From: Rikenellaceae bacterium
Lineage (GTDB): Bacteria > Bacteroidota > Bacteroidia > Bacteroidales > Rikenellaceae
Direction of reading: 5' to 3'
Length of the DNA stretch: 51,754 nt
Assembly: GCA_017425655.1 (NCBI GenBank)
Contig: JAFPAT010000059.1
Coordinates: 1 to 51,754 of the forward strand
Part shown: piece after piece, positions 1 to 51,754 of the stretch
Layout: each line of letters starts with the position of its first letter
How positions within the stretch are numbered: the stretch's first letter is position 1
Notes under the pieces: model-generated
The model's database searches: none
Seen by the model: the letters and a program-made list of their open reading frames with translations, nothing else
What the model was told of the DNA's origin: nothing
Position numbers and translations under genes: made by a program

Positions 1-1
1 A

Positions 2-697
2 CAAGACGATATCCCAACTTTGGTTGCCGAGCTGGAACGTCAGAGCCAATATGTACGCGTAGCCACCATATTCTCGCATCTGGCAACGGCCGATGATGTC
101 GAACAAGATGATTTTACGCGCGAACAGATCTCTCGCTATGATGCAATTTCATCGGAATTGGCGGCCGCATTGCCATACCGAGTTATTCGCCACACGGCTG
201 CATCGGCCGCTATGGAGCGTTTCGAGGAGGCTCGTTATGATATGTGTCGTTTGGGTTTGGGCTTGTATGGCTTTGACTACTATCGCAACGATGCGCTGAC
301 ACCCGTTTCGACACTTAAAGCCCGCGTGGTGCAGATCAAACGCCTGACCGACGATCAGACGGTTGGTTATGGTCGTGCAGGCCGACTTGCCCGCCCAACC
401 GTAACGGCAACGGTGTCGATTGGTTATGCTGATGGTTTGAACCGACGCTTGGGTTGTGGCGCGTGGTCGATGCTTGTGCATGGTAAGCCTGCACCGATTG
501 TCGGCCGAATATGTATGGACTGCTGTATGATCGACATTACCGATATTGATGATGTACGTGAGGGCGATGAGGTAACCGTTTTCTCGCCCATAGATGGCAA
601 TCGCGTCGATCAGATGGCCGCTGTGCTCGGCACAATTCCTTACGAGGTTATGACCTCGATCAGTGCCCGTGTAAAACGAATCTTTATCCGTGAATAG
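2..697 (+). CDS. alr: Alanine racemase, C-terminal part (5' end outside window)
   Basis: PLP-dependent racemase making D-alanine for peptidoglycan. The reading frame is open from base 2, so the start lies upstream and only about 231 residues are visible. Seen: the end of the barrel (RVATIFSHLATADD, then CRLGLGLYGFD) and the C-terminal beta domain with SIGYADG, whose Tyr is the second catalytic base in this family, and GRICMD of the active-site entrance. In Bacteroidales this domain is usually the C-terminal half of a MurF-Alr fusion, and the FTREQISRYD/ERFEEARYDM style fits that form, but the MurF half cannot be checked here. The stop overlaps a possible GTG of the next frame, so both genes are probably co-transcribed. 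Confidence 0.93.
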   Translation, partial: QDDIPTLVAELERQSQYVRVATIFSHLATADDVEQDDFTREQISRYDAISSELAAALPYRVIRHTAASAAMERFEEARYDMCRLGLGLYGFDYYRNDALTPVSTLKARVVQIKRLTDDQTVGYGRAGRLARPTVTATVSIGYADGLNRRLGCGAWSMLVHGKPAPIVGRICMDCCMIDITDIDDVREGDEVTVFSPIDGNRVDQMAAVLGTIPYEVMTSISARVKRIFIRE

Positions 698-707
698 AGC
701 CAATAAT

Positions 708-1421
708 ATGGAAAAGGGAACTCTTTATATGGTGCCGTGTCCGATCGCCGAAGATGGCGATATGGAGCGCGTATTGCCTTCGTACAACGCTGAAGTGTTG
801 CGTTCGATCAACTACTTTGTTGTTGAAAATCTGCGTACAGGTCGCCGTTTCCTCTCGCGTGTCGGTATGGGTCGCCCGATCGATACATTGAAAATGGCCG
901 AACTGAACGAACATACCGCTCTGGCCGATGTCGAGCAGTTGATTGCACCGATTCTTGCGGGCGAGGATTGTGCAATGATCTCCGAGGCGGGATGTCCTGG
1001 TGTCGCAGACCCGGGAGCATCGCTTGCGGCACTTTGCCACCGACACGGTGTGAGAGTTGTGCCTTTGGTCGGTCCGTCGTCGATTCTGATGGCATTGATG
1101 GCATCGGGCATGAATGGTCAATCGTTTGCTTTTAATGGCTACCTTCCCGTTAAACCGCCTGAACGACAGCGTGCTCTGCGTACTCTCGAACGACGAGCCC
1201 GCACCGAGCATCAGTCGCAAATATGTATCGAGGCTCCGTATCGTAATCGCCAGCTGTTGGAGGCAATGGTGGCAACCTGCGCGCCAGATACGCGCATAAC
1301 GGTTGCGGTCGATATTACCGCGCCAACCGAGCGTATTACCACCCGAACGATTGCCGAATGGCGACGTGCGATGCCTGATGATCTACACAAACGCCCTGCA
1401 ATATTTATTATTGGTGAGTAA
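708..1421 (+). CDS. RsmI-like SAM-dependent methyltransferase (tetrapyrrole methylase fold)
   Basis: A 237-residue member of the RsmI/tetrapyrrole-methylase family. Seen: GTLYMVPCPIAEDG at the N-terminus, matching the RsmI VPTPIGN region; SEAGCPGVADPG, the SAM-binding loop; and LVGPSSILMALMASG. I start at ATG 708; an in-frame GTG at 690 overlaps the upstream stop and would add six residues. The true RsmI orthologue is the gene at 21152, which keeps the canonical PTPIGNLEDIT and AEDTRTT motifs. This copy has diverged in both (CPIAEDGDME, VENLRTG), so it may modify another substrate. It is the last gene before a hairpin terminator. Family is secure; substrate unknown. Confidence 0.85.
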   Translation: MEKGTLYMVPCPIAEDGDMERVLPSYNAEVLRSINYFVVENLRTGRRFLSRVGMGRPIDTLKMAELNEHTALADVEQLIAPILAGEDCAMISEAGCPGVADPGASLAALCHRHGVRVVPLVGPSSILMALMASGMNGQSFAFNGYLPVKPPERQRALRTLERRARTEHQSQICIEAPYRNRQLLEAMVATCAPDTRITVAVDITAPTERITTRTIAEWRRAMPDDLHKRPAIFIIGE

Positions 1422-1444
1422 CCGCATTGATAAAGCAAATGAAT

Positions 1445-1480
1445 AACGCCAGCTGATCTCTCAATCGGCTGGCGTTGTTT
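1445..1480. terminator. Hairpin between convergent genes
   Basis: A 13-bp stem (one G-T wobble) reading AACGCCAGCTGAT, loop CTCTCA, then ATCGGCTGGCGTT and GTTT. It sits between the RsmI-like gene (+) and the helicase (-) and can serve both strands, although neither side has a strong T run. Confidence 0.6.
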
Positions 1481-1498
1481 CATATATGCATTATGTAT

Positions 1499-2932
1499 TT
1501 ATGCCTTCTCTTGTGTCGGCTGTGTCGTATTGACGGAGTTGCCCTTATCGGCACGCTTGCGGCGACGGTTACCACGATAGCGACGCTTCTTGTTGTCCTC
1601 TTGTGGCTTTTGTGCTCCATCGGTAGTTGCTTTGCTATCGTTTGAGGTGCGGTTGCTGTCTGCCACTTTGCGTGTTTCACTACGGGGTTTGTCATTGCGA
1701 CCACCGCCACGTTTAGCACCTCCGCGTCGGCTGTTGCGACCGCGTCCCGATCGTCCTCGCCCTTTATGCTCAAAGGCTTCGGGAGTGTAGGCAGGACCTT
1801 CGCCAACCGACTCGGGTAGGGGAGTCTTTTCGACCTCACGCTCCATAAATTTCTCAATGCGGTAGAATTTACCCTGCTCCTCCTCGCAGACGAGCGTTAC
1901 GGCAGCACCCGTAGCCGCTGCACGAGCCGTACGACCGATGCGGTGGATATAATCTTCGGGGTCGTGAGGTACGTCGTAATTGACTACCAAACCGATATCT
2001 TCGATGTCGATACCTCGTGCGACGATGTCGGTAGCAACCAAAATATCAACCTTATTATTCTTGAAATTGAGAATCACCTCCTCGCGCTGCGATTGTTCCA
2101 GATCGGAGTGCATCGCGGCGACGTTGAACTTCATACGTTTTAGTACGTGCGCCAACTCTTTGGTCTTCTGTTTCGACGACGAGAAGATAATGGTTTTTGT
2201 CTCTTTGGGCTCGGCAAACATTTCGCGCACGATACCCAGCTTCTGACTTTCGTAGCAGATGTAGGCCGACTGCGAGATAGCCTCATTGGGTTTCGAAACG
2301 GCGATAGTAACCTCGGCGGGATCGTTCAGGATTGTACGTGCCAACTCGCGAATCTTCGGGGGTAGTGTGGCCGAGAACATAATGGTCTGTCGCTCTTTGG
2401 GCAGATACGAGATAATCTTCATAATGTCGTCGCTGAAACCCATATCGAGCATACGGTCAGCTTCGTCAAGAATCAGACACTCGACGTGCGAAAGATCTAC
2501 TCCACTATTTGTCAGGTGGGCTATCAGTCGGCCGGGAGTTGCGATAACCACATCGGCACCCATCAGCATACCACGTTTCTGTACCTCCCAACCCTTGCCA
2601 TCGCCACCGCCATAGACAACGGTTGTCGATACGGGCAGAAAGTACGAAAACCCCTGAAACTGCATATCGATCTGCTGCGCCAATTCGCGCGTGGGAACGA
2701 TGATGAGCGACTTGACCACATTGTCGGGGTTGCCCTCGATTGTAAGGCGGTTGAGCAACGGTAGGGTGTAGGCGGCAGTTTTGCCCGTACCCGTTTGCGC
2801 ACAACCAATAATATCGCGACCCGAAAGGATGACGGGAATGGTATGCTCTTGAACAGGTGTCATCTCGACGAAGTTCATCGCATCCAGACCATCGAATACT
2901 TCGGGCTCAAGTTCTAATTCCGAAAATTTCAT
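1499..2932 (-). CDS. DEAD-box RNA helicase with basic Gly/Arg-rich tail
   Basis: ATP-dependent RNA unwinding in ribosome assembly or mRNA turnover. 477 residues with the full DEAD set: Q motif (MTPVQEHTIP, about 24-33), motif I AQTGTGKT (45-52), PTRELAQQ, TPGRLI, motif II DEADRMLDMG, motif III SAT, then IFSSSK, ATDIVARGIDIEDI and HRIGRTARA in the second RecA lobe. From about residue 390 the tail is rich in Gly, Arg, Lys and Asn (RGRNSRRGGAKRGGGRNDK), a disordered RNA-binding tail as in RhlE/DeaD proteins. It follows miaB by 32 bases on the same strand and is likely the last gene of the yitT-miaB-helicase operon. The exact subfamily (RhlE or DeaD) is not resolved. Confidence 0.95.
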   Translation of the reverse strand: MKFSELELEPEVFDGLDAMNFVEMTPVQEHTIPVILSGRDIIGCAQTGTGKTAAYTLPLLNRLTIEGNPDNVVKSLIIVPTRELAQQIDMQFQGFSYFLPVSTTVVYGGGDGKGWEVQKRGMLMGADVVIATPGRLIAHLTNSGVDLSHVECLILDEADRMLDMGFSDDIMKIISYLPKERQTIMFSATLPPKIRELARTILNDPAEVTIAVSKPNEAISQSAYICYESQKLGIVREMFAEPKETKTIIFSSSKQKTKELAHVLKRMKFNVAAMHSDLEQSQREEVILNFKNNKVDILVATDIVARGIDIEDIGLVVNYDVPHDPEDYIHRIGRTARAAATGAAVTLVCEEEQGKFYRIEKFMEREVEKTPLPESVGEGPAYTPEAFEHKGRGRSGRGRNSRRGGAKRGGGRNDKPRSETRKVADSNRTSNDSKATTDGAQKPQEDNKKRRYRGNRRRKRADKGNSVNTTQPTQEKA

Positions 2933-2964
2933 TGGGCTTTTGTTTCGTTCTCTTGCGTTAGAAT

Positions 2965-4326
2965 CTACTCCTCGATAGGCTCACCGAGCAGAGTTGCCGA
3001 CGAGCAACTTGTTACACGCACACGCACATAGTCGCCCTTGCCATAACCACGACGATCGAATACAACCACCTTATTCTGCGACGTGCGACCAAACAGCTGC
3101 TCCTCGCTACGCTTCGAAGTGCCCTCGACCAACACGGTGAACTCCTTGCCTACATCGTGTCGGTTGCTTTCGAGTGAGAGCTCGTTTTGCAGGGCGATGA
3201 CCTCGTTCAAACGGCGAATCTTCTCCTGCTCCGAAACATCGTCCGTCATTGTCTTCTGCGAACGTGTGCCCGGGCGCTCCGAGTATTTGAACATAAATGC
3301 TGACGAGTAGCCCACCTCACGCATCAGCGAGAGGGTCAGCTGATGATCCTCCTCGGTCTCGGTACAGAAACCCGAAATCAAGTCGGTCGTGATCGAGCAG
3401 TCGGGCATATAGCGACGAATTGCAGCGATGCGATCCAAGTACCATTCGCGCGTATATTTACGATTCATTAGCTCCAACATCCTCGAACTTCCTGACTGTG
3501 CGGGCAGATGAATATGGCGGCAGATATTGGGCATCGAGGCCATCGTTTCGAGCAGTCGGTCGCTGATATCTTTGGGGTGCGACGTGGCGAAACGTACGCG
3601 CAACAGCGGCGAAATTTCGGCAACCATACGGATCAAATCGGGGAAGCCGATCTGCTCCTCGTCTTGTGCCCAGCGATATGAATTGACATTCTGACCGAGT
3701 AACGTTACCTCGCGGTAACCTGCCTCAAACAGCGCACGTGCCTCTGCAACGATGGTGTGCGGATCGCGGCTACGCTCAATGCCGCGAGTGTAGGGTACAA
3801 CGCAATATGAGCAGTAGTTGTTGCAACCGCGCATAATCGAAACGAATGCTGTAACGCCATTCTTATCCAGACGCACGGGAGCGATTTCGGCATAGGTCTC
3901 CTCGCGTGAAAGTTCGACATTGATTCCGTGCCCACCTGCCTCGGCAACAGCCAAAAGGCGCGGCAGATCGCGGTACGAGTCGGGGCCGGCAACCACATCA
4001 ACGGCATACTCGCCTTCGGTGAGTCGCTCTTTCAATCGTTCAGCCATACAGCCGATAACACCAACCACCAACGAGGGCTTTGCCTTGCGATAGCGATCAA
4101 TCTCGCGCAGGCGACCCCAAATACGCTGCTCGGCATTGTCGCGAATCGAACATGTATTTATCAGTATGGCATCAGCTTCGGTAATCTGCTCGGTGTAACG
4201 CCAACCCTCGTCTTGAAGGATTGAGGTTACGATTTCGCTATCGCCGAAATTCATCTGACAGCCGTATGTTTCGATATATAATTTTTTGCCATCGCCCGTC
4301 AGTGGGCGCAATGATTTAATATCCAT
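2965..4326 (-). CDS. miaB: tRNA-2-methylthio-N6-dimethylallyladenosine synthase
   Basis: Radical-SAM methylthiotransferase adding the 2-methylthio group to i6A37 of tRNAs that read UNN codons. 453 residues from the chosen ATG at 4326; the frame stays open upstream, but those 51 codons are compositionally odd and overlap the end of yitT. Seen: the UPF0004 domain with its cluster cysteines (YGCQMN, NTCSIRD, GCMAERL), the radical-SAM CxxxCxxC in MRGCNNYCSYCVVPYTRG, and a C-terminal TRAM domain (EFTVLVEGTSKRSEEQLFGR...). Length and motif order match MiaB rather than RimO. It lies 25 bases downstream of yitT and 32 bases upstream of the helicase gene. Confidence 0.95.
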   Translation of the reverse strand: MDIKSLRPLTGDGKKLYIETYGCQMNFGDSEIVTSILQDEGWRYTEQITEADAILINTCSIRDNAEQRIWGRLREIDRYRKAKPSLVVGVIGCMAERLKERLTEGEYAVDVVAGPDSYRDLPRLLAVAEAGGHGINVELSREETYAEIAPVRLDKNGVTAFVSIMRGCNNYCSYCVVPYTRGIERSRDPHTIVAEARALFEAGYREVTLLGQNVNSYRWAQDEEQIGFPDLIRMVAEISPLLRVRFATSHPKDISDRLLETMASMPNICRHIHLPAQSGSSRMLELMNRKYTREWYLDRIAAIRRYMPDCSITTDLISGFCTETEEDHQLTLSLMREVGYSSAFMFKYSERPGTRSQKTMTDDVSEQEKIRRLNEVIALQNELSLESNRHDVGKEFTVLVEGTSKRSEEQLFGRTSQNKVVVFDRRGYGKGDYVRVRVTSCSSATLLGEPIEE

Positions 4327-4351
4327 TTTTAAGAGTTTGAACGTTTTGAGT

Positions 4352-5308
4352 TTAGTTGGCGCTAATCGCCTCCTCCTCGGGGAAGGGTTTGAAGCCCTCA
4401 CCATAGGTGTCGTAAGCATCAACCACAACGAGGAATGCACGCGGATCGATCTTCCTGATCTGGTTCTGAACGCTGACAACCTGTGTACGGCTTACGACGA
4501 GGAAGATCATCTCCTTCTCGGCTCCCGAGTACATACCGCTTGCCTTGATATAGGTACCGCCACGCTGAATATCGTTTAGAATCAGATTGCGCAGCTCGTC
4601 GGTATGCTTGCCATCTGTGTTGATAAATAGCAGTTTGTCGTAGCTTGCACCATCGATAACATAGTCAATCAAGCGGGTTGAGATGAAGATTGTGATCAAC
4701 GAATAGAGGGGCAATTTCCAATCCTGCAATACGATGATACCGAACAAAACGACCATCGAATCAACTAGCAGAATGCCGCTCGAAAATTTCAACTTGAAAT
4801 ACTTTTGCAGAATCATTGCCACGATATCCGTACCGCCCGTTGTAGCCTGATTGCGAACTACCAGACCGACTCCGACACCGATCAATACCGCGCCGCAAAT
4901 CGATGCCAACATAATGTCGTTCGACAGATCGATCTTACCGTCGAGCAATGTGGCAGGCGACTGCTTGGTGATATCGTCATAGCTCAAATAGGTCATAATG
5001 TTCATAATACCGGGAGTAGTAAGAGCTGCCACTACGGTACGCGCACCAAAACCGCCACCGAAGATGATGATCGATAGGATCATCAGCGGAATATCGAGCA
5101 TATAGCCGAACGTACCCACCTGAATATTGGGGAAGAGGTGGTGGAGTACGATCGAGGTACCATATACGCCTCCGGGGACGATATTATAAGGGTTGATGAA
5201 ATAGACGAAACCTGCGGCCAAAATTGTACAGCCGAGTAAGATCATAAACCACGATCTCCACCAGTCGAAGGTGCGGATCGATTGTCCTAATGTGAGCTTA
5301 TTTGCCAT
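4352..5308 (-). CDS. YitT family membrane protein (DUF161 + DUF2179)
   Basis: 318 residues. The N-terminal two thirds carry about five hydrophobic spans (for example WFMILLGCTILAAGFVYFI and IMLASICGAVLIGVGVGLVV) with the family's NPYNIVPGGVYG and GGTDIVAM signatures. The last third (about 225-318) is the soluble DUF2179 domain (SGMYSGAEKEMIFLVVSRTQ). The biochemical role of YitT proteins is not established. Start is ATG 5308, with a TAnnTTTG promoter element 38 bases upstream. It heads the minus-strand operon with miaB and the helicase gene and is divergent from plsY. Confidence 0.92.
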   Translation of the reverse strand: MANKLTLGQSIRTFDWWRSWFMILLGCTILAAGFVYFINPYNIVPGGVYGTSIVLHHLFPNIQVGTFGYMLDIPLMILSIIIFGGGFGARTVVAALTTPGIMNIMTYLSYDDITKQSPATLLDGKIDLSNDIMLASICGAVLIGVGVGLVVRNQATTGGTDIVAMILQKYFKLKFSSGILLVDSMVVLFGIIVLQDWKLPLYSLITIFISTRLIDYVIDGASYDKLLFINTDGKHTDELRNLILNDIQRGGTYIKASGMYSGAEKEMIFLVVSRTQVVSVQNQIRKIDPRAFLVVVDAYDTYGEGFKPFPEEEAISAN

Positions 5309-5346
5309 AATTAAAACGTAAAAGTATTATTGTCCAAATTTTCTTA

Positions 5347-5354
5347 CAAAGATA
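5347..5354 (-). promoter_or_regulatory. -7 element of the yitT operon promoter
   Basis: On the minus strand TATCTTTG fits the Bacteroidetes TAnnTTTG consensus and lies about 38 bases before the yitT ATG. No good TTTG -33 box is seen at 19-21 bases. Confidence 0.55.
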
Positions 5355-5405
5355 AACTTTTCCGCGAAAAGTAGGAAGGGGTCGAACCATTTTCTTTGAA
5401 AAAAT

Positions 5406-5436
5406 TATGATTTTATAGTTTTTATTCGTAGCTTTG
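5406..5436 (+). promoter_or_regulatory. plsY promoter
   Basis: TATG (5406-5409), 19 bases, then TAGCTTTG (5429-5436). Transcription would begin near 5443. That makes the upstream in-frame ATG at 5442 an unlikely start and supports ATG 5472 for plsY. Confidence 0.6.
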
Positions 5437-5471
5437 CAACAATGCTCGAATTGTTTTTGGGCGAAAACCTA

Positions 5472-6236
5472 ATGAATATGGTCGTATTAAGTGTGATTTT
5501 TCTGCTGATCGTAGCATATCTTTTGGGCTCAATTCCCAATGCTGTTTGGATCGGCAAACGATATTATGGTATAGATGTTCGCGAACACGGTAGTAAGAAT
5601 GCAGGTGCAACAAATACCCTTCGCGTATTGGGCCGCCAGGCCGCACTCCCTGTCTTTGTGCTCGATGCATTGAAGGGCTTTGTCGCAGTAACGCTAATGA
5701 GTCTGATGAAATATAGCCCCGCTGTCGGCGATAATTGGCTCACAATTCTAAAACTTTTGGCGGTCGCTGCGGCTGTGATCGGACACATCTACCCAATCTT
5801 TGCCGAATTTCGAGGCGGTAAGGGCGTTGCAACGCTCGTAGGTGCCGTTATCGGTATCGTTCCGTCGATCATCCTGCTCTGTTTTGGCGTTTGGTTGGTT
5901 GTATTTATTCTGTTCAGTTATGTCTCGTTGGCTTCGATGTGTGCGGGTGTTTCATTCCCCATCTTTATCCTTATCTCGCCCAAGACCAACGACAATATCA
6001 CATTGATTGTATTTGCATTTATAGTGGCACTCCTGCTTATCTGGACCCACCGTAAAAATATTTCACGCCTGCGCGCAGGTACCGAATCGAAAATCTCAAT
6101 CTTCCCCTCGAATGGTCATAAGCCCGATGTTGATATTACGGGCAGTAATTTCCGAGGTGAGTGCGAGAAGGATTACCCCGATGCTACGTCTGTACAGCAG
6201 ACCGAAGAGTCGGCAGCAGAAACTGAAAATAAATAA
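5472..6236 (+). CDS. plsY: Acyl-phosphate:glycerol-3-phosphate acyltransferase
   Basis: Inner-membrane enzyme making lysophosphatidic acid from acyl-phosphate, the first step of phospholipid synthesis. 254 residues from ATG 5472. Seen: hydrophobic spans throughout, LLGSIPNAVWIGK at the first loop, SKNAGATNTLR (glycerol-3-phosphate loop) and FRGGKGVAT (glycine-rich acyl-phosphate loop). The core ends near residue 205. A hydrophilic tail of about 45 residues follows (SNGHKPDVDITGSNFRGECE..., then Glu/Ala-rich), which makes the protein longer than the usual 200-220. An in-frame ATG at 5442 would lie at or before the predicted transcription start. The region 6237-6376 before the next gene shows no clear promoter. 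Confidence 0.94.
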   Translation: MNMVVLSVIFLLIVAYLLGSIPNAVWIGKRYYGIDVREHGSKNAGATNTLRVLGRQAALPVFVLDALKGFVAVTLMSLMKYSPAVGDNWLTILKLLAVAAAVIGHIYPIFAEFRGGKGVATLVGAVIGIVPSIILLCFGVWLVVFILFSYVSLASMCAGVSFPIFILISPKTNDNITLIVFAFIVALLLIWTHRKNISRLRAGTESKISIFPSNGHKPDVDITGSNFRGECEKDYPDATSVQQTEESAAETENK

Positions 6237-6376
6237 AAAAAAAGAAAAATAGAGGAGAAAACAATCACTCGTAGGCTTGCTTGTTTGAGAGCGATTTCGA
6301 AGGCGTGAGCCAGAAAGGTGGTTGAGGAGAGTAAAAGAGAATAAGTAAAATTAATTCCCTTAAAAACACAACTATT

Positions 6377-8059
6377 ATGTTGCAGGAAAACCTAATCAAA
6401 CTTTACGAGAAGAGCTTCCGCGAGAATCGCGAAATGCCGGCTCTGACCGACTATTTTAAGAATGAGACCTTCTCGTACTACGAAATGGCAAAAGAGATCG
6501 CCAAACTGCACCTTCTCTTCAAGAAGGCTGATATCAAGATGGGCGATAAGATTGCGCTGATCGGTCGTAATAACACTCGCTGGTGTATTTCGTATATCGC
6601 AACAATCACCTATGGCGCTACGATCGTTCCCATTTTGCAGGATTTCAACCCTAACGACATCATTCACATTATTAACCACTCGGAGAGTAAGTTGCTCTTC
6701 TTGGGTGATACCTATTGGGACAATATCGAGCCTGACCAGATTCCCGCTATCAAGGCAGTATTCTCGCTGACAGACTATCACGCAATTTATGAGAAGGATG
6801 GCCATTCGCTCACCCGATTCCAGCAGGATATTCTCAAGCACTATCGTACAAAGTACCCGCGCGGTTTTAGCGTCAATGATATTAAGTACCCCGAAGTTCC
6901 CAATGATCAGCTTATGTTGCTGAACTACACCTCGGGTACGACCGGTTACTCGAAGGGTGTAATGCTGACGGTGAACAACCTGACGGGTAACGTGGTGTTT
7001 GCTTGTACCGAGATTAACCCCGATACGGGCAATACGTTCTTCTATCGCGGTTCGCGAACTCTGTCGTTCCTGCCTTTGGCTCACGCCTTTGGTTGTGCAT
7101 TCGACCTGCTGTCGCCCTTGGCTGCCGGTGGTCACATCACCTTGCTGGGCCGTATTCCCGCTGCAAAGATTCTGATGCAGGCAATGGCCGTTGTTAAGCC
7201 GACCATTATCTGCTGCGTTCCGATGATCCTCGAAAAGGTATATCGCAAGCAGGTGCTGCCGATGTTGGAGAAGAAGCCGATGAGTATCGCAATGCGTATT
7301 CCTCTGCTTAATACCGCAATCCATTCGATTATTCGTAAGAAGTTGATCGATGCCTTCGGTGGTAATGTCGATATCTTTATTGTAGGTGGAGCGCCGATGA
7401 ATGAGGAGACCGAGGCATTCCTGTTGAAGATTAACTTCCCCATTACGATTGGCTACGGTATGACCGAGTGCGGTCCGCTGATCAGTTTTGCAGCTCATTG
7501 TGATTTCAAACCCGGCTCGTGCGGTCGCTATCTGAAACAGCACCTCGAATGTAAGATCGACTCGTCCGATCCCGAGAAGGTTGCCGGTGAGATTATGATT
7601 CGTGGTGAGCACGTTATGATGGGCTACTATAAGAATGAGCAGGCTACCGAGAGCGTTCTTGAGCCCGATGGCTGGATGCATACCGGCGATATGGGTACGA
7701 TGGATCCCGATGGTACGCTCTATATTCGTGGTCGTTGCAAGACTATGATTTTGACGGGTAGTGGTCAGAATATCTACCCCGAGGAGATTGAGGCTAAATT
7801 GAACACCCTGTATCTGGTAATGGAGTCGTTGGTTGTTCAGCGCGATAATAAGTTGGTTGCGTTGGTTGTTCCCGACTATGAGGCAGCCGAGGCTGATGGT
7901 ATTGCGAAGCTCGATATCCCGAAGTATATGGACGAGAACTTGAAGCAGATCAATTCGTTGGTAGCACCTTACGAGCGTCTGGCCGAGATTATCATCTATC
8001 CTTCGGAGTTTGAAAAGACCCCCAAACGAAGCATTAAGCGTTATTTGTACAATATCTAA
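6377..8059 (+). CDS. AMP-dependent acyl-CoA/acyl-ACP synthetase
   Basis: Adenylate-forming enzyme that activates a carboxylate, probably a fatty acid, through an acyl-AMP intermediate. 560 residues. Seen: the P-loop-like NYTSGTTGYSKGVMLT (about 180-195), GYGMTECGP (A5 motif), HTGDMG (A7), GRCKTMILTGSGQNIYPEEI (A8 hinge) and the C-terminal KTPKRSIKRY with the catalytic Lys of motif A10. The length fits long-chain fatty acid ligases of the FadD15 type. It stands 140 bases after plsY, which suggests a role in recycling fatty acids into lipids (inference). The SGNH hydrolase gene follows after 14 bases and may be co-transcribed. Confidence 0.92.
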   Translation: MLQENLIKLYEKSFRENREMPALTDYFKNETFSYYEMAKEIAKLHLLFKKADIKMGDKIALIGRNNTRWCISYIATITYGATIVPILQDFNPNDIIHIINHSESKLLFLGDTYWDNIEPDQIPAIKAVFSLTDYHAIYEKDGHSLTRFQQDILKHYRTKYPRGFSVNDIKYPEVPNDQLMLLNYTSGTTGYSKGVMLTVNNLTGNVVFACTEINPDTGNTFFYRGSRTLSFLPLAHAFGCAFDLLSPLAAGGHITLLGRIPAAKILMQAMAVVKPTIICCVPMILEKVYRKQVLPMLEKKPMSIAMRIPLLNTAIHSIIRKKLIDAFGGNVDIFIVGGAPMNEETEAFLLKINFPITIGYGMTECGPLISFAAHCDFKPGSCGRYLKQHLECKIDSSDPEKVAGEIMIRGEHVMMGYYKNEQATESVLEPDGWMHTGDMGTMDPDGTLYIRGRCKTMILTGSGQNIYPEEIEAKLNTLYLVMESLVVQRDNKLVALVVPDYEAAEADGIAKLDIPKYMDENLKQINSLVAPYERLAEIIIYPSEFEKTPKRSIKRYLYNI

Positions 8060-8073
8060 AATCAAAATAGACG

Positions 8074-9153
8074 ATGAAAAGATTGATTCTTACCGCATTG
8101 GCGGTTGTGGCAATTGCGATGCAGGCAGCGGCTGCCAAAATCGATTCGTTGGAGTTTCGTTCGGCACGCGATTTCCGTATTGTAGGTAAAGGCTTTACCG
8201 ATACCGAGTCATTCTACGATCGACTGCCCGCATCGGTTAAGGAGGGTTGCCGCGAGGAGCTTTGGACACTCTCGACCAATAGCGCAGGCATGGCAATTCG
8301 TTTCCGCACCAACTCGACAACTATCGGTGTTAAATGGACTGTTCGTCAGCAGATGAATATGGGCCATATGACTACGGTGGGTATTCGCGGTGTCGATCTC
8401 TATCGTCTGACCGATGATGGCTGGCGACACGTTTGCTCGGGCCGTCCTTCGACCAAGAGCAAGGAGAATAGCGGTATCCTGATATCGAATATGGCTAACG
8501 AGTATGCCGAGTATATGCTCTATCTGCCTCTGTATGATGGCGTGAGCGATGTGCAGATCGGTGTTGATCGTGATGCCGAGATTGGTTATCCCGTTGCAGC
8601 TACTCCGCGTGCCGATCGCTCGGTGGTGTTCTATGGCACCAGCATTACGCAGGGTGGATGTGCCAATCGTGCAGGTATGTGCTATTCGTCGATTCTTTCG
8701 CGCGATATGGATTTTGAGGCTTTTAACCTCGGTTTCAGCGGTAATGCTCGCTGCGATATCTACATCGCAGAGGCTATGGCTCGTATGAATCCTACGGTCT
8801 ATTTCCTCGATTTCGTTCCTAATTGTACTGCGAAGATGATCGAGGAGAGTGCCATTGCATTTATCGAGGTTATCCGCAAGGCTCATCCGACGACTCCGAT
8901 CATTATGCTTGATAGCTATAAGTTCCCTCCCTCGCAGTTCAATCTCGAGCAGCGTCGTCAGTTGGAGGAGAAGACTGTCGAGATGCGAAAAGTTGCAGAA
9001 CATTTCAAATACGACAAGAATTTCTACTTCTACGAGGGTGCATCGTATAACGATGACGAGTGCTCGGTTGATGGTGCGCATCTGACCGACCTCGGCTTCA
9101 AGGCTATGGCCGATCACTACAAGAAGCTTTTGAAGAAGCATATTCGTAAGTAG
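8074..9153 (+). CDS. Secreted SGNH/GDSL-type hydrolase
   Basis: 359 residues with a signal peptide (MKRLILTALAVVAIAMQAAA, cut near 20/21). Residues about 25-170 form the beta-rich N-terminal domain common to Bacteroidetes SGNH proteins; the catalytic domain follows. Catalytic blocks: FYGTSITQGG (Ser190), NLGFSGNA (block II Gly near 220), FVPN (Asn250, block III) and VDGAHLTDLG (Asp333, His336). Block I reads GTS rather than GDS, as is common in the SGNH_3 subgroup. Such enzymes remove acyl or acetyl groups from carbohydrates or lipids; the substrate here is not evident. It lies 14 bases after the acyl ligase and about 25 bases before the histidine kinase gene. Confidence 0.9.
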   Translation: MKRLILTALAVVAIAMQAAAAKIDSLEFRSARDFRIVGKGFTDTESFYDRLPASVKEGCREELWTLSTNSAGMAIRFRTNSTTIGVKWTVRQQMNMGHMTTVGIRGVDLYRLTDDGWRHVCSGRPSTKSKENSGILISNMANEYAEYMLYLPLYDGVSDVQIGVDRDAEIGYPVAATPRADRSVVFYGTSITQGGCANRAGMCYSSILSRDMDFEAFNLGFSGNARCDIYIAEAMARMNPTVYFLDFVPNCTAKMIEESAIAFIEVIRKAHPTTPIIMLDSYKFPPSQFNLEQRRQLEEKTVEMRKVAEHFKYDKNFYFYEGASYNDDECSVDGAHLTDLGFKAMADHYKKLLKKHIRK

Positions 9154-9178
9154 GCGAGCGTGGTAAAACGGAGTGCTT

Positions 9179-10249
9179 ATGCGAGTTCCACGACCACAAC
9201 CCGAAAAAATCAGTAAGCAGGCTCTAACCGAGGGCCTGCTCTACTTTTGTGTTTGGATCTTTGTTTTTCTGGTGCCGATTTTCAGCGGATCAATCTTCCG
9301 TAGCGATCCGTTTGAATGGCGTAGAATACAGACGGCGTGGAGTATCATTTTGCCATATTTTTTGCTCTTTTTGATTCATAATTGGTGGTTTGCCCGCAAA
9401 TTTCTGCTGACAAAACGCTATTTAACCTATGTAGGTCTTACGATACTCGCCGTGTCGATCGTCTTTTCGTCGATCGCGCTCTATCACCATATCTGTGGCA
9501 TCGATATCAATCAGCCCGATGTGCGAATGTCATCGCTCGTATTCAGCCACTTGCCACTTCCTATTAATCTGTTGTTGGGCGTGTTTATGTGTGGTCTAAA
9601 TGCAGGTATCAAGATGATCTATAAGTCGGTGCGCGACGATCAGATGATGATCGAGATGAAGCAGAATATGGCGCAGGCCGAGTTGGATTATCTGAAATAT
9701 CAGATCAACCCGCATTTCTTTATGAATACGCTCAATAATATCCACGCACTTATCGATATCGATTCAGAATTGGCGAAGGATACCGTGATTGAGCTATCGA
9801 AGATGATGCGCTATGTACTTTACGATTCGGAGCAGGACTCTATTTCGCTCGAAAAGGAGGTGCAGTTTTTGCAGCACTATATCCAATTGATGCGTCTGCG
9901 TTATAGCGATACGGTCGAGATCAATCTAAATACTCCTGCGCAGCCACCATTGGGTGTTAAGGTGCCGCCATTGATTATGATTGTCTTTGTTGAGAATGCC
10001 TTTAAGCACGGAATCAGCTATAATAGCCGTTCGTTCATCAATATCGACATTGAGGTTGATAGCGAACAGCAACGAGTTAAATGCTGCGTACGAAATTCGA
10101 AGAATCCGAGCAAGTGGAATACGCAGGGAGGCATCGGTCTTGACAATGTTCGCAAGCGTCTGGATCTACTCTTCCCGAATCACTACAATCTGAATATTAA
10201 TAATACTACTAATCAGTATAGTGTAGAAATTGATATCCCTGCCTTATGA
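9179..10249 (+). CDS. LytS/YehU-type sensor histidine kinase
   Basis: 356 residues from ATG 9179 (GTG 9173 is an alternative). Four hydrophobic spans occupy about 20-145 with little extracytoplasmic sequence, so the signal is probably sensed in or at the membrane. The His_kinase domain carries QINPHFFMNTLNNIHALID with the phospho-acceptor His179. The ATPase part has VENAFKHG (N box, Asn273) and GGIGLDNVRKRL (G box). The stop overlaps the start of the response regulator gene (ATGA), the usual arrangement for these pairs in Bacteroidetes. Confidence 0.94.
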   Translation: MRVPRPQPEKISKQALTEGLLYFCVWIFVFLVPIFSGSIFRSDPFEWRRIQTAWSIILPYFLLFLIHNWWFARKFLLTKRYLTYVGLTILAVSIVFSSIALYHHICGIDINQPDVRMSSLVFSHLPLPINLLLGVFMCGLNAGIKMIYKSVRDDQMMIEMKQNMAQAELDYLKYQINPHFFMNTLNNIHALIDIDSELAKDTVIELSKMMRYVLYDSEQDSISLEKEVQFLQHYIQLMRLRYSDTVEINLNTPAQPPLGVKVPPLIMIVFVENAFKHGISYNSRSFINIDIEVDSEQQRVKCCVRNSKNPSKWNTQGGIGLDNVRKRLDLLFPNHYNLNINNTTNQYSVEIDIPAL

Positions 10250-11031
10250 TCAAGTGTGTAACTATTGATGACGAGCCGTTGGCTCTGAAACAGTTGAATA
10301 AATATGTGTCGCAGGTTCCTTTCCTTGAACTTGCAGGCTCGTTCAGTAATGCGATCGAGGCCTCGGCCTTTGTGTCGAGTACGGCGGTCGATCTGATCTT
10401 TGTTGATGTCAATATGCCCGACCTCAACGGTTTGGATTTTGTCCGTGCGTTGGTTGGTAAGCAGATGGTCATCTTCACTACGGCATATTCAGAGTATGCT
10501 ATCGAGAGCTATAAACTTGATGCTGTCGATTATCTCTTGAAACCGATCTCGTTCTCGGACTTTCTGCGTGCTGCAAATAAGGCCTATCGCCAGTTCGAGT
10601 TGCAACAGAGTGCGGCTCAAAGTGCATCATTGGCTATGAGTGCGGCTACGCCTGCTACGGAGAATGATGCTGACGATGAGGCGGAGGTCGCTATCGAAAA
10701 CAAGGAGTATATCTCGGTGAAGGCGGACCATAAGGTGATATTGGTAAAGATCAGCGATATCGATTATGTTGAGAGCGAGAGTGAGTATCTGCGTCTGCAT
10801 CTCAACTCGGGCGAGGTCGTTACGACGTTACTCCGTATGAAGAATATCGAGCCGATACTTACGGTGAATGATTTTATGCGCATACATCGCTCCTATATTG
10901 TCAATCTGAAACATATTAAAGCCTTTGCCAAGGGGCGCGTGTTCCTGAATGATAAAGTGAGTATTCCCGTCGGCGACAATTATAAGGAGAGTTTCAATAG
11001 CTATATCGAGAAGGTATATCTCAATCTTTAA
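10246..11031 (+). CDS. LytTR-family response regulator
   Basis: 261 residues. Receiver domain 1-115: acidic pair IDDEP, phospho-acceptor Asp54 in FVDVNMPDLNG, Thr79 (FTTAY) and Lys99 (LLKP). A linker rich in Ala and acidic residues (about 115-150) follows, then a LytTR DNA-binding domain (about 152-258) with ISVKADHKVILVKISDIDYV and FMRIHRSYIVNL. It forms a two-component system with the kinase whose stop codon it overlaps. Targets cannot be read from the window; the adjacent SGNH hydrolase gene is one candidate. A strong terminator follows. Confidence 0.95.
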   Translation: MIKCVTIDDEPLALKQLNKYVSQVPFLELAGSFSNAIEASAFVSSTAVDLIFVDVNMPDLNGLDFVRALVGKQMVIFTTAYSEYAIESYKLDAVDYLLKPISFSDFLRAANKAYRQFELQQSAAQSASLAMSAATPATENDADDEAEVAIENKEYISVKADHKVILVKISDIDYVESESEYLRLHLNSGEVVTTLLRMKNIEPILTVNDFMRIHRSYIVNLKHIKAFAKGRVFLNDKVSIPVGDNYKESFNSYIEKVYLNL

Positions 11032-11099
11032 TCCGTCATCGGTTTGATATTCATGGTGTGTCGTTTATTTTATCGGCGCAACCATAATATAAAAAAAGA

Positions 11100-11136
11100 A
11101 ATCCCGAACCTCTTTGGTTCGGGATTTTCTTTTTGT
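11100..11136. terminator. Strong bidirectional terminator
   Basis: AATCCCGAACC, loop TCTTT, GGTTCGGGATT: an 11-bp perfect stem with an A-rich stretch before it and a T-rich stretch after it. It separates the convergent response regulator (+) and gapA (-). Confidence 0.92.
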
Positions 11137-11150
11137 CGGTAGGGTTAAGA

Positions 11151-12188
<1,038 letters not shown>

Positions 12189-12218
12189 TTAAAACTTCCG
12201 TTAATTTTTTAACAACTG

Positions 12219-12250
12219 CAAAAATATATATTGTCCGAAGAAAATGCAAA
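12219..12250 (-). promoter_or_regulatory. gapA promoter
   Basis: Minus strand: TTTG (12250-12247), 20 bases, TATTTTTG (12226-12219), an exact match to the Bacteroidetes consensus. The leader would be about 45 bases. Confidence 0.8.
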
Positions 12251-12281
12251 TATTTTTCAAATATTTTAATTATAACCGGTC

Positions 12282-12328
12282 AAAAATTTAGCCATATTCG
12301 TCGCTCAATGCGATTATTGGGGCTAAAT
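12282..12328 (-). terminator. Probable terminator after the Mla operon
   Basis: Minus strand: ATTTAGCC, a 27-base interval holding an inner TCGC/GCGA stem, then GGCTAAAT running into TTTTG. It lies 18 bases after the ATPase stop. The large loop makes it less certain. Confidence 0.5.
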
Positions 12329-12345
12329 CTATGGTCCGAGGGGTG

Positions 12346-13098
12346 TTACATATTGGCTTTGGCGCGTTTTGCCATAGCCGAAGCGAAGACGAAATCGTTC
12401 AATTCGCGGTTGTCGCTTTGGAGGATGTCGTGCTTGGTGCCCTCCCACCATTTCTTGCCTTCGTGAATAAAGATAATCTTCTCGCCAATCTCCATCACCG
12501 AGTTCATATCGTGCGTATTGACGATTGTGGTGATGTTATACTCTTCGGTGATCTCTTTAATGAGATTATCGATTACGATCGAGGTCATTGGGTCAAGACC
12601 CGAGTTCGGTTCGTCGCAGAAGAGATATTTTGGATTGAGCACGATGGCGCGAGCAATAGCCACACGCTTAATCATACCGCCACTTAACTCGGCGGGGTAG
12701 AGCTTGTTGGCATTGGGCAGATTGACACGTTTCAGGCAGAAATTGACGCGCTCCATCTTCTCTTCGAAGCTCTGATCGGTGAACAGATCGAGCGGCAGGC
12801 GAATGTTATCCTCGACAGTTGATGAGTCAAGCAATGCTCCGCCCTGAAAGATCATTCCAATATCCTTTCGCACAACTTTGCGCTCTTTGAATCCGAGCTG
12901 CGTGTAGCACAAGTCGTCGAAATAAATATTGCCCTCATCAATCTCGTGCAAACCCACTAAACTTTTGAGTAGTACGGTCTTGCCCGATCCGCTTCGGCCG
13001 ATGATCAGGTTTGTCTTGCCGGCATCGAACTTGACCGATACGTCGTCTAATACGCGACGACCATCAAAGATTTTTACAATGTTTTCTCCGCGTATCAT
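12346..13098 (-). CDS. mlaF: MlaF-like ABC transporter ATPase
   Basis: ATPase subunit of an Mla-type phospholipid transporter of the cell envelope. 250 residues with Walker A GRSGSGKT (34-41), Q loop, signature LSGGMIKRVAIARAI, and Walker B YLFCDEPNSGLDP, the NSGLDP form being typical of MlaF. The start codon overlaps the end of the permease gene on the same strand, so the two are translationally coupled. No MlaD-type substrate-binding protein is encoded next to it in this window, so that subunit must be elsewhere. Confidence 0.9.
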   Translation of the reverse strand: MIRGENIVKIFDGRRVLDDVSVKFDAGKTNLIIGRSGSGKTVLLKSLVGLHEIDEGNIYFDDLCYTQLGFKERKVVRKDIGMIFQGGALLDSSTVEDNIRLPLDLFTDQSFEEKMERVNFCLKRVNLPNANKLYPAELSGGMIKRVAIARAIVLNPKYLFCDEPNSGLDPMTSIVIDNLIKEITEEYNITTIVNTHDMNSVMEIGEKIIFIHEGKKWWEGTKHDILQSDNRELNDFVFASAMAKRAKANM

Positions 13099-13841
13099 TA
13101 GATAAGAATTAACTGAGTTAGGATCAAGTTGAATATCAGAATTGCGATTGAGCTGATCACAACCGCTTTGGTCGATGCGCGACCCACTTCGAGCGAGTTA
13201 CCCTGTGCGTAGTAGCCGTAGAAACCCGAAATCGAGGTGATCAGAAAGGCGAACACAGCAATCTTGACAAGCGAGTAGACGATCGACACAATTCTAAAGC
13301 AGTAGAATAGGCCATCGACATAGTCATCGGGCATCATAATGCCCGTAAAACCTGCTACGAGCCAGCCGCCGAACACGCCGATCACCATACTGAGGATCGA
13401 CAGCAAGGGGAAGAACAGCACCGTTGCAACGATCTTAGGCATAATGAGATAGCACGCCGAATTGACGCCCATAATTTCCAGAGCATCGATCTGCTCGGTG
13501 ATACGCATTGTACCGATCTCCGAGGCGATATTCGAGCCGACCTTACCCGCCAAAATCAGCGACACGACGGTCGATGAGAACTCCAAAATCATCGTTTCGC
13601 GCGTTGCGTAACCGATGAGCGAGCGGGGGATAAACGGAGATTCGAGGTTGATAGCCATTTGCAGCGTTACCACCGCGCCCATAAAGATCGAGATAATCGC
13701 AGCGATACCGATTGAGTTGTAGCCCAGGGCCTCCATTTCGACCATAATTCTATTGCGATAGATCGACCACTTTTCGGGACGCGCGAAGACCTTGCCCATC
13801 AATATACAATATCGGCCGAGGGTTTCAAAAAACTTCATCAT
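13098..13841 (-). CDS. mlaE: MlaE-like ABC transporter permease
   Basis: 247-residue inner-membrane permease of the MlaE family. Seen: the N-terminal amphipathic segment (RYCILMGKVFARPEKW), several hydrophobic spans, and the conserved stretch around ASEIGTMRITEQIDALEIMG, the family hallmark. Two ATG codons in tandem start the frame (13841, 13838). It is followed directly by the ATPase gene and preceded by a DUF4834 gene 13 bases away. With MlaF it should move phospholipids between inner and outer membrane; direction and partners are not shown here. Confidence 0.92.
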   Translation of the reverse strand: MMKFFETLGRYCILMGKVFARPEKWSIYRNRIMVEMEALGYNSIGIAAIISIFMGAVVTLQMAINLESPFIPRSLIGYATRETMILEFSSTVVSLILAGKVGSNIASEIGTMRITEQIDALEIMGVNSACYLIMPKIVATVLFFPLLSILSMVIGVFGGWLVAGFTGIMMPDDYVDGLFYCFRIVSIVYSLVKIAVFAFLITSISGFYGYYAQGNSLEVGRASTKAVVISSIAILIFNLILTQLILI

Positions 13842-13854
13842 TTTGATCTGCCTC

Positions 13855-14259
13855 CTATTTTTTGTCGTTTTTGGGTCCTACATCCTCGTAATCGACATAA
13901 TCGCCCACGTTGCTATTGATCTTCTTCTCTTTGGGTTGTGTCTGCTCGACGCTGACCTCGCCTTCACGCGGTTGCTTTGGCTGATTGCCATAGTCGCGAT
14001 ATGTTGTTCGAGAGTAGGTTCCGCCGCCACGCATCTGCTCTTCGGTCTGGCGACGTAATTTATTGATTCGGTAGCTCATATAGAGGCCACCCAAAAGCAT
14101 TATCAACAAGAAAAACATAATGACATACAATATGAATTTGAAAGCTCCGGCGACGAACGAAGGCGAGGCCAAAGCCAACAAAAATATAACCAGACACAAG
14201 ACAGGATTGCGTCGCACGAATGCGACGAATGAGTCTATTAATCTGTAAATAAATTCCAC
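13855..14259 (-). CDS. DUF4834 family small membrane protein
   Basis: 134 residues from a GTG start (MEFIYRLIDSFVAFV). Two hydrophobic spans lie close together at about 20-37 and 40-62, followed by a positive-then-polar tail (SYRINKLRRQTEEQMRGGG, with NPKQP- and DYVDYEDVG-type segments). This matches the Bacteroidetes-specific DUF4834 family, whose function is unknown. It precedes the Mla permease and ATPase genes by 13 bases, so a role with that transporter is possible but only positional. A TATATTTG promoter element lies 30 bases upstream. Confidence 0.75.
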   Translation of the reverse strand: MEFIYRLIDSFVAFVRRNPVLCLVIFLLALASPSFVAGAFKFILYVIMFFLLIMLLGGLYMSYRINKLRRQTEEQMRGGGTYSRTTYRDYGNQPKQPREGEVSVEQTQPKEKKINSNVGDYVDYEDVGPKNDKK

Positions 14260-14288
14260 TCTTTATCGTTTTAATTAAAATGAACTTG

Positions 14289-14296
14289 CAAATATA
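14289..14296 (-). promoter_or_regulatory. -7 element for the DUF4834-mlaE-mlaF operon
   Basis: Minus strand TATATTTG fits TAnnTTTG; no clear -33 box. It is divergent from the purB promoter about 55 bases away. Confidence 0.5.
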
Positions 14297-14327
14297 ACGA
14301 TATTTTTTCGATTAAATTACTTGAAAA

Positions 14328-14358
14328 TTTCTTTACTTGCGATTTTGTAGTAAATTTG
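14328..14358 (+). promoter_or_regulatory. purB promoter
   Basis: TTTC (14328-14331), 19 bases, TAAATTTG (14351-14358). The purB ATG is at 14401. Confidence 0.55.
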
Positions 14359-14400
14359 TACTTTCAAAACAGTAAAATATAACAAACGAACAGATAAGCT

Positions 14401-15756
14401 ATGGAACTCAGCAAGATTACTGCCATTTCGCCTGTGGACGGTCGCTATCGTGATGCGTCTGCTCCGCTGGAAAACTATTTTTCGGAATATGCCTTGATTC
14501 GTTACCGCGTTCGCGTCGAGATCGAGTACTATATCGCTTTGTGCGAGATTCCGCTGCCCCAGTTGGCATCGATCGACCGCTCGAAGTTCGAGCAACTGCG
14601 CGATATCTACCGCAACTTCTCGATTGATGACGCTTTGCGCGTCAAGGAGATCGAGCGCACGACCAACCACGATGTGAAGGCTGTCGAGTACCTGATTAAA
14701 GAGAAGATGGATGTGCTGGGTTTGTCGGCTCACAAGGAGTTTGTTCATTTCGGTCTGACTTCGCAGGATGTAAATAACACCGCTACGCCGCTGTTGTTGG
14801 CCGAGGCTGTTTCGGAGGCTTATTTGCCGCTGCTCGGTGAGGTTCGCGACCGTATATACGCTATGGCTGATGAGTGGCGCGAGGTGCCTATGTTGGCTCG
14901 TACTCACGGTCAGCCCGCATCGCCCACCCGTCTGGGTAAGGAGATGATGGTCTTCGTGGAGCGTCTGGATCGCCAGATTGCACAGTTGAAGGCTGTTCCC
15001 GCACCTGCAAAGTTCGGTGGCGCAACGGGTAATTTCAACGCTCACAATGCAGCATATCCCGCGATTGATTGGGTTGCATTTGCAAACGATTTCGTTGATA
15101 ATAAGCTGGGTCTGTGCCGTTCGCAGTTCACTACCCAGATTGAGCACTACGATAACTTGGCGGCTATGTTCGACGCGATGAAGCGTATCGGCACGATTTT
15201 GATCGACCTCTGCCGCGACATCTGGACCTACGTTTCGGAGGAGTACTTCAAGCAGCGCATCAAGGCTGGTGAGGTCGGCTCTTCGGCAATGCCTCATAAG
15301 GTCAATCCGATCGACTTCGAGAATGCCGAGGGTAACTTGGGTATCGCAGGTGCTATCTTCGAGCACTTGTCGGCCAAACTGCCCGTTTCGCGTTTGCAGC
15401 GCGACTTGACCGATTCGACCGTACTGCGTAATGTAGGTGTGCCTATGGCTCACTCGATGATTGCTTTCCGCTCGATTATGAAGGGCTTGAATAAGCTCTT
15501 GATCAACCGTGCGGCTATCGAGCGCGATTTGGAGGATAATTGGGCAGTTGTAGCCGAGGGTATCCAGACGATTTTGCGTCGTGAGGAGTATCCGTCGCCC
15601 TACGAGGCGTTGAAGGCACTGACCCGTACGAACTCGCAGGTAACCGAGCAGACAATGCGTGAGTTTATCGAGACTCTCGATGTAGCCGAGAGCGTCAAGG
15701 AGGAGCTTCGTGCCCTCACACCGCAGAGCTACACGGGTATCGCGATGAAGTATTAA
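14401..15756 (+). CDS. purB: Adenylosuccinate lyase
   Basis: Cleaves SAICAR to AICAR and adenylosuccinate to AMP in purine synthesis. 451 residues, usual length. Seen: SPVDGRYRDASAPLENYFSE at the N-terminus, TSQDVNNTA, THGQPASPTRLGKE and the superfamily signature SSAMPHKVNPIDFENAEGN holding the catalytic serine loop. It has a plausible Bacteroidetes promoter. aroC follows after 38 bases, with a small TTCG-loop hairpin in between. Confidence 0.98.
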   Translation: MELSKITAISPVDGRYRDASAPLENYFSEYALIRYRVRVEIEYYIALCEIPLPQLASIDRSKFEQLRDIYRNFSIDDALRVKEIERTTNHDVKAVEYLIKEKMDVLGLSAHKEFVHFGLTSQDVNNTATPLLLAEAVSEAYLPLLGEVRDRIYAMADEWREVPMLARTHGQPASPTRLGKEMMVFVERLDRQIAQLKAVPAPAKFGGATGNFNAHNAAYPAIDWVAFANDFVDNKLGLCRSQFTTQIEHYDNLAAMFDAMKRIGTILIDLCRDIWTYVSEEYFKQRIKAGEVGSSAMPHKVNPIDFENAEGNLGIAGAIFEHLSAKLPVSRLQRDLTDSTVLRNVGVPMAHSMIAFRSIMKGLNKLLINRAAIERDLEDNWAVVAEGIQTILRREEYPSPYEALKALTRTNSQVTEQTMREFIETLDVAESVKEELRALTPQSYTGIAMKY

Positions 15757-15762
15757 TCGGCG

Positions 15763-15778
15763 AGGGGCTTCGGCCCCT
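15763..15778 (+). other. UUCG tetraloop hairpin between purB and aroC
   Basis: AGGGGC-TTCG-GCCCCT, a 6-bp GC-rich stem with a UUCG tetraloop, 6 bases after the purB stop and 16 bases before aroC. There is no T run, so it is more likely an mRNA-stabilising or partially attenuating element than a full terminator. Confidence 0.45.
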
Positions 15779-15794
15779 ACCTATATATAATGTT

Positions 15795-16790
15795 ATGAAC
15801 AGCTTTGGTAGCATATTTCGAGTAACGATTTGGGGCGAGTCGCACGGCGCGAGTGTCGGTGTGAGCATCGACGGTGTGCCTGCGGGCATTAAGCTCTCGG
15901 CAGAGGACTTCGCCGAGGATCTGGCTCGTCGTGCAAGTGGTCGCCGTGGTACAACACCGCGCCACGAACCCGATCAGCCGCAGATTGTGTCGGGAGTATA
16001 TGAGGGCCGCACAACAGGTGCGCCGCTGACCGTGCTGTTCGAGAATACCAATACCCGTTCGGGTGATTACTCGAATCTGGTGCGCCAGCCGCGACCGTCG
16101 CACGCCGATCTGGTTGCGCAACGTAAGTTCGCGGGTGCGAACGATCCGCGCGGTGGAGGCCATTTCTCGGGTCGCTTGACGCTCGGTCTGGTTGCAGCGG
16201 GCGTTGTGGCTAAACGAGTGATCGAGAACAGCGAGTTTGCCTTTACGACACGTATTGCCGAGATCGGCGGTTGCGCCGATGAGAGCCGTTTCGACGAGGT
16301 GATTGAAGCGGCAATGCGCGAGGGCGACTCGGTCGGTGGTGTTGTTGAGTGCCGAGTGGATAATATGGCAGTGGGCCTGGGCGAGCCGTTCTTCGATTCG
16401 GCCGAGAGCACGATTGCGCATTTGTTGTTCTCGGTTCCGGCAGTCAAAGGAGTCGAGTTTGGTGCAGGATTTGAAGTGGCAAAGCGTCGCGGCTCGGAGA
16501 ATAATGATTTGATTATCAATGCAAACGGCGCAACTGCAACGAATAACGATGGAGGAATTAATGGCGGTATCACCAACGGAAATCAGCTTGTGGTACGTGT
16601 AGCGGTGAAGCCTACGGCGAGCATTTCGAGTCCGCAAATGACTTACGACTTTGAGCAAAATCAGATAACCGAATTACAAATTAAGGGGCGCCACGATGCT
16701 TGTATTGCTTTGCGTGCAGCAGTCGTAATTGAGTCGGCAGTAGCAATAGCTTTGGCCGATTTGTGGTTGCGTCATCGCAGCCGACATTAA
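15795..16790 (+). CDS. aroC: Chorismate synthase
   Basis: Converts EPSP to chorismate using reduced FMN, the last common step to aromatic amino acids. 331 residues. Seen: the N-terminal signature FRVTIWGESHGASVGVSIDG, RRGTTPRHEPDQPQ, RPSHADLVAQRKF and GGGHFSGRLT. It is slightly shorter than many AroC (about 350-360). The central loop keeps NGGITNGNQLVVRVAVKPT and the C-terminal RHDACIALRA is present, so it looks complete. It sits 38 bases after purB and 25 bases before the AraC-type regulator gene. Confidence 0.97.
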   Translation: MNSFGSIFRVTIWGESHGASVGVSIDGVPAGIKLSAEDFAEDLARRASGRRGTTPRHEPDQPQIVSGVYEGRTTGAPLTVLFENTNTRSGDYSNLVRQPRPSHADLVAQRKFAGANDPRGGGHFSGRLTLGLVAAGVVAKRVIENSEFAFTTRIAEIGGCADESRFDEVIEAAMREGDSVGGVVECRVDNMAVGLGEPFFDSAESTIAHLLFSVPAVKGVEFGAGFEVAKRRGSENNDLIINANGATATNNDGGINGGITNGNQLVVRVAVKPTASISSPQMTYDFEQNQITELQIKGRHDACIALRAAVVIESAVAIALADLWLRHRSRH

Positions 16791-16815
16791 TTAACCGATA
16801 AAAAACGAGATAGTG

Positions 16816-17970
16816 ATGATACTGATGATAGCCGCCGAACGACTTTCATATCTGTTACAAGGAGCATCGTTGATGTTCTTTATCTTTGCATCACTTTCGT
16901 TATTCATATCGCCACGGCCTTCACGCTTAAAAAAGGCGTTGGCTTTTCTGGTTGCCTTCTTTGCTTTTGGCGAGATCAAGGACCTGCTTTGCGTGATTCC
17001 GGCAATCTCGCAGTCGGAGTATGCGATGCGTCTGTCGTATTCGATCGATATGTGGTTTGTCGGTGTTTGTGCCGGCTATCTGATTGAGCTGGTGCGCCCG
17101 CAGTGGTGTACTATTTGTCGAATGGTACATATGACGGCAGTATTTGTGCTTTTTACGCTTACTTATGCCTTCACGGGTAGTACGATTGTAATCTATGCCA
17201 ATTTGGTCTATGTAGTGCTGTTTGCAATTGGAGTTTTGATCTATTTCGGCATATCTGTACGTCGTTACAATCGCTTTATCCGCGATAACTATTCTAACGA
17301 TGAGCGAATTAATCTGCGTTGGGCCAATTCGGTGCTGGCGGTATTTTTACTCTGTTTTACAGTCTGGACAATCTACCTCTTCAATCATAACTATCTGATG
17401 AAGTGCGTTTATTATGTTATTTCTCTTGTTGCATGGATTATGCTGATTGCCCGTAGTAAGGAGCAGATTGAGGTGCAGATTGTCGAGGATGAGGTGCCGG
17501 AGCAGACGGAGTCGATTGTGTCTGCCCAACCTGCGGTGGATAACCAAGATACAGATGCTGGAAATGACGTAGCAACGAAGCCTGCCGAGGAGGTAGCGAC
17601 GGATCCTGTTGTTGAGGAGATGTCATTGCTGTCCGAGCAGATGAAGGCGCAACTCGAAGAGTTGATGAATTCGCGTGAGGTATATCTCAATTCGCATTTG
17701 ACATTGGCCGATCTGGCGGCCGAGTTGGGTACAAATCGAACTTACCTCTCGAATTATCTCAACCGAGAATTGAAAGTGTCGTTCTACGATTATGTAAATT
17801 CATTCCGTGTGGCGCGTGCTTGCCGAATGATTGAGGAGGATCCCGATGTAACCGTTCCTCACATTGTCGAGAGTTGCGGCTTCAATTCATTGTCAACTTT
17901 CCGTCGATCGTTTACTCGTGAGACTGGTCAAACGTATGGAGAATATCGTCGAAAAGTCCTATCGTGTTGA
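16816..17970 (+). CDS. Membrane-anchored AraC-family transcriptional regulator
   Basis: 384 residues from ATG 16816 (GTG 16813 is also possible). The first 210 residues hold about six hydrophobic spans (for example ASLMFFIFASLSLFI, VVLFAIGVLIYFGI, YYVISLVAWIMLIA). An acidic linker (about 212-270) follows, then a C-terminal HTH_18 domain (about 285-382) with LADLAAELGTNRTYLSNYLN and SCGFNSLSTFRRSFTRETG. This layout is frequent in Bacteroidales, and the signal sensed is unknown. It is likely read with aroC. The 326 bases after it hold an inverted repeat and a candidate small RNA. Confidence 0.9.
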   Translation: MILMIAAERLSYLLQGASLMFFIFASLSLFISPRPSRLKKALAFLVAFFAFGEIKDLLCVIPAISQSEYAMRLSYSIDMWFVGVCAGYLIELVRPQWCTICRMVHMTAVFVLFTLTYAFTGSTIVIYANLVYVVLFAIGVLIYFGISVRRYNRFIRDNYSNDERINLRWANSVLAVFLLCFTVWTIYLFNHNYLMKCVYYVISLVAWIMLIARSKEQIEVQIVEDEVPEQTESIVSAQPAVDNQDTDAGNDVATKPAEEVATDPVVEEMSLLSEQMKAQLEELMNSREVYLNSHLTLADLAAELGTNRTYLSNYLNRELKVSFYDYVNSFRVARACRMIEEDPDVTVPHIVESCGFNSLSTFRRSFTRETGQTYGEYRRKVLSC

Positions 17971-18025
17971 TCAAATCGTAAAAAGCGACGTAAAATTGTA
18001 AATTTGAACATCGATTTTTACGAAA

Positions 18026-18060
18026 AAAATTAGCGAAAGATATAAAAGACGCTAATTTTG
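18026..18060 (+). promoter_or_regulatory. Promoter embedded in a 10-bp perfect inverted repeat
   Basis: AAAATTAGCG (18026-18035), 14 bases, CGCTAATTTT (18050-18059). Inside it TTAG (18030-18033), 19 bases, TAATTTTG (18053-18060) fits the Bacteroidetes promoter. The repeat could be an operator or a weak AT-rich terminator of the AraC-type gene. Confidence 0.45.
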
Positions 18061-18065
18061 TGTTC

Positions 18066-18204
18066 GGAAAATTTGAAATAATTTTTCTATACAATAGCGC
18101 AAGTGAGTTGGACTTTGTGCGTTTATTTAGGGGAGAAGGTTAGAAGGGAGATTAGAAACATCGCTATTGTATTTGGAGGGTCGAGAAATCGACCCTCTTT
18201 TTTT
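18066..18204 (+). ncRNA. Candidate small RNA, about 139 nt
   Basis: No protein frame fits this stretch. It has a promoter-like sequence just upstream (TTAG-N19-TAATTTTG) and an 11-bp perfect long-range stem, ATACAATAGCG (18089-18099) with CGCTATTGTAT (18162-18172). Between the stem arms lie 62 mostly purine-rich bases. A textbook terminator hairpin follows at 18176-18204. A rod with a large open centre recalls 6S-type RNA, but I see no decisive signature. It could also be part of the 3' UTR of the AraC-type gene. Confidence 0.42.
18176..18204 (+). terminator. Strong intrinsic terminator with GAAA loop
   Basis: GAGGGTCGA, GAAA tetraloop, TCGACCCTC, then seven T. It lies 205 bases after the AraC-type stop and ends the candidate small RNA. 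Confidence 0.92.
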
Positions 18205-18246
18205 GTTTGATTTATAGGAGATAAAAATGGGCTTATAGATAAAAAA

Positions 18247-18274
18247 CGAGCCACGCAACTCAATGCGTGGCTCG
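18247..18274 (-). terminator. der terminator
   Basis: CGAGCCACGCA, loop ACTCAA, TGCGTGGCTCG: an 11-bp perfect stem 22 bases after the der stop. On the minus strand it is followed by six T (18246-18241). Confidence 0.9.
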
Positions 18275-18296
18275 AATCGTATAGGTCGAAAATCTT

Positions 18297-19601
18297 CTAC
18301 TTTTGACGGAAATAGATCTGCATCGGCACACCCGAGAAATCCCAGTTGCTGCGGATCTTATTTTCGAGGAATCGTCGATACGGCTCCTTGATGTACTGCG
18401 GCAGATTGACAAAGAATGCAAATGCCGGAGTGGGTGAGGGAAGCTGCATCGCGTACTTGATGCGGATATACTTACCCTTTGTCGAAGGGGGAGGTGTCTC
18501 CTCGATAATCGGCAGAATATACTCGTTGAACTCCGAAGTGGCAATGCGGCGGCAACGCGAATTATATACGCGGATAGCCTGCTGCATAACCTCCAAGATG
18601 CGCTGCTTGTTGATTACCGATGTGAAGATAATGGGCAGATCCGAGAACGGAGCGAACTTCTTTTCGAGGAACTCGCGCCACTCTTTCATTGTGTTGCTCT
18701 CCTTTTCGATCAAGTCCCACTTATTTACAACTACCACGCAGCCCTTCTTGTTGCGCACAATCAGATTAAAGATGTTGATATCCTGCGACTCGATACCCTG
18801 TTTAGCGTCAAGCATCAGAATACATACATCCGAATTCTCGATAGCACGAATCGAACGCATAACCGAATAGAACTCCAAATCTTCGGTAACCTTGCCCTTT
18901 TTACGCATACCTGCGGTATCGACCAGATAGAAGTCCATACCATATTTGTTGTAGCGAGTGTGGATCGAGTCGCGCGTAGTACCCGCAATAGGCGTTACGA
19001 TATTACGCTCATCACCTAACAGAGCATTGGTCATCGACGACTTACCAACGTTGGGACGACCTACGATCGTGATGCGGGGCAGATCCTCAAACTCCTCGGC
19101 TTTGGTGTCTTCGGGCAGAGCCTCGATGATTGCATCCATCATCTCGCCGGTGCCACTACCACTCATCGCGCAGATGGTGATAGGCTCGCCCAGACCGAGT
19201 GAATAGAATTCCATTGCACCATACTGCTGGTCATAGTTATCTACCTTATTTACAACGAGAATAACCTTCTTCGTGGTGCGGCGCAGAATGTCGGCCATCA
19301 TCATATCGAGGTCGGTAATGCCGGTCGAAACCTCGACCATAAACAGAATTACGTCAGCCTCATCAATTGCCAACATAACCTGACGACGAATCTCATCTTC
19401 GAATATGTCGTCGCTACCAACGGTGTAGCCACCGGTGTCGATTACCGAAAATTCGCGGCCATCCCAATCTGAACGACCATAGTGGCGGTCGCGGGTAGTG
19501 CCTGCGGTACCATCGACAATCGCCTGTCGCATGCCGACCAGACGGTTGAAGAGGGTGCTTTTGCCCACATTGGGGCGTCCAACAATTGCTACTAAACTCA
19601 T
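18297..19601 (-). CDS. der: Ribosome-assembly GTPase Der (EngA)
   Basis: Double-GTPase needed for 50S subunit maturation. 434 residues from ATG 19601; the frame continues 17 codons upstream, but that would overrun the promoter. Two G domains: [15 protein letters not shown] with DTGGY and NKVD (first), [17 protein letters not shown] with [10 protein letters not shown] and NKWD (second), then the KH-like C-terminal domain (about 345-434) with ATSEFNEYI and [18 protein letters not shown]. It has its own consensus promoter and terminator, so it is a single-gene unit. Confidence 0.98.
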
Positions 19602-19622
19602 AGTATTCTTTGATTTTGGGCA

Positions 19623-19653
19623 CAAAGATAGCGCAAATCCCGCTATCGGCAAA
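19623..19653 (-). promoter_or_regulatory. der promoter
   Basis: Minus strand TTTG (19653-19650), 19 bases, TATCTTTG (19630-19623): an exact consensus match. It fixes the der start at ATG 19601 rather than further upstream. Confidence 0.8.
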
Positions 19654-19715
19654 AGTTTTACGCACGAAAAGCACGAAAAGGGCTCTGTAATAGCTGTGAT
19701 TTAGAAAATTTTGAC

Positions 19716-19723
19716 TAACTTTG
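19716..19723 (+). promoter_or_regulatory. -7 element for the acidic protein-rsmI operon
   Basis: TAACTTTG fits TAnnTTTG, with a weak TGTG about 18 bases upstream. The predicted transcript begins near 19729, which excludes a start at 19721 and supports ATG 19751. Confidence 0.55.
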
Positions 19724-19750
19724 AGGGTTAAAACATCAGATGCAATATAT

Positions 19751-21145
19751 ATGCAGATCAAGGATATTAAAACATTGGTTGCTCGTCTTGGTGCAATCGT
19801 TGATGGTTGGGATGAGAAGGTGGGCGCGCCTGCCGTTGAACGACATATAGCGGCTTCGCTTTTGGCGGAGTTGTACGAGGCTGTGAAATTTGATGCGGCA
19901 CTCGCTGCAACAACCCTCGCCGAGACTGAAAAGGTTGAGGAAGAGGTTGCTGTTGAGCCTATGGCGGTGGTTGAGCAGAGCACGGAAGAGGTCGAGGAGA
20001 GCTCTCCTGCGGTGATTGATCTTTCGGATATATTCGGTTTCTCGTCGGATGATGACGAGGTAGCCGACGAGGAGGTTGATTTGCCATTGACGGAAGAGGC
20101 TGCTACTGCCGTGGAGGAGCCTGCGGATGAGGTTGAACAAGAGCCCGAAGAAGAGCCCCTGCCGATAGAAATAGAGGAAGAGTCGGCGATCGAAGATGAG
20201 ATCGAAGAGGCGATTGAAGAAACGATTGATGCTGATGAGCAAATTGTAGCAGAGGAGTCGCCCTCCGAGGAGGTTGTGGAGGAGAAGTCTGTGGAAGAGA
20301 AGATAGAAGAGGTTGAAGAAACAATGCAGCCCGAAGAGGAGGTAGAGCCGCTTGCTGAACTTGTTGAGGAGGAAAAGACAGAAGAGCCTATCGAGGAGAT
20401 CGCCGCTGAACAATCAACCGAAACAGCCGAATCGCCATCAGAGGTTGCCGAGCCGAAGAGTGTGCCGCAGACATCGCTGTTTGATATGGATATGGTTCGT
20501 CGCCCGCGTTCGTCAAACAGCCGTCGAGTAATTATGTCGCTCTATGGCGAGTCGCCCACGCGCCGCGAAAAGAGCGAGAAGGTTGAAAAGAACGAGAAGC
20601 ATAGTGTGAAGGAGGAGCAGCCCGCACCCGAAAATGTGGAGCAGAAATCAGCGGTCGCACCGCAGAGTGATCCTATTCAGAATGTGCCTGTTGAAAATAC
20701 TCCCATTCAAACTGAACCTACGCAAAACAACGCAGCGGCAAATGAACAGCCTGCCGAGGAGCCTATAACGGTGGCAGTTTCGGCGGCCGAGCGAATTGCC
20801 GCAGCGCAAGTCGAGGGTCAGGGTACACAGGTGCTTGGTGAGGTTATTGGTGCAGGAACGACCACTCTGGCCGATGCAGTTGCTGCAAGCCAGCCGCAAA
20901 TTCAGACGGTGCAGAATGATCGCGTCGGCTCGTTGCGTAGTTCGATCGGTATTAATGACCGCTTTATTCTGATTCGTGATCTGTTTAATGGAGATGGAGC
21001 AGCTTACGAGAAGGCTATCGAAGAGCTTGACTCGTTTGATGACTTCAACGAGTGCCTGGTGCATATTGCTACCGAGTATCGCTGGAATCCCAATAGCGAT
21101 GGCGCACGAATGATTATGGATCTGATTACCCGCAAGTTGTTATAA
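19751..21145 (+). CDS. Acidic low-complexity protein of unknown function
   Basis: 464 residues, not recognised as a named family. Three parts are visible. An N-terminal helical module (about 1-55: MQIKDIKTLVARLGAIVDGW, then LLAELYEAVKFD). A very long Glu-rich, probably disordered stretch (about 60-245), then a mixed polar region with Gln/Pro/Ala (about 250-375). A compact C-terminal module (about 385-464) begins GSLRSSIGINDRFILIRDLF and contains GDGAAYEKAIEELDSFDD and EYRWNPNSDGARMIMDLITR. The folded ends with a disordered acidic linker suggest a scaffold or tether. It is 6 bases upstream of rsmI. Such sequence is unlikely to be an artefact because its reading frame stays open for 1.4 kb. Confidence 0.82.
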   Translation: MQIKDIKTLVARLGAIVDGWDEKVGAPAVERHIAASLLAELYEAVKFDAALAATTLAETEKVEEEVAVEPMAVVEQSTEEVEESSPAVIDLSDIFGFSSDDDEVADEEVDLPLTEEAATAVEEPADEVEQEPEEEPLPIEIEEESAIEDEIEEAIEETIDADEQIVAEESPSEEVVEEKSVEEKIEEVEETMQPEEEVEPLAELVEEEKTEEPIEEIAAEQSTETAESPSEVAEPKSVPQTSLFDMDMVRRPRSSNSRRVIMSLYGESPTRREKSEKVEKNEKHSVKEEQPAPENVEQKSAVAPQSDPIQNVPVENTPIQTEPTQNNAAANEQPAEEPITVAVSAAERIAAAQVEGQGTQVLGEVIGAGTTTLADAVAASQPQIQTVQNDRVGSLRSSIGINDRFILIRDLFNGDGAAYEKAIEELDSFDDFNECLVHIATEYRWNPNSDGARMIMDLITRKLL

Positions 21146-21151
21146 ACGCCT

Positions 21152-21856
21152 ATGGCCAAATTATATATTGTGCCGACTCCGATCGGTAACCTTGAAGATA
21201 TCACCCTCCGCGCTATCCGCATATTGGAGGAGGTTGATTATATTCTTGCAGAGGATACACGCACTACTTCGGTGCTGTTGAAACATCTCGGCATCGAGAA
21301 GAAGATGTATTCTCATCATAAATTCAACGAACATGCCACTTCGGCAATGGTAGCCGAGGCTATCGAGGGCGGTCGCAATGTGGCGTTGGTGTCGGATGCA
21401 GGTACTCCCGGTATCTCCGATCCTGGTTTTTTGCTTGTGCGCACCTGCGTAGAGGCGGGATTGGATGTCGAGACGCTGCCCGGACCTACGGCCTTTGTGC
21501 CTGCATTGGTGCAGAGTGGTTTCCCTTGTGATCGTTTCTGCTTCGAGGGTTTTCTTCCCCAGAAGAAGGGTCGCAATAAACGCATTGCGGCATTGGCCGA
21601 TGAGGAGCGTACGATGATCTTTTATGAGTCGCCCTTCCGTGTTGTGAAGCTCTTGCAACAACTTTCGGAGGTTATGGGTAACGAGCGTGAAGCCTCTGTG
21701 TCGCGTGAGATAACAAAGAAATTCGAACAAACCGTACGTGGTACGCTTGCGGAGTTGATAGAGCACTTTACGCAGAATGATCCGAAGGGTGAGTTTGTGA
21801 TTATCGTGTCGGGCAAACCCAAAGCACGCCGTGCTGCAGAGGACGACGAAGAGTAA
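21152..21856 (+). CDS. rsmI: 16S rRNA (cytidine1402-2'-O)-methyltransferase
   Basis: Methylates the ribose of C1402 in 16S rRNA with SAM. 234 residues. Seen: YIVPTPIGNLEDITLRAIR at the N-terminus, AEDTRTTSVLLKHLGI, SDAGTPGISDPGFLLVR (SAM loop), LPGPTAFVPALVQSG and EGFLPQKKGR. The C-terminus is shorter than E. coli RsmI (about 286), as in other Bacteroidetes. Its TAA overlaps the ATG of the acyltransferase by one base. It is the canonical copy; the gene at 708-1421 is a diverged relative. Confidence 0.95.
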   Translation: MAKLYIVPTPIGNLEDITLRAIRILEEVDYILAEDTRTTSVLLKHLGIEKKMYSHHKFNEHATSAMVAEAIEGGRNVALVSDAGTPGISDPGFLLVRTCVEAGLDVETLPGPTAFVPALVQSGFPCDRFCFEGFLPQKKGRNKRIAALADEERTMIFYESPFRVVKLLQQLSEVMGNEREASVSREITKKFEQTVRGTLAELIEHFTQNDPKGEFVIIVSGKPKARRAAEDDEE

Positions 21857-22782
21857 TGAAACGTAGCGATCGAATCAAATATCATCTGATAATGGGCTTT
21901 GGGCGTGCGGTTGGCGCATTGCCCGATTGGTTCATTTATGGTTGTCTGGGTCGTTTTATCTATTTCGTAATTTATCGTGTAATCGGTTATCGCATTAAGG
22001 TAGTTCGTCGCAATTTGTGCCGAGCATTTCCTGAAAAGAGCGAGCAGGAACGACGCGATATTGAGCGAAATTTCTATAAACATCTGGCCGAATTGGTTAT
22101 CAACATAATCGACATGTCAAATATTTCGTACGATGATTTGCGTGATCATATGCGTATGGAGAATATCGAGCAGCATCGTGCCGAAACGACCGGTCGTTCA
22201 TGGGTGGCAATGATGGCCCATTTTGGTTGTTGGGAGTACTTCGGAGCATATCAACTCTACGATGAGCGTGCGCAGGTGGTGGGTGTATATCATCCGTTGC
22301 GTAATGCGGCGTTCGATCGATATTTCTATGCGATCCGTTCGCGTTTCGGATTGTTGCCTATGCCGATGAAGGATATTGCCCGTTTCGGTATTCGTCATCG
22401 CGACGGATATGATGGTCGCCCGATAGTTTATGGAATGATTGCCGATCAGCGTCCGCCACAAGATGATAAGAATCAGACGTTTGATTTTCTGGGATGTCCG
22501 ACATCGTTTTTTATGGGTAGCGAGTGGATTGCGCGTCGTTTGGGACTGCCTGCATATTTCCTGCGAGTAAATAAAGTTGGACGAGCAAAGTATAGTTGTA
22601 GGTGGGAGTGCATCTACGATGGCCAAGAGGAGATTGCCGAGGGCGAGATTACACGCCGCTATGTGGAGGCTCTTGATGCGATGATTCGTCGCGAACCGCA
22701 TCTCTATCTCTGGTCGCATCGCCGTTGGAAACATCTTGATATAGCCGAGGACGCGGCTCGTGCGGAGCAAAATGCTAAATAA
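21856..22782 (+). CDS. Lipid A-type lauroyl/lysophospholipid acyltransferase (LpxL/HtrB family)
   Basis: 308 residues. Seen: an N-terminal hydrophobic anchor (DWFIYGCLGRFIYFVIYRVI), the catalytic HX4E in MAHFGCWEYFGAY, and GMIADQRPPQDDKNQTFDFL, the substrate loop of this family. The C-terminal part ends in a YLWSHRRWK block typical of LpxL homologues. It probably adds a secondary acyl chain to lipid A at the inner membrane. It is coupled to rsmI by a one-base overlap and followed 36 bases later by a GT2 gene, consistent with envelope glycolipid synthesis. Confidence 0.9.
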   Translation: MKRSDRIKYHLIMGFGRAVGALPDWFIYGCLGRFIYFVIYRVIGYRIKVVRRNLCRAFPEKSEQERRDIERNFYKHLAELVINIIDMSNISYDDLRDHMRMENIEQHRAETTGRSWVAMMAHFGCWEYFGAYQLYDERAQVVGVYHPLRNAAFDRYFYAIRSRFGLLPMPMKDIARFGIRHRDGYDGRPIVYGMIADQRPPQDDKNQTFDFLGCPTSFFMGSEWIARRLGLPAYFLRVNKVGRAKYSCRWECIYDGQEEIAEGEITRRYVEALDAMIRREPHLYLWSHRRWKHLDIAEDAARAEQNAK

Positions 22783-22818
22783 AGGTAACGCTAATTCGGC
22801 ACCAAAGACAGAACAATT

Positions 22819-23829
22819 ATGAGTAACGTCAAAGTCGTCATATTGAATTGGAATGGTCGCGCCCATTTGGAGCGTTACTTGCCGAGCGTTGTGCAATATA
22901 CAATGCCCAAGTTCGATGTTGTGGTTGCCGATAATGGCTCGACAGATTCGTCGCTCGAATATGTAGCAACACAATTCCCGGCAGTCGAGATTGTGCGATT
23001 GGATCGTAACTATGGTTTTGCCGAGGGTTACAATCGGGCGTTGGCGCAGATCGATGCCAAATATTATATTCTGCTCAACTCTGATGTTGAGGTAACCGAG
23101 GGGTGGTGTGAGCCGTTGATCGAGGCTCTGGATGCTGATCCGCAGTTGGCAGCCGTTGCTCCGAAATTGTTGGCCGATACCGACCGCGAGCGATTTGAGT
23201 ATGCCGGTGCGAGTGGCGGATTTATTGATATTCTTGGCTACCCGTTTTGCCGTGGCCGTATTTTGAGTACGGTTGAAATCGATGAAGGTCAATACGATAC
23301 ACCACGTGAGGTCTTTTGGGCAAGTGGTGCTGCATTTGCTTGTCGAGCAGATGTTTATAAGTCGCACGGAGGTTTTGATGGCGATTTCTTTGCGCATATG
23401 GAGGAGATCGATCTCTGCTGGCGAATGCAGTCGTCGGGCTATCGAATCGGCGTAGAGCCTCGCTCGAAGGTCTATCATTTAGGTGGCGGTACGCTCAATG
23501 TGCTCTCTCCGCGAAAGACTATGTTAAATCATCGTAATAACCTTGCGATGTTATATAAGAATCTTCCGACGGCGCATCTGTTTTGGATACTTCCGTTGCG
23601 ATTGTTGCTTGATGGCGCAGCGGCTGCGGGCTATCTTGTTAAGGGCAAGTGGCAAGGTGTCGTTGCGGTGTGGAAGGCGCATATGGGATTCTACTCGATG
23701 CTCGGCTCATTGCACCAAAAACGACAGACTGAACGAGCTAAACGGGCACCTCTGCCTGCAACCGTATATCGAGGCTCTGTTATCATCAGACGACTATTTG
23801 GCGGTAAAAAATTTGGCTCGATGATGTAG
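22819..23829 (+). CDS. Family 2 glycosyltransferase
   Basis: 336 residues, GT-A fold. Seen: VILNWNGRAHLERYLPSV, VADNGSTDSSLEYV (nucleotide-sugar site), LLNSDVEV (DXD-like metal site), WASGAAFACRADVY and HMEEIDLCWRMQSSGY, the ED acceptor motif of rhamnosyltransferase-like GT2 enzymes. A hydrophobic stretch near 250-270 (HLFWILPLRLLLDGAAAAGY) may contact the membrane. The donor and acceptor are not determinable. It lies between the LpxL-like gene and a polyprenol-phosphate glycosyltransferase gene, so lipid-linked glycan synthesis is likely. Confidence 0.9.
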   Translation: MSNVKVVILNWNGRAHLERYLPSVVQYTMPKFDVVVADNGSTDSSLEYVATQFPAVEIVRLDRNYGFAEGYNRALAQIDAKYYILLNSDVEVTEGWCEPLIEALDADPQLAAVAPKLLADTDRERFEYAGASGGFIDILGYPFCRGRILSTVEIDEGQYDTPREVFWASGAAFACRADVYKSHGGFDGDFFAHMEEIDLCWRMQSSGYRIGVEPRSKVYHLGGGTLNVLSPRKTMLNHRNNLAMLYKNLPTAHLFWILPLRLLLDGAAAAGYLVKGKWQGVVAVWKAHMGFYSMLGSLHQKRQTERAKRAPLPATVYRGSVIIRRLFGGKKFGSMM

Positions 23830-23837
23830 CTTTCGCA

Positions 23838-23854
23838 TAATTTTGTTAAATTTG
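23838..23854 (+). promoter_or_regulatory. Two tandem -7 elements before the DPM1-like gene
   Basis: TAATTTTG (23838-23845) and TAAATTTG (23847-23854) both fit TAnnTTTG in the 54-base gap. No good TTTG box is seen, so this is an internal promoter candidate only. Confidence 0.45.
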
Positions 23855-23883
23855 TTATTGAAACGTACAAACTAATTAAAGCT

Positions 23884-24603
23884 ATGAGAAATCTGGTTTT
23901 GATACCTACATACAACGAACGCGAAAATGTCTCGGCAATGATTGACAAGGTCTTTTCGTTGCCTGTTGCGTTCGATATCCTGATTATCGACGACGGCTCG
24001 CCCGATGGTACAGCCGATATTGTTCGTGAGCGACAGAAGGATTATCCCGATCGTCTGCATCTGCTTTGCCGCAAAGGTAAACTCGGATTGGGAACAGCCT
24101 ATCTGGCAGGTTTCCGTTGGGGCTTGGAACGCGACTATGACTATATTATCGAGATGGATTGCGACTTCTCGCACAATCCTGACGATCTGCCACGACTGAT
24201 TGCAGCAGCCGAAGAGGGTGCCGATGTTGTTGTCGGCTCGCGCTATGTGCAGGGTGTCAATGTTGTCAATTGGCCGATGTCGCGTCTGCTGATGTCATAT
24301 TGCGCATCAATCTATGTGCGCACCGTAACACGAATGCCTGTACACGATGCAACTGCGGGATTTGTCTGCTACTCGCGCCGCGTGTTGGAGCGCATTGATC
24401 TGGATAAGGTCGAGATGAAGGGCTATGGTTTTCAGATCGAGATGAAATATACCTCGTGGAAGTTGGGCTTTAAGATTCGCGAGGTGTCGATCATCTTTAT
24501 TGACCGCGTGCTTGGCCAGTCGAAGATGAGTAGCTCAATCTTTGGCGAGGCCTTCTTTGGCGTGATGAAGTTGCGCCTGCGCAAGATTAAGCCCCGCGCA
24601 TAA
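23884..24603 (+). CDS. Polyprenol-phosphate glycosyltransferase (DPM1-like GT2)
   Basis: 239 residues. Seen: LIPTYNERENVSAMIDKVF, ILIIDDGSPDGTADIV, KLGLGTAYLAGFRWGL, EMDCDFSHNPDDLPRL (DXD-type metal site) and VVVGSRYVQG. Length and motifs match dolichol/polyprenol-phosphate mannose synthases without the C-terminal membrane part. It would load a sugar on undecaprenyl- or polyprenyl-phosphate at the cytoplasmic face. The sugar is not certain. Confidence 0.93.
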   Translation: MRNLVLIPTYNERENVSAMIDKVFSLPVAFDILIIDDGSPDGTADIVRERQKDYPDRLHLLCRKGKLGLGTAYLAGFRWGLERDYDYIIEMDCDFSHNPDDLPRLIAAAEEGADVVVGSRYVQGVNVVNWPMSRLLMSYCASIYVRTVTRMPVHDATAGFVCYSRRVLERIDLDKVEMKGYGFQIEMKYTSWKLGFKIREVSIIFIDRVLGQSKMSSSIFGEAFFGVMKLRLRKIKPRA

Positions 24604-24631
24604 GGCATAAACAGAGAGTCTTAATAACGCT

Positions 24632-24662
24632 ACGGCGGAACGCAACGATGCGAGTCCGCCGT
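24632..24662 (+). other. Stem-loop without T run
   Basis: ACGGCGGA ... TCCGCCGT, an 8-bp stem with an inner CGCA/TGCG stem in the loop, 29 bases after the GT2 stop. There is no T tract, so factor-dependent termination or RNA processing is possible. Confidence 0.4.
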
Positions 24663-24709
24663 TCGTTGATAAAATTCCAATGAGAAAAACTAATAAATGA
24701 AGATACATT

Positions 24710-25570
24710 ATGAAACTTACAGGTAGAAGACGCAGCTCGAATGTTGAGGATCGTCGCGCAAGTGGTGGCGGTCGAATGACCAAAATGGGCTTGGGTGGTT
24801 TGCTCGTAGCAGGATTGATTACGTGGTTGCTGGGTGGTAATCCGCTGTCGGTATTGCAGAATGCTGATCTCGGCGCAATTGTTGGCGGTGAGCAGACCGA
24901 ATATGTGCCGACGGAGCGCGAAGAGAAGTTGGCGGAGTTTGCATCGCAGATTTTGGCAGGTACCGAGGATGTGTGGAGCGAACTTTTCAAGGAGATGGGA
25001 CGCACCTATCAACCTCCCCGTATGGTGCTGTTCAATGGTGCAGTGCAGTCGGGTTGCGGTGGTGCGACCTCATCGACGGGTCCGTTCTACTGCTCGGCCG
25101 ATCAGACGGTTTATATCGACCTCTCGTTTTTTGATCAGATGGAGTCGCAGTTACGTGCGGGTGGCGATTTCGCATACGCATATGTGATTGCGCACGAGGT
25201 GGGCCACCACGTTCAGTATCTGCTCGGTATTTTGGATCAGGTACAGATGCAGCGTAACCGCGTTAGCCAGAAGGAGGCTAATCGTCTGACTGTGCGTTTG
25301 GAATTGCAGGCCGATTTCTTCGCAGGTATTTGGGCACACTACGACGATAAACGCTTTGGCTCGTTGGAAGATGGCGATATCGAGGAGGGTCTTAATGCCG
25401 CTACATCGATTGGCGATGATCGTTTGCAGATGGAGGCACAGGGTTATACCGTTCCCGATTCATTTACGCACGGCACCTCGAAGCAGCGTATGACGTGGCT
25501 CAAAAAGGGCTACCAGACGGGTGATTTGAGTCGAGGCGATTCGTTCTCGATGAACTACGACGATCTGTAA
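24710..25570 (+). CDS. YpfJ-type neutral zinc metallopeptidase
   Basis: 286 residues of the YpfJ/KPN_02809 family. N-terminal basic stretch (MKLTGRRRSSNVEDRR), one membrane span (about 27-42, LGGLLVAGLITWLLGG), then an external catalytic domain. Zinc motif HEVGH at 162-166 (IAHEVGHHVQ), with Glu198 in LELQADFFAG as likely third ligand. Cys116 and Cys128 could pair outside the cytoplasm. The physiological substrate of this family is unknown. It lies 106 bases after the GT2 gene and 31 bases before the U32 gene. Confidence 0.92.
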   Translation: MKLTGRRRSSNVEDRRASGGGRMTKMGLGGLLVAGLITWLLGGNPLSVLQNADLGAIVGGEQTEYVPTEREEKLAEFASQILAGTEDVWSELFKEMGRTYQPPRMVLFNGAVQSGCGGATSSTGPFYCSADQTVYIDLSFFDQMESQLRAGGDFAYAYVIAHEVGHHVQYLLGILDQVQMQRNRVSQKEANRLTVRLELQADFFAGIWAHYDDKRFGSLEDGDIEEGLNAATSIGDDRLQMEAQGYTVPDSFTHGTSKQRMTWLKKGYQTGDLSRGDSFSMNYDDL

Positions 25571-25601
25571 AAATCGACCTATCATAATTGGCTCCTTATT
25601 A

Positions 25602-27422
25602 ATGAAAAAGGCAAAACAGACCATAGAACTTTTGGCTCCTGCACGCGACTATGATACGGCGCGTGCAGCGGTCGATTATGGTGCTGATGCCCTCTATATG
25701 GGTGGTCCGCGCTTTGGTGCGCGCTATGCTGCCGGTAACTCGATTGACGATCTGGCTCGCGCAGTGGAGTATGCACATCGTTACGGTGTGCGTGTGCACT
25801 GTACGCTCAACACAATTATCTATGACGAGGAGTTGCGTGAGGCCGAGCGTACGGCACGAGAGGTGATTGCGGCGGGTGTCGATGCACTGATTGTGCAGGA
25901 TTTGGCATTTCGACGTATGGATCTGCCACCTGTCGAACTGCACGCCTCGACGCAGATGTGTAATATGAACCCCGAGTGGGTGCGCTTCTTGGGAGAGTGC
26001 GGTTTCTCGCGTGTGATTTTGGAGCGAGCACTTACACGTGCAGAGATTCAGGCAATTCGTGCTGCGACAGCTGTCGAGTTGGAGTGTTTTGTTCACGGTG
26101 CGATATGCGTCGGACATAGTGGTCGATGTATGTTGAGTCGCACGATGAGCTCACGCAGTGGTAATCGTGGTGAGTGTAGCCAGCCGTGCCGTTTGACCTA
26201 TGACTTAAAGAGTGGCGATGGTCGTAAATTGATTGCGGGCAAGCATCTGCTTTCGGTCCGAGATTTGGATCTCTCGTCGCATATCGGCCAGATGATCGAT
26301 GACGGAATATGCTCGTTTAAGGTCGAAGGACGACTGAAAGATATATCATATATTAAAAATGTCGTGGCTTACTATCGTCGTCGTATTGACGAGGAGTTGG
26401 CTGTGCGACCGCAGTTCTGCCGTTCATCGGTAGGCGAGAGTATTCCGGATTTTACTCCCGATCCGGCGAAAAGTTTTACGCGTGGCGAGTCGTCATATAT
26501 GTACGAAGGTAAGCGTGCCGGTGTCGCTTCGTTTGATACCCCGAAGGCTGTGGGTGAATATTTAGGACGTGTTGCGCGTGCCGATGCAAAGACATTTACG
26601 CTGGATCGCTCGGTTGACCTTGCACCCGGCGATGGATTGTGCTTTATCTCCGATGGTGCGCTGACGGGAACGAATGTCAATCAGGTCGATGCTCGCCGTG
26701 TAACACCTAACAAGATGGAGGGTATTACGCGTGGTGCGGAGGTCTATCGCAATTTCGATCAGCGTTTCCGCTTGGCTCTGGATCGCAGTCGCACGCGTCG
26801 AGTGATTCCGACGAGCGCAAAGGTGCGATTCGATGAGGATGGGGTAGTGTTGCAATATATCGACTGCGAAGGCTATACGGGGGAGGCGCGATTGACCGAG
26901 TCGCTTGATGTCGCGTCGAATCTTGAACGAATGGAGCAGACGTTGCGCGAGCAGATGGCACGTAGTGGCGATACGATCTTCCGTGTTGATCACGTGCAGA
27001 TTGAGGGCGAGGTGCGTTTTGTGCCGCTGTCGAAACTCGGAGTGTTGCGCCGTGAGGCTTTGGACCGCCTGAACGAAGAGCGTTTGCAACTGCGACCTGA
27101 ACACAATTACGCGCAGGAGAATCGTGCGGCCCAACTGCCCGAAGTGAAGCTCGATGGCCATTGGAACGTAGTCAATCGACTTTCGGAGCAGTTCTACCGC
27201 GATCATGGAGCAACGCATATCGAGCGTGGTTTGGATGCGCAGAGTGATCTGCACGGTGAGCGAGTGCTGTTGAGTAGCTATTGTTTGCGCCGTGAGTTGG
27301 GAGAGTGTCTGCGCGAGGGCTCGAAGTTGCGCGATCCGCTGTATATCGAGCATGGCGCGTTCCGCTATCGTTTGGAATTCGACTGCAAGCGTTGTCAAAT
27401 GAATTTGATTTACGAAGAGTAG
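25602..27422 (+). CDS. U32 family peptidase-like protein
   Basis: 606 residues. Seen: an N-terminal TIM-barrel-like domain (LLAPARDYDTARAAVDYGAD at the start) and the U32 signature ELECFVHGAICVGHSGRC, followed by GNRGECSQPCR, whose cysteines serve the prosthetic cluster in RNA-hydroxylating members. A C-terminal DUF3656-type region extends to about 600 and ends in a further Cys pair (FDCKRCQMN). E. coli U32 relatives (TrhP, RlhA) hydroxylate tRNA or rRNA, so an RNA-modification role is as likely as proteolysis. It precedes an RlmI-like methylase gene by 20 bases. Confidence 0.93.
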   Translation: MKKAKQTIELLAPARDYDTARAAVDYGADALYMGGPRFGARYAAGNSIDDLARAVEYAHRYGVRVHCTLNTIIYDEELREAERTAREVIAAGVDALIVQDLAFRRMDLPPVELHASTQMCNMNPEWVRFLGECGFSRVILERALTRAEIQAIRAATAVELECFVHGAICVGHSGRCMLSRTMSSRSGNRGECSQPCRLTYDLKSGDGRKLIAGKHLLSVRDLDLSSHIGQMIDDGICSFKVEGRLKDISYIKNVVAYYRRRIDEELAVRPQFCRSSVGESIPDFTPDPAKSFTRGESSYMYEGKRAGVASFDTPKAVGEYLGRVARADAKTFTLDRSVDLAPGDGLCFISDGALTGTNVNQVDARRVTPNKMEGITRGAEVYRNFDQRFRLALDRSRTRRVIPTSAKVRFDEDGVVLQYIDCEGYTGEARLTESLDVASNLERMEQTLREQMARSGDTIFRVDHVQIEGEVRFVPLSKLGVLRREALDRLNEERLQLRPEHNYAQENRAAQLPEVKLDGHWNVVNRLSEQFYRDHGATHIERGLDAQSDLHGERVLLSSYCLRRELGECLREGSKLRDPLYIEHGAFRYRLEFDCKRCQMNLIYEE

Positions 27423-27442
27423 AAAAGAAGATATATAAATAG

Positions 27443-28330
27443 ATGAAAAATCCCGAACTTTTAACCCCTACGTGGTCGGACTATGAACTGATTGATTGTG
27501 GCGATTACGAGAAACTCGAACGCTTTGGCAGTTACGTTACGCGCCGTCCCGAGCCGCAGGCTATTTGGCATCGTTCGCTCTCGGAGGCGGAGTGGCAGCG
27601 TATGGCCGATGCCTCGTTCCGTCGCGATGCGCGCAGTGAGGAGCGTGGCGAGTGGCAGTTGAAACCGCAGATGCCTTCGCGTTGGACGGTCGAGTATCGT
27701 CGTGGTCCAATGCAACTGCGTATGCGTTTGGCCCTCACATCGTTCAAGCACGTGGGGCTGTTCCCGGAGCAGGCCGAGAATTGGAACTATATCTGTGATC
27801 GTGTGTCCGAAATTCGTAAGGCGAAAGGCCGCGCTGAGGTGCTCAATCTGTTTGCCTATACGGGAGGTGCGACACTTGCTGCTCGTTCGGCGGGTGCCGA
27901 GGTTACGCACGTCGATTCGGTTAAGCAGGTGGTTACTTGGTCGCGCGAGAATATGGAGGCGAGTGGTTTGGACGGTGTGCGCTGGATTGTCGATGATGCA
28001 CTGAAATTTGTGCGTCGCGAGGTTAAGCGTGGTCGTCAATACGATGGTATTATCCTCGATCCGCCAGCATATGGTCGTGGTCCCGATGGCGAGAAGTGGG
28101 TTTTGGAGCAGAACATCGCGGAGATGTTGGAGTGCTGTGCGCGACTGCTTGTTCCGAAGGGTTTTTTGGTGCTCAATCTCTATTCGATGGGTCTGTCGGC
28201 AATGTTGGCTCGCTCGGCAGTGCGTCAGGCTTTTGGCGTAGCCTCCGAGGAGCAGTTTGGCGAACTCTATTTTGAGGATCGCGCAGGAAAGCAACTCCCT
28301 CTCGGAGTATATTATAGAATGAAACGTTAA
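27443..28330 (+). CDS. RlmI-like class I SAM methyltransferase
   Basis: 295 residues of the COG1092 rRNA cytosine methyltransferase type, without an obvious N-terminal PUA domain. Seen: LTSFKHVGLFPEQAENWNY (substrate loop), VLNLFAYTGGATLAARSAG (SAM motif I), VDSVKQVVTWSRENMEASGL, and LDPPAYGRGPDG in place of the DPPxF catalytic motif. It follows the U32 gene closely and both may act on RNA. Exact substrate base not determined. Confidence 0.88.
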   Translation: MKNPELLTPTWSDYELIDCGDYEKLERFGSYVTRRPEPQAIWHRSLSEAEWQRMADASFRRDARSEERGEWQLKPQMPSRWTVEYRRGPMQLRMRLALTSFKHVGLFPEQAENWNYICDRVSEIRKAKGRAEVLNLFAYTGGATLAARSAGAEVTHVDSVKQVVTWSRENMEASGLDGVRWIVDDALKFVRREVKRGRQYDGIILDPPAYGRGPDGEKWVLEQNIAEMLECCARLLVPKGFLVLNLYSMGLSAMLARSAVRQAFGVASEEQFGELYFEDRAGKQLPLGVYYRMKR

Positions 28331-28342
28331 ATATAAATAGGT

Positions 28343-28630
28343 ATGAGTGTATTACTTTTAATCTTCGGTTTGCTGACCGGTACGGCTCTTTGCGCGCTGG
28401 TCGGTATTGTAGGTAGCCGTCGTCGTTTAGGCTTTGGCTGGACCTTTATCATCAGCCTGATTTTTACTCCGTTGATAGGTCTTATTGCTGCTCTGATCTC
28501 TGATCCTCTGCCTTCGGGTGAGAAGCGTTGGGGCTGTCTGGCAACTATTGTCGGCATCTTGACTCTTGCCTTGATGGCATTCTTTGCAGTGCTGATCTTT
28601 GGTGCAGGTGCGGCTCTGTTTGCTGTTTAG
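28343..28630 (+). CDS. Small membrane protein, unknown
   Basis: 95 residues, almost all hydrophobic: spans at about 1-23 (VLLLIFGLLTGTALCALVGI), 29-50 (GFGWTFIISLIFTPLIGLIA) and 67-93 (ILTLALMAFFAVLIFGAG), separated by short loops with RRR and SGEKR. No family recognised. It is 12 bases after the methylase gene and directly before a bidirectional terminator, so it closes the long plus-strand block. Confidence 0.75.
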   Translation: MSVLLLIFGLLTGTALCALVGIVGSRRRLGFGWTFIISLIFTPLIGLIAALISDPLPSGEKRWGCLATIVGILTLALMAFFAVLIFGAGAALFAV

Positions 28631-28650
28631 GATTCCTAAATATAGAAATA

Positions 28651-28684
28651 AAAGCGACCTCATTTTTGAATTTAAGGTCGCTTT
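28651..28684. terminator. Bidirectional terminator
   Basis: AAAGCGACCT, 14-base loop, AGGTCGCTTT: a 10-bp perfect stem between the small membrane protein (+) and the symporter (-), with T/A-rich flanks on both sides. Confidence 0.85.
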
Positions 28685-28704
28685 CATTTTGTATATGGTG
28701 AGTG

Positions 28705-30114
28705 TTACCAGCACTCAATACCGTCGGTCGGAATTTTATCCTTGACCGTTTCGAGTCGGAATACGGGATCTTTGCCTGCGCGACGCTGACGCATATAGTC
28801 ATCCAAAAGCACAATCACGCGACGACCAAGCAGAACAATCGCAACAAGGTTGCAGAGTGTCATCAATGCCATCGTCAGGTCGGCCAAGCTCCACACCGTC
28901 TGCAACGTGGTTACAGCACCGAACATCACCATCGCGCCCACGATCAGTCGATAGAGGGTCATTGCCCATCGTTTCTTTGAGATGTAGGCGATATTTGCCT
29001 CGCCATAGTAGTAGTTGCCGATGATCGAGCTGAATGCGAAGAAGAAGATCGCAATGGCAACAAATACTCGGCCCGCGTGTCCGATCTCGACCGAGAGAGC
29101 CTCTTGCGTCAGCAGTACGCCATCGAGCGAGCCGTCAAGTGGCAGACCGCTGACCAAGATGATAAATGCCGTGCAAGAGCAGATAACTAGCGTGTCGGTA
29201 AATACACCGAGCATTTGGAGCAAGCCCTGCTTTACGGGATGCGAAACATCGGCAGTTGCCGCTGCGTTGGGTGCCGAGCCTTCACCGGCTTCGTTGCTGA
29301 ACAGACCACGCTTGATGCCCTGCATCATCGCTGCACCAATCGTACCGCCCAGAGCTTGTTCAATGCCGAATGCCCCTTTGACAATCGTCGAAATCACTTC
29401 GGGGATGATTGTAATGTTTGCCAGAACGACATACAGTGCCAAAATCAGATAACCGATCGCCATAAAGGGAACTATTAACGAACTGACCTTCGCGATGCGC
29501 TGGATACCGCCGAAGATTACTATCAATGTACCTACTGTGATAGCGATGCCGACGTAGATGTGGTTGATACCGAATGCATTCTCTATTGCCGAACATAGTG
29601 TGTTGCTCTGTACGGTGTTATAGGCAAAACCGAAAGTCAGGACGGTCAGAATACAGAATAGAATAGCCATCCATCGACATTTCAGACCGCGCGTAATGTA
29701 ATAAGCGGGACCACCCACGAAGCTCTCTTTATCGCGGACCTTGTAGAGCTGTGCGAGGGTATTCTCGATAAACGAGTTGGCTGCACCGAGCAACGCGATA
29801 ACCCACATCCAGAAGACTGCGCCCGGACCGCCGATTGAGATAGCCGAGGCTACACCTGCAAGGTTACCCACGCCGACGTGGCTTGCCAACGATACGGCAA
29901 ATGCCTGAAATGAAGAGATGCGCTTCTTGCCTTTCGACTTCTCCTCCGCCTTGTTCGACGAGAAGAGCTGTCGGAACATATCGCCGATAAGGCGAAACTG
30001 CACGAAGCGGGTGCGAATGGTGAAATAGAGTGCGCAGGCAATCAATGCCGCAATCATTACATAGCCCCACAGCGCATCGTTGATCGAATTGAGAATCTGG
30101 TTGAAAAGCTCCAT
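28705..30114 (-). CDS. Sodium:alanine/glycine symporter (AGCS family)
   Basis: 469 residues from ATG 30114 (TTG 30120 in frame). About ten hydrophobic spans. Family motifs: FQAFAVSLASHVGVGNLAGV, AISIGGPGAVFWMWVIALLG and KRGLFSNEAGEGSAPNAAA. Imports alanine or glycine with Na+ at the inner membrane; substrate preference cannot be read. It is the third gene of tsaC-thioesterase-symporter on the minus strand, 16 bases after the thioesterase stop, and ends at the bidirectional terminator. Confidence 0.94.
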   Translation of the reverse strand: MELFNQILNSINDALWGYVMIAALIACALYFTIRTRFVQFRLIGDMFRQLFSSNKAEEKSKGKKRISSFQAFAVSLASHVGVGNLAGVASAISIGGPGAVFWMWVIALLGAANSFIENTLAQLYKVRDKESFVGGPAYYITRGLKCRWMAILFCILTVLTFGFAYNTVQSNTLCSAIENAFGINHIYVGIAITVGTLIVIFGGIQRIAKVSSLIVPFMAIGYLILALYVVLANITIIPEVISTIVKGAFGIEQALGGTIGAAMMQGIKRGLFSNEAGEGSAPNAAATADVSHPVKQGLLQMLGVFTDTLVICSCTAFIILVSGLPLDGSLDGVLLTQEALSVEIGHAGRVFVAIAIFFFAFSSIIGNYYYGEANIAYISKKRWAMTLYRLIVGAMVMFGAVTTLQTVWSLADLTMALMTLCNLVAIVLLGRRVIVLLDDYMRQRRAGKDPVFRLETVKDKIPTDGIECW

Positions 30115-30130
30115 ATCCAATGGTTACTTA

Positions 30131-30538
30131 TTATTTACTTAAATTTTCGCGCCATTCATCGGGTAGCTCGACCGACTCCTGTCGCTCGAAATCGAAGGCT
30201 ACCATAACCGAGCGACTCTCGGTTTTAACAATAGGTGCGCCGTCGTCGCGGTGGTCGTACATACGTTGTAGCAGAGTAAAACTCTTGTTGCCAATCTTCT
30301 CGCACTCGGTTGTAACGTAGGTCTGATCGTCGAAACGCACTTGTGCCATATACGAAGTGTTGGTCGCTACGGTTATGACACGCATACGATCTGTTGCTGC
30401 ATTGCCCTTCAATGTTGCAGCGAGATATTCGCTCTTGCCAACATCGAAGTACATCTGCTGGCAGACGTTGTTGATATGATGAAAGCAATCCATATCGTTG
30501 AATCGCTTCTGAATTTCGGTTGTGGTGCGGAACTTCAT
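30131..30538 (-). CDS. Hotdog-fold acyl-CoA thioesterase
   Basis: 135 residues from ATG 30538; the frame is open further upstream, but that part overlaps tsaC. 4HBT-type signature: TTTEIQKRFNDMDCFHHINN, with the family Asp near residue 16 and HHINN at the start of the central helix. This form is shared by YbgC/FatA-like acyl-CoA thioesterases. It probably cleaves acyl-CoA or acyl-ACP in the cytoplasm. It lies 7 bases after tsaC and 16 before the symporter gene. Confidence 0.88.
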   Translation of the reverse strand: MKFRTTTEIQKRFNDMDCFHHINNVCQQMYFDVGKSEYLAATLKGNAATDRMRVITVATNTSYMAQVRFDDQTYVTTECEKIGNKSFTLLQRMYDHRDDGAPIVKTESRSVMVAFDFERQESVELPDEWRENLSK

Positions 30539-30545
30539 AGCTCTT

Positions 30546-31106
30546 CTAACGGATGATTTTGAACAATCCCGACTGATCGATAGCGATAATCGACGAAGGT
30601 TTGCGTGTCGGGCGACCCTCAAAACGAGGATCAACAACCAAATCCACACCCTCACGAATCTTCTCCGATATGCCGTCGAAGTCGATCGGTGCAGGCTCAC
30701 CCGAAATATTTGCCGAGGTCGAAACAATTGGGCGACCAAAGCGATGCAGTAGCTGACGACAGAACTCGTGGTCGGGCACACGCACGCCGAGCGTTCCTTC
30801 ATCGGGAACGAGATTCTCGGCCACATTTGCAGCCCCCGAAAGAATGAGTGTCAGGGGCGAGGTGGCTGTTTCGAGCAGATCCCACGCCACAGCGGGAGCG
30901 CCATTGACATATCTTCCGACCGAGTCGATATCGCCAATGAGCACGATCATACTCTTCTTATTTACCGACTCTTTGAGTTTGTATATCTTATCGACAGCCT
31001 CGGCATTTGTGGCATCGCAACCAATGCCCCAAACCGTATCGGTAGGGTATAGAATCAATCCTCCGTTGCGCAGAACTTGTACGGCGCGAGCTATTTGATC
31101 TTTCAT
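30546..31106 (-). CDS. tsaC: L-threonylcarbamoyladenylate synthase
   Basis: Makes threonylcarbamoyl-AMP for t6A37 modification of tRNAs reading ANN codons. 186 residues, the short TsaC/YrdC form without the Sua5 tail. Seen: GGLILYPTDTVWGIGCDATN (nucleotide site), KLKESVNKKSMIVLIGD, GTLGVRVPDHEFCRQLL and RPIVSTSANISGEPAP. First gene of a three-gene minus operon. Its promoter overlaps that of the divergent yebC. Confidence 0.95.
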   Translation of the reverse strand: MKDQIARAVQVLRNGGLILYPTDTVWGIGCDATNAEAVDKIYKLKESVNKKSMIVLIGDIDSVGRYVNGAPAVAWDLLETATSPLTLILSGAANVAENLVPDEGTLGVRVPDHEFCRQLLHRFGRPIVSTSANISGEPAPIDFDGISEKIREGVDLVVDPRFEGRPTRKPSSIIAIDQSGLFKIIR

Positions 31107-31145
31107 TTTTTAGGGTAATATGAAATTCATTGCTTAATAGTTGCG

Positions 31146-31153
31146 CAAAGTTA
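31146..31153 (-). promoter_or_regulatory. -7 element for the tsaC operon
   Basis: Minus strand TAACTTTG fits TAnnTTTG, 40 bases before the tsaC ATG. It lies 10 bases from the opposing yebC -7 element. Confidence 0.55.
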
Positions 31154-31163
31154 GAAAATTTTA

Positions 31164-31171
31164 TAATTTTG
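31164..31171 (+). promoter_or_regulatory. -7 element for yebC
   Basis: TAATTTTG fits TAnnTTTG. GTTG lies 20 bases upstream as a -33 box. The leader to ATG 31226 would be about 48 bases. Confidence 0.6.
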
Positions 31172-31225
31172 CCCTCACTTTTCCTGCTAATTCAGAATAA
31201 AATAATAAGATAAAACAGACAAACT

Positions 31226-31951
31226 ATGGGACGTGCATTTGAATATCGCAAAGCGCGCAAGATGAAGCGTTGGGGCAATATGGCCCGTGTATTTACCAAA
31301 ATCGGTAAGGAGATCGAAATCGCAGTTAAGGCCGGCGGTCCCGATCCTTCGGCAAATACCCGTCTGCGCGTGCTGATTCAGAACGCAAAGGCAGAGAATA
31401 TGCCCAAGGAGAATGTTGAACGCGCAATTAAGCGTGCAATCTCGAAGGATACTGCCGACTATAAGGAGATGGTTTATGAGGGTTACGGCCCCTTCGGTAT
31501 CGCTTTCTTGGTTGAGACCGCTACCGATAACACCACCCGTACCGTTGCAAACGTTCGCGCTTGCTTCAATAAGTGCGGTGGTTCGCTGGGTACCAGTGGC
31601 AGTGTAGCATTTATGTTCGAGCATAAGTGTACCTTTAAGTTCGCTAACTCGAAGGGTGTTGATCCCGAGGAGTTGGAGTTGGAGATGATCGACCTGGGTG
31701 TTGATGCACTCGATGTTGATGAGGAGTCGAACATCACCGTTGAGGCACCGTTCGATGCTTACGGTCAGGTTCAGAAGTTCTTGGAGGATAACGGTTTTGA
31801 GATCATCAGCGGTGAGTTCGTTCGTATCCCGACCGACACCAAGGAGGTTACTGCTGAGCAGCGCGAGAGCCTTGAAAAGTTGATCGAGAAACTCGAGGAC
31901 GATGACGACGTAACCAACGTATATACCACGATGGCAGAGGCTGAAGAGTAA
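31226..31951 (+). CDS. yebC: YebC/TACO1 family protein
   Basis: 241 residues, normal length. Seen: MGRAFEYRKARKMKRWGNMA (Bacteroidetes form of the N-terminal motif), ARVFTKIGKEIEIAVKAGG, the middle domain with YEGYGPFGIAFLVETATDN, GGSLGTSGSVAFMF, and the C-terminal acidic end. The family was annotated as a transcriptional regulator; members have since been linked to ribosome function on difficult sequences, so the role is stated only as family. Single gene with its own promoter and a strong terminator. Confidence 0.95.
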   Translation: MGRAFEYRKARKMKRWGNMARVFTKIGKEIEIAVKAGGPDPSANTRLRVLIQNAKAENMPKENVERAIKRAISKDTADYKEMVYEGYGPFGIAFLVETATDNTTRTVANVRACFNKCGGSLGTSGSVAFMFEHKCTFKFANSKGVDPEELELEMIDLGVDALDVDEESNITVEAPFDAYGQVQKFLEDNGFEIISGEFVRIPTDTKEVTAEQRESLEKLIEKLEDDDDVTNVYTTMAEAEE

Positions 31952-31973
31952 TTCGCCCCACATCTCAAAAAAT

Positions 31974-32012
31974 TACCGCCCGAAACTGCAATGGTTTCGG
32001 GCGGTATTGTTA
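31974..32012. terminator. Bidirectional terminator
   Basis: A 13-bp perfect stem TACCGCCCGAAAC / GTTTCGGGCGGTA with a 7-base loop (31974-31986, 31994-32006). It sits between yebC (+) and the secreted protein gene (-); A-rich before it and T-rich after it. Confidence 0.9.
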
Positions 32013-32036
32013 TATATATTAAATAGGTATCTTCTC

Positions 32037-32834
32037 CTACTTAACCATATATGGGCTACTCTTTGCCCAAGCGATCATCAGCTGGTTGCGATCGCTGTTC
32101 CAAGCCTCTTGATAGAGTTTGCGCACCACTTCGAGCCAATTGTGGTTGCGATTTTGGTCATTGTCGCCAACATCCTCCGTTCCACCGGCGGCGTAATATT
32201 GGTCGCGATTGGTGCTGCAAATACGTGCATAGCGACCTGTGTTCGGCTTCAAGTCCTCGTTGGTAAGGTGTAGATAGAATTCCAACTGTTCGTCGGTGCA
32301 ATGCTTGTCGGCAGGCACCATATTCTTGTCGGAAACATATACCGTAACGCCATCTTTGAATACGTAGGGCTCATAGAATTTCGGGGTGTACATATCCTCA
32401 TAGACTACGCCTGCAACGGCAAACTGCGCACCCGACTGCCACTTGATAAAGTCGCGGATGCAGTGCAGATAGGTAGTATCGACACTCTGCTTAACCTCCC
32501 AGCAGGTCGTTGCAATCCATGTTGCGAGCTTTTCGGGCGAGGGCATCAGCAGATAGACCAAACCACGTTTCTTTATATTCTTCTTTACATCAACACCCGT
32601 GTAGTACTCCCATAATTCAACGGGATAACCTTCCCAATTGGGTACGTCGTAGCGAGTGTCAAGTTTGGTTTGAGCCATATAGGCCGCTTTCAGCACATCT
32701 TTACAATCCTCGACCAATTGCGGAAAACCGTTTGCACGGAAATCTGCGGGAAGATCCTGGAATGTGGTTTGTGCTTTCGTTTGCTGCACGCCTAACATCA
32801 GCAACAGTGCAGCGATTAGATAGTAGCGTTTCAT
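32037..32834 (-). CDS. Secreted protein of unknown function
   Basis: 265 residues with a signal peptide (MKRYYLIAALLLMLGVQQTKA, cut before QTTFQDLP). The mature part is soluble, rich in Tyr, Trp and Asp, with Cys residues at several positions (EDCKDV, TTCWEVK, LHCIRD, KHCTDEQ, RICSTNRD) that could form disulfides in the periplasm. I do not recognise the family. It lies 25 bases after rarA on the same strand, so it may be the last gene of a membrane protein-rarA-secreted protein unit. Confidence 0.8.
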   Translation of the reverse strand: MKRYYLIAALLLMLGVQQTKAQTTFQDLPADFRANGFPQLVEDCKDVLKAAYMAQTKLDTRYDVPNWEGYPVELWEYYTGVDVKKNIKKRGLVYLLMPSPEKLATWIATTCWEVKQSVDTTYLHCIRDFIKWQSGAQFAVAGVVYEDMYTPKFYEPYVFKDGVTVYVSDKNMVPADKHCTDEQLEFYLHLTNEDLKPNTGRYARICSTNRDQYYAAGGTEDVGDNDQNRNHNWLEVVRKLYQEAWNSDRNQLMIAWAKSSPYMVK

Positions 32835-32859
32835 AGGTTTATAGTTTTAAGCGTTGTGT

Positions 32860-34131
32860 TTAGTACTTTCTTTTCCAGAGCGTGCGGATGCGCTCGGCAA
32901 TCTTCGCCTCGGCGGCATTTTGCTCGTTGGGGGTATAGAAACGAGTCCCCTCCATTCCATCGGGCATAAACTCCTGCTCGACGAACGAGCCGGTGTAGTC
33001 GTGCGCATATTTATAGTCGCGCCCATAGTCGAGACTTTTCATTAGTTTTGTCGGAGCATTGCGGATATGCAGAGGTACGGGACGATTCGTGGTGTCGTGT
33101 TCGACCTGTGCCATCGCGGCATTGATAGCGGCGTAAGCTGAATTGCTTTTGGGACTTGTTGCTAAATATATCGTCGTCTCGGCAAGCGGAATACGCGCTT
33201 CTGGCATACCGATTTTATGAACGGTGTCGAAGCAGGCATTTGCCAACAACATCGCATTGGGATTTGCCAATCCGATATCCTCCGAAGCCAAGATCATCAG
33301 ACGGCGAGCGATAAATCGTGGTTCTTCGCCACCTGCCAACATACGAGCCAAATAGTAGATCGCTGCATTGGGATCGCTGCCACGCACAGACTTGATAAAG
33401 GCCGAGATAACGTCGTAGTGCTGTTCGCCATTTTTATCGTATAGCGCGATATTTTGTTGCAGACAATCGGTAACAGTCTGATCATTAATCACCAACGGAT
33501 CATCAATTGCACCAGTAATGATGTCCAGAATATTGAGTAGCTTACGCGCATCGCCACCCGAAAAACGGAATAGCGCCGTGGTCTGCTCCACGCGAATATC
33601 TCGCTCGCGCAGTTCGATGTCCTGCGTGAGAGCGCGGTCGAGCAGAGTCTGCAACTCATTATCCTCCATAGCCTTCAAGACATAGACCTGACAGCGCGAC
33701 AGCAGTGGTGAGATCACCTCGAACGAGGGGTTCTCGGTTGTAGCACCGATTAGTGTTACAATGCCTTGCTCAACTGCACCAAGCAGCGAATCCTGCTGGC
33801 TCTTGTTGAATCGATGAATCTCATCGATAAAAAGAAAGGGCGATGCCGAGTTGAAAAATTGCTGACGACGAGCTGAGTCGATCACCTCGCGCACATCTTT
33901 GACTCCCGAATTGATTGCCGAGAGTGTGAAGAATGGGCGTTCGAGTGATGCTGCCACTAATTTAGCCAGCGAAGTCTTGCCAACTCCCGGTGGTCCCCAC
34001 AGAATGAACGACGGCACGTTGCCCGACTCCAAGAAGCGTCGGAACACACCGTTCTCGCCGACCAGATGACTCTGGCCGATATATTCATCGAGCGAGCGAG
34101 GTCGCAATCTTTCGGCTAATGGCGCAGACAT
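32860..34131 (-). CDS. rarA: Replication-associated recombination protein A (AAA+ ATPase)
   Basis: Clamp-loader-like AAA+ protein acting at stalled replication forks (RarA/MgsA/WRNIP1). 423 residues. Seen: RLRPRSLDEYIGQSHLVGE at the N-terminus, Walker A GPPGVGKT (46-53), Walker B LFIDEIHRFNKSQQD, sensor 1 IGATTENPSF, and the C-terminal MgsA domain with GGEEPRFIARRLMILASEDI and ALLANACFDTVHKIGMPEARIP-like helices. The length is usual. Confidence 0.96.
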   Translation of the reverse strand: MSAPLAERLRPRSLDEYIGQSHLVGENGVFRRFLESGNVPSFILWGPPGVGKTSLAKLVAASLERPFFTLSAINSGVKDVREVIDSARRQQFFNSASPFLFIDEIHRFNKSQQDSLLGAVEQGIVTLIGATTENPSFEVISPLLSRCQVYVLKAMEDNELQTLLDRALTQDIELRERDIRVEQTTALFRFSGGDARKLLNILDIITGAIDDPLVINDQTVTDCLQQNIALYDKNGEQHYDVISAFIKSVRGSDPNAAIYYLARMLAGGEEPRFIARRLMILASEDIGLANPNAMLLANACFDTVHKIGMPEARIPLAETTIYLATSPKSNSAYAAINAAMAQVEHDTTNRPVPLHIRNAPTKLMKSLDYGRDYKYAHDYTGSFVEQEFMPDGMEGTRFYTPNEQNAAEAKIAERIRTLWKRKY

Positions 34132-34145
34132 TATCGAGAGGTTTT

Positions 34146-34364
34146 CTACTTTTTCTTCATTTTACGCAGGTTGCGGGCGGTATGGATTATCGCCGCCACA
34201 ACCAACAGCGGAGTACTCCAAATCTCAAACCATTTTGCAGCCGGATTGAGCGTGTCGGTTGCGTAGCGGTAGATCATAAACGATCCCCACAACATCAAAA
34301 AGATAACCAGACAGATCAATACCGAGATGTAAATATGGCGTTCCTGTTCGCTCTTCATACTCAT
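34146..34364 (-). CDS. Small two-span membrane protein, unknown
   Basis: 72 residues: polar start (MSMKSEQERH), a hydrophobic span at about 12-31 (ISVLICLVIFLMLWGSFMIY), a short loop (ATDTLNPAAKWFEI), a second span at about 48-62, and a basic tail (NLRKMKKK). It lies 14 bases upstream of rarA on the same strand and 18 bases after the aspS terminator hairpin. No promoter is evident, so it may depend on read-through from aspS. No family recognised. Confidence 0.65.
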   Translation of the reverse strand: MSMKSEQERHIYISVLICLVIFLMLWGSFMIYRYATDTLNPAAKWFEIWSTPLLVVAAIIHTARNLRKMKKK

Positions 34365-34382
34365 TGCTCTTAAATGTTGAAT

Positions 34383-34424
34383 AAAGCCGAAAATGGACCC
34401 GTTATGTGGGCCACTTTCGGCTTT
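34383..34424 (-). terminator. Hairpin after aspS
   Basis: Minus strand AAAGCCGAAAGTGG ... CCATTTTCGGCTTT: a 14-bp stem with one A-C mismatch, 14-base loop. It starts 18 bases after the aspS stop; the T run is weak. Confidence 0.65.
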
Positions 34425-34441
34425 GTTCTAACTCTTCTATA

Positions 34442-36196
34442 TTAGTTTTTGGGCTCAACCAACTGCAAGTACAACTCATCGAGCTGTGCGGGATCGATAG
34501 CCGAAGGACCATCGAGCATCACGTCGCGGCCAGCATTGTTCTTCGGGAATGCGATGTAGTCGCGGATCGACGAATCGCCACCGAACAACGAGCACAGACG
34601 GTCGAAACCGAATGCCAAACCACCGTGAGGAGGTGCACCAAACTTAAATGCATTCATCAAGAAGCCAAACTGCTCCTCGGCAGCCTCGGGAGTGAAACCG
34701 AGCGTGTCGAAGATCTGTGCCTGCAACTTGGGTGAGTGGATACGGATCGAACCGCCACCAATCTCGGTGCCGTTGCAAACGAAGTCGTAAGCATTGGCGC
34801 GTACGCGACCGGGATCGCTTACGAGGAACTCCTCGTCCTCGGGCTTGGGCGAGGTGAAGGGGTGGTGCATAGCGTAGAAACGCTGGGTCTCGTCGTCCCA
34901 CTCGAACATCGGGAAATCGACAACCCACAGCGGAGCGAACTTCTTGGGATCGCGCAGACCCAGACGCTCGGCAACCTCCAAACGCAGTGCGCAGAGCTGT
35001 GTCAAAGCCTTGAACTTTGCACCGCACAGAATCAATACCAGATCGCCAACCTCGGCACCTGCCTTGTCGGCCATAGCCTTAACATCTTCGGGTGAGTAGA
35101 ACTTATCAACCGACGACTTAACACCGCTCTCATCAACGCGAATCCATACCAGACCCTTCGCACCTACCTGCGGACGCTTGACGAAGTCGGTCAGTGAGTC
35201 GATCTGCTTGCGGGTGTAAGCGGCGCAACCCTTTGCTGCGAAACCTACGACATACTCTGCATCGTCAAATACGGGGAAGCCGTGTCCCTTGGCCAGATCG
35301 GTCAGGTCGGCGAACTCCATGCCGAAGCGCAGATCGGGTTTATCCGAGCCGTAACGCTCCATAGCCTCGATCCAGGGCATACGCTGGAATGGCTCCGTGA
35401 ACTCGATATCGAGCACCTCTTTGAACATAAATTTAGCCCAACGCTCGAAGATCTCCAATACATCCTCCTGCTCAACGAACGACATCTCGCAGTCGATCTG
35501 GGTGAACTCGGGCTGACGATCGGCACGCAGGTCCTCATCGCGGAAGCAACGTACGATCTGGAAGTAGCGATCGTAACCTGCTACCATCAACAACTGCTTC
35601 AAGGTCTGGGGCGACTGGGGCAGAGCGTAGAACTGATTAGGGTTCATACGGCTCGGTACAACGAAGTCGCGTGCGCCTTCGGGAGTCGATTTGATCAGAT
35701 ACGGAGTCTCGATTTCGAGGAAGCCCTCCTTATCGAGGAATGTGCGGACAGCCTGTGCCATACGGTGGCGCAGGATCATTGCACGCTGCAGGGGAGGACG
35801 ACGCAGGTCGAGGTAGCGGTAACGCATACGCAGGTCGTCGCCACCGTCCGAGTTCTCTTCGATGGTGAACGGAGGAGTCTGTGCAGCGTTGAGGATAGTG
35901 AGTTGCTCGGCAGCAACCTCGATGTCGCCCGTTGCCATTTTGGGATTCTTCGACTGACGCTCGATAACGCGACCCTTTACCTGAATAACATATTCGCGAC
36001 CAAGCTGCGCTGCGGCTTCGCGAGTCTCTGCGGGAGAGTTCTCCTCGACAACAATCTGTGTGATACCATAGCGGTCGCGCAGGTCGATAAAGGTCATTGC
36101 ACCCAAGTTGCGAACCTTCTGTACCCAGCCCGCCAGAGTTACTGTTTCATTGACGTTGCAGCTTCTCAAACAGCCGCAAGTGTGAGTTCTGTACAT
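34442..36196 (-). CDS. aspS: Aspartyl-tRNA synthetase
   Basis: Class II synthetase. 584 residues, bacterial form. Seen: N-terminal OB-fold anticodon domain ([20 protein letters not shown]), class II motif 2 ([20 protein letters not shown]), the bacterial GAD insertion (about 290-410) and motif 3 ([15 protein letters not shown]). A good promoter lies about 67 bases upstream. It is divergent from tadA. Confidence 0.98.
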
Positions 36197-36262
36197 AGTT
36201 TTGTATTATCTGTTTTGTTTTGTATTCCTATTTGGTTATCAGTCTATGACTGATGCAACTGA

Positions 36263-36293
36263 CAAAAATACAAAATTACTCCCAAAGCGCAAT
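36263..36293 (-). promoter_or_regulatory. aspS promoter
   Basis: Minus strand ATTG (36293-36290), 19 bases, TATTTTTG (36270-36263). A second TAATTTTG overlaps just upstream. Confidence 0.6.
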
Positions 36294-36333
36294 CGTTCTC
36301 GGCTAAAAAATAGCAATAAGAGCTCAAATAATT

Positions 36334-36361
36334 TTGAATCTTGAATTTTGAATCTCGAATT
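36334..36361 (+). repeat. Four heptamers with GAAT core upstream of tadA
   Basis: TTGAATC TTGAATT TTGAATC TCGAATT, period 7, directly before the tadA -7 element. The GAAT-N3 heptamer resembles the 21-copy array at 38001 read on its minus strand (GAATTGT). Confidence 0.65.
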
Positions 36362-36365
36362 TATA

Positions 36366-36373
36366 TACCTTTG
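36366..36373 (+). promoter_or_regulatory. -7 element for tadA
   Basis: TACCTTTG fits TAnnTTTG; the -33 spacing is imperfect. It lies downstream of an in-frame ATG at 36348 and so supports the start at 36405. Confidence 0.5.
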
Positions 36374-36404
36374 TGCTAAATCAACCCCTAAAAACAGCCC
36401 GAAA

Positions 36405-36869
36405 ATGAATAGTCCAGAGATTAAAATCACCCTTGCCGAGGATGAACAATTTATGCGACAGGCAATAAATGAGGCCCGTTTAGCGTTAGATAAGCAGGAG
36501 ATACCTATCGGTGCGGTAGTCGTGTGTGGCGGACGAGTGATTGGTCGCGGTCATAACCTATCCGAGACGCTTGGCGATGCAACGGCACACGCCGAGATGC
36601 AGGCTCTGACGGCTGCCGCTTCATCGCTTGGTGGAAAGTATCTTCCGGAATGTACGCTCTATGTTACTGTTGAACCGTGTGTGATGTGCGCAGGGGCTTC
36701 GGCTTGGTGCCAAATCGGGCGTATTGTATGGGGTGCAGATGATCCGAAAAGAGGCTCTACACGCTTTACCCCTTCGCTTTTCCATCCTCGAACACAGATT
36801 GTGCGAGGTGTGTTAGCGACCGAATGTGAGGCTATGATGACCGAATTTTTCAAAAAACTGCGCCGCTGA
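36405..36869 (+). CDS. tadA: tRNA-specific adenosine deaminase
   Basis: Deaminates A34 to inosine in tRNA-Arg(ACG). 154 residues from ATG 36405. Seen: zinc site HAEMQAL (His and catalytic Glu) and PCVMCAGA (two Cys ligands), preceded by EIPIGAVVVCGGRVIGRGHN, with the C-terminal ECEAMMTEFFKKLR helix typical of TadA. The upstream ATG at 36348 would add 19 residues, but they come from heptamer repeat and promoter sequence. Divergent from aspS. Confidence 0.95.
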   Translation: MNSPEIKITLAEDEQFMRQAINEARLALDKQEIPIGAVVVCGGRVIGRGHNLSETLGDATAHAEMQALTAAASSLGGKYLPECTLYVTVEPCVMCAGASAWCQIGRIVWGADDPKRGSTRFTPSLFHPRTQIVRGVLATECEAMMTEFFKKLRR

Positions 36870-36870
36870 T

Positions 36871-36901
36871 TTTGGATGTATTTAGTTTTTTACTATTTTT
36901 G
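36871..36901 (+). promoter_or_regulatory. Promoter of the TPR protein gene
   Basis: TTTG (36871-36874), 19 bases, TATTTTTG (36894-36901): an exact consensus, starting 1 base after the tadA stop. The leader is about 75 bases. Confidence 0.8.
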
Positions 36902-36983
36902 CCAAGATTATGCATCTTATTGCGTAATGATTAAGCAAATACGAATAAAAATCATTAATAACTACAAAAAACACAAAAGAACG

Positions 36984-37937
36984 ATGAAAAAAGTATTTTT
37001 AGCTATTGTTGCGTTGTTTGCAATCGGTTCGATCTCGGCACAGACTGCTGAAGATGTTACTGCCAAGTTCAATGAGGCTGCTACTTTGCTGAATAGCAAG
37101 GACTATGCTGCTGCTGTTGCTGCTTTGAACGAGGTTGTTGCAATGAGCGCAGATGTAGAGGGTACCGAGTCGATCGCAGAGCAGGCACAGGGCTATATCC
37201 CCACTTGCTACTTCCAGGCAGGTTTGAAGCAGGCACAGACTCAACAGCTTGACGAGGCTCTGGTTAATTTCCAGAATGCAGTTGAGACCGCAGAGCTCTA
37301 TTCGAATCCCAAGGTTATGCGCAATGCGAAGACTATGATCGCTCGCGTATATACTATGAAGGGTGGTTCGGCTTTCAACAACGGCGACTATGCTGCAGCA
37401 GCAGAGGTCTTCGCAAAGGGTTTTGAGGCAGATCCTAACAACACCAAATTGGGTCTGAACCTTGCAAAGAGCTACTATGAGTTGGGTAAGTTCGATGAGG
37501 CTGTTGCTGTTCACAAGTCGATCTTCGCACAGACTCTTCCCCGCTACGATGCTGACAAGGCACAGGCAAAGACCGATATGACTTACTACTTCACCAAGAA
37601 CATCGCAGAGATGCAGCAGGCCGAGGATGTAGATAACGCTGCTATTTTGGCTCTGGTTGAGAAGTGGGTTGCTGCTGATGCTAACGATGCAACTGCTAAC
37701 AAGATGCTTGTTTCGCAGCACCTGACTGCAAAGAACTACGATAAGGTTATCGAGATGGCAGAGGCTGTTGCTGCATTGCAGGTTGATGAGGCTGACAAGT
37801 CGGATGTTTACTATTCGCTCGGTATGGCTCACAATGCAAAGGAGCAGAAGGCAGAGGCTATTGCAGCTCTGAAGAAGGTTACCGCTGGTAACGCTGCTGC
37901 TGCTGCAAAGGCTGCTGTTGCAGAGTTGAGCAAGTAA
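36984..37937 (+). CDS. Secreted TPR-repeat protein
   Basis: 317 residues from ATG 36984, with signal peptide MKKVFLAIVALFAIGSISAQ. Several tetratricopeptide units follow (AATLLNSKDYAAAVAALNEV, GSAFNNGDYAAAAEVFAKGF, then LGLNLAKSYYELGKFDEAVA and YSLGMAHNAKEQKAEAIAAL). It is very rich in Ala. Codon use is strongly biased to GCT/GCA, GTT and AAG, unlike its neighbours, which suggests high expression. Such periplasmic TPR proteins act as protein-binding scaffolds; the partner is unknown. It has an exact consensus promoter and its own terminator. Confidence 0.9.
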   Translation: MKKVFLAIVALFAIGSISAQTAEDVTAKFNEAATLLNSKDYAAAVAALNEVVAMSADVEGTESIAEQAQGYIPTCYFQAGLKQAQTQQLDEALVNFQNAVETAELYSNPKVMRNAKTMIARVYTMKGGSAFNNGDYAAAAEVFAKGFEADPNNTKLGLNLAKSYYELGKFDEAVAVHKSIFAQTLPRYDADKAQAKTDMTYYFTKNIAEMQQAEDVDNAAILALVEKWVAADANDATANKMLVSQHLTAKNYDKVIEMAEAVAALQVDEADKSDVYYSLGMAHNAKEQKAEAIAALKKVTAGNAAAAAKAAVAELSK

Positions 37938-37963
37938 TTCTCGGATTACATATTAAGGCTATC

Positions 37964-37998
37964 AAGCCCGATCCCAAAGCAGGGGTCGGGCTTTTTAT
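37964..37998 (+). terminator. Terminator of the TPR protein gene
   Basis: AAGCCCGATCCC, short loop, GGGGTCGGGCTT then TTT: an 11-bp GC-rich stem with a T run, 26 bases after the stop. Confidence 0.88.
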
Positions 37999-38000
37999 TT

Positions 38001-38147
38001 ATTCATGATTCACGATTCACGATTCATGATTCACAATTCATGATTCACAATTCACAATTCACGATTCACAATTCACAATTCACGATTCACAATTCACAAT
38101 TCACAATTCACAATTCACAATTCACAATTCACAATTCACAATTCACA
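38001..38147. repeat. Tandem heptamer array, 21 copies of ATTCA[C/T][A/G]
   Basis: 147 bases made of exactly 21 uninterrupted 7-base units. Most are ATTCACA; variants ATTCACG and ATTCATG are concentrated in the first half, while the last nine units (from 38085) are identical. It begins 3 bases after the TPR gene terminator. No spacers, so it is not CRISPR. The homogeneous 3' half suggests recent expansion by slippage. Confidence 0.95.
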
Positions 38148-38367
38148 ATCTTTTCGCTTATAAATTGAACGTTGATAATTTTGTTTTTGAGGAAATCTTG
38201 AATTATGGATTCTCATCTTCGGTGGGTGGGACTCGGCTGAAAGCCGACTCGTCAATAATGACAAGCCAAGCAAAGCGCGCTCTTTCGTATCGTATTCTGA
38301 ATTATAAATTATAATAAGTCAAAGCAAGATGAATAGTTTTGAATTTAGCTTTTGAATATTGATTAGC
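38148..38367. other. AT-rich intergenic stretch, no gene seen
   Basis: 220 bases after the heptamer array. I see only a TAATTTTG match at 38176-38183 with a poor -33 box and an imperfect hairpin around GGCTGAAAGCC (near 38236). No reading frame is convincing. ATAATTC- and TTGAATT-like words recur and may be decayed heptamers. Confidence 0.5.
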
Positions 38368-38405
38368 AAAAAAAACAACCGCGCCCGAATGGTCGAGCGC
38401 GGTTG
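38368..38405 (-). terminator. M16 peptidase terminator
   Basis: CAACCGCGC (38376-38384), 12-base loop, GCGCGGTTG (38397-38405). On the minus strand it is followed by eight T (38375-38368), 28 bases after the peptidase stop. Confidence 0.9.
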
Positions 38406-38432
38406 CCAAAAGCGTGAATTATCGCAGTGCGG

Positions 38433-41234
38433 TTACTCTTCGGGATTCATTACAACCAGAGCCGAGTTGCCGCTATTGATGATCTTCGAAGCCAGAGCCT
38501 TGATCTGCTCGGCATTCATACCCTCAACAATCTCCTGATAGCCGGTGAACAGATCCGCACCATCAACGTGCAGGTTGTTCAGAGTGCCACTCCAAGCCGA
38601 ATTGTTCTTGATGTTATCCAAGTGCTGCTTAACCATATACTCCTTAATGGTATTGATCTCGTCAACAGTGGGGCCCTCCTCGGCCATCTTCTTTAACTCA
38701 TCCTTAACAACCTGGATCAGCTCTGCAGCCAGATCTTTGTTGGTGTCGAACTGAACGATGAAACGAACAGCTTCAACGGGGCGACGCGAGAAACCGCCAC
38801 CGCAACCAACGCTATACGTTCCGCCGCGCTCCTCGCGAATCGAAGTGGTGTAGCGCTGACGCATAATCTGCTGCAAGAAGCTGAATGCGAGCTGATTGTC
38901 GAGCGATGTGGGAACGTCTGCGTTGAACGAGAGCGAGATGGTAGTCTTAGGCATCGACATCTTGGTTGCGAAGGTGTTGTCCACCTCGCCATTCCACCAA
39001 CGTACGCCGTCATCCTTCCAAGTCTTGCGATCCTTCTTCTTCGACGATGCGGGCAGCGAGCCGATATACTTCTCAACCAGCGGCTTCAACGTTGCGGGAT
39101 CGATATTACCTACGAAGGTGAAGGTAAAGTCAGCAGCGTTGCCATAGACGGTCTTGAACAGTTCGGGCATCTTCGCGAACTCGACCTTTTCTAACTCTGC
39201 CAGACCCATCATGCCACGACGCGGATTGCCGTTGTAGAGGGTCTTGTTATACTCCTTCTGGAAGGTGTACATCGGGTTGCTCTCAACGTTTTTGAGCTGG
39301 GTTGCGAGCATATCCATCAGCACGTTGAAGTCCTCCTCGCTCCAACGGGGTGCGTTGAAGTAGAGCCACATCAGCTGCAACTGGGTTTCGATATCCTTGG
39401 GTGAGCAGGTACCCGAGCCGGTAGCGGTGTAGTCGTCCATCGAGAACGAGAAACCAACATCTTTGCCTGCCAACTGCTTTTGCAGATCGGTAGCCTTGAA
39501 CTTACCGATACCCGACTGCTCGATGGTCATATCAACCAACGAGGCGGTGTAGATATCCTCATTCGCCACGAGCGAAGCACCACCCAGAGCCTTTGCCGAG
39601 ATGCGCAACTCGTCTGCCTTGAAATCGGTAGGCTTAACCACTACCTTAATGCCGTTCTTCAAAGTCCAAACCGTCGAGCCGAACTTATCGGTCGTGGTCT
39701 TTGCTACGGGCGAGCCCTTCAATACGGTGCCTTCGGGGATCAGCGGCTCCTTCACGACGTTATCCTCGTAGGGCTGCAACTCCTCGCCACGTACCTTATT
39801 CATAATAGCAAGCATCTGCTCGTTGGTCGGAACGGGTGCGTCGGCCTTCTCGGGAGCGGTAACGATCACTACGTTATCTTTCTGTTTGAAGAGTTCCTTT
39901 GCAATAGCGTTGAGCGAGTTCAGGTCGAGCATCGGTACGATCTGCTTAACAAGCTCGTACTCGGTCTCTGCCGACGGAATGGGCGAATTGGTGCGGAAAG
40001 CGTTCAGATACTTCCAAACCAGCTCACCATTGCGGCGGTCGTTACGGTTGTCGTAACCCTTCTCATTCGAGCGCAGTACCTCAGCACGCTCACGCTCCAA
40101 CTCCGACATCGTGAAGCCGAAACGCTGTGCCTTCTCAACCTCGGCATAGAGAGCCTCGAATGCCTTTTCAGCCTCACCGTCGCGAGCAATGGCGATAGCC
40201 TGCATAACGTCCTGATAGTCGGTCAGCGCGCCATAGCCCGAACCAGCTGCGATGAACGGAGCATTGGGCTGCTGCGAAATGTCGGTCAGACGGTTGCTGA
40301 GCATCGAGCCGATCATCTCGATTGCCAGATTAGCCACGAATGCCTGAACCGTGTTGTTCATCTCCTTCGGAACGGGATCGTGCTTGATGAGCATCGTAAT
40401 GCGGGTCGAGGTCATCTCGGGATCGGTTGCAACGCAAACCATAGGCTCGTCGTTACCTGCGATCTTGATCACCTGCTTGGGTTCGGGATTCTCCACTGCG
40501 GGAATATCCGACATCACCTTCTTGATCTTCTCGACCATCCAGTCGGCATCGAAATCACCAACTACGACTACGGCCTGCAAGTCGGGACGATACCAACGGT
40601 GGTAGAAATCCTTAATATCCTGATAGGTGAACGACTTCAAACCCTCGATCGAGCCGATGATGTTACGCTCGCCATACTTCGAGTAGTTGGTCATTACGGG
40701 GCGGGTCTTCTCGTTCAAACGCCAGTTAGCGTCGTTGCGCGTACGCAACTCCTCGATGATCACGCCACGCTCATTGTCGATCTCCTCGTGTTCGAGCGAG
40801 ATGAAGTGCGACCAATCGTGCAGGATCAACAGACAGGTGTCGATGATACCCTCGCGATTCAGGGGCACGCTCGACATGTTGTAGCAGGTCTGCTCCTGTG
40901 CAGTGAATGCGTTGAGGTTAGCACCAAACTTCACACCCACCTTCTCCAAGTAGTTGATCAACATTTTGTCGGGCAGGTTCTTTGTGCCGTTGAAAGCCAT
41001 ATGTTCCAAGAAGTGGGCCAGACCCTGCTGGTTGTCCTCCTCCTGAATAGCACCTACGTGGTGCAGAATGTAGAACTCGGCCTGCTTTTCGGGCTTGGCA
41101 TTGCTACGAACATAGTAGGTCATACCGTTGTCCAGCTTACCGGTTCTTACTGCGGTGTCGGCCGGAATGACCTGACCCACAGCAGTTGCTACGAACGCAA
41201 CGATCGCAGCAGCGGTTAAGAACAGTCTTTTCAT
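38433..41234 (-). CDS. Secreted M16 family zinc metallopeptidase
   Basis: 933 residues, a full pitrilysin-type protein with two M16 halves. Signal peptide MKRLFLTAAAIVAFVATAVG. The active half has the inverted zinc motif HFLEH (His74, Glu77, His78) and a downstream NERGVIIEEL with the distal Glu ligand. The second half (about 510-933) is M16C-like and lacks the motif, as expected. Probably periplasmic degradation of peptides. It lies 44 bases after a small HTH gene on the same strand with no promoter of its own evident, so the two may be co-transcribed. Confidence 0.95.
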   Translation of the reverse strand: MKRLFLTAAAIVAFVATAVGQVIPADTAVRTGKLDNGMTYYVRSNAKPEKQAEFYILHHVGAIQEEDNQQGLAHFLEHMAFNGTKNLPDKMLINYLEKVGVKFGANLNAFTAQEQTCYNMSSVPLNREGIIDTCLLILHDWSHFISLEHEEIDNERGVIIEELRTRNDANWRLNEKTRPVMTNYSKYGERNIIGSIEGLKSFTYQDIKDFYHRWYRPDLQAVVVVGDFDADWMVEKIKKVMSDIPAVENPEPKQVIKIAGNDEPMVCVATDPEMTSTRITMLIKHDPVPKEMNNTVQAFVANLAIEMIGSMLSNRLTDISQQPNAPFIAAGSGYGALTDYQDVMQAIAIARDGEAEKAFEALYAEVEKAQRFGFTMSELERERAEVLRSNEKGYDNRNDRRNGELVWKYLNAFRTNSPIPSAETEYELVKQIVPMLDLNSLNAIAKELFKQKDNVVIVTAPEKADAPVPTNEQMLAIMNKVRGEELQPYEDNVVKEPLIPEGTVLKGSPVAKTTTDKFGSTVWTLKNGIKVVVKPTDFKADELRISAKALGGASLVANEDIYTASLVDMTIEQSGIGKFKATDLQKQLAGKDVGFSFSMDDYTATGSGTCSPKDIETQLQLMWLYFNAPRWSEEDFNVLMDMLATQLKNVESNPMYTFQKEYNKTLYNGNPRRGMMGLAELEKVEFAKMPELFKTVYGNAADFTFTFVGNIDPATLKPLVEKYIGSLPASSKKKDRKTWKDDGVRWWNGEVDNTFATKMSMPKTTISLSFNADVPTSLDNQLAFSFLQQIMRQRYTTSIREERGGTYSVGCGGGFSRRPVEAVRFIVQFDTNKDLAAELIQVVKDELKKMAEEGPTVDEINTIKEYMVKQHLDNIKNNSAWSGTLNNLHVDGADLFTGYQEIVEGMNAEQIKALASKIINSGNSALVVMNPEE

Positions 41235-41278
41235 TGTTTTACAGTGTGTTAATTAATAATTTTGTTTAAGTTATTTGC

Positions 41279-41500
41279 TTATTCATTTTCCGGTTGGTCG
41301 GGGCGATATTCGATAATATCACCGGGCTGACAATCCAGTTCACGGCAAATGGCTTCGAGCGTCGTGAAACGAATTGCACGTGCCTTTCCGTTCTTCAAAA
41401 TCGAGAGGTTTGCCTGCGTGATATCGACACGCTCCGACAACTCGCCGAGCGACATTTTGCGCTTGGCCATCATTACATCGAGGTTGATAATTAGCGCCAT
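41279..41500 (-). CDS. Small XRE/YozG-type helix-turn-helix regulator
   Basis: 73 residues: INLDVMMAKRKMSLGELSER, then VDITQANLSILKNGKARAIR (recognition helix region) and the conserved end LEAICRELDCQPGDIIEY of the YozG group. These regulators often sit beside a DUF2975 membrane protein gene; none is seen here. The ATG at 41500 is preceded by TCGCT and a run of nine G on the coding strand, and by a perfect promoter about 96 bases upstream. Targets unknown; the M16 peptidase gene follows directly. Confidence 0.88.
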   Translation of the reverse strand: MALIINLDVMMAKRKMSLGELSERVDITQANLSILKNGKARAIRFTTLEAICRELDCQPGDIIEYRPDQPENE

Positions 41501-41505
41501 AGCGA

Positions 41506-41514
41506 CCCCCCCCC
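41506..41514 (-). repeat. G9 tract in the HTH leader
   Basis: Nine consecutive G on the minus strand, ending 6 bases before the ATG at 41500, within the mRNA leader. Length change would alter the ribosome-binding region rather than the reading frame. Confidence 0.75.
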
Positions 41515-41595
41515 TTCGGTTTTGTGGTGTGTATAATTCAAAATATCAATAGGTTAGATGGTTTATTTGTACTGTTTAGCTTTAATGTTATGATG

Positions 41596-41626
41596 CAAAT
41601 ATAATAATATTGATGTGATTATCAAA
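41596..41626 (-). promoter_or_regulatory. Promoter of the HTH (and M16) genes
   Basis: Minus strand TTTG (41626-41623), 19 bases, TATATTTG (41603-41596): an exact consensus match. The leader is about 90 bases and includes the G9 tract. Confidence 0.75.
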
Positions 41627-41774
41627 ATAAATTTATCGAAAAACGATATTGTCTATTTATTGAATCTTCGGTCGTGATTTCCGACGCTGTGCGCGTGATT
41701 GCAGAGCACTGAATTTTTGCGCTGACCAGTAGAATTTTATCTGCGATTAAATGGACAAAATGAAATAAAATAGC

Positions 41775-41782
41775 TACATTTG
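41775..41782 (+). promoter_or_regulatory. -7 element for the RyR operon
   Basis: TACATTTG fits TAnnTTTG, with no good -33 TTTG box. The transcript would start near 41789, leaving a leader of about 73 bases to ATG 41862. The weak -33 region may mean activation or an alternative sigma factor. The rest of 41627-41774 shows nothing else. Confidence 0.5.
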
Positions 41783-41861
41783 CATAGCTTGATGCGAACG
41801 CAAAGAGATTGTGTGTGCATCGTTGTTAAAATGGTTTAGTGAAATAAATAATATTCCCTAT

Positions 41862-43979
41862 ATGAGAGAGATACGACAATGGTTTCGTCAATTGTTTGAT
41901 GGCGCGCTTTGGAGAAAGATAGCGGGAGTGCTGTTGATTGCCGTTGCTTTCTATTTTGTGTCGGCACTTATTTTTATGGTGTTAGCCAATGGAATGGAGA
42001 TTTCGGGTGAGTCCGAAGTCGAGAATATGACCGTATGGTGGAAAATTTACTACCTCTTCGTGGATGCCGGAAATCAGATCTCGATTGCAAAAGGACCGAG
42101 ATTGGTAGGATTGATAGTCGGTACGCTCGGCTCAATCTTCCTTTCGGGCCTATTGATCTCGACAATCACCAATGCATTTGAACGTCAGTCGGATAAATGG
42201 CGCAATGGTTTCAGCTACTACAAATTGAAAGATCATATCGTCATCATTGGCTCGGATCAGATGGTGCAGGGTCTGGTCAATCAGTTGTGCGCAACGAGCG
42301 ATAGCGATATTGTAGTAATGACCTCGACTGATGTCGAGACGATGCGAAATTCGCTTCGTGTAGTGTTGCCCGATAAGAAGAATCACGAACGTATCATTGT
42401 GAATTACGGACAGCGCGACTCGGAAAATTATCTCAACTTGATCAATATTGTACAGGCGAAGGAGGTCTATATTTTGGGCGATACAAGCGAGTTTGATGAT
42501 ATTGAAAGTTTCCACGACTCGATGAATGTTCAGTGCCTTACATTGATTGCGAAGTTGTGCAAAAAGGCTAACCGAAAGCAACAACTACCGTGCAACGTGC
42601 TGTTCGACTATAAAACTACATATCACCTATTTCAGTATGCCGATTTAAGTTCTGAAATTACCGACTACATTGACTTCCATCCATTTAATTTCTGCGATTT
42701 TTGGGCTCGCAAGGTGCTTGTTGCAGGATGCAGCAGAGAAATTATTGAGAGTGGGGTGGTAAATGAAATTCGATATAGCTCTTTGGACTATGTGCCAATC
42801 ACCCAGCAAGATAGCGATCGTTTTGTCCATTTTGTCATTATCGGCATGTCTAAAATGGGTCAGGCAATGGCTTTGCAGGCTGCGCATATTGCCCACTTCC
42901 CGAACTATAAACGAAAGAAGACCAAGATCACCTTTATTGACCGTGATGGTAGGGTAGAGATGAACGAGTTTAAGCAGAAGTGTGGCGAACTGTTTAAGGT
43001 TTCGCGCTCGACATTTATCGATGCCGATGCGTGGTTGGAGGCCGTGGAGCGATGGTCGCAAGGCGACCCTGCAGTTGATCCTGAAAGGTACATAACCAAC
43101 TACGGCATTGCCGATGAGTATCGACATCTGGTGAGCGAATCCGACTCGGATAAAGAGTTTATTGACGTTGAGTGGGAATTTATCAAGGGCGATGACCATA
43201 ATCCGATCGTGCAACGCCTGCTCAAAGAGTATGTCGAAGATAACAATGCAATCGTAACGGTTGCTGTATGTCTGAATATCGGCCATATCTCGCTACGCTC
43301 GGCAATGCATCTGCCAAAGGCATATTACGAGAAGAATATTCCGATACTTGTTCAGCAACGCAAGAGCTCGACAATGGTTGCAATGCTGAATGGAGTCGGC
43401 CTTGATGCAGCCGACCGAGATAAATTGCTGTATAAGAATATCACTCCGTTTGGAATGGTCGGCGACTGTTATGATCTTCATTTGGCATCGTCGATTGAGA
43501 TCTGTAAGCGCATAGCGGCAACCTATGACCATTACTTCAAATATGGTAATCTCCCCTCTTGCATCAATTCGGCTGATGCCGACAAATTGTGGCATAGTAC
43601 CAGAATGACGAAAAAGTGGTCTAATATCTTCGCGGCTGCGTCAATCCCGACCAAATTGCGCTGTATCGGTATTAATTGGGATATCAATACCCCTTGCCCA
43701 TTGAAAGAGATGACCGAAGATCAGGTGGCACTGCTTGCCGAGATTGAACATAACCGTTGGAATATCGAGGAGCTGCTGCTCGGTTATCGTCCCGTAAAGT
43801 GCGCAGAGGACCAAGAGATAGATGCCGATCGTTCAAGAAAGAAGTATTGGAAAGAGCGCTTTATTCATTATGATATCAGACCATTCGATGGCCTTAAAGA
43901 GGACAACACCGGCCGCAAAGCAAGTGTCTATGACAAAGTTATTGTAAGATCCTTACCGTTAATATTGAAAAACTTATAA
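41862..43979 (+). CDS. CASTOR/POLLUX-like ion channel with two RCK domains and a C-terminal RyR domain
   Basis: 705 residues from ATG 41862; a GTG at 41811 is in frame but adds polar sequence without a clear role. First membrane span about 20-43. Pore region WKIYYLFVDAGNQ (61-72), where DAGN matches the filter of plant CASTOR/POLLUX channels instead of the K+ channel GYG. Second span about 80-104. Two Rossmann-type RCK domains start at DHIVIIGSDQMVQG (124) and FVHFVIIGMSKMGQ (321). The C-terminus (about 616-700) is an RyR-type domain: EIEHNRWNIEELLLGYRP and HYDIRPFDGL. It probably gates cation flow in response to a cytoplasmic ligand (inference). It is the first gene of an operon; the next starts 13 bases later. 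Confidence 0.82.
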   Translation: MREIRQWFRQLFDGALWRKIAGVLLIAVAFYFVSALIFMVLANGMEISGESEVENMTVWWKIYYLFVDAGNQISIAKGPRLVGLIVGTLGSIFLSGLLISTITNAFERQSDKWRNGFSYYKLKDHIVIIGSDQMVQGLVNQLCATSDSDIVVMTSTDVETMRNSLRVVLPDKKNHERIIVNYGQRDSENYLNLINIVQAKEVYILGDTSEFDDIESFHDSMNVQCLTLIAKLCKKANRKQQLPCNVLFDYKTTYHLFQYADLSSEITDYIDFHPFNFCDFWARKVLVAGCSREIIESGVVNEIRYSSLDYVPITQQDSDRFVHFVIIGMSKMGQAMALQAAHIAHFPNYKRKKTKITFIDRDGRVEMNEFKQKCGELFKVSRSTFIDADAWLEAVERWSQGDPAVDPERYITNYGIADEYRHLVSESDSDKEFIDVEWEFIKGDDHNPIVQRLLKEYVEDNNAIVTVAVCLNIGHISLRSAMHLPKAYYEKNIPILVQQRKSSTMVAMLNGVGLDAADRDKLLYKNITPFGMVGDCYDLHLASSIEICKRIAATYDHYFKYGNLPSCINSADADKLWHSTRMTKKWSNIFAAASIPTKLRCIGINWDINTPCPLKEMTEDQVALLAEIEHNRWNIEELLLGYRPVKCAEDQEIDADRSRKKYWKERFIHYDIRPFDGLKEDNTGRKASVYDKVIVRSLPLILKNL

Positions 43980-43992
43980 TACGAATTGAGAT

Positions 43993-44400
43993 ATGTTACA
44001 CTTAAAAGAAGTTTCAGAGAGTTATGAATTAACCGAAGCAAAAGTCCAAGAGCAGGGGAAGACAGAGATTAATAAATTCTATTTCTTTGCCTATGTGGCA
44101 ATTGTTATCATATTGATAGGGTTTATACTTGTTTGTGATCAATCTGTCAGTGGATGGTTGTTCGCTATATTTTTTGCTACGAATGTGGTAATATTGTCGA
44201 TTGCATTTATGATGTTCCGCATAGCGTTGGAGTGCATAAGACATAGAAACGAAGAGGCGAAAACAATTGCTGACTCTAATCGAAAATTACAGGAATCGAT
44301 TATTAACTACGAAATTAATCTTGCCGTAGATACCATCAAGGAGGCGCGCAAAGATAGCCAAGTGAACAATGCGCCGACCTCTTCTCAAAAGAGTAAATAA
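43993..44400 (+). CDS. Two-span membrane protein with coiled-coil tail, unknown
   Basis: 135 residues. A charged N-terminus (about 1-28), two hydrophobic spans (about 30-50, FFAYVAIVIILIGFILVC; 54-77, WLFAIFFATNVVILSIAFMM), then a charged helical tail with heptad character (ECIRHRNEEAKTIADSNRKL, about 80-120) and a polar end (SQVNNAPTSSQKSK). No family recognised. It lies 13 bases after the channel gene and 3 before the sigma factor gene, so it is part of the operon. It could be a channel accessory subunit or a membrane anchor for the regulator (inference). Confidence 0.75.
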   Translation: MLHLKEVSESYELTEAKVQEQGKTEINKFYFFAYVAIVIILIGFILVCDQSVSGWLFAIFFATNVVILSIAFMMFRIALECIRHRNEEAKTIADSNRKLQESIINYEINLAVDTIKEARKDSQVNNAPTSSQKSK

Positions 44401-44403
44401 TTT

Positions 44404-44976
44404 ATGACATCCCAACAGATCATAGAGGCATTGATTGCTCGGGATGAGCAGACGACGCAACAGTTCTTTTTTAAGGACTGTCGTCCGCTGTTTTTGAGTA
44501 TCATTCGCTATGTGTTCTCTTATGAGGTTGATTATGATGAGTTTGTGAATGAATTCTACATCTACCTAATGGAGAATGATGCCTATCGTCTGCGTCAATA
44601 CCAGGGTCGCAGTACGATCTATCAATGGATGAAGGTTGTCGCAATCCGCTATTTTATAGCCAAGCGAGATAGTATGATAGATATGGCACCGAAAAACTCT
44701 CTTTCAGACAGTGTTGTACAGCGAGAGAGGGTTGATGTCGAGAGGAGTATGATGGCAAAAATGGATGTTGAATATCTGCTTTCCCGTATGCCGAATCGAC
44801 GATATGCCTATGTCATAAGAAGATTGGTTTTGCAAGAGGCTGATCCGATGGTCGTAGCCCAAGAGCTTGAGACCAATGTGGATAATTTGTATAACATTAA
44901 GAAACGTGCAATCGCGGCATTGACCGAGGTGGCACTTAAAGAGGTTGAGAAATATGAAAAAGGAGTCATTAAATAA
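44404..44976 (+). CDS. ECF-like RNA polymerase sigma factor
   Basis: 190 residues. Region 2 is about 25-92: DYDEFVNEFYIYLMENDAYR (core binding) and QYQGRSTIYQWMKVVAIRYF (-10-type recognition helix). Region 4 is about 118-180: VEYLLSRMPNRRYAYVIRRL and EADPMVVAQELETNVDNLYN, with a helix-turn-helix and a KKRAI recognition helix. It overlaps the following gene by 23 bases, the classical sigma/anti-sigma arrangement. Region 2 is more divergent than in typical ECF factors. Its target promoters may include the operon's own. Confidence 0.85.
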   Translation: MTSQQIIEALIARDEQTTQQFFFKDCRPLFLSIIRYVFSYEVDYDEFVNEFYIYLMENDAYRLRQYQGRSTIYQWMKVVAIRYFIAKRDSMIDMAPKNSLSDSVVQRERVDVERSMMAKMDVEYLLSRMPNRRYAYVIRRLVLQEADPMVVAQELETNVDNLYNIKKRAIAALTEVALKEVEKYEKGVIK

Positions 44977-45937
44977 CATTTCGGCAGAGGTGCTGGCGGC
45001 ATATCTTGATGGTAATGCCACTATGCAGGAGGGTAGTGAGATCCTCGATGCGCTTTGTGTGGATGCTGAATTGAGAGAACTGATGCATATTTCTCAATCG
45101 GTTGATCGCGAGTTGAGTCTGTTTGCTACGGATATTGATTATATCCCTATGACGGCAATGGCTGCCTCGTGCGACGAGGGGTGTTATTGCAGTCTGGAGT
45201 GCGAGAAATATATCCTTCGCCGACTTAATATCGAATTTGATGAGCAACAGCTCTATGTTAATGCGATCCAAAATGGCTGGCAAAAGGAGAGTGGTACGGC
45301 GCTTCATAATGTAGGTCGCCATTTGGAGAGTAAAGGTTTGGTCGTAACACGTCAATATAAGGCAACAATGGCCGATATTGCCACAGCTCTTAATTCGGGC
45401 GATAATGTGATTGTGGCAGTCGATGGTGGCGAGTTGTTGGGTGATCGAATGGCCGAAATCAAAGAGGATATTTTGGTCGGACAGATACCTGATCATACGG
45501 TTGTCGTATTGTCATACGATACAGAGAAAAATATCGTAACCGTCTATGATCCAAATTCTTCGAGTGCTGAAGATGTATATTCTGTTGAGCAATTCAAGGA
45601 TGCTTGGAACGATTCGAAGAACTATTTGGTCGTTGTCAGCTCGAAAGCCATTGAGGAGTATATTCCGCGTCCGCTCGACCTTTCGGATGTCGAATTGACT
45701 CCCGATTTGGTCGAATTGCGTGAGGCTATTGCCGAGAATGCACATGAGGTATGGGCGGCGAATCGCTATGCCGAGGGCTGGCGCTATGGCTTGCAACGCG
45801 ATGATGTCCAAAAGCTGCATCCCGATATGATCCCATACTCCAAACTCCCCGAAGGCGAGAAGGATTACGACCGCGAAATGGCAATGAAAACCATCAAACT
45901 CCTCAAAAAACTCGGCTACGATCTAATTAAACGATAA
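44954..45937 (+). CDS. Predicted anti-sigma/C39-like peptidase/RyR fusion protein
   Basis: 327 residues from ATG 44954. Residues 1-55 (AEVLAAYLDGNATMQEGSEI, AELRELMHISQSVDREL) resemble the short cytoplasmic part of Bacteroidetes anti-sigma proteins. Residues about 70-230 look like a C39/papain-type fold: a Cys cluster (Cys73, 77, 79, 83; Cys79 best fits the nucleophile), His181 in PDHTVVVLSYD and Asp199 in VTVYDPNSS. Residues 235-327 are an RyR domain: ENAHEVWAANRYAEGWRYG, HPDMIPYSKLPEGEKDYDR. No membrane span. It overlaps the sigma gene by 23 bases. It may hold the sigma factor until the RyR domain binds a ligand (inference). Confidence 0.78.
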   Translation: MKKESLNNISAEVLAAYLDGNATMQEGSEILDALCVDAELRELMHISQSVDRELSLFATDIDYIPMTAMAASCDEGCYCSLECEKYILRRLNIEFDEQQLYVNAIQNGWQKESGTALHNVGRHLESKGLVVTRQYKATMADIATALNSGDNVIVAVDGGELLGDRMAEIKEDILVGQIPDHTVVVLSYDTEKNIVTVYDPNSSSAEDVYSVEQFKDAWNDSKNYLVVVSSKAIEEYIPRPLDLSDVELTPDLVELREAIAENAHEVWAANRYAEGWRYGLQRDDVQKLHPDMIPYSKLPEGEKDYDREMAMKTIKLLKKLGYDLIKR

Positions 45938-45949
45938 AATTGGGACGCT

Positions 45950-46090
45950 ATGAAATATGATGTATTTATAAGTTATTCACGTGAAGATTTATCTCTTGTA
46001 GAGCCTTTGGTCAAAGATATAGAGAAGAGAGCGGGCGTGAAATGCTGGATTTATTGGAGCGCATGGAGTATTATTTGGAATAAAAATTGA
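45950..46090 (+). pseudogene. Truncated TIR-domain protein
   Basis: 46 codons: the first 34 (MKYDVFISYSREDLSLVEPL, then VKDIEKRAGVKCWI) are a clear TIR start: beta-A strand, box 1 FISYS, helix A and strand B. After CWI the expected loop and the rest of the domain, including the catalytic Glu region, are missing. The frame runs YWSAWSIIWNKN to a stop. The next 65 bases contain only a leader for the solo RyR gene. It is most simply an internal deletion of a TIR gene, possibly one fused to the RyR domain that follows, since TIR plus RyR would fit the neighbours. An intact small peptide is less likely. Confidence 0.72.
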
Positions 46091-46099
46091 CGTTACTGA

Positions 46100-46107
46100 T
46101 AGATTTG
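46100..46107 (+). promoter_or_regulatory. -7 element before the solo RyR gene
   Basis: TAGATTTG fits TAnnTTTG. A TTTG lies 22 bases upstream, slightly too far. It could allow separate expression of the RyR gene. Confidence 0.4.
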
Positions 46108-46155
46108 AGTATCGAGATTGTTCTATAATAGAAACTTTTAGACAAACAGAGAACA

Positions 46156-46446
46156 ATGAAAAAGAGTTATGTACCGCAGCCGATGGATACAAGTGATGTC
46201 CAGTTGCCGGCAGAGTTAAATGTATTGATAGAGCAGATGGCGAAGAATGTTCACGAGGTGTGGGCGCAGAGCCGTATTGAGCAGGGTTGGGTCTATGGTG
46301 AGGAGCGTAGCGATGCTTTGAAACAGCATCCCTGCCTGATCCCTTACGAGGAACTGCCAGAAGTCGAGAAGGCATACGATCGCGATACCGCTCTTGGTAC
46401 GTTGAAGTTGATAAGCAAATTGGGCTTCAAAATTTCGAAAGAGTAG
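46156..46446 (+). CDS. Free-standing RyR-domain protein
   Basis: 96 residues, a single ryanodine-receptor (RyR) repeat domain with a short lead. Seen: KNVHEVWAQSRIEQGWVYGE, DALKQHPCLIPYEELPEVEK and AYDRDTALGTLKLISKLG, the core of the domain. It aligns with the last 89 residues of the C39-RyR protein at about 46 identical positions by hand count. The match includes the lead: YVPQPMDTSDVQL here, YIPRPLDLSDVEL there. The pair therefore comes from duplication of a lead-plus-RyR module. The start ATG is 65 bases after the TIR remnant; a terminator follows. Confidence 0.88.
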   Translation: MKKSYVPQPMDTSDVQLPAELNVLIEQMAKNVHEVWAQSRIEQGWVYGEERSDALKQHPCLIPYEELPEVEKAYDRDTALGTLKLISKLGFKISKE

Positions 46447-46472
46447 CGAAGTGCGCAATTGCTCAATGAAAG

Positions 46473-46507
46473 ATCCGTCAAATCCATAGGAGTTTGGCGG
46501 ATTTTTT
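46473..46507 (+). terminator. Terminator of the RyR operon
   Basis: ATCCGTCAAA, 10-base loop, TTTGGCGGAT (one G-T wobble), then T5. It ends 60 bases after the solo RyR stop. Confidence 0.85.
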
Positions 46508-46583
46508 ATTGTGGTGATAGAAAATGCTCTCCAATACTCTCTTTATAAGAAAACGAATCAAGAAATAACCAATAAATGCAATA

Positions 46584-47018
46584 ATGTTGATCGCAACTTC
46601 ACTTTTGATTCTTGTCTATATGATTATGGGCAAGGATGTCAGCACACTTTTGAAACGAGTTAAAAATGTTGATTGGCGAGGCGAAATCTATCGCTTAATG
46701 GATAAACTTCGCCCTTGGGCTATCAAAGCCGGCCGCGTAGCGACTCGTCCTCTTTTGCAGTTCTACTATGTAATGGCCGACGAACACACCTCGCTGCTCG
46801 ATCGCTTATTGATCTACGCTGCAATTATTTACACGATTCTTCCGATGGACTTTATTCCGAGGATCGCCAATAAGTTCTTGGGCATTTTGGATGATGGCGT
46901 GGCCATGCTCTACGTCTATAAGAAAATTAAGGATAAAATTACCCCCGAAATCAACTCCAAAGTTGAGGATACTCTCAACGAGTGGTTTGGTGTGGAGTAT
47001 GAATTGATTGAAGATTAA
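46584..47018 (+). CDS. DUF1232 (YkvA-like) membrane protein
   Basis: 144 residues. An N-terminal hydrophobic span (about 1-15), a basic amphipathic stretch (RRVKNVDW-type, about 22-55), then the DUF1232 core LLIYAAIIYTILPMDFIPRI with LGILDDGVAMLYVYKKI. The PMDFIPR form is the family signature. Function of DUF1232 proteins is unknown. The 76 bases before it show no consensus promoter. The WG-repeat gene follows after 23 bases, so both likely form one unit separate from the RyR operon. Confidence 0.85.
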   Translation: MLIATSLLILVYMIMGKDVSTLLKRVKNVDWRGEIYRLMDKLRPWAIKAGRVATRPLLQFYYVMADEHTSLLDRLLIYAAIIYTILPMDFIPRIANKFLGILDDGVAMLYVYKKIKDKITPEINSKVEDTLNEWFGVEYELIED

Positions 47019-47041
47019 TAATTAGTAACGGTTTAATAGGA

Positions 47042-48184
47042 ATGAAACGACTGACTCAAATTTTTCAGGCGCTGCTGGCTGTTGTAGCATTGATATTTAC
47101 AACGCTCATTGCCACAGGTCGCCTTGCGTGGCGTACTATCCGTAATTGGTGGAGGAGCCGCTCAAAAAGCGTTCGCGAATCAATAAGTACGCTACTGTGG
47201 ATCATCTCTTTGATTATAATTTGTAATGTGGCTAAATCTTATTACGATGATGCATTTGGCCGAGATTATTGGGATAGGGAGCTATCAGAGCAGATCTCTC
47301 TGCACTCGTTTGCAGATGATAAGTGGCGAGTCTATGATCAATGTGCGGAGAAATATACAACCGACAAAGTGAATTGGGTATCGCTGGCAGCCAATGGAGA
47401 TTCATTGGCGGTATATGCTCTTCCGAATAAGCGAGGATATATCAATGTAAAGACGGGGCAGATTGTCATTGATGCAGAGGATAACGACTATCAAAAGGCG
47501 TGGGTCTTCTCCAATGGTTTGGCGGCTGTGATGCAAAATGGTAAGATTGGATTTATCAATGCGCAGAATGAGATTGTGATACCGTTCCAATTTGACTATG
47601 TCGATCAATCGCGCAAGAGCGATTTCGGTTATATCTTCTATGATGACTACTGCAAGATGATCGATGCGGATGGTCAAGTGGGATTGATTGATCGCAAAGG
47701 TAATTGGATGGTTAGGCCTATGTACGACGAAATTTTGACACCTTGCACGAATGGATATAGGGTAGTGATCAAAGAGGGTAAATATGGACTGCTTGATGCG
47801 ACGTGTAGAGAGATCTATGCGCCAGAGTATTGCTGCATTAGTGTAGTCGCTGATGGAATTGTGCTGACCAAAGATGGACGTATGTGGCAGACTGACTTTG
47901 AGGGACATATCGTACAGCCGTTTATGTTTGAGGAGAGCTACTATCTACACTATCCGATTGGTTATGATGAGTGTGGCGATATCTTGTATGCCTTTGCCGA
48001 TTATGCAAAATATGAGGTGCATAATTGCTATGGTATAATGAATCGTATAACGGGCGAACCTATTACTCGTGCAATCTATTCGGATATCAATATGCTGTCC
48101 AAAGAGTTGTTTGAGGTGCAGAGATGCGACAGCTATGATTGGCACTTGCTCGACACTAAAGGTAATGCGGTTTCAAGAAAATAG
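47042..48184 (+). CDS. Membrane-anchored WG-repeat protein
   Basis: 380 residues. Two hydrophobic spans (about 9-28, FQALLAVVALIFTTLIATGR; 48-64, ISTLLWIISLIIICNVA), then a soluble part made of WG-type repeats of about 45 residues: KRGYINVKTGQIVIDAE, GKIGFINAQNEIVIPFQFD, GQVGLIDRKGNWMVRPMYDE and GKYGLLDATCREIYAPEY. These form a beta-propeller-like or solenoid binding surface; ligands are unknown. It is 23 bases after the DUF1232 gene. Confidence 0.85.
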   Translation: MKRLTQIFQALLAVVALIFTTLIATGRLAWRTIRNWWRSRSKSVRESISTLLWIISLIIICNVAKSYYDDAFGRDYWDRELSEQISLHSFADDKWRVYDQCAEKYTTDKVNWVSLAANGDSLAVYALPNKRGYINVKTGQIVIDAEDNDYQKAWVFSNGLAAVMQNGKIGFINAQNEIVIPFQFDYVDQSRKSDFGYIFYDDYCKMIDADGQVGLIDRKGNWMVRPMYDEILTPCTNGYRVVIKEGKYGLLDATCREIYAPEYCCISVVADGIVLTKDGRMWQTDFEGHIVQPFMFEESYYLHYPIGYDECGDILYAFADYAKYEVHNCYGIMNRITGEPITRAIYSDINMLSKELFEVQRCDSYDWHLLDTKGNAVSRK

Positions 48185-48260
48185 ATTTACAACACTAATA
48201 CTATTAAATAGCCTGATTAAGATCTTTGACATCCAATCTCAAACTAAAAATAATCTGGCA

Positions 48261-48268
48261 TAATTTTG
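48261..48268 (+). promoter_or_regulatory. -7 element for katA
   Basis: TAATTTTG, 35 bases before the katA ATG. No TTTG -33 box is seen at the right distance, which would fit an activator-dependent promoter, but no operator was recognised. Confidence 0.5.
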
Positions 48269-48302
48269 GGAATATAATGATAGAAACTTATCAATTCCCA
48301 CT

Positions 48303-49805
48303 ATGAAACAGAATAGTAAAAAGCACTTAACAGCCGAGAATGGCCGCCCCATTGCCGACAATCAGAACACGCAGACCGCAGGCGTGCGAGGTCCTGTAGC
48401 ACTTCAAGACCCGTGGCTAACCGAAAAGTTAGCTCACTTTGACCGCGAGGTGATCCCTGAAAGACGTATGCACGCCAAAGGCTCGGGGGCCTACGGAACA
48501 TTCACCGTTACGCACGATATCACCGCCTACACCCGCGCCTCAATCTTTGCCGAGGTAGGCAAGAAGACCGACTGCTTTGTCCGCTTCTCGACCGTGGCGG
48601 GCGAGCGTGGTGCTGCCGATGCGGAGCGCGATATTCGTGGCTTTGCGATGAAATTCTACACCGATACCGGCAACTGGGATTTGGTGGGCAACAATACGCC
48701 CGTTTTCTTCCTGCGTGACCCGCTGAAATTCCCCGATCTCAACCACGCCATTAAGCGCGATCCTCGTTCGGGTATGCGCTCGGCAAACAGCAATTGGGAC
48801 TTCTGGACTCTGCTCCCCGAGGCGTTGCACCAAGTCACTATTACGATGTCGCCACGCGGTATTCCCTACTCATTCCGTCATATGCACGGCTTTGGTAGCC
48901 ACACGTATAGCTTTATCAATGCCGACAACCGTCGCACGTGGGTAAAGTTTCACCTACGCACCTTGCAGGGTATCAAGAATATGACCGACGCAGAGGCAGA
49001 GGCTGTGATTGCGAAGGACAGAGAGTCGCATCAGCGAGATTTGTTCGAGGCTATCGAGCGTGGCGACTATCCTCGTTGGCTGATGCAGGTGCAGCTGATG
49101 AGCGAGGAGCAAGCGAAAGAGTATCATCTCAATCCGTTCGACCTTACGAAGGTGTGGTATCACGGCGATTTCCCGTTGCATGATGTTGGTATTTTAGAGC
49201 TTAACCGCAACCCCGAGAACTTTTTTGCCGAGACCGAGCAAGCGGCGTTCAACCCAATGAATATCATTGACGGCATCGGCTTCTCGCCCGATAAGATGTT
49301 GCAGGGACGATTGTTCTCATATGGCGATGCGCAACGCTACCGCTTGGGCGTAAATCACCACCTGATACCAGTAAATAAGCCTCGTTGCCCATATCACTCA
49401 TACCACCGCGACGGACAGATGCGAACAGACGACAACGCAGGTCGCACGATAGGCTACGAGCCAAATAGCTATGGCGAATGGCACGACCAATCGCACCTGA
49501 AAGAGCCACCTTTGTCTGTCGTGGGTGAGGTCTATAATTACGACGAACGCGAACTCGACAGCGACTACTTCACACAACCAGGCAAGCTATGGCGACTGAT
49601 GTCGGCAGAAGACCAACGAGCCACCTGCGAGAATACGGCTCGCGCTATGGGCGATGCGGAGATATTCATCAAGCAACGCCATATCCGCAACTGCCACCGT
49701 GCCGACCCCTCGTATGGTGAGGGTGTGGCCAAGGCCTTGGATCTCTCCCTCTCGGAAGCCCTGACTGCCGAAGACCCTGCGCACCCATCGTGGGATTTGA
49801 GATAG
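48303..49805 (+). CDS. katA: Monofunctional haem catalase (clade 3)
   Basis: Breaks down hydrogen peroxide in the cytoplasm. 500 residues, small-subunit type. Seen: [20 protein letters not shown] with the distal catalytic His57, [32 protein letters not shown] with the catalytic Asn near 130, and the proximal haem ligand Tyr in [19 protein letters not shown]-binding-type residues are plausible but not checked. Single gene with a terminator. Possible oxidative-stress control cannot be shown. Confidence 0.98.
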
Positions 49806-49816
49806 CATAAAAGCGA

Positions 49817-49850
49817 TGGCGACTGCTCAATATCGAGTAGTCGCCATTTG
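49817..49850 (+). terminator. katA terminator
   Basis: ATGGCGACTGCTC, 6-base loop, GAGTAGTCGCCAT (one G-T wobble), then TT. It begins 12 bases after the stop; the T run is short. Confidence 0.75.
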
Positions 49851-49892
49851 CACACTTTCAGTTGCATTAAAACACCCTAAAGGGTATATAGT

Positions 49893-49934
49893 ACAAAAAG
49901 AAAAACGCTGTATTTCAACAAAATACAACGTTTT
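49893..49934 (-). terminator. tRNA-Phe terminator
   Basis: Minus strand AAAACGTTGTATTT, loop TGTTG, AAATACAGCGTTTT followed by TCTTTTTG. It begins 24 bases after the mature tRNA 3' end. Confidence 0.82.
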
Positions 49935-49957
49935 GACTAATTTGTCGTTTTTTCAAG

Positions 49958-50030
49958 TGGTGCCACCAGGAATCGAACCGGGGACACAAGGATTTTCAGT
50001 CCTTTGCTCTACCAACTGAGCTATGGCACC
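49958..50030 (-). tRNA. tRNA-Phe (GAA)
   Basis: 73 bases with a complete cloverleaf: acceptor GGTGCCA/TGGCACC, D arm with AGCTCAGTTGGTAGAGC, anticodon stem AAGGA/TCCTT with loop CTGAAAA (anticodon GAA), T loop TTCGATT, discriminator A. CCA is not encoded (the next bases are CTT), so it is added after transcription. The T stem CCCGG/CCTGG has a C-U mismatch at its middle pair. Confidence 0.97.
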
Positions 50031-50067
50031 ATCATCGCTTTGATTGGTTTCCCTCTCATTGCGGGTG

Positions 50068-50098
50068 CAAAGGTAAGCAAAATTTCTGAACACGCAAA
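50068..50098 (-). promoter_or_regulatory. tRNA-Phe promoter
   Basis: Minus strand TTTG (50098-50095), 19 bases, TACCTTTG (50075-50068): an exact consensus, about 38 bases before the mature 5' end. Confidence 0.82.
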
Positions 50099-50225
50099 TT
50101 TTTATACCAATTTTTACACTTTTTTATTTATTCAAATCGCTATATGCCTATGCATCAAAACGATAAAATTTTGATATTTTTGTTACAGAGAGCAATAAAT
50201 TGCAACAAAATCCGATTTATTTTCG

Positions 50226-50233
50226 TAGATTTG
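50226..50233 (+). promoter_or_regulatory. -7 element for the lipoprotein gene
   Basis: TAGATTTG fits TAnnTTTG; the -33 region is not clear. The transcript would begin near 50240, so the start at ATG 50276 is preferred over an open frame from 50144. Confidence 0.5.
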
Positions 50234-50275
50234 TACGATGCGAACAACAAAAACAATCAAAAACAGAATAAAACT

Positions 50276-50962
50276 ATGAGAAATTTTGTGATTCTTCTTT
50301 GTGCTGTGCTGGCGATTTCGTGCTGTGGCTCGGCGGACAAGTCTGCGAATGTTGAGGCTGCGCCTGCTCCTGCAACTGCGGTAATTTATGGTGATACTAT
50401 CGTTTTGACCCAGCCTGATCTGGCAGCGGGTAAGACCATTAATGAGGCGTTGGCTGAACGCGCATCATCGCGTGAATATTCAACCGAGCCGTTGTCGCTC
50501 GAAGAGTTGAGCGGTGTTATGTGGGCTGCTGCGGGTGTAAATCGCTCGAATGGCCACCTGACAGCGCCGTCGGCTTTGGCACTCTATCCCGTTTCGGTCT
50601 ATGCATTTACAGCCGAGGGAGTGTTCCGTTATAACTCGGAGTTGCACGTATTGGTGCGCGAGGTCGAGGGCGATCATCGCGAGTTGAGCGCAGCGCAGGA
50701 CTTCGCTTATACGGCTCCGTTGAATCTGGTTTATGTAGCTGATTTGAGCAAATTTGACGGTAGGGGTATTGATCGCACAAAAGCCGAATTTCTGGCAGGT
50801 CAGGATGCTGCTGGTTATGCCGAGAATGTCAATCTCTATGCTGCCGGCAATGGTTTGAAAGCTATTACCCGTGGTAGCTTGAAGAGTGCAGAGGTGTTGA
50901 GTCTGCTCTCGCTCGATCCGAAGCAGTACGCCATTGTATTGGCGCAGACGGTGGGTAAGTAA
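50276..50962 (+). CDS. Nitroreductase/SagB-like lipoprotein
   Basis: 228 residues from ATG 50276. Lipoprotein signal: MRNFVILLCAVLAISC with the lipobox Cys at about 16, then a short linker (GSADKSANVEAAPAPATA). The mature part is nitroreductase-like of the SagB/oxazole-dehydrogenase type: LAERASSREYSTEPLSLEEL (phosphate-binding Arg/Ser of the flavin site), LSGVMWAAAGVNR, APSALALYPVSVYAF, and SLDPKQYAIVLAQTVGK at the end. A flavin enzyme on the membrane surface is unusual; cofactor loading before export is unexplained. Substrate unknown. A terminator follows. Confidence 0.85.
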   Translation: MRNFVILLCAVLAISCCGSADKSANVEAAPAPATAVIYGDTIVLTQPDLAAGKTINEALAERASSREYSTEPLSLEELSGVMWAAAGVNRSNGHLTAPSALALYPVSVYAFTAEGVFRYNSELHVLVREVEGDHRELSAAQDFAYTAPLNLVYVADLSKFDGRGIDRTKAEFLAGQDAAGYAENVNLYAAGNGLKAITRGSLKSAEVLSLLSLDPKQYAIVLAQTVGK

Positions 50963-50984
50963 TCGTTCGCGTGTTGAAAACAAT

Positions 50985-51020
50985 CGAGCCGATCTCGCAA
51001 TGGAGGTCGGCTCGGGTTAT
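50985..51020 (+). terminator. Terminator of the lipoprotein gene
   Basis: CGAGCCGATCT, 8-base loop, AGGTCGGCTCG (one G-T wobble), then GGTTATTTT. It begins 23 bases after the stop. Confidence 0.8.
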
Positions 51021-51056
51021 TTTGTACATATATTATAAAATTCGCCGAATTTTGGC

Positions 51057-51064
51057 TATTTTTG
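51057..51064 (+). promoter_or_regulatory. -7 element for the GNAT-HAD gene
   Basis: TATTTTTG fits TAnnTTTG; no good -33 box. ATG 51086 is 22 bases downstream, giving a very short leader. Confidence 0.5.
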
Positions 51065-51085
51065 TGGCTTAATTATAACGAACAA

Positions 51086-51754
51086 ATGCTCAAAGGACTA
51101 ACGTTGCGACATACGCAGGCGATCGATCTGCCCGCGATTATGGCTATTGTGGCCGATGCGCAGGCCGATTTTCGCGCACGCGGAATCGACCAATGGCAAA
51201 ATGGCTACCCGAATGAACAAGCCATACGCCACGATATTGCACGTGGCGAGAGCTATGTGGTAACTCGTGGCGAACAGGTGGTAGCAACGGCTATGATAAC
51301 CTTTGCACCCGATCCCAACTACTCGATTGTATATGGTGGCGAGTGGTTGCTCAAAGAGTCATCTCACTATGCTACGATTCACCGTATTGCTGTCAGTATA
51401 GCCGAGCGTGGGGCGGGAATTGCCGATTTCATTGTGCGCAAAGTGGAGCAGATGTGTCGCCGTCGTGGTGCCGATAGTCTGCGAATCGATACTCACCGCG
51501 ATAATCGTGCGATGCAGCGTGTGGCCGAGAAAAATGGGATGACACTCTGCGGTATCATTCACCTCGCCGATGGGGCCGAGCGTTTGGCATACGAGAAGAT
51601 TATGAATAACAAACCCAATATTCGTGCGGTCTTTTTCGATATTGACGGCACACTTGTAAGTTTCAATACTCACCGCGTGAGCGATGCGACGGTTGAAGCG
51701 TTGGCCGAGTTGCGCCGACGCGGTATCAAAGTGATCCTCGCAACAGGTCGTCTG
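51086..51754 (+). CDS. GNAT acetyltransferase fused to a Cof-type HAD phosphatase (3' end outside window)
   Basis: 223 codons visible from ATG 51086; the frame runs to the window end without a stop. Residues 1-170 are a GNAT domain: motif A region HRIAVSIAERGAGIADFIVR, then RIDTHRDNRAMQRVAEKNGM. Residues about 178 on begin a HAD domain: AVFFDIDGTLVSF, with nucleophile Asp185 and Asp187, then RRRGIKVILATGR (motif II, Thr220 within LATG). An internal ATG at 51602 (residue 173) could start a separate HAD gene, but no stop codon separates the two domains, so a fusion is the plain reading. Substrates unknown. Confidence 0.85.
   Translation, partial: MLKGLTLRHTQAIDLPAIMAIVADAQADFRARGIDQWQNGYPNEQAIRHDIARGESYVVTRGEQVVATAMITFAPDPNYSIVYGGEWLLKESSHYATIHRIAVSIAERGAGIADFIVRKVEQMCRRRGADSLRIDTHRDNRAMQRVAEKNGMTLCGIIHLADGAERLAYEKIMNNKPNIRAVFFDIDGTLVSFNTHRVSDATVEALAELRRRGIKVILATGRL

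Follow-up and report, generated by a model that had tools for sequence, protein, structure and literature searches.

What might a bacterium do with an operon that unites ryanodine receptor (RyR) domains with an ion channel, a sigma factor and part of a TIR enzyme? Such an operon lies on the plus strand at positions 41862-46446 of a 51,754-nucleotide contig from a Rikenellaceae bacterium (hereafter, the window). An earlier note on this DNA proposed that RyR domains sense a shared ligand, with TIR as its source, and thereby open the channel and release the sigma factor. Comparative genomics and a preprint on the phage protein RyDEP (PMC13232231) support this idea well, although function is inferred. 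We lean toward a two-output system in which RyR domains would act as receptors for an NAD-derived second messenger.

Such a system would parallel cADPR/RyR calcium signalling in a prokaryote. It would extend TIR/cADPR-type signalling to transcription via a sigma factor, beyond effector proteins alone, and would give the long-debated link between cADPR and ryanodine receptor domains a simple bacterial form that is testable in a reporter strain. Bacterial RyR domains also gain a defined genetic context and a candidate regulon motif, and enzymes of NAD signalling appear tied to an ion channel and an expression switch by a domain shared with the calcium channels of animal muscle. A search of the open-access literature found no account of this operon.

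Composition of the operon

The open reading frames and gaps (13, 3, -23, 12 and 65 bases) listed in the earlier note were confirmed, as was closure of the operon at one predicted terminator (Table 1). However, the TIR unit is reduced to 46 codons, and the six coding units are therefore five intact genes and one remnant.

Table 1. Features of the operon and of the genes that follow it
Feature	Position	Strand	Basis
CASTOR/DMI1-like 2-TM RCK channel (predicted) with divergent C-terminal RyR-like domain	41862..43979	+	profile matches
Small 2-TM protein, putative accessory	43993..44400	+	phmmer
ECF-like sigma factor (predicted)	44404..44976	+	TIGR02937 1.8e-6; upstream neighbour of C39-RyR gene
Motif TGATAGA-N17-CTCTTT inside sigma gene; predicted internal promoter for anti-sigma and cargo	44675..44704	+	codon constraint
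Predicted anti-sigma N-terminus (residues 1-75), C39-like peptidase and RyR (236-324)	44954..45937	+	Pfam
TIR gene remnant (46 codons)	45950..46090	+	PADLOC, Pfam, comparison with relatives
Motif TGATAGA-N17-TTCTATA, a predicted sigma promoter 29 nt upstream of lone RyR	46097..46127	+	
Lone RyR domain protein (96 aa), pocket H/W/H/D present	46156..46446	+	PF02026 7e-36
Predicted intrinsic terminator	46465..46512	+	-22.9 kcal/mol, z -7.43, 0/200 shuffles as stable
Motif TGATAGA-N17-CTCTTT, 40 nt before DUF1232	46515..46544	+	
DUF1232-like protein, predicted regulon member	46584..47018	+	PF06803 0.0021, below cut-off
WG-repeat protein, 23 bases past DUF1232	47042..48184	+	PF14903 2e-21

The first gene probably encodes a channel of the CASTOR/DMI1 type, whose RCK similarity to CASTOR and DMI1 emerges through its family profile. 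Its hydrophobic stretches span residues ~23-41 and 81-99, and it has a putative selectivity filter VDAGNQ (42060-42077) and a Pfam match to Slo-like_RCK (1.9e-5). As a single query it matched nothing in the PDB, and a profile of 29 such channels matched the solved structures of DMI1 (7vm8, 1.4e-4) and CASTOR (6o6j, 7.9e-4). Like the plant CASTOR/POLLUX/DMI1 Ca2+ channels, these proteins show RCK similarity, and their candidate filter has the form D-(A/P)-G-N instead of TVGYG; the plant filter reads AD265S(A)GNHA (PMC6697748). In the ungapped rows of a 55-row channel alignment, the filter columns hold D in 37/49, G in 40/49 and N in 28/47, and the window's VDAGNQ stands against AD(S/A)GNHA. In contrast to the plant channels, the window protein has just two TM segments and ends in an RyR-like domain.

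The earlier note counted three RyR domains. Pfam finds the lone copy and the C39 copy, but the channel copy is missed both by Pfam and by a purpose-built RyR profile. Evidence for this third domain comes from the family profile, which matches an RyR chimera (6uhi, 1.1e-5, positions 656-694). Residues E629, H630, R632, W633, H669 and D691 are invariant across the 29 channels, and the window copy carries EHNRW starting at 43746. Animal ryanodine receptors are likewise cation channels that bear an RyR (R12) domain, but they have about 5000 residues compared to 705 here, and sequence comparison found no pore similarity. The adjacent small 2-TM protein matched only itself by phmmer in one set of open reading frames. 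In the other set it weakly matched (0.0033) a product of locus L151 (8875-9444) that is also encoded between channel and sigma genes.

Profile scores are low for the sigma, C39 and anti-sigma assignments. The predicted ECF-like sigma factor proposed in the earlier note does match TIGR02937, yet its 27.7 bits fall under the cut-off of 42.9, and no Pfam match appears up to an E-value of 1. The C39-RyR protein has a clear RyR match in Pfam (9.3e-31, 106.4 bits; gathering threshold 27.4) and a match to C39_2 under the 24-bit cut-off (3.9e-4, 21.5 bits). In its C39-like part, C79 and H181 are invariant in 71 sequences and D199 is present in 23/26; these three may be the catalytic residues. At E-values up to 1, the N-termini of 17 family members match zf-HC2 in seven cases (best 6.6e-4) and RseA_N in four (best 0.062). 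The window member has no zf-HC2 match and reaches RseA_N only at 0.13.

The TIR gene began as the earlier note described, but no working TIR remains in the window operon. The first ~33 codons of the remnant match TIR proteins (PADLOC PDC-S66 3.4e-6, ThsB 0.0019; TIR_2 3.2e-4, under cut-off), and a short unmatched stretch follows. From 46078 or 46094 onward, the sequence matches what precedes the lone RyR gene in relatives. This junction suggests an internal deletion. Intact TIRs are present elsewhere in the source genome.

The RyR pocket

According to the RyDEP preprint, RyR domains bind 2'/3'cADPR via H75, W78, H100 and D117, and the phage protein acts on such cADPR-type signals. Among nine proteins assayed there, RyDEP alone cleaved the signal, and two of the eight homologues did not bind it (PMC13232231). 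The lone RyR protein of the window belongs to the same family (122.8 bits to PF02026; gathering threshold 27.4) and has the same pocket residues; it may bind or cleave 2'/3'cADPR. Unlike phage RyDEP, the RyR domains studied here occur in bacterial operons with TIR genes and are fused to channel, anti-sigma-like and PrsW proteins. The window protein also scores up to 75 bits against RyR2 domains. Among its solved relatives, the top single-domain score (131.5 bits, 8.6e-38) goes to 3NRT, a 'putative ryanodine receptor' from Bacteroides thetaiotaomicron. To our knowledge, no operon function has been described for this structure entry.

Both the lone and the C39 copies in the window carry H/W/H/D at offsets 0, 3, 25 and 42. 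H75 is retained in 68/68 lone, 26/26 C39 and 16/18 channel RyR domains, W78 in 68/68, 26/26 and 17/18, and D117 in 66/68, 23/26 and 17/18. H100 is replaced by T or N in 21/26 C39-RyR domains. Residues matching the pocket are also common across 55 aligned channels (H in 54, W in 55, H in 51 and D in 54). The earlier note held that scattered genes or RyR domains lacking a conserved pocket would speak against its idea; the genes co-localise and the pocket is kept.

An improbable alternative is that the lone RyR protein serves mainly as a sponge or hydrolase against native or foreign TIR signals, a role that would account for most of the RyR-TIR association while the other fusions hitch-hike. The near-constant H75/D117 catalytic dyad in lone domains agrees with this role, as do the position of lone RyR as the last labelled gene of many operons and the motif that precedes it (see below). 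However, the same pocket in the channel, C39 and PrsW fusions would be left unexplained, and so would the link between motif and sigma factor.

Recurrence of the operon and its TIR proteins

A total of 79 loci in named genomes were gathered through the C39-RyR protein. Their same-strand partners are sigma (74), TIR (48), channel (38) and lone RyR (30). Records that bear strain names and contain loci include those of Prevotella communis E15-14 and Barnesiella sp. An22. Within uninterrupted same-strand runs at 78 loci, a TIR is found in 41, a channel in 32 and both in 20. The order channel, sigma, anti-sigma-C39-RyR, cargo, lone RyR recurs across Bacteroidales, complete or partial, in several genera and families. 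The sigma gene is directly upstream of the C39-RyR gene in 73/78 loci, and the two overlap in at least 57 of these 73 pairs when open reading frames are taken from the first start codon. Many loci that pair lone RyR with a channel are without a sigma gene.

RyR-containing genomes are enriched in TIR proteins. TIR_2 occurs in 39/45 RyR-positive versus 33/205 RyR-negative genomes of the family (P 1.5e-19; six of the 45 are without it) and in 30/36 versus 111/356 genomes of the order (P 1.2e-9), counting related genomes as independent. On the same counting, a TIR lies within 10 kb of RyR in 16/44 and 18/36 RyR-positive genomes, compared to 2.0 and 0.57 expected (0/200,000 simulations).

Independent genes lying side by side in a defence island would be a very unlikely explanation for this pattern. 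Operon cargo does vary among relatives, and the DUF1232 and M16 neighbours showed no synteny in the relatives examined. Against mere coincidence stand the adjacency of the sigma and C39-RyR genes, the shared motif and the presence of RyR in four protein types (lone, C39 fusion, channel and, at locus L104, PrsW fusion).

Among 153 unique TIR domains from relatives' cargo, the column that we take to be the catalytic glutamate holds E in 151/152 ungapped sequences. Some TIRs carry a fused WD40, Sel1, Lcl_C, hexapeptide or SIR2-like part, and one adjoins an nSTAND1 protein. Such fusions would suit Thoeris-like abortive infection, in which TIR senses phage and makes a cADPR isomer, the channel kills, and sigma and RyR merely tune expression. 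The patchy distribution of RyR (45/250 and 37/393 genomes) and the reported targeting of such signals by phage RyDEP (PMC13232231) point the same way. On the other hand, PADLOC run on seven window proteins found no defence match except the TIR remnant, the channel is absent from 41/79 loci (many of them cut by contig ends), and motif sites elsewhere front secreted-looking and membrane genes instead of recognisable effectors. Abortive infection is possible but less likely than the two-output system.

Thoeris (ThsB-ThsA) resembles the two-output system in its proposed logic, in which the ADP-ribose nucleotide product of a TIR enzyme would switch on the partner of a neighbouring gene. The proposed receptor here is instead an RyR domain, which would act on a channel and an ECF sigma factor as outputs. 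The window has no intact TIR (ThsB) gene and, by PADLOC, no match to a ThsA-type effector among the remaining six scanned proteins.

A candidate sigma promoter and the proposed circuit

The motif TGATAGA-N17-CTCT(A/T)T occurs within the sigma gene, before lone RyR and before the DUF1232-WG gene pair. With a spacer of 17 it has 125 raw sites versus 7 in reversed sequence; deduplication leaves 100, and 35 of these are inside sigma genes. Synonymous codons are constrained at the intragenic site among 79 unique sigma genes, 22 of which are missing the exact TGATAGA. Genome-wide, the motif tracks the sigma gene (15/21 sigma-positive versus 10/229 sigma-negative genomes, P 3e-13). It precedes 15/22 lone RyR genes in sigma-positive genomes, leaving seven without it, compared to 3/44 in sigma-negative genomes (P 3.4e-7); both tests again count related genomes as independent. 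At locus L063 the motif lies 15 nt upstream of sigma, and a search of the 5' ends of complete operons for a motif in common found none. The motif and its tie to the sigma gene are new here, and this sigma factor may recognise it. Overlapping sigma and regulator genes and a linked motif with fixed spacing also characterise pairs of ECF sigma factors and soluble anti-sigma proteins. The pair studied here differs in that its regulator bears a C39-like peptidase and an RyR domain, and in that a predicted promoter lies within the sigma coding sequence.

We infer the following circuit, including its ligand, catalysis and cleavage, the channel tetramer and its gating, anti-sigma action, whether each effect is positive or negative, and any part played in defence. 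TIR proteins, encoded as operon cargo in relatives and intact only elsewhere in the source genome, would convert NAD to an ADP-ribose-type signal that RyR domains receive. Ligand at the C-terminal RyR would gate cation flow, probably of Ca2+, through a tetrameric CASTOR/DMI1-like RCK channel. Ligand on the RyR of the soluble anti-sigma protein would activate or re-orient the C39-type domain, which would then destroy or release the anti-sigma part and free the ECF sigma factor, whose gene lies upstream and overlaps. Freed sigma would initiate at TGATAGA-N17-CTCTATA promoters inside its own gene (driving anti-sigma and cargo), before lone RyR, before DUF1232-WG and, in some genomes, at scattered other sites. 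The stand-alone RyR protein induced in this way would bind or cleave the signal and reset the system. This full combination, with TIR products binding RyR to release sigma and gate a Ca2+ channel in parallel, a promoter within the sigma gene and an RyR off-switch, is put forward more tentatively than the two-output scheme itself.

Motif sites in relatives precede genes for zinc-ribbon membrane proteins, CD225, Bax1-I (in a sigma-negative genome) and proteins that we read as signal-peptide-like. These genes indicate an envelope or stress regulon at least as much as abortive infection. It is possible, if rather unlikely, that the locus is simply an envelope-stress ECF regulon in which RyR senses a cellular metabolite such as ADP-ribose or adenine nucleotides and the TIRs are island passengers. 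PrsW and M48 proteases, found in some operons, would fit this role, and the human RyR3 R12 domain binds adenine ligands according to the preprint (PMC13232231). TIRs that were only passengers would not be expected in the same run at 41/78 loci, within 10 kb of RyR far above chance, or with their glutamate column so well kept.

The two-output circuit would also reach genes beyond the terminator. The motif precedes a relative of the window's DUF1232 protein in genome G194 and a DUF1232-like gene in L199, and L068 and L182 likewise have WG genes located at sites of the motif.

Gene content and distribution of the operon

The operon at 41862-46446 on the forward strand encodes a channel, a small two-transmembrane (2-TM) protein, a sigma factor, a C39-RyR protein, a TIR remnant and a lone RyR protein. 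When re-mapped, the five open reading frames (ORFs) and the TIR remnant fall exactly where the earlier note had placed them, and Pfam detects the RyR domains it had recognized in the C39-RyR and lone proteins. Pfam also finds an RCK domain in the channel, and the sigma factor matches TIGR02937 with a score under that profile's cut-off. The terminator that had been proposed for the end of the operon is predicted 3' of the lone RyR gene, where a -22.9 kcal/mol hairpin runs into T residues; this hairpin was spotted by eye and then folded. Terminator and sigma-70 consensus scans of 41200-47100 yielded no more matches than shuffled sequence. The DUF1232 and M16 neighbors are non-syntenic in the relatives compared, and thus no insertion boundary can be demonstrated by empty-site comparison. 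The small 2-TM gene has a weak match in only one of the loci searched (L151), at the same place. The window is one of 103 contigs in an assembly of 1.66 Mb that is 88% complete. From these sequences we infer the steps that would lead from DNA to function in our model.

A PF02026 profile search identified RyR domains in 45 of 250 genomes of the family and in 37 of 393 genomes of the order. Gene maps were made around all of these hits, minus those of genome G574 and one of two in G271. A C39-RyR profile recovered 144 relatives from GTDB contigs, and the distinct loci among the best 80 of these 144 form a set of 79. Many are truncated at contig ends, and some share genomes with the G-labeled loci, one example being a contig of length 44990 in both sets. 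Their records are named Bacteroidales, families or genera that we assign to this order, or Bacteroidia. C39-RyR relatives at 60-73% identity come mostly from Alistipes or Rikenellaceae records, and the others in this range from Bacteroides, Bacteroidaceae, Muribaculaceae, Lentimicrobiaceae and Bacteroidales records.

Same-strand partners in the 79 loci are sigma (74), TIR (48), channel (38), lone RyR (30), M48 protease (28) and PrsW (14) genes. When only uninterrupted same-strand runs (gaps no larger than 250) are counted, the 78 loci with a placeable core (C39-RyR) ORF have an adjacent sigma gene in 73 cases, a TIR gene in 41, a channel in 32, a lone RyR gene in 22, and both channel and TIR in 20; 19 of these runs extend to the 5' end and 26 to the 3' end of the retrieved stretch. 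TIR ORFs of the runs lie downstream of the core in 63 instances and upstream in 13. Prevotella communis E15-14 (L201) is one strain with operon TIR genes next to the core. The 2020 survey by Burroughs and Aravind reportedly treats RyR. Open-access literature, screened mostly as listings, yielded a preprint on the phage RyR-domain protein RyDEP and no paper that we recognized as describing this operon.

RyR domains, channels and the sigma/C39-RyR pair

The RyDEP preprint describes phage RyR domains that bind 2'/3'cADPR via H75, W78, H100 and D117, with cleavage by one of nine proteins and two of eight homologues that do not bind (PMC13232231). All four pocket residues occur at identical offsets in the lone and C39 RyR copies of the window. 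The conserved pocket on which the earlier note had staked its proposal of a shared ligand is evident across 126 RyR domains, in which H75, W78 and D117 are near-invariant. Most lone domains (59 of 68) and channel domains (14 of 18) have H100, whereas just 5 of 26 C39 domains do; the channel class here comprises the 18 domains found by the RyR profile, which missed most channel ORFs, including the window's, and 57 ORFs bore the channel label. In an alignment of 55 channels, the positions matching the pocket hold H in 54, W in 55, H in 51 and D in 54.

The window channel carries VDAGNQ flanked by two hydrophobic segments. For CASTOR, the filter is given as AD265S(A)GNHA, and D265N is reported to abolish its current (PMC6697748). 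A profile of 29 channels matches the soluble domains of DMI1 and CASTOR and, at its C-terminus, an RyR chimera; alignment A4 comprises the window channel and 28 of 29 sequences. Other RyR architectures in related loci include a PrsW fusion and three long proteins (see table); in the alignment, the one from L050 has no pore motif.

The N-terminus of the C39-RyR protein weakly resembles anti-sigma N-termini. C79 and H181 are found in 71 of 71 sequences and D199 in 23 of 26; alignment A3 combines the window protein with 70 of the 78 C39-RyR sequences listed. A putative sigma factor and regulator would agree with the overlap of the two genes. A search of PDB with the sigma profile returned no match at 0.001.

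A phage origin of the lone RyR was considered and rejected. The two best matches in 'phage' records (69% and 63% identity) look bacterial to us by ORF content, and the remaining 181 are below 60% identity, with query coverage of 45-73% among the matches listed. MT837259.1 (L212) and MT836850.1 (L213), filed as 'Bacteriophage sp.', have gene content that we read as bacterial-looking; in L213, a lone RyR gene is followed by a DPGNQ channel. Plasmid records gave 15 matches, none with 80% query coverage, and the C39 part was matched at 27-31% among those listed.

A promoter-like motif linked to the sigma gene

Inspection of stretches 5' of lone RyR genes revealed TGATAGA-N17-CTCTATA. With at most one mismatch, raw counts, which take in overlapping loci, reach 125 for spacer 17 and 59 for spacer 19, versus 7 and 8 in reversed sequence. 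Deduplication reduces the 184 raw sites of both spacers to 154, leaving 100 for spacer 17 (35 inside sigma genes) and 54 for spacer 19 (11 inside sigma genes). In the window, copies of the motif lie at 44675 and 46097. Many 19-spaced sites are the same sites read with the box shifted.

Of 22 lone RyR genes from sigma-positive genomes (those with the sigma gene), 15 have the motif in front of them when up to two mismatches and spacers 17-19 are allowed, versus 3 of 44 from sigma-negative genomes; with at most one mismatch, the counts are 13 of 22 versus 1 of 44. Outside sigma genes, exact motifs occur at 31.4 per Mb (19 sites) in loci of sigma-positive genomes versus 1.2 (1 site) in others. Among 250 whole genomes, exact motifs are present in 15 of 21 sigma-positive versus 10 of 229 sigma-negative genomes, where some of these genomes also contributed sites to the pattern and a sigma gene counts only in loci around PF02026 hits, so that one with no nearby RyR is scored negative. 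These genomes contain 44 sites, versus 7 for the reversed pattern. In the window's own genome, a slightly wider pattern, widened with the window sites in view, has four exact matches, three in this locus and the fourth directly 3' of a gene read as ribosomal protein L19. At the 5' ends of operons (66 upstream regions), only A/T-rich dyads clearly exceeded shuffles (top 6 versus maxima of 3-4).

The motif copy that lies within the sigma gene is constrained at the codon level. In an alignment of 79 unique sigma proteins (identical copies removed), the Ile92 codon is ATA in 67 of 69 cases (24.8 expected). Of 44 informative cases, 42 have TG as the last two bases of codon 91 (18.2 expected), and 61 of 69 have CT at the end of codon 99 (17.5 expected). 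The four strongest third-position biases among 179 columns are at 99, 100, 92 and 101, and exact TGATAGA stands at this site in 57 of 79 genes. Codons 53, 7 and 18 show further biases beyond the motif (z 6.9-7.3).

We inspected 33 of the 44 whole-genome sites, 20 from sigma-positive and 13 from sigma-negative genomes. By our count, 22 sites have an ORF with an ATG start and 55 or more codons within 90 nt, four lack such an ORF, and ten are internal to a frame 100 or more codons long. Scans of ten downstream proteins identified CD225 with a Zn-ribbon (G193), a Zn-ribbon-like protein (G224) and Bax1-I (G183); the others gave no match or sub-cut-off matches only. We read putative signal peptides and a lipoprotein among the downstream proteins. 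In sigma-negative G194, a relative of the window DUF1232 gene lies 3' of a motif site.

Features of the window and of related loci (L, locus; G, genome)
Feature	Coordinates	Genome	Context
Small 2-TM gene	window:43993-44400		channel/sigma interval
Sigma gene	window:44404-44976
PrsW intramembrane protease and RyR domain in one chain, 350 aa	L104:5422-6474
Long RyR protein (723-772 aa)	L033:3119-5437		beside PrsW or TIR genes
Long RyR protein (723-772 aa)	L052:3087-5321		beside PrsW or TIR genes
Long RyR protein (723-772 aa)	L050:5603-7774		beside PrsW or TIR genes
WD40 protein	L052:7045-9669		TIR_2 match at N-terminal start (G149:C18:167071)
TIR/RyR ORF, 92 aa	L191:15699-15977
Zn-ribbon CD225 protein (interferon-induced transmembrane family)	L236:260-739	G193, sigma-positive	3' of motif site
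Bax1-I protein	L242:2082-2777	G183, sigma-negative	3' of motif site

TIR proteins and their association with RyR

TIR_2 domains are found in 39 of 45 RyR-positive versus 33 of 205 RyR-negative genomes of the family, and in 30 of 36 versus 111 of 356 genomes of the order. TIR and RyR genes are separated by no more than 10 kb in at least 16 of 44 family genomes (2.0 expected) and in 18 of 36 order genomes (0.57 expected), the expectations being computed from mean genome sizes. None of 200,000 simulations gave proximity as high, in tests that still contain kinship and general defense load.

A single TIR column holds E in 151 of 152 domains, which we take to be the catalytic glutamate. Scanned cargo TIRs include fusions with Lcl_C, Sel1, hexapeptide or SIR2-like parts, and the plain TIR of one locus adjoins an nSTAND1 protein. 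The WD40 protein of L052 has 12 WD40 stretches with a summed score of 441 bits. Cargo family c9 was tried as DUF4062-like and dropped, with no Pfam match.

The window TIR gene keeps approximately its first 33 codons, followed by a short unmatched stretch and then by sequence found 5' of lone RyR in relatives. Intact TIRs of the same genome lie on other contigs, as TIR-Sel1-Lcl_C, TIR-Lcl_C and a double TIR. In L191, a short ORF fuses a TIR start into an RyR end, perhaps through a deletion resembling the putative one in the window TIR gene.
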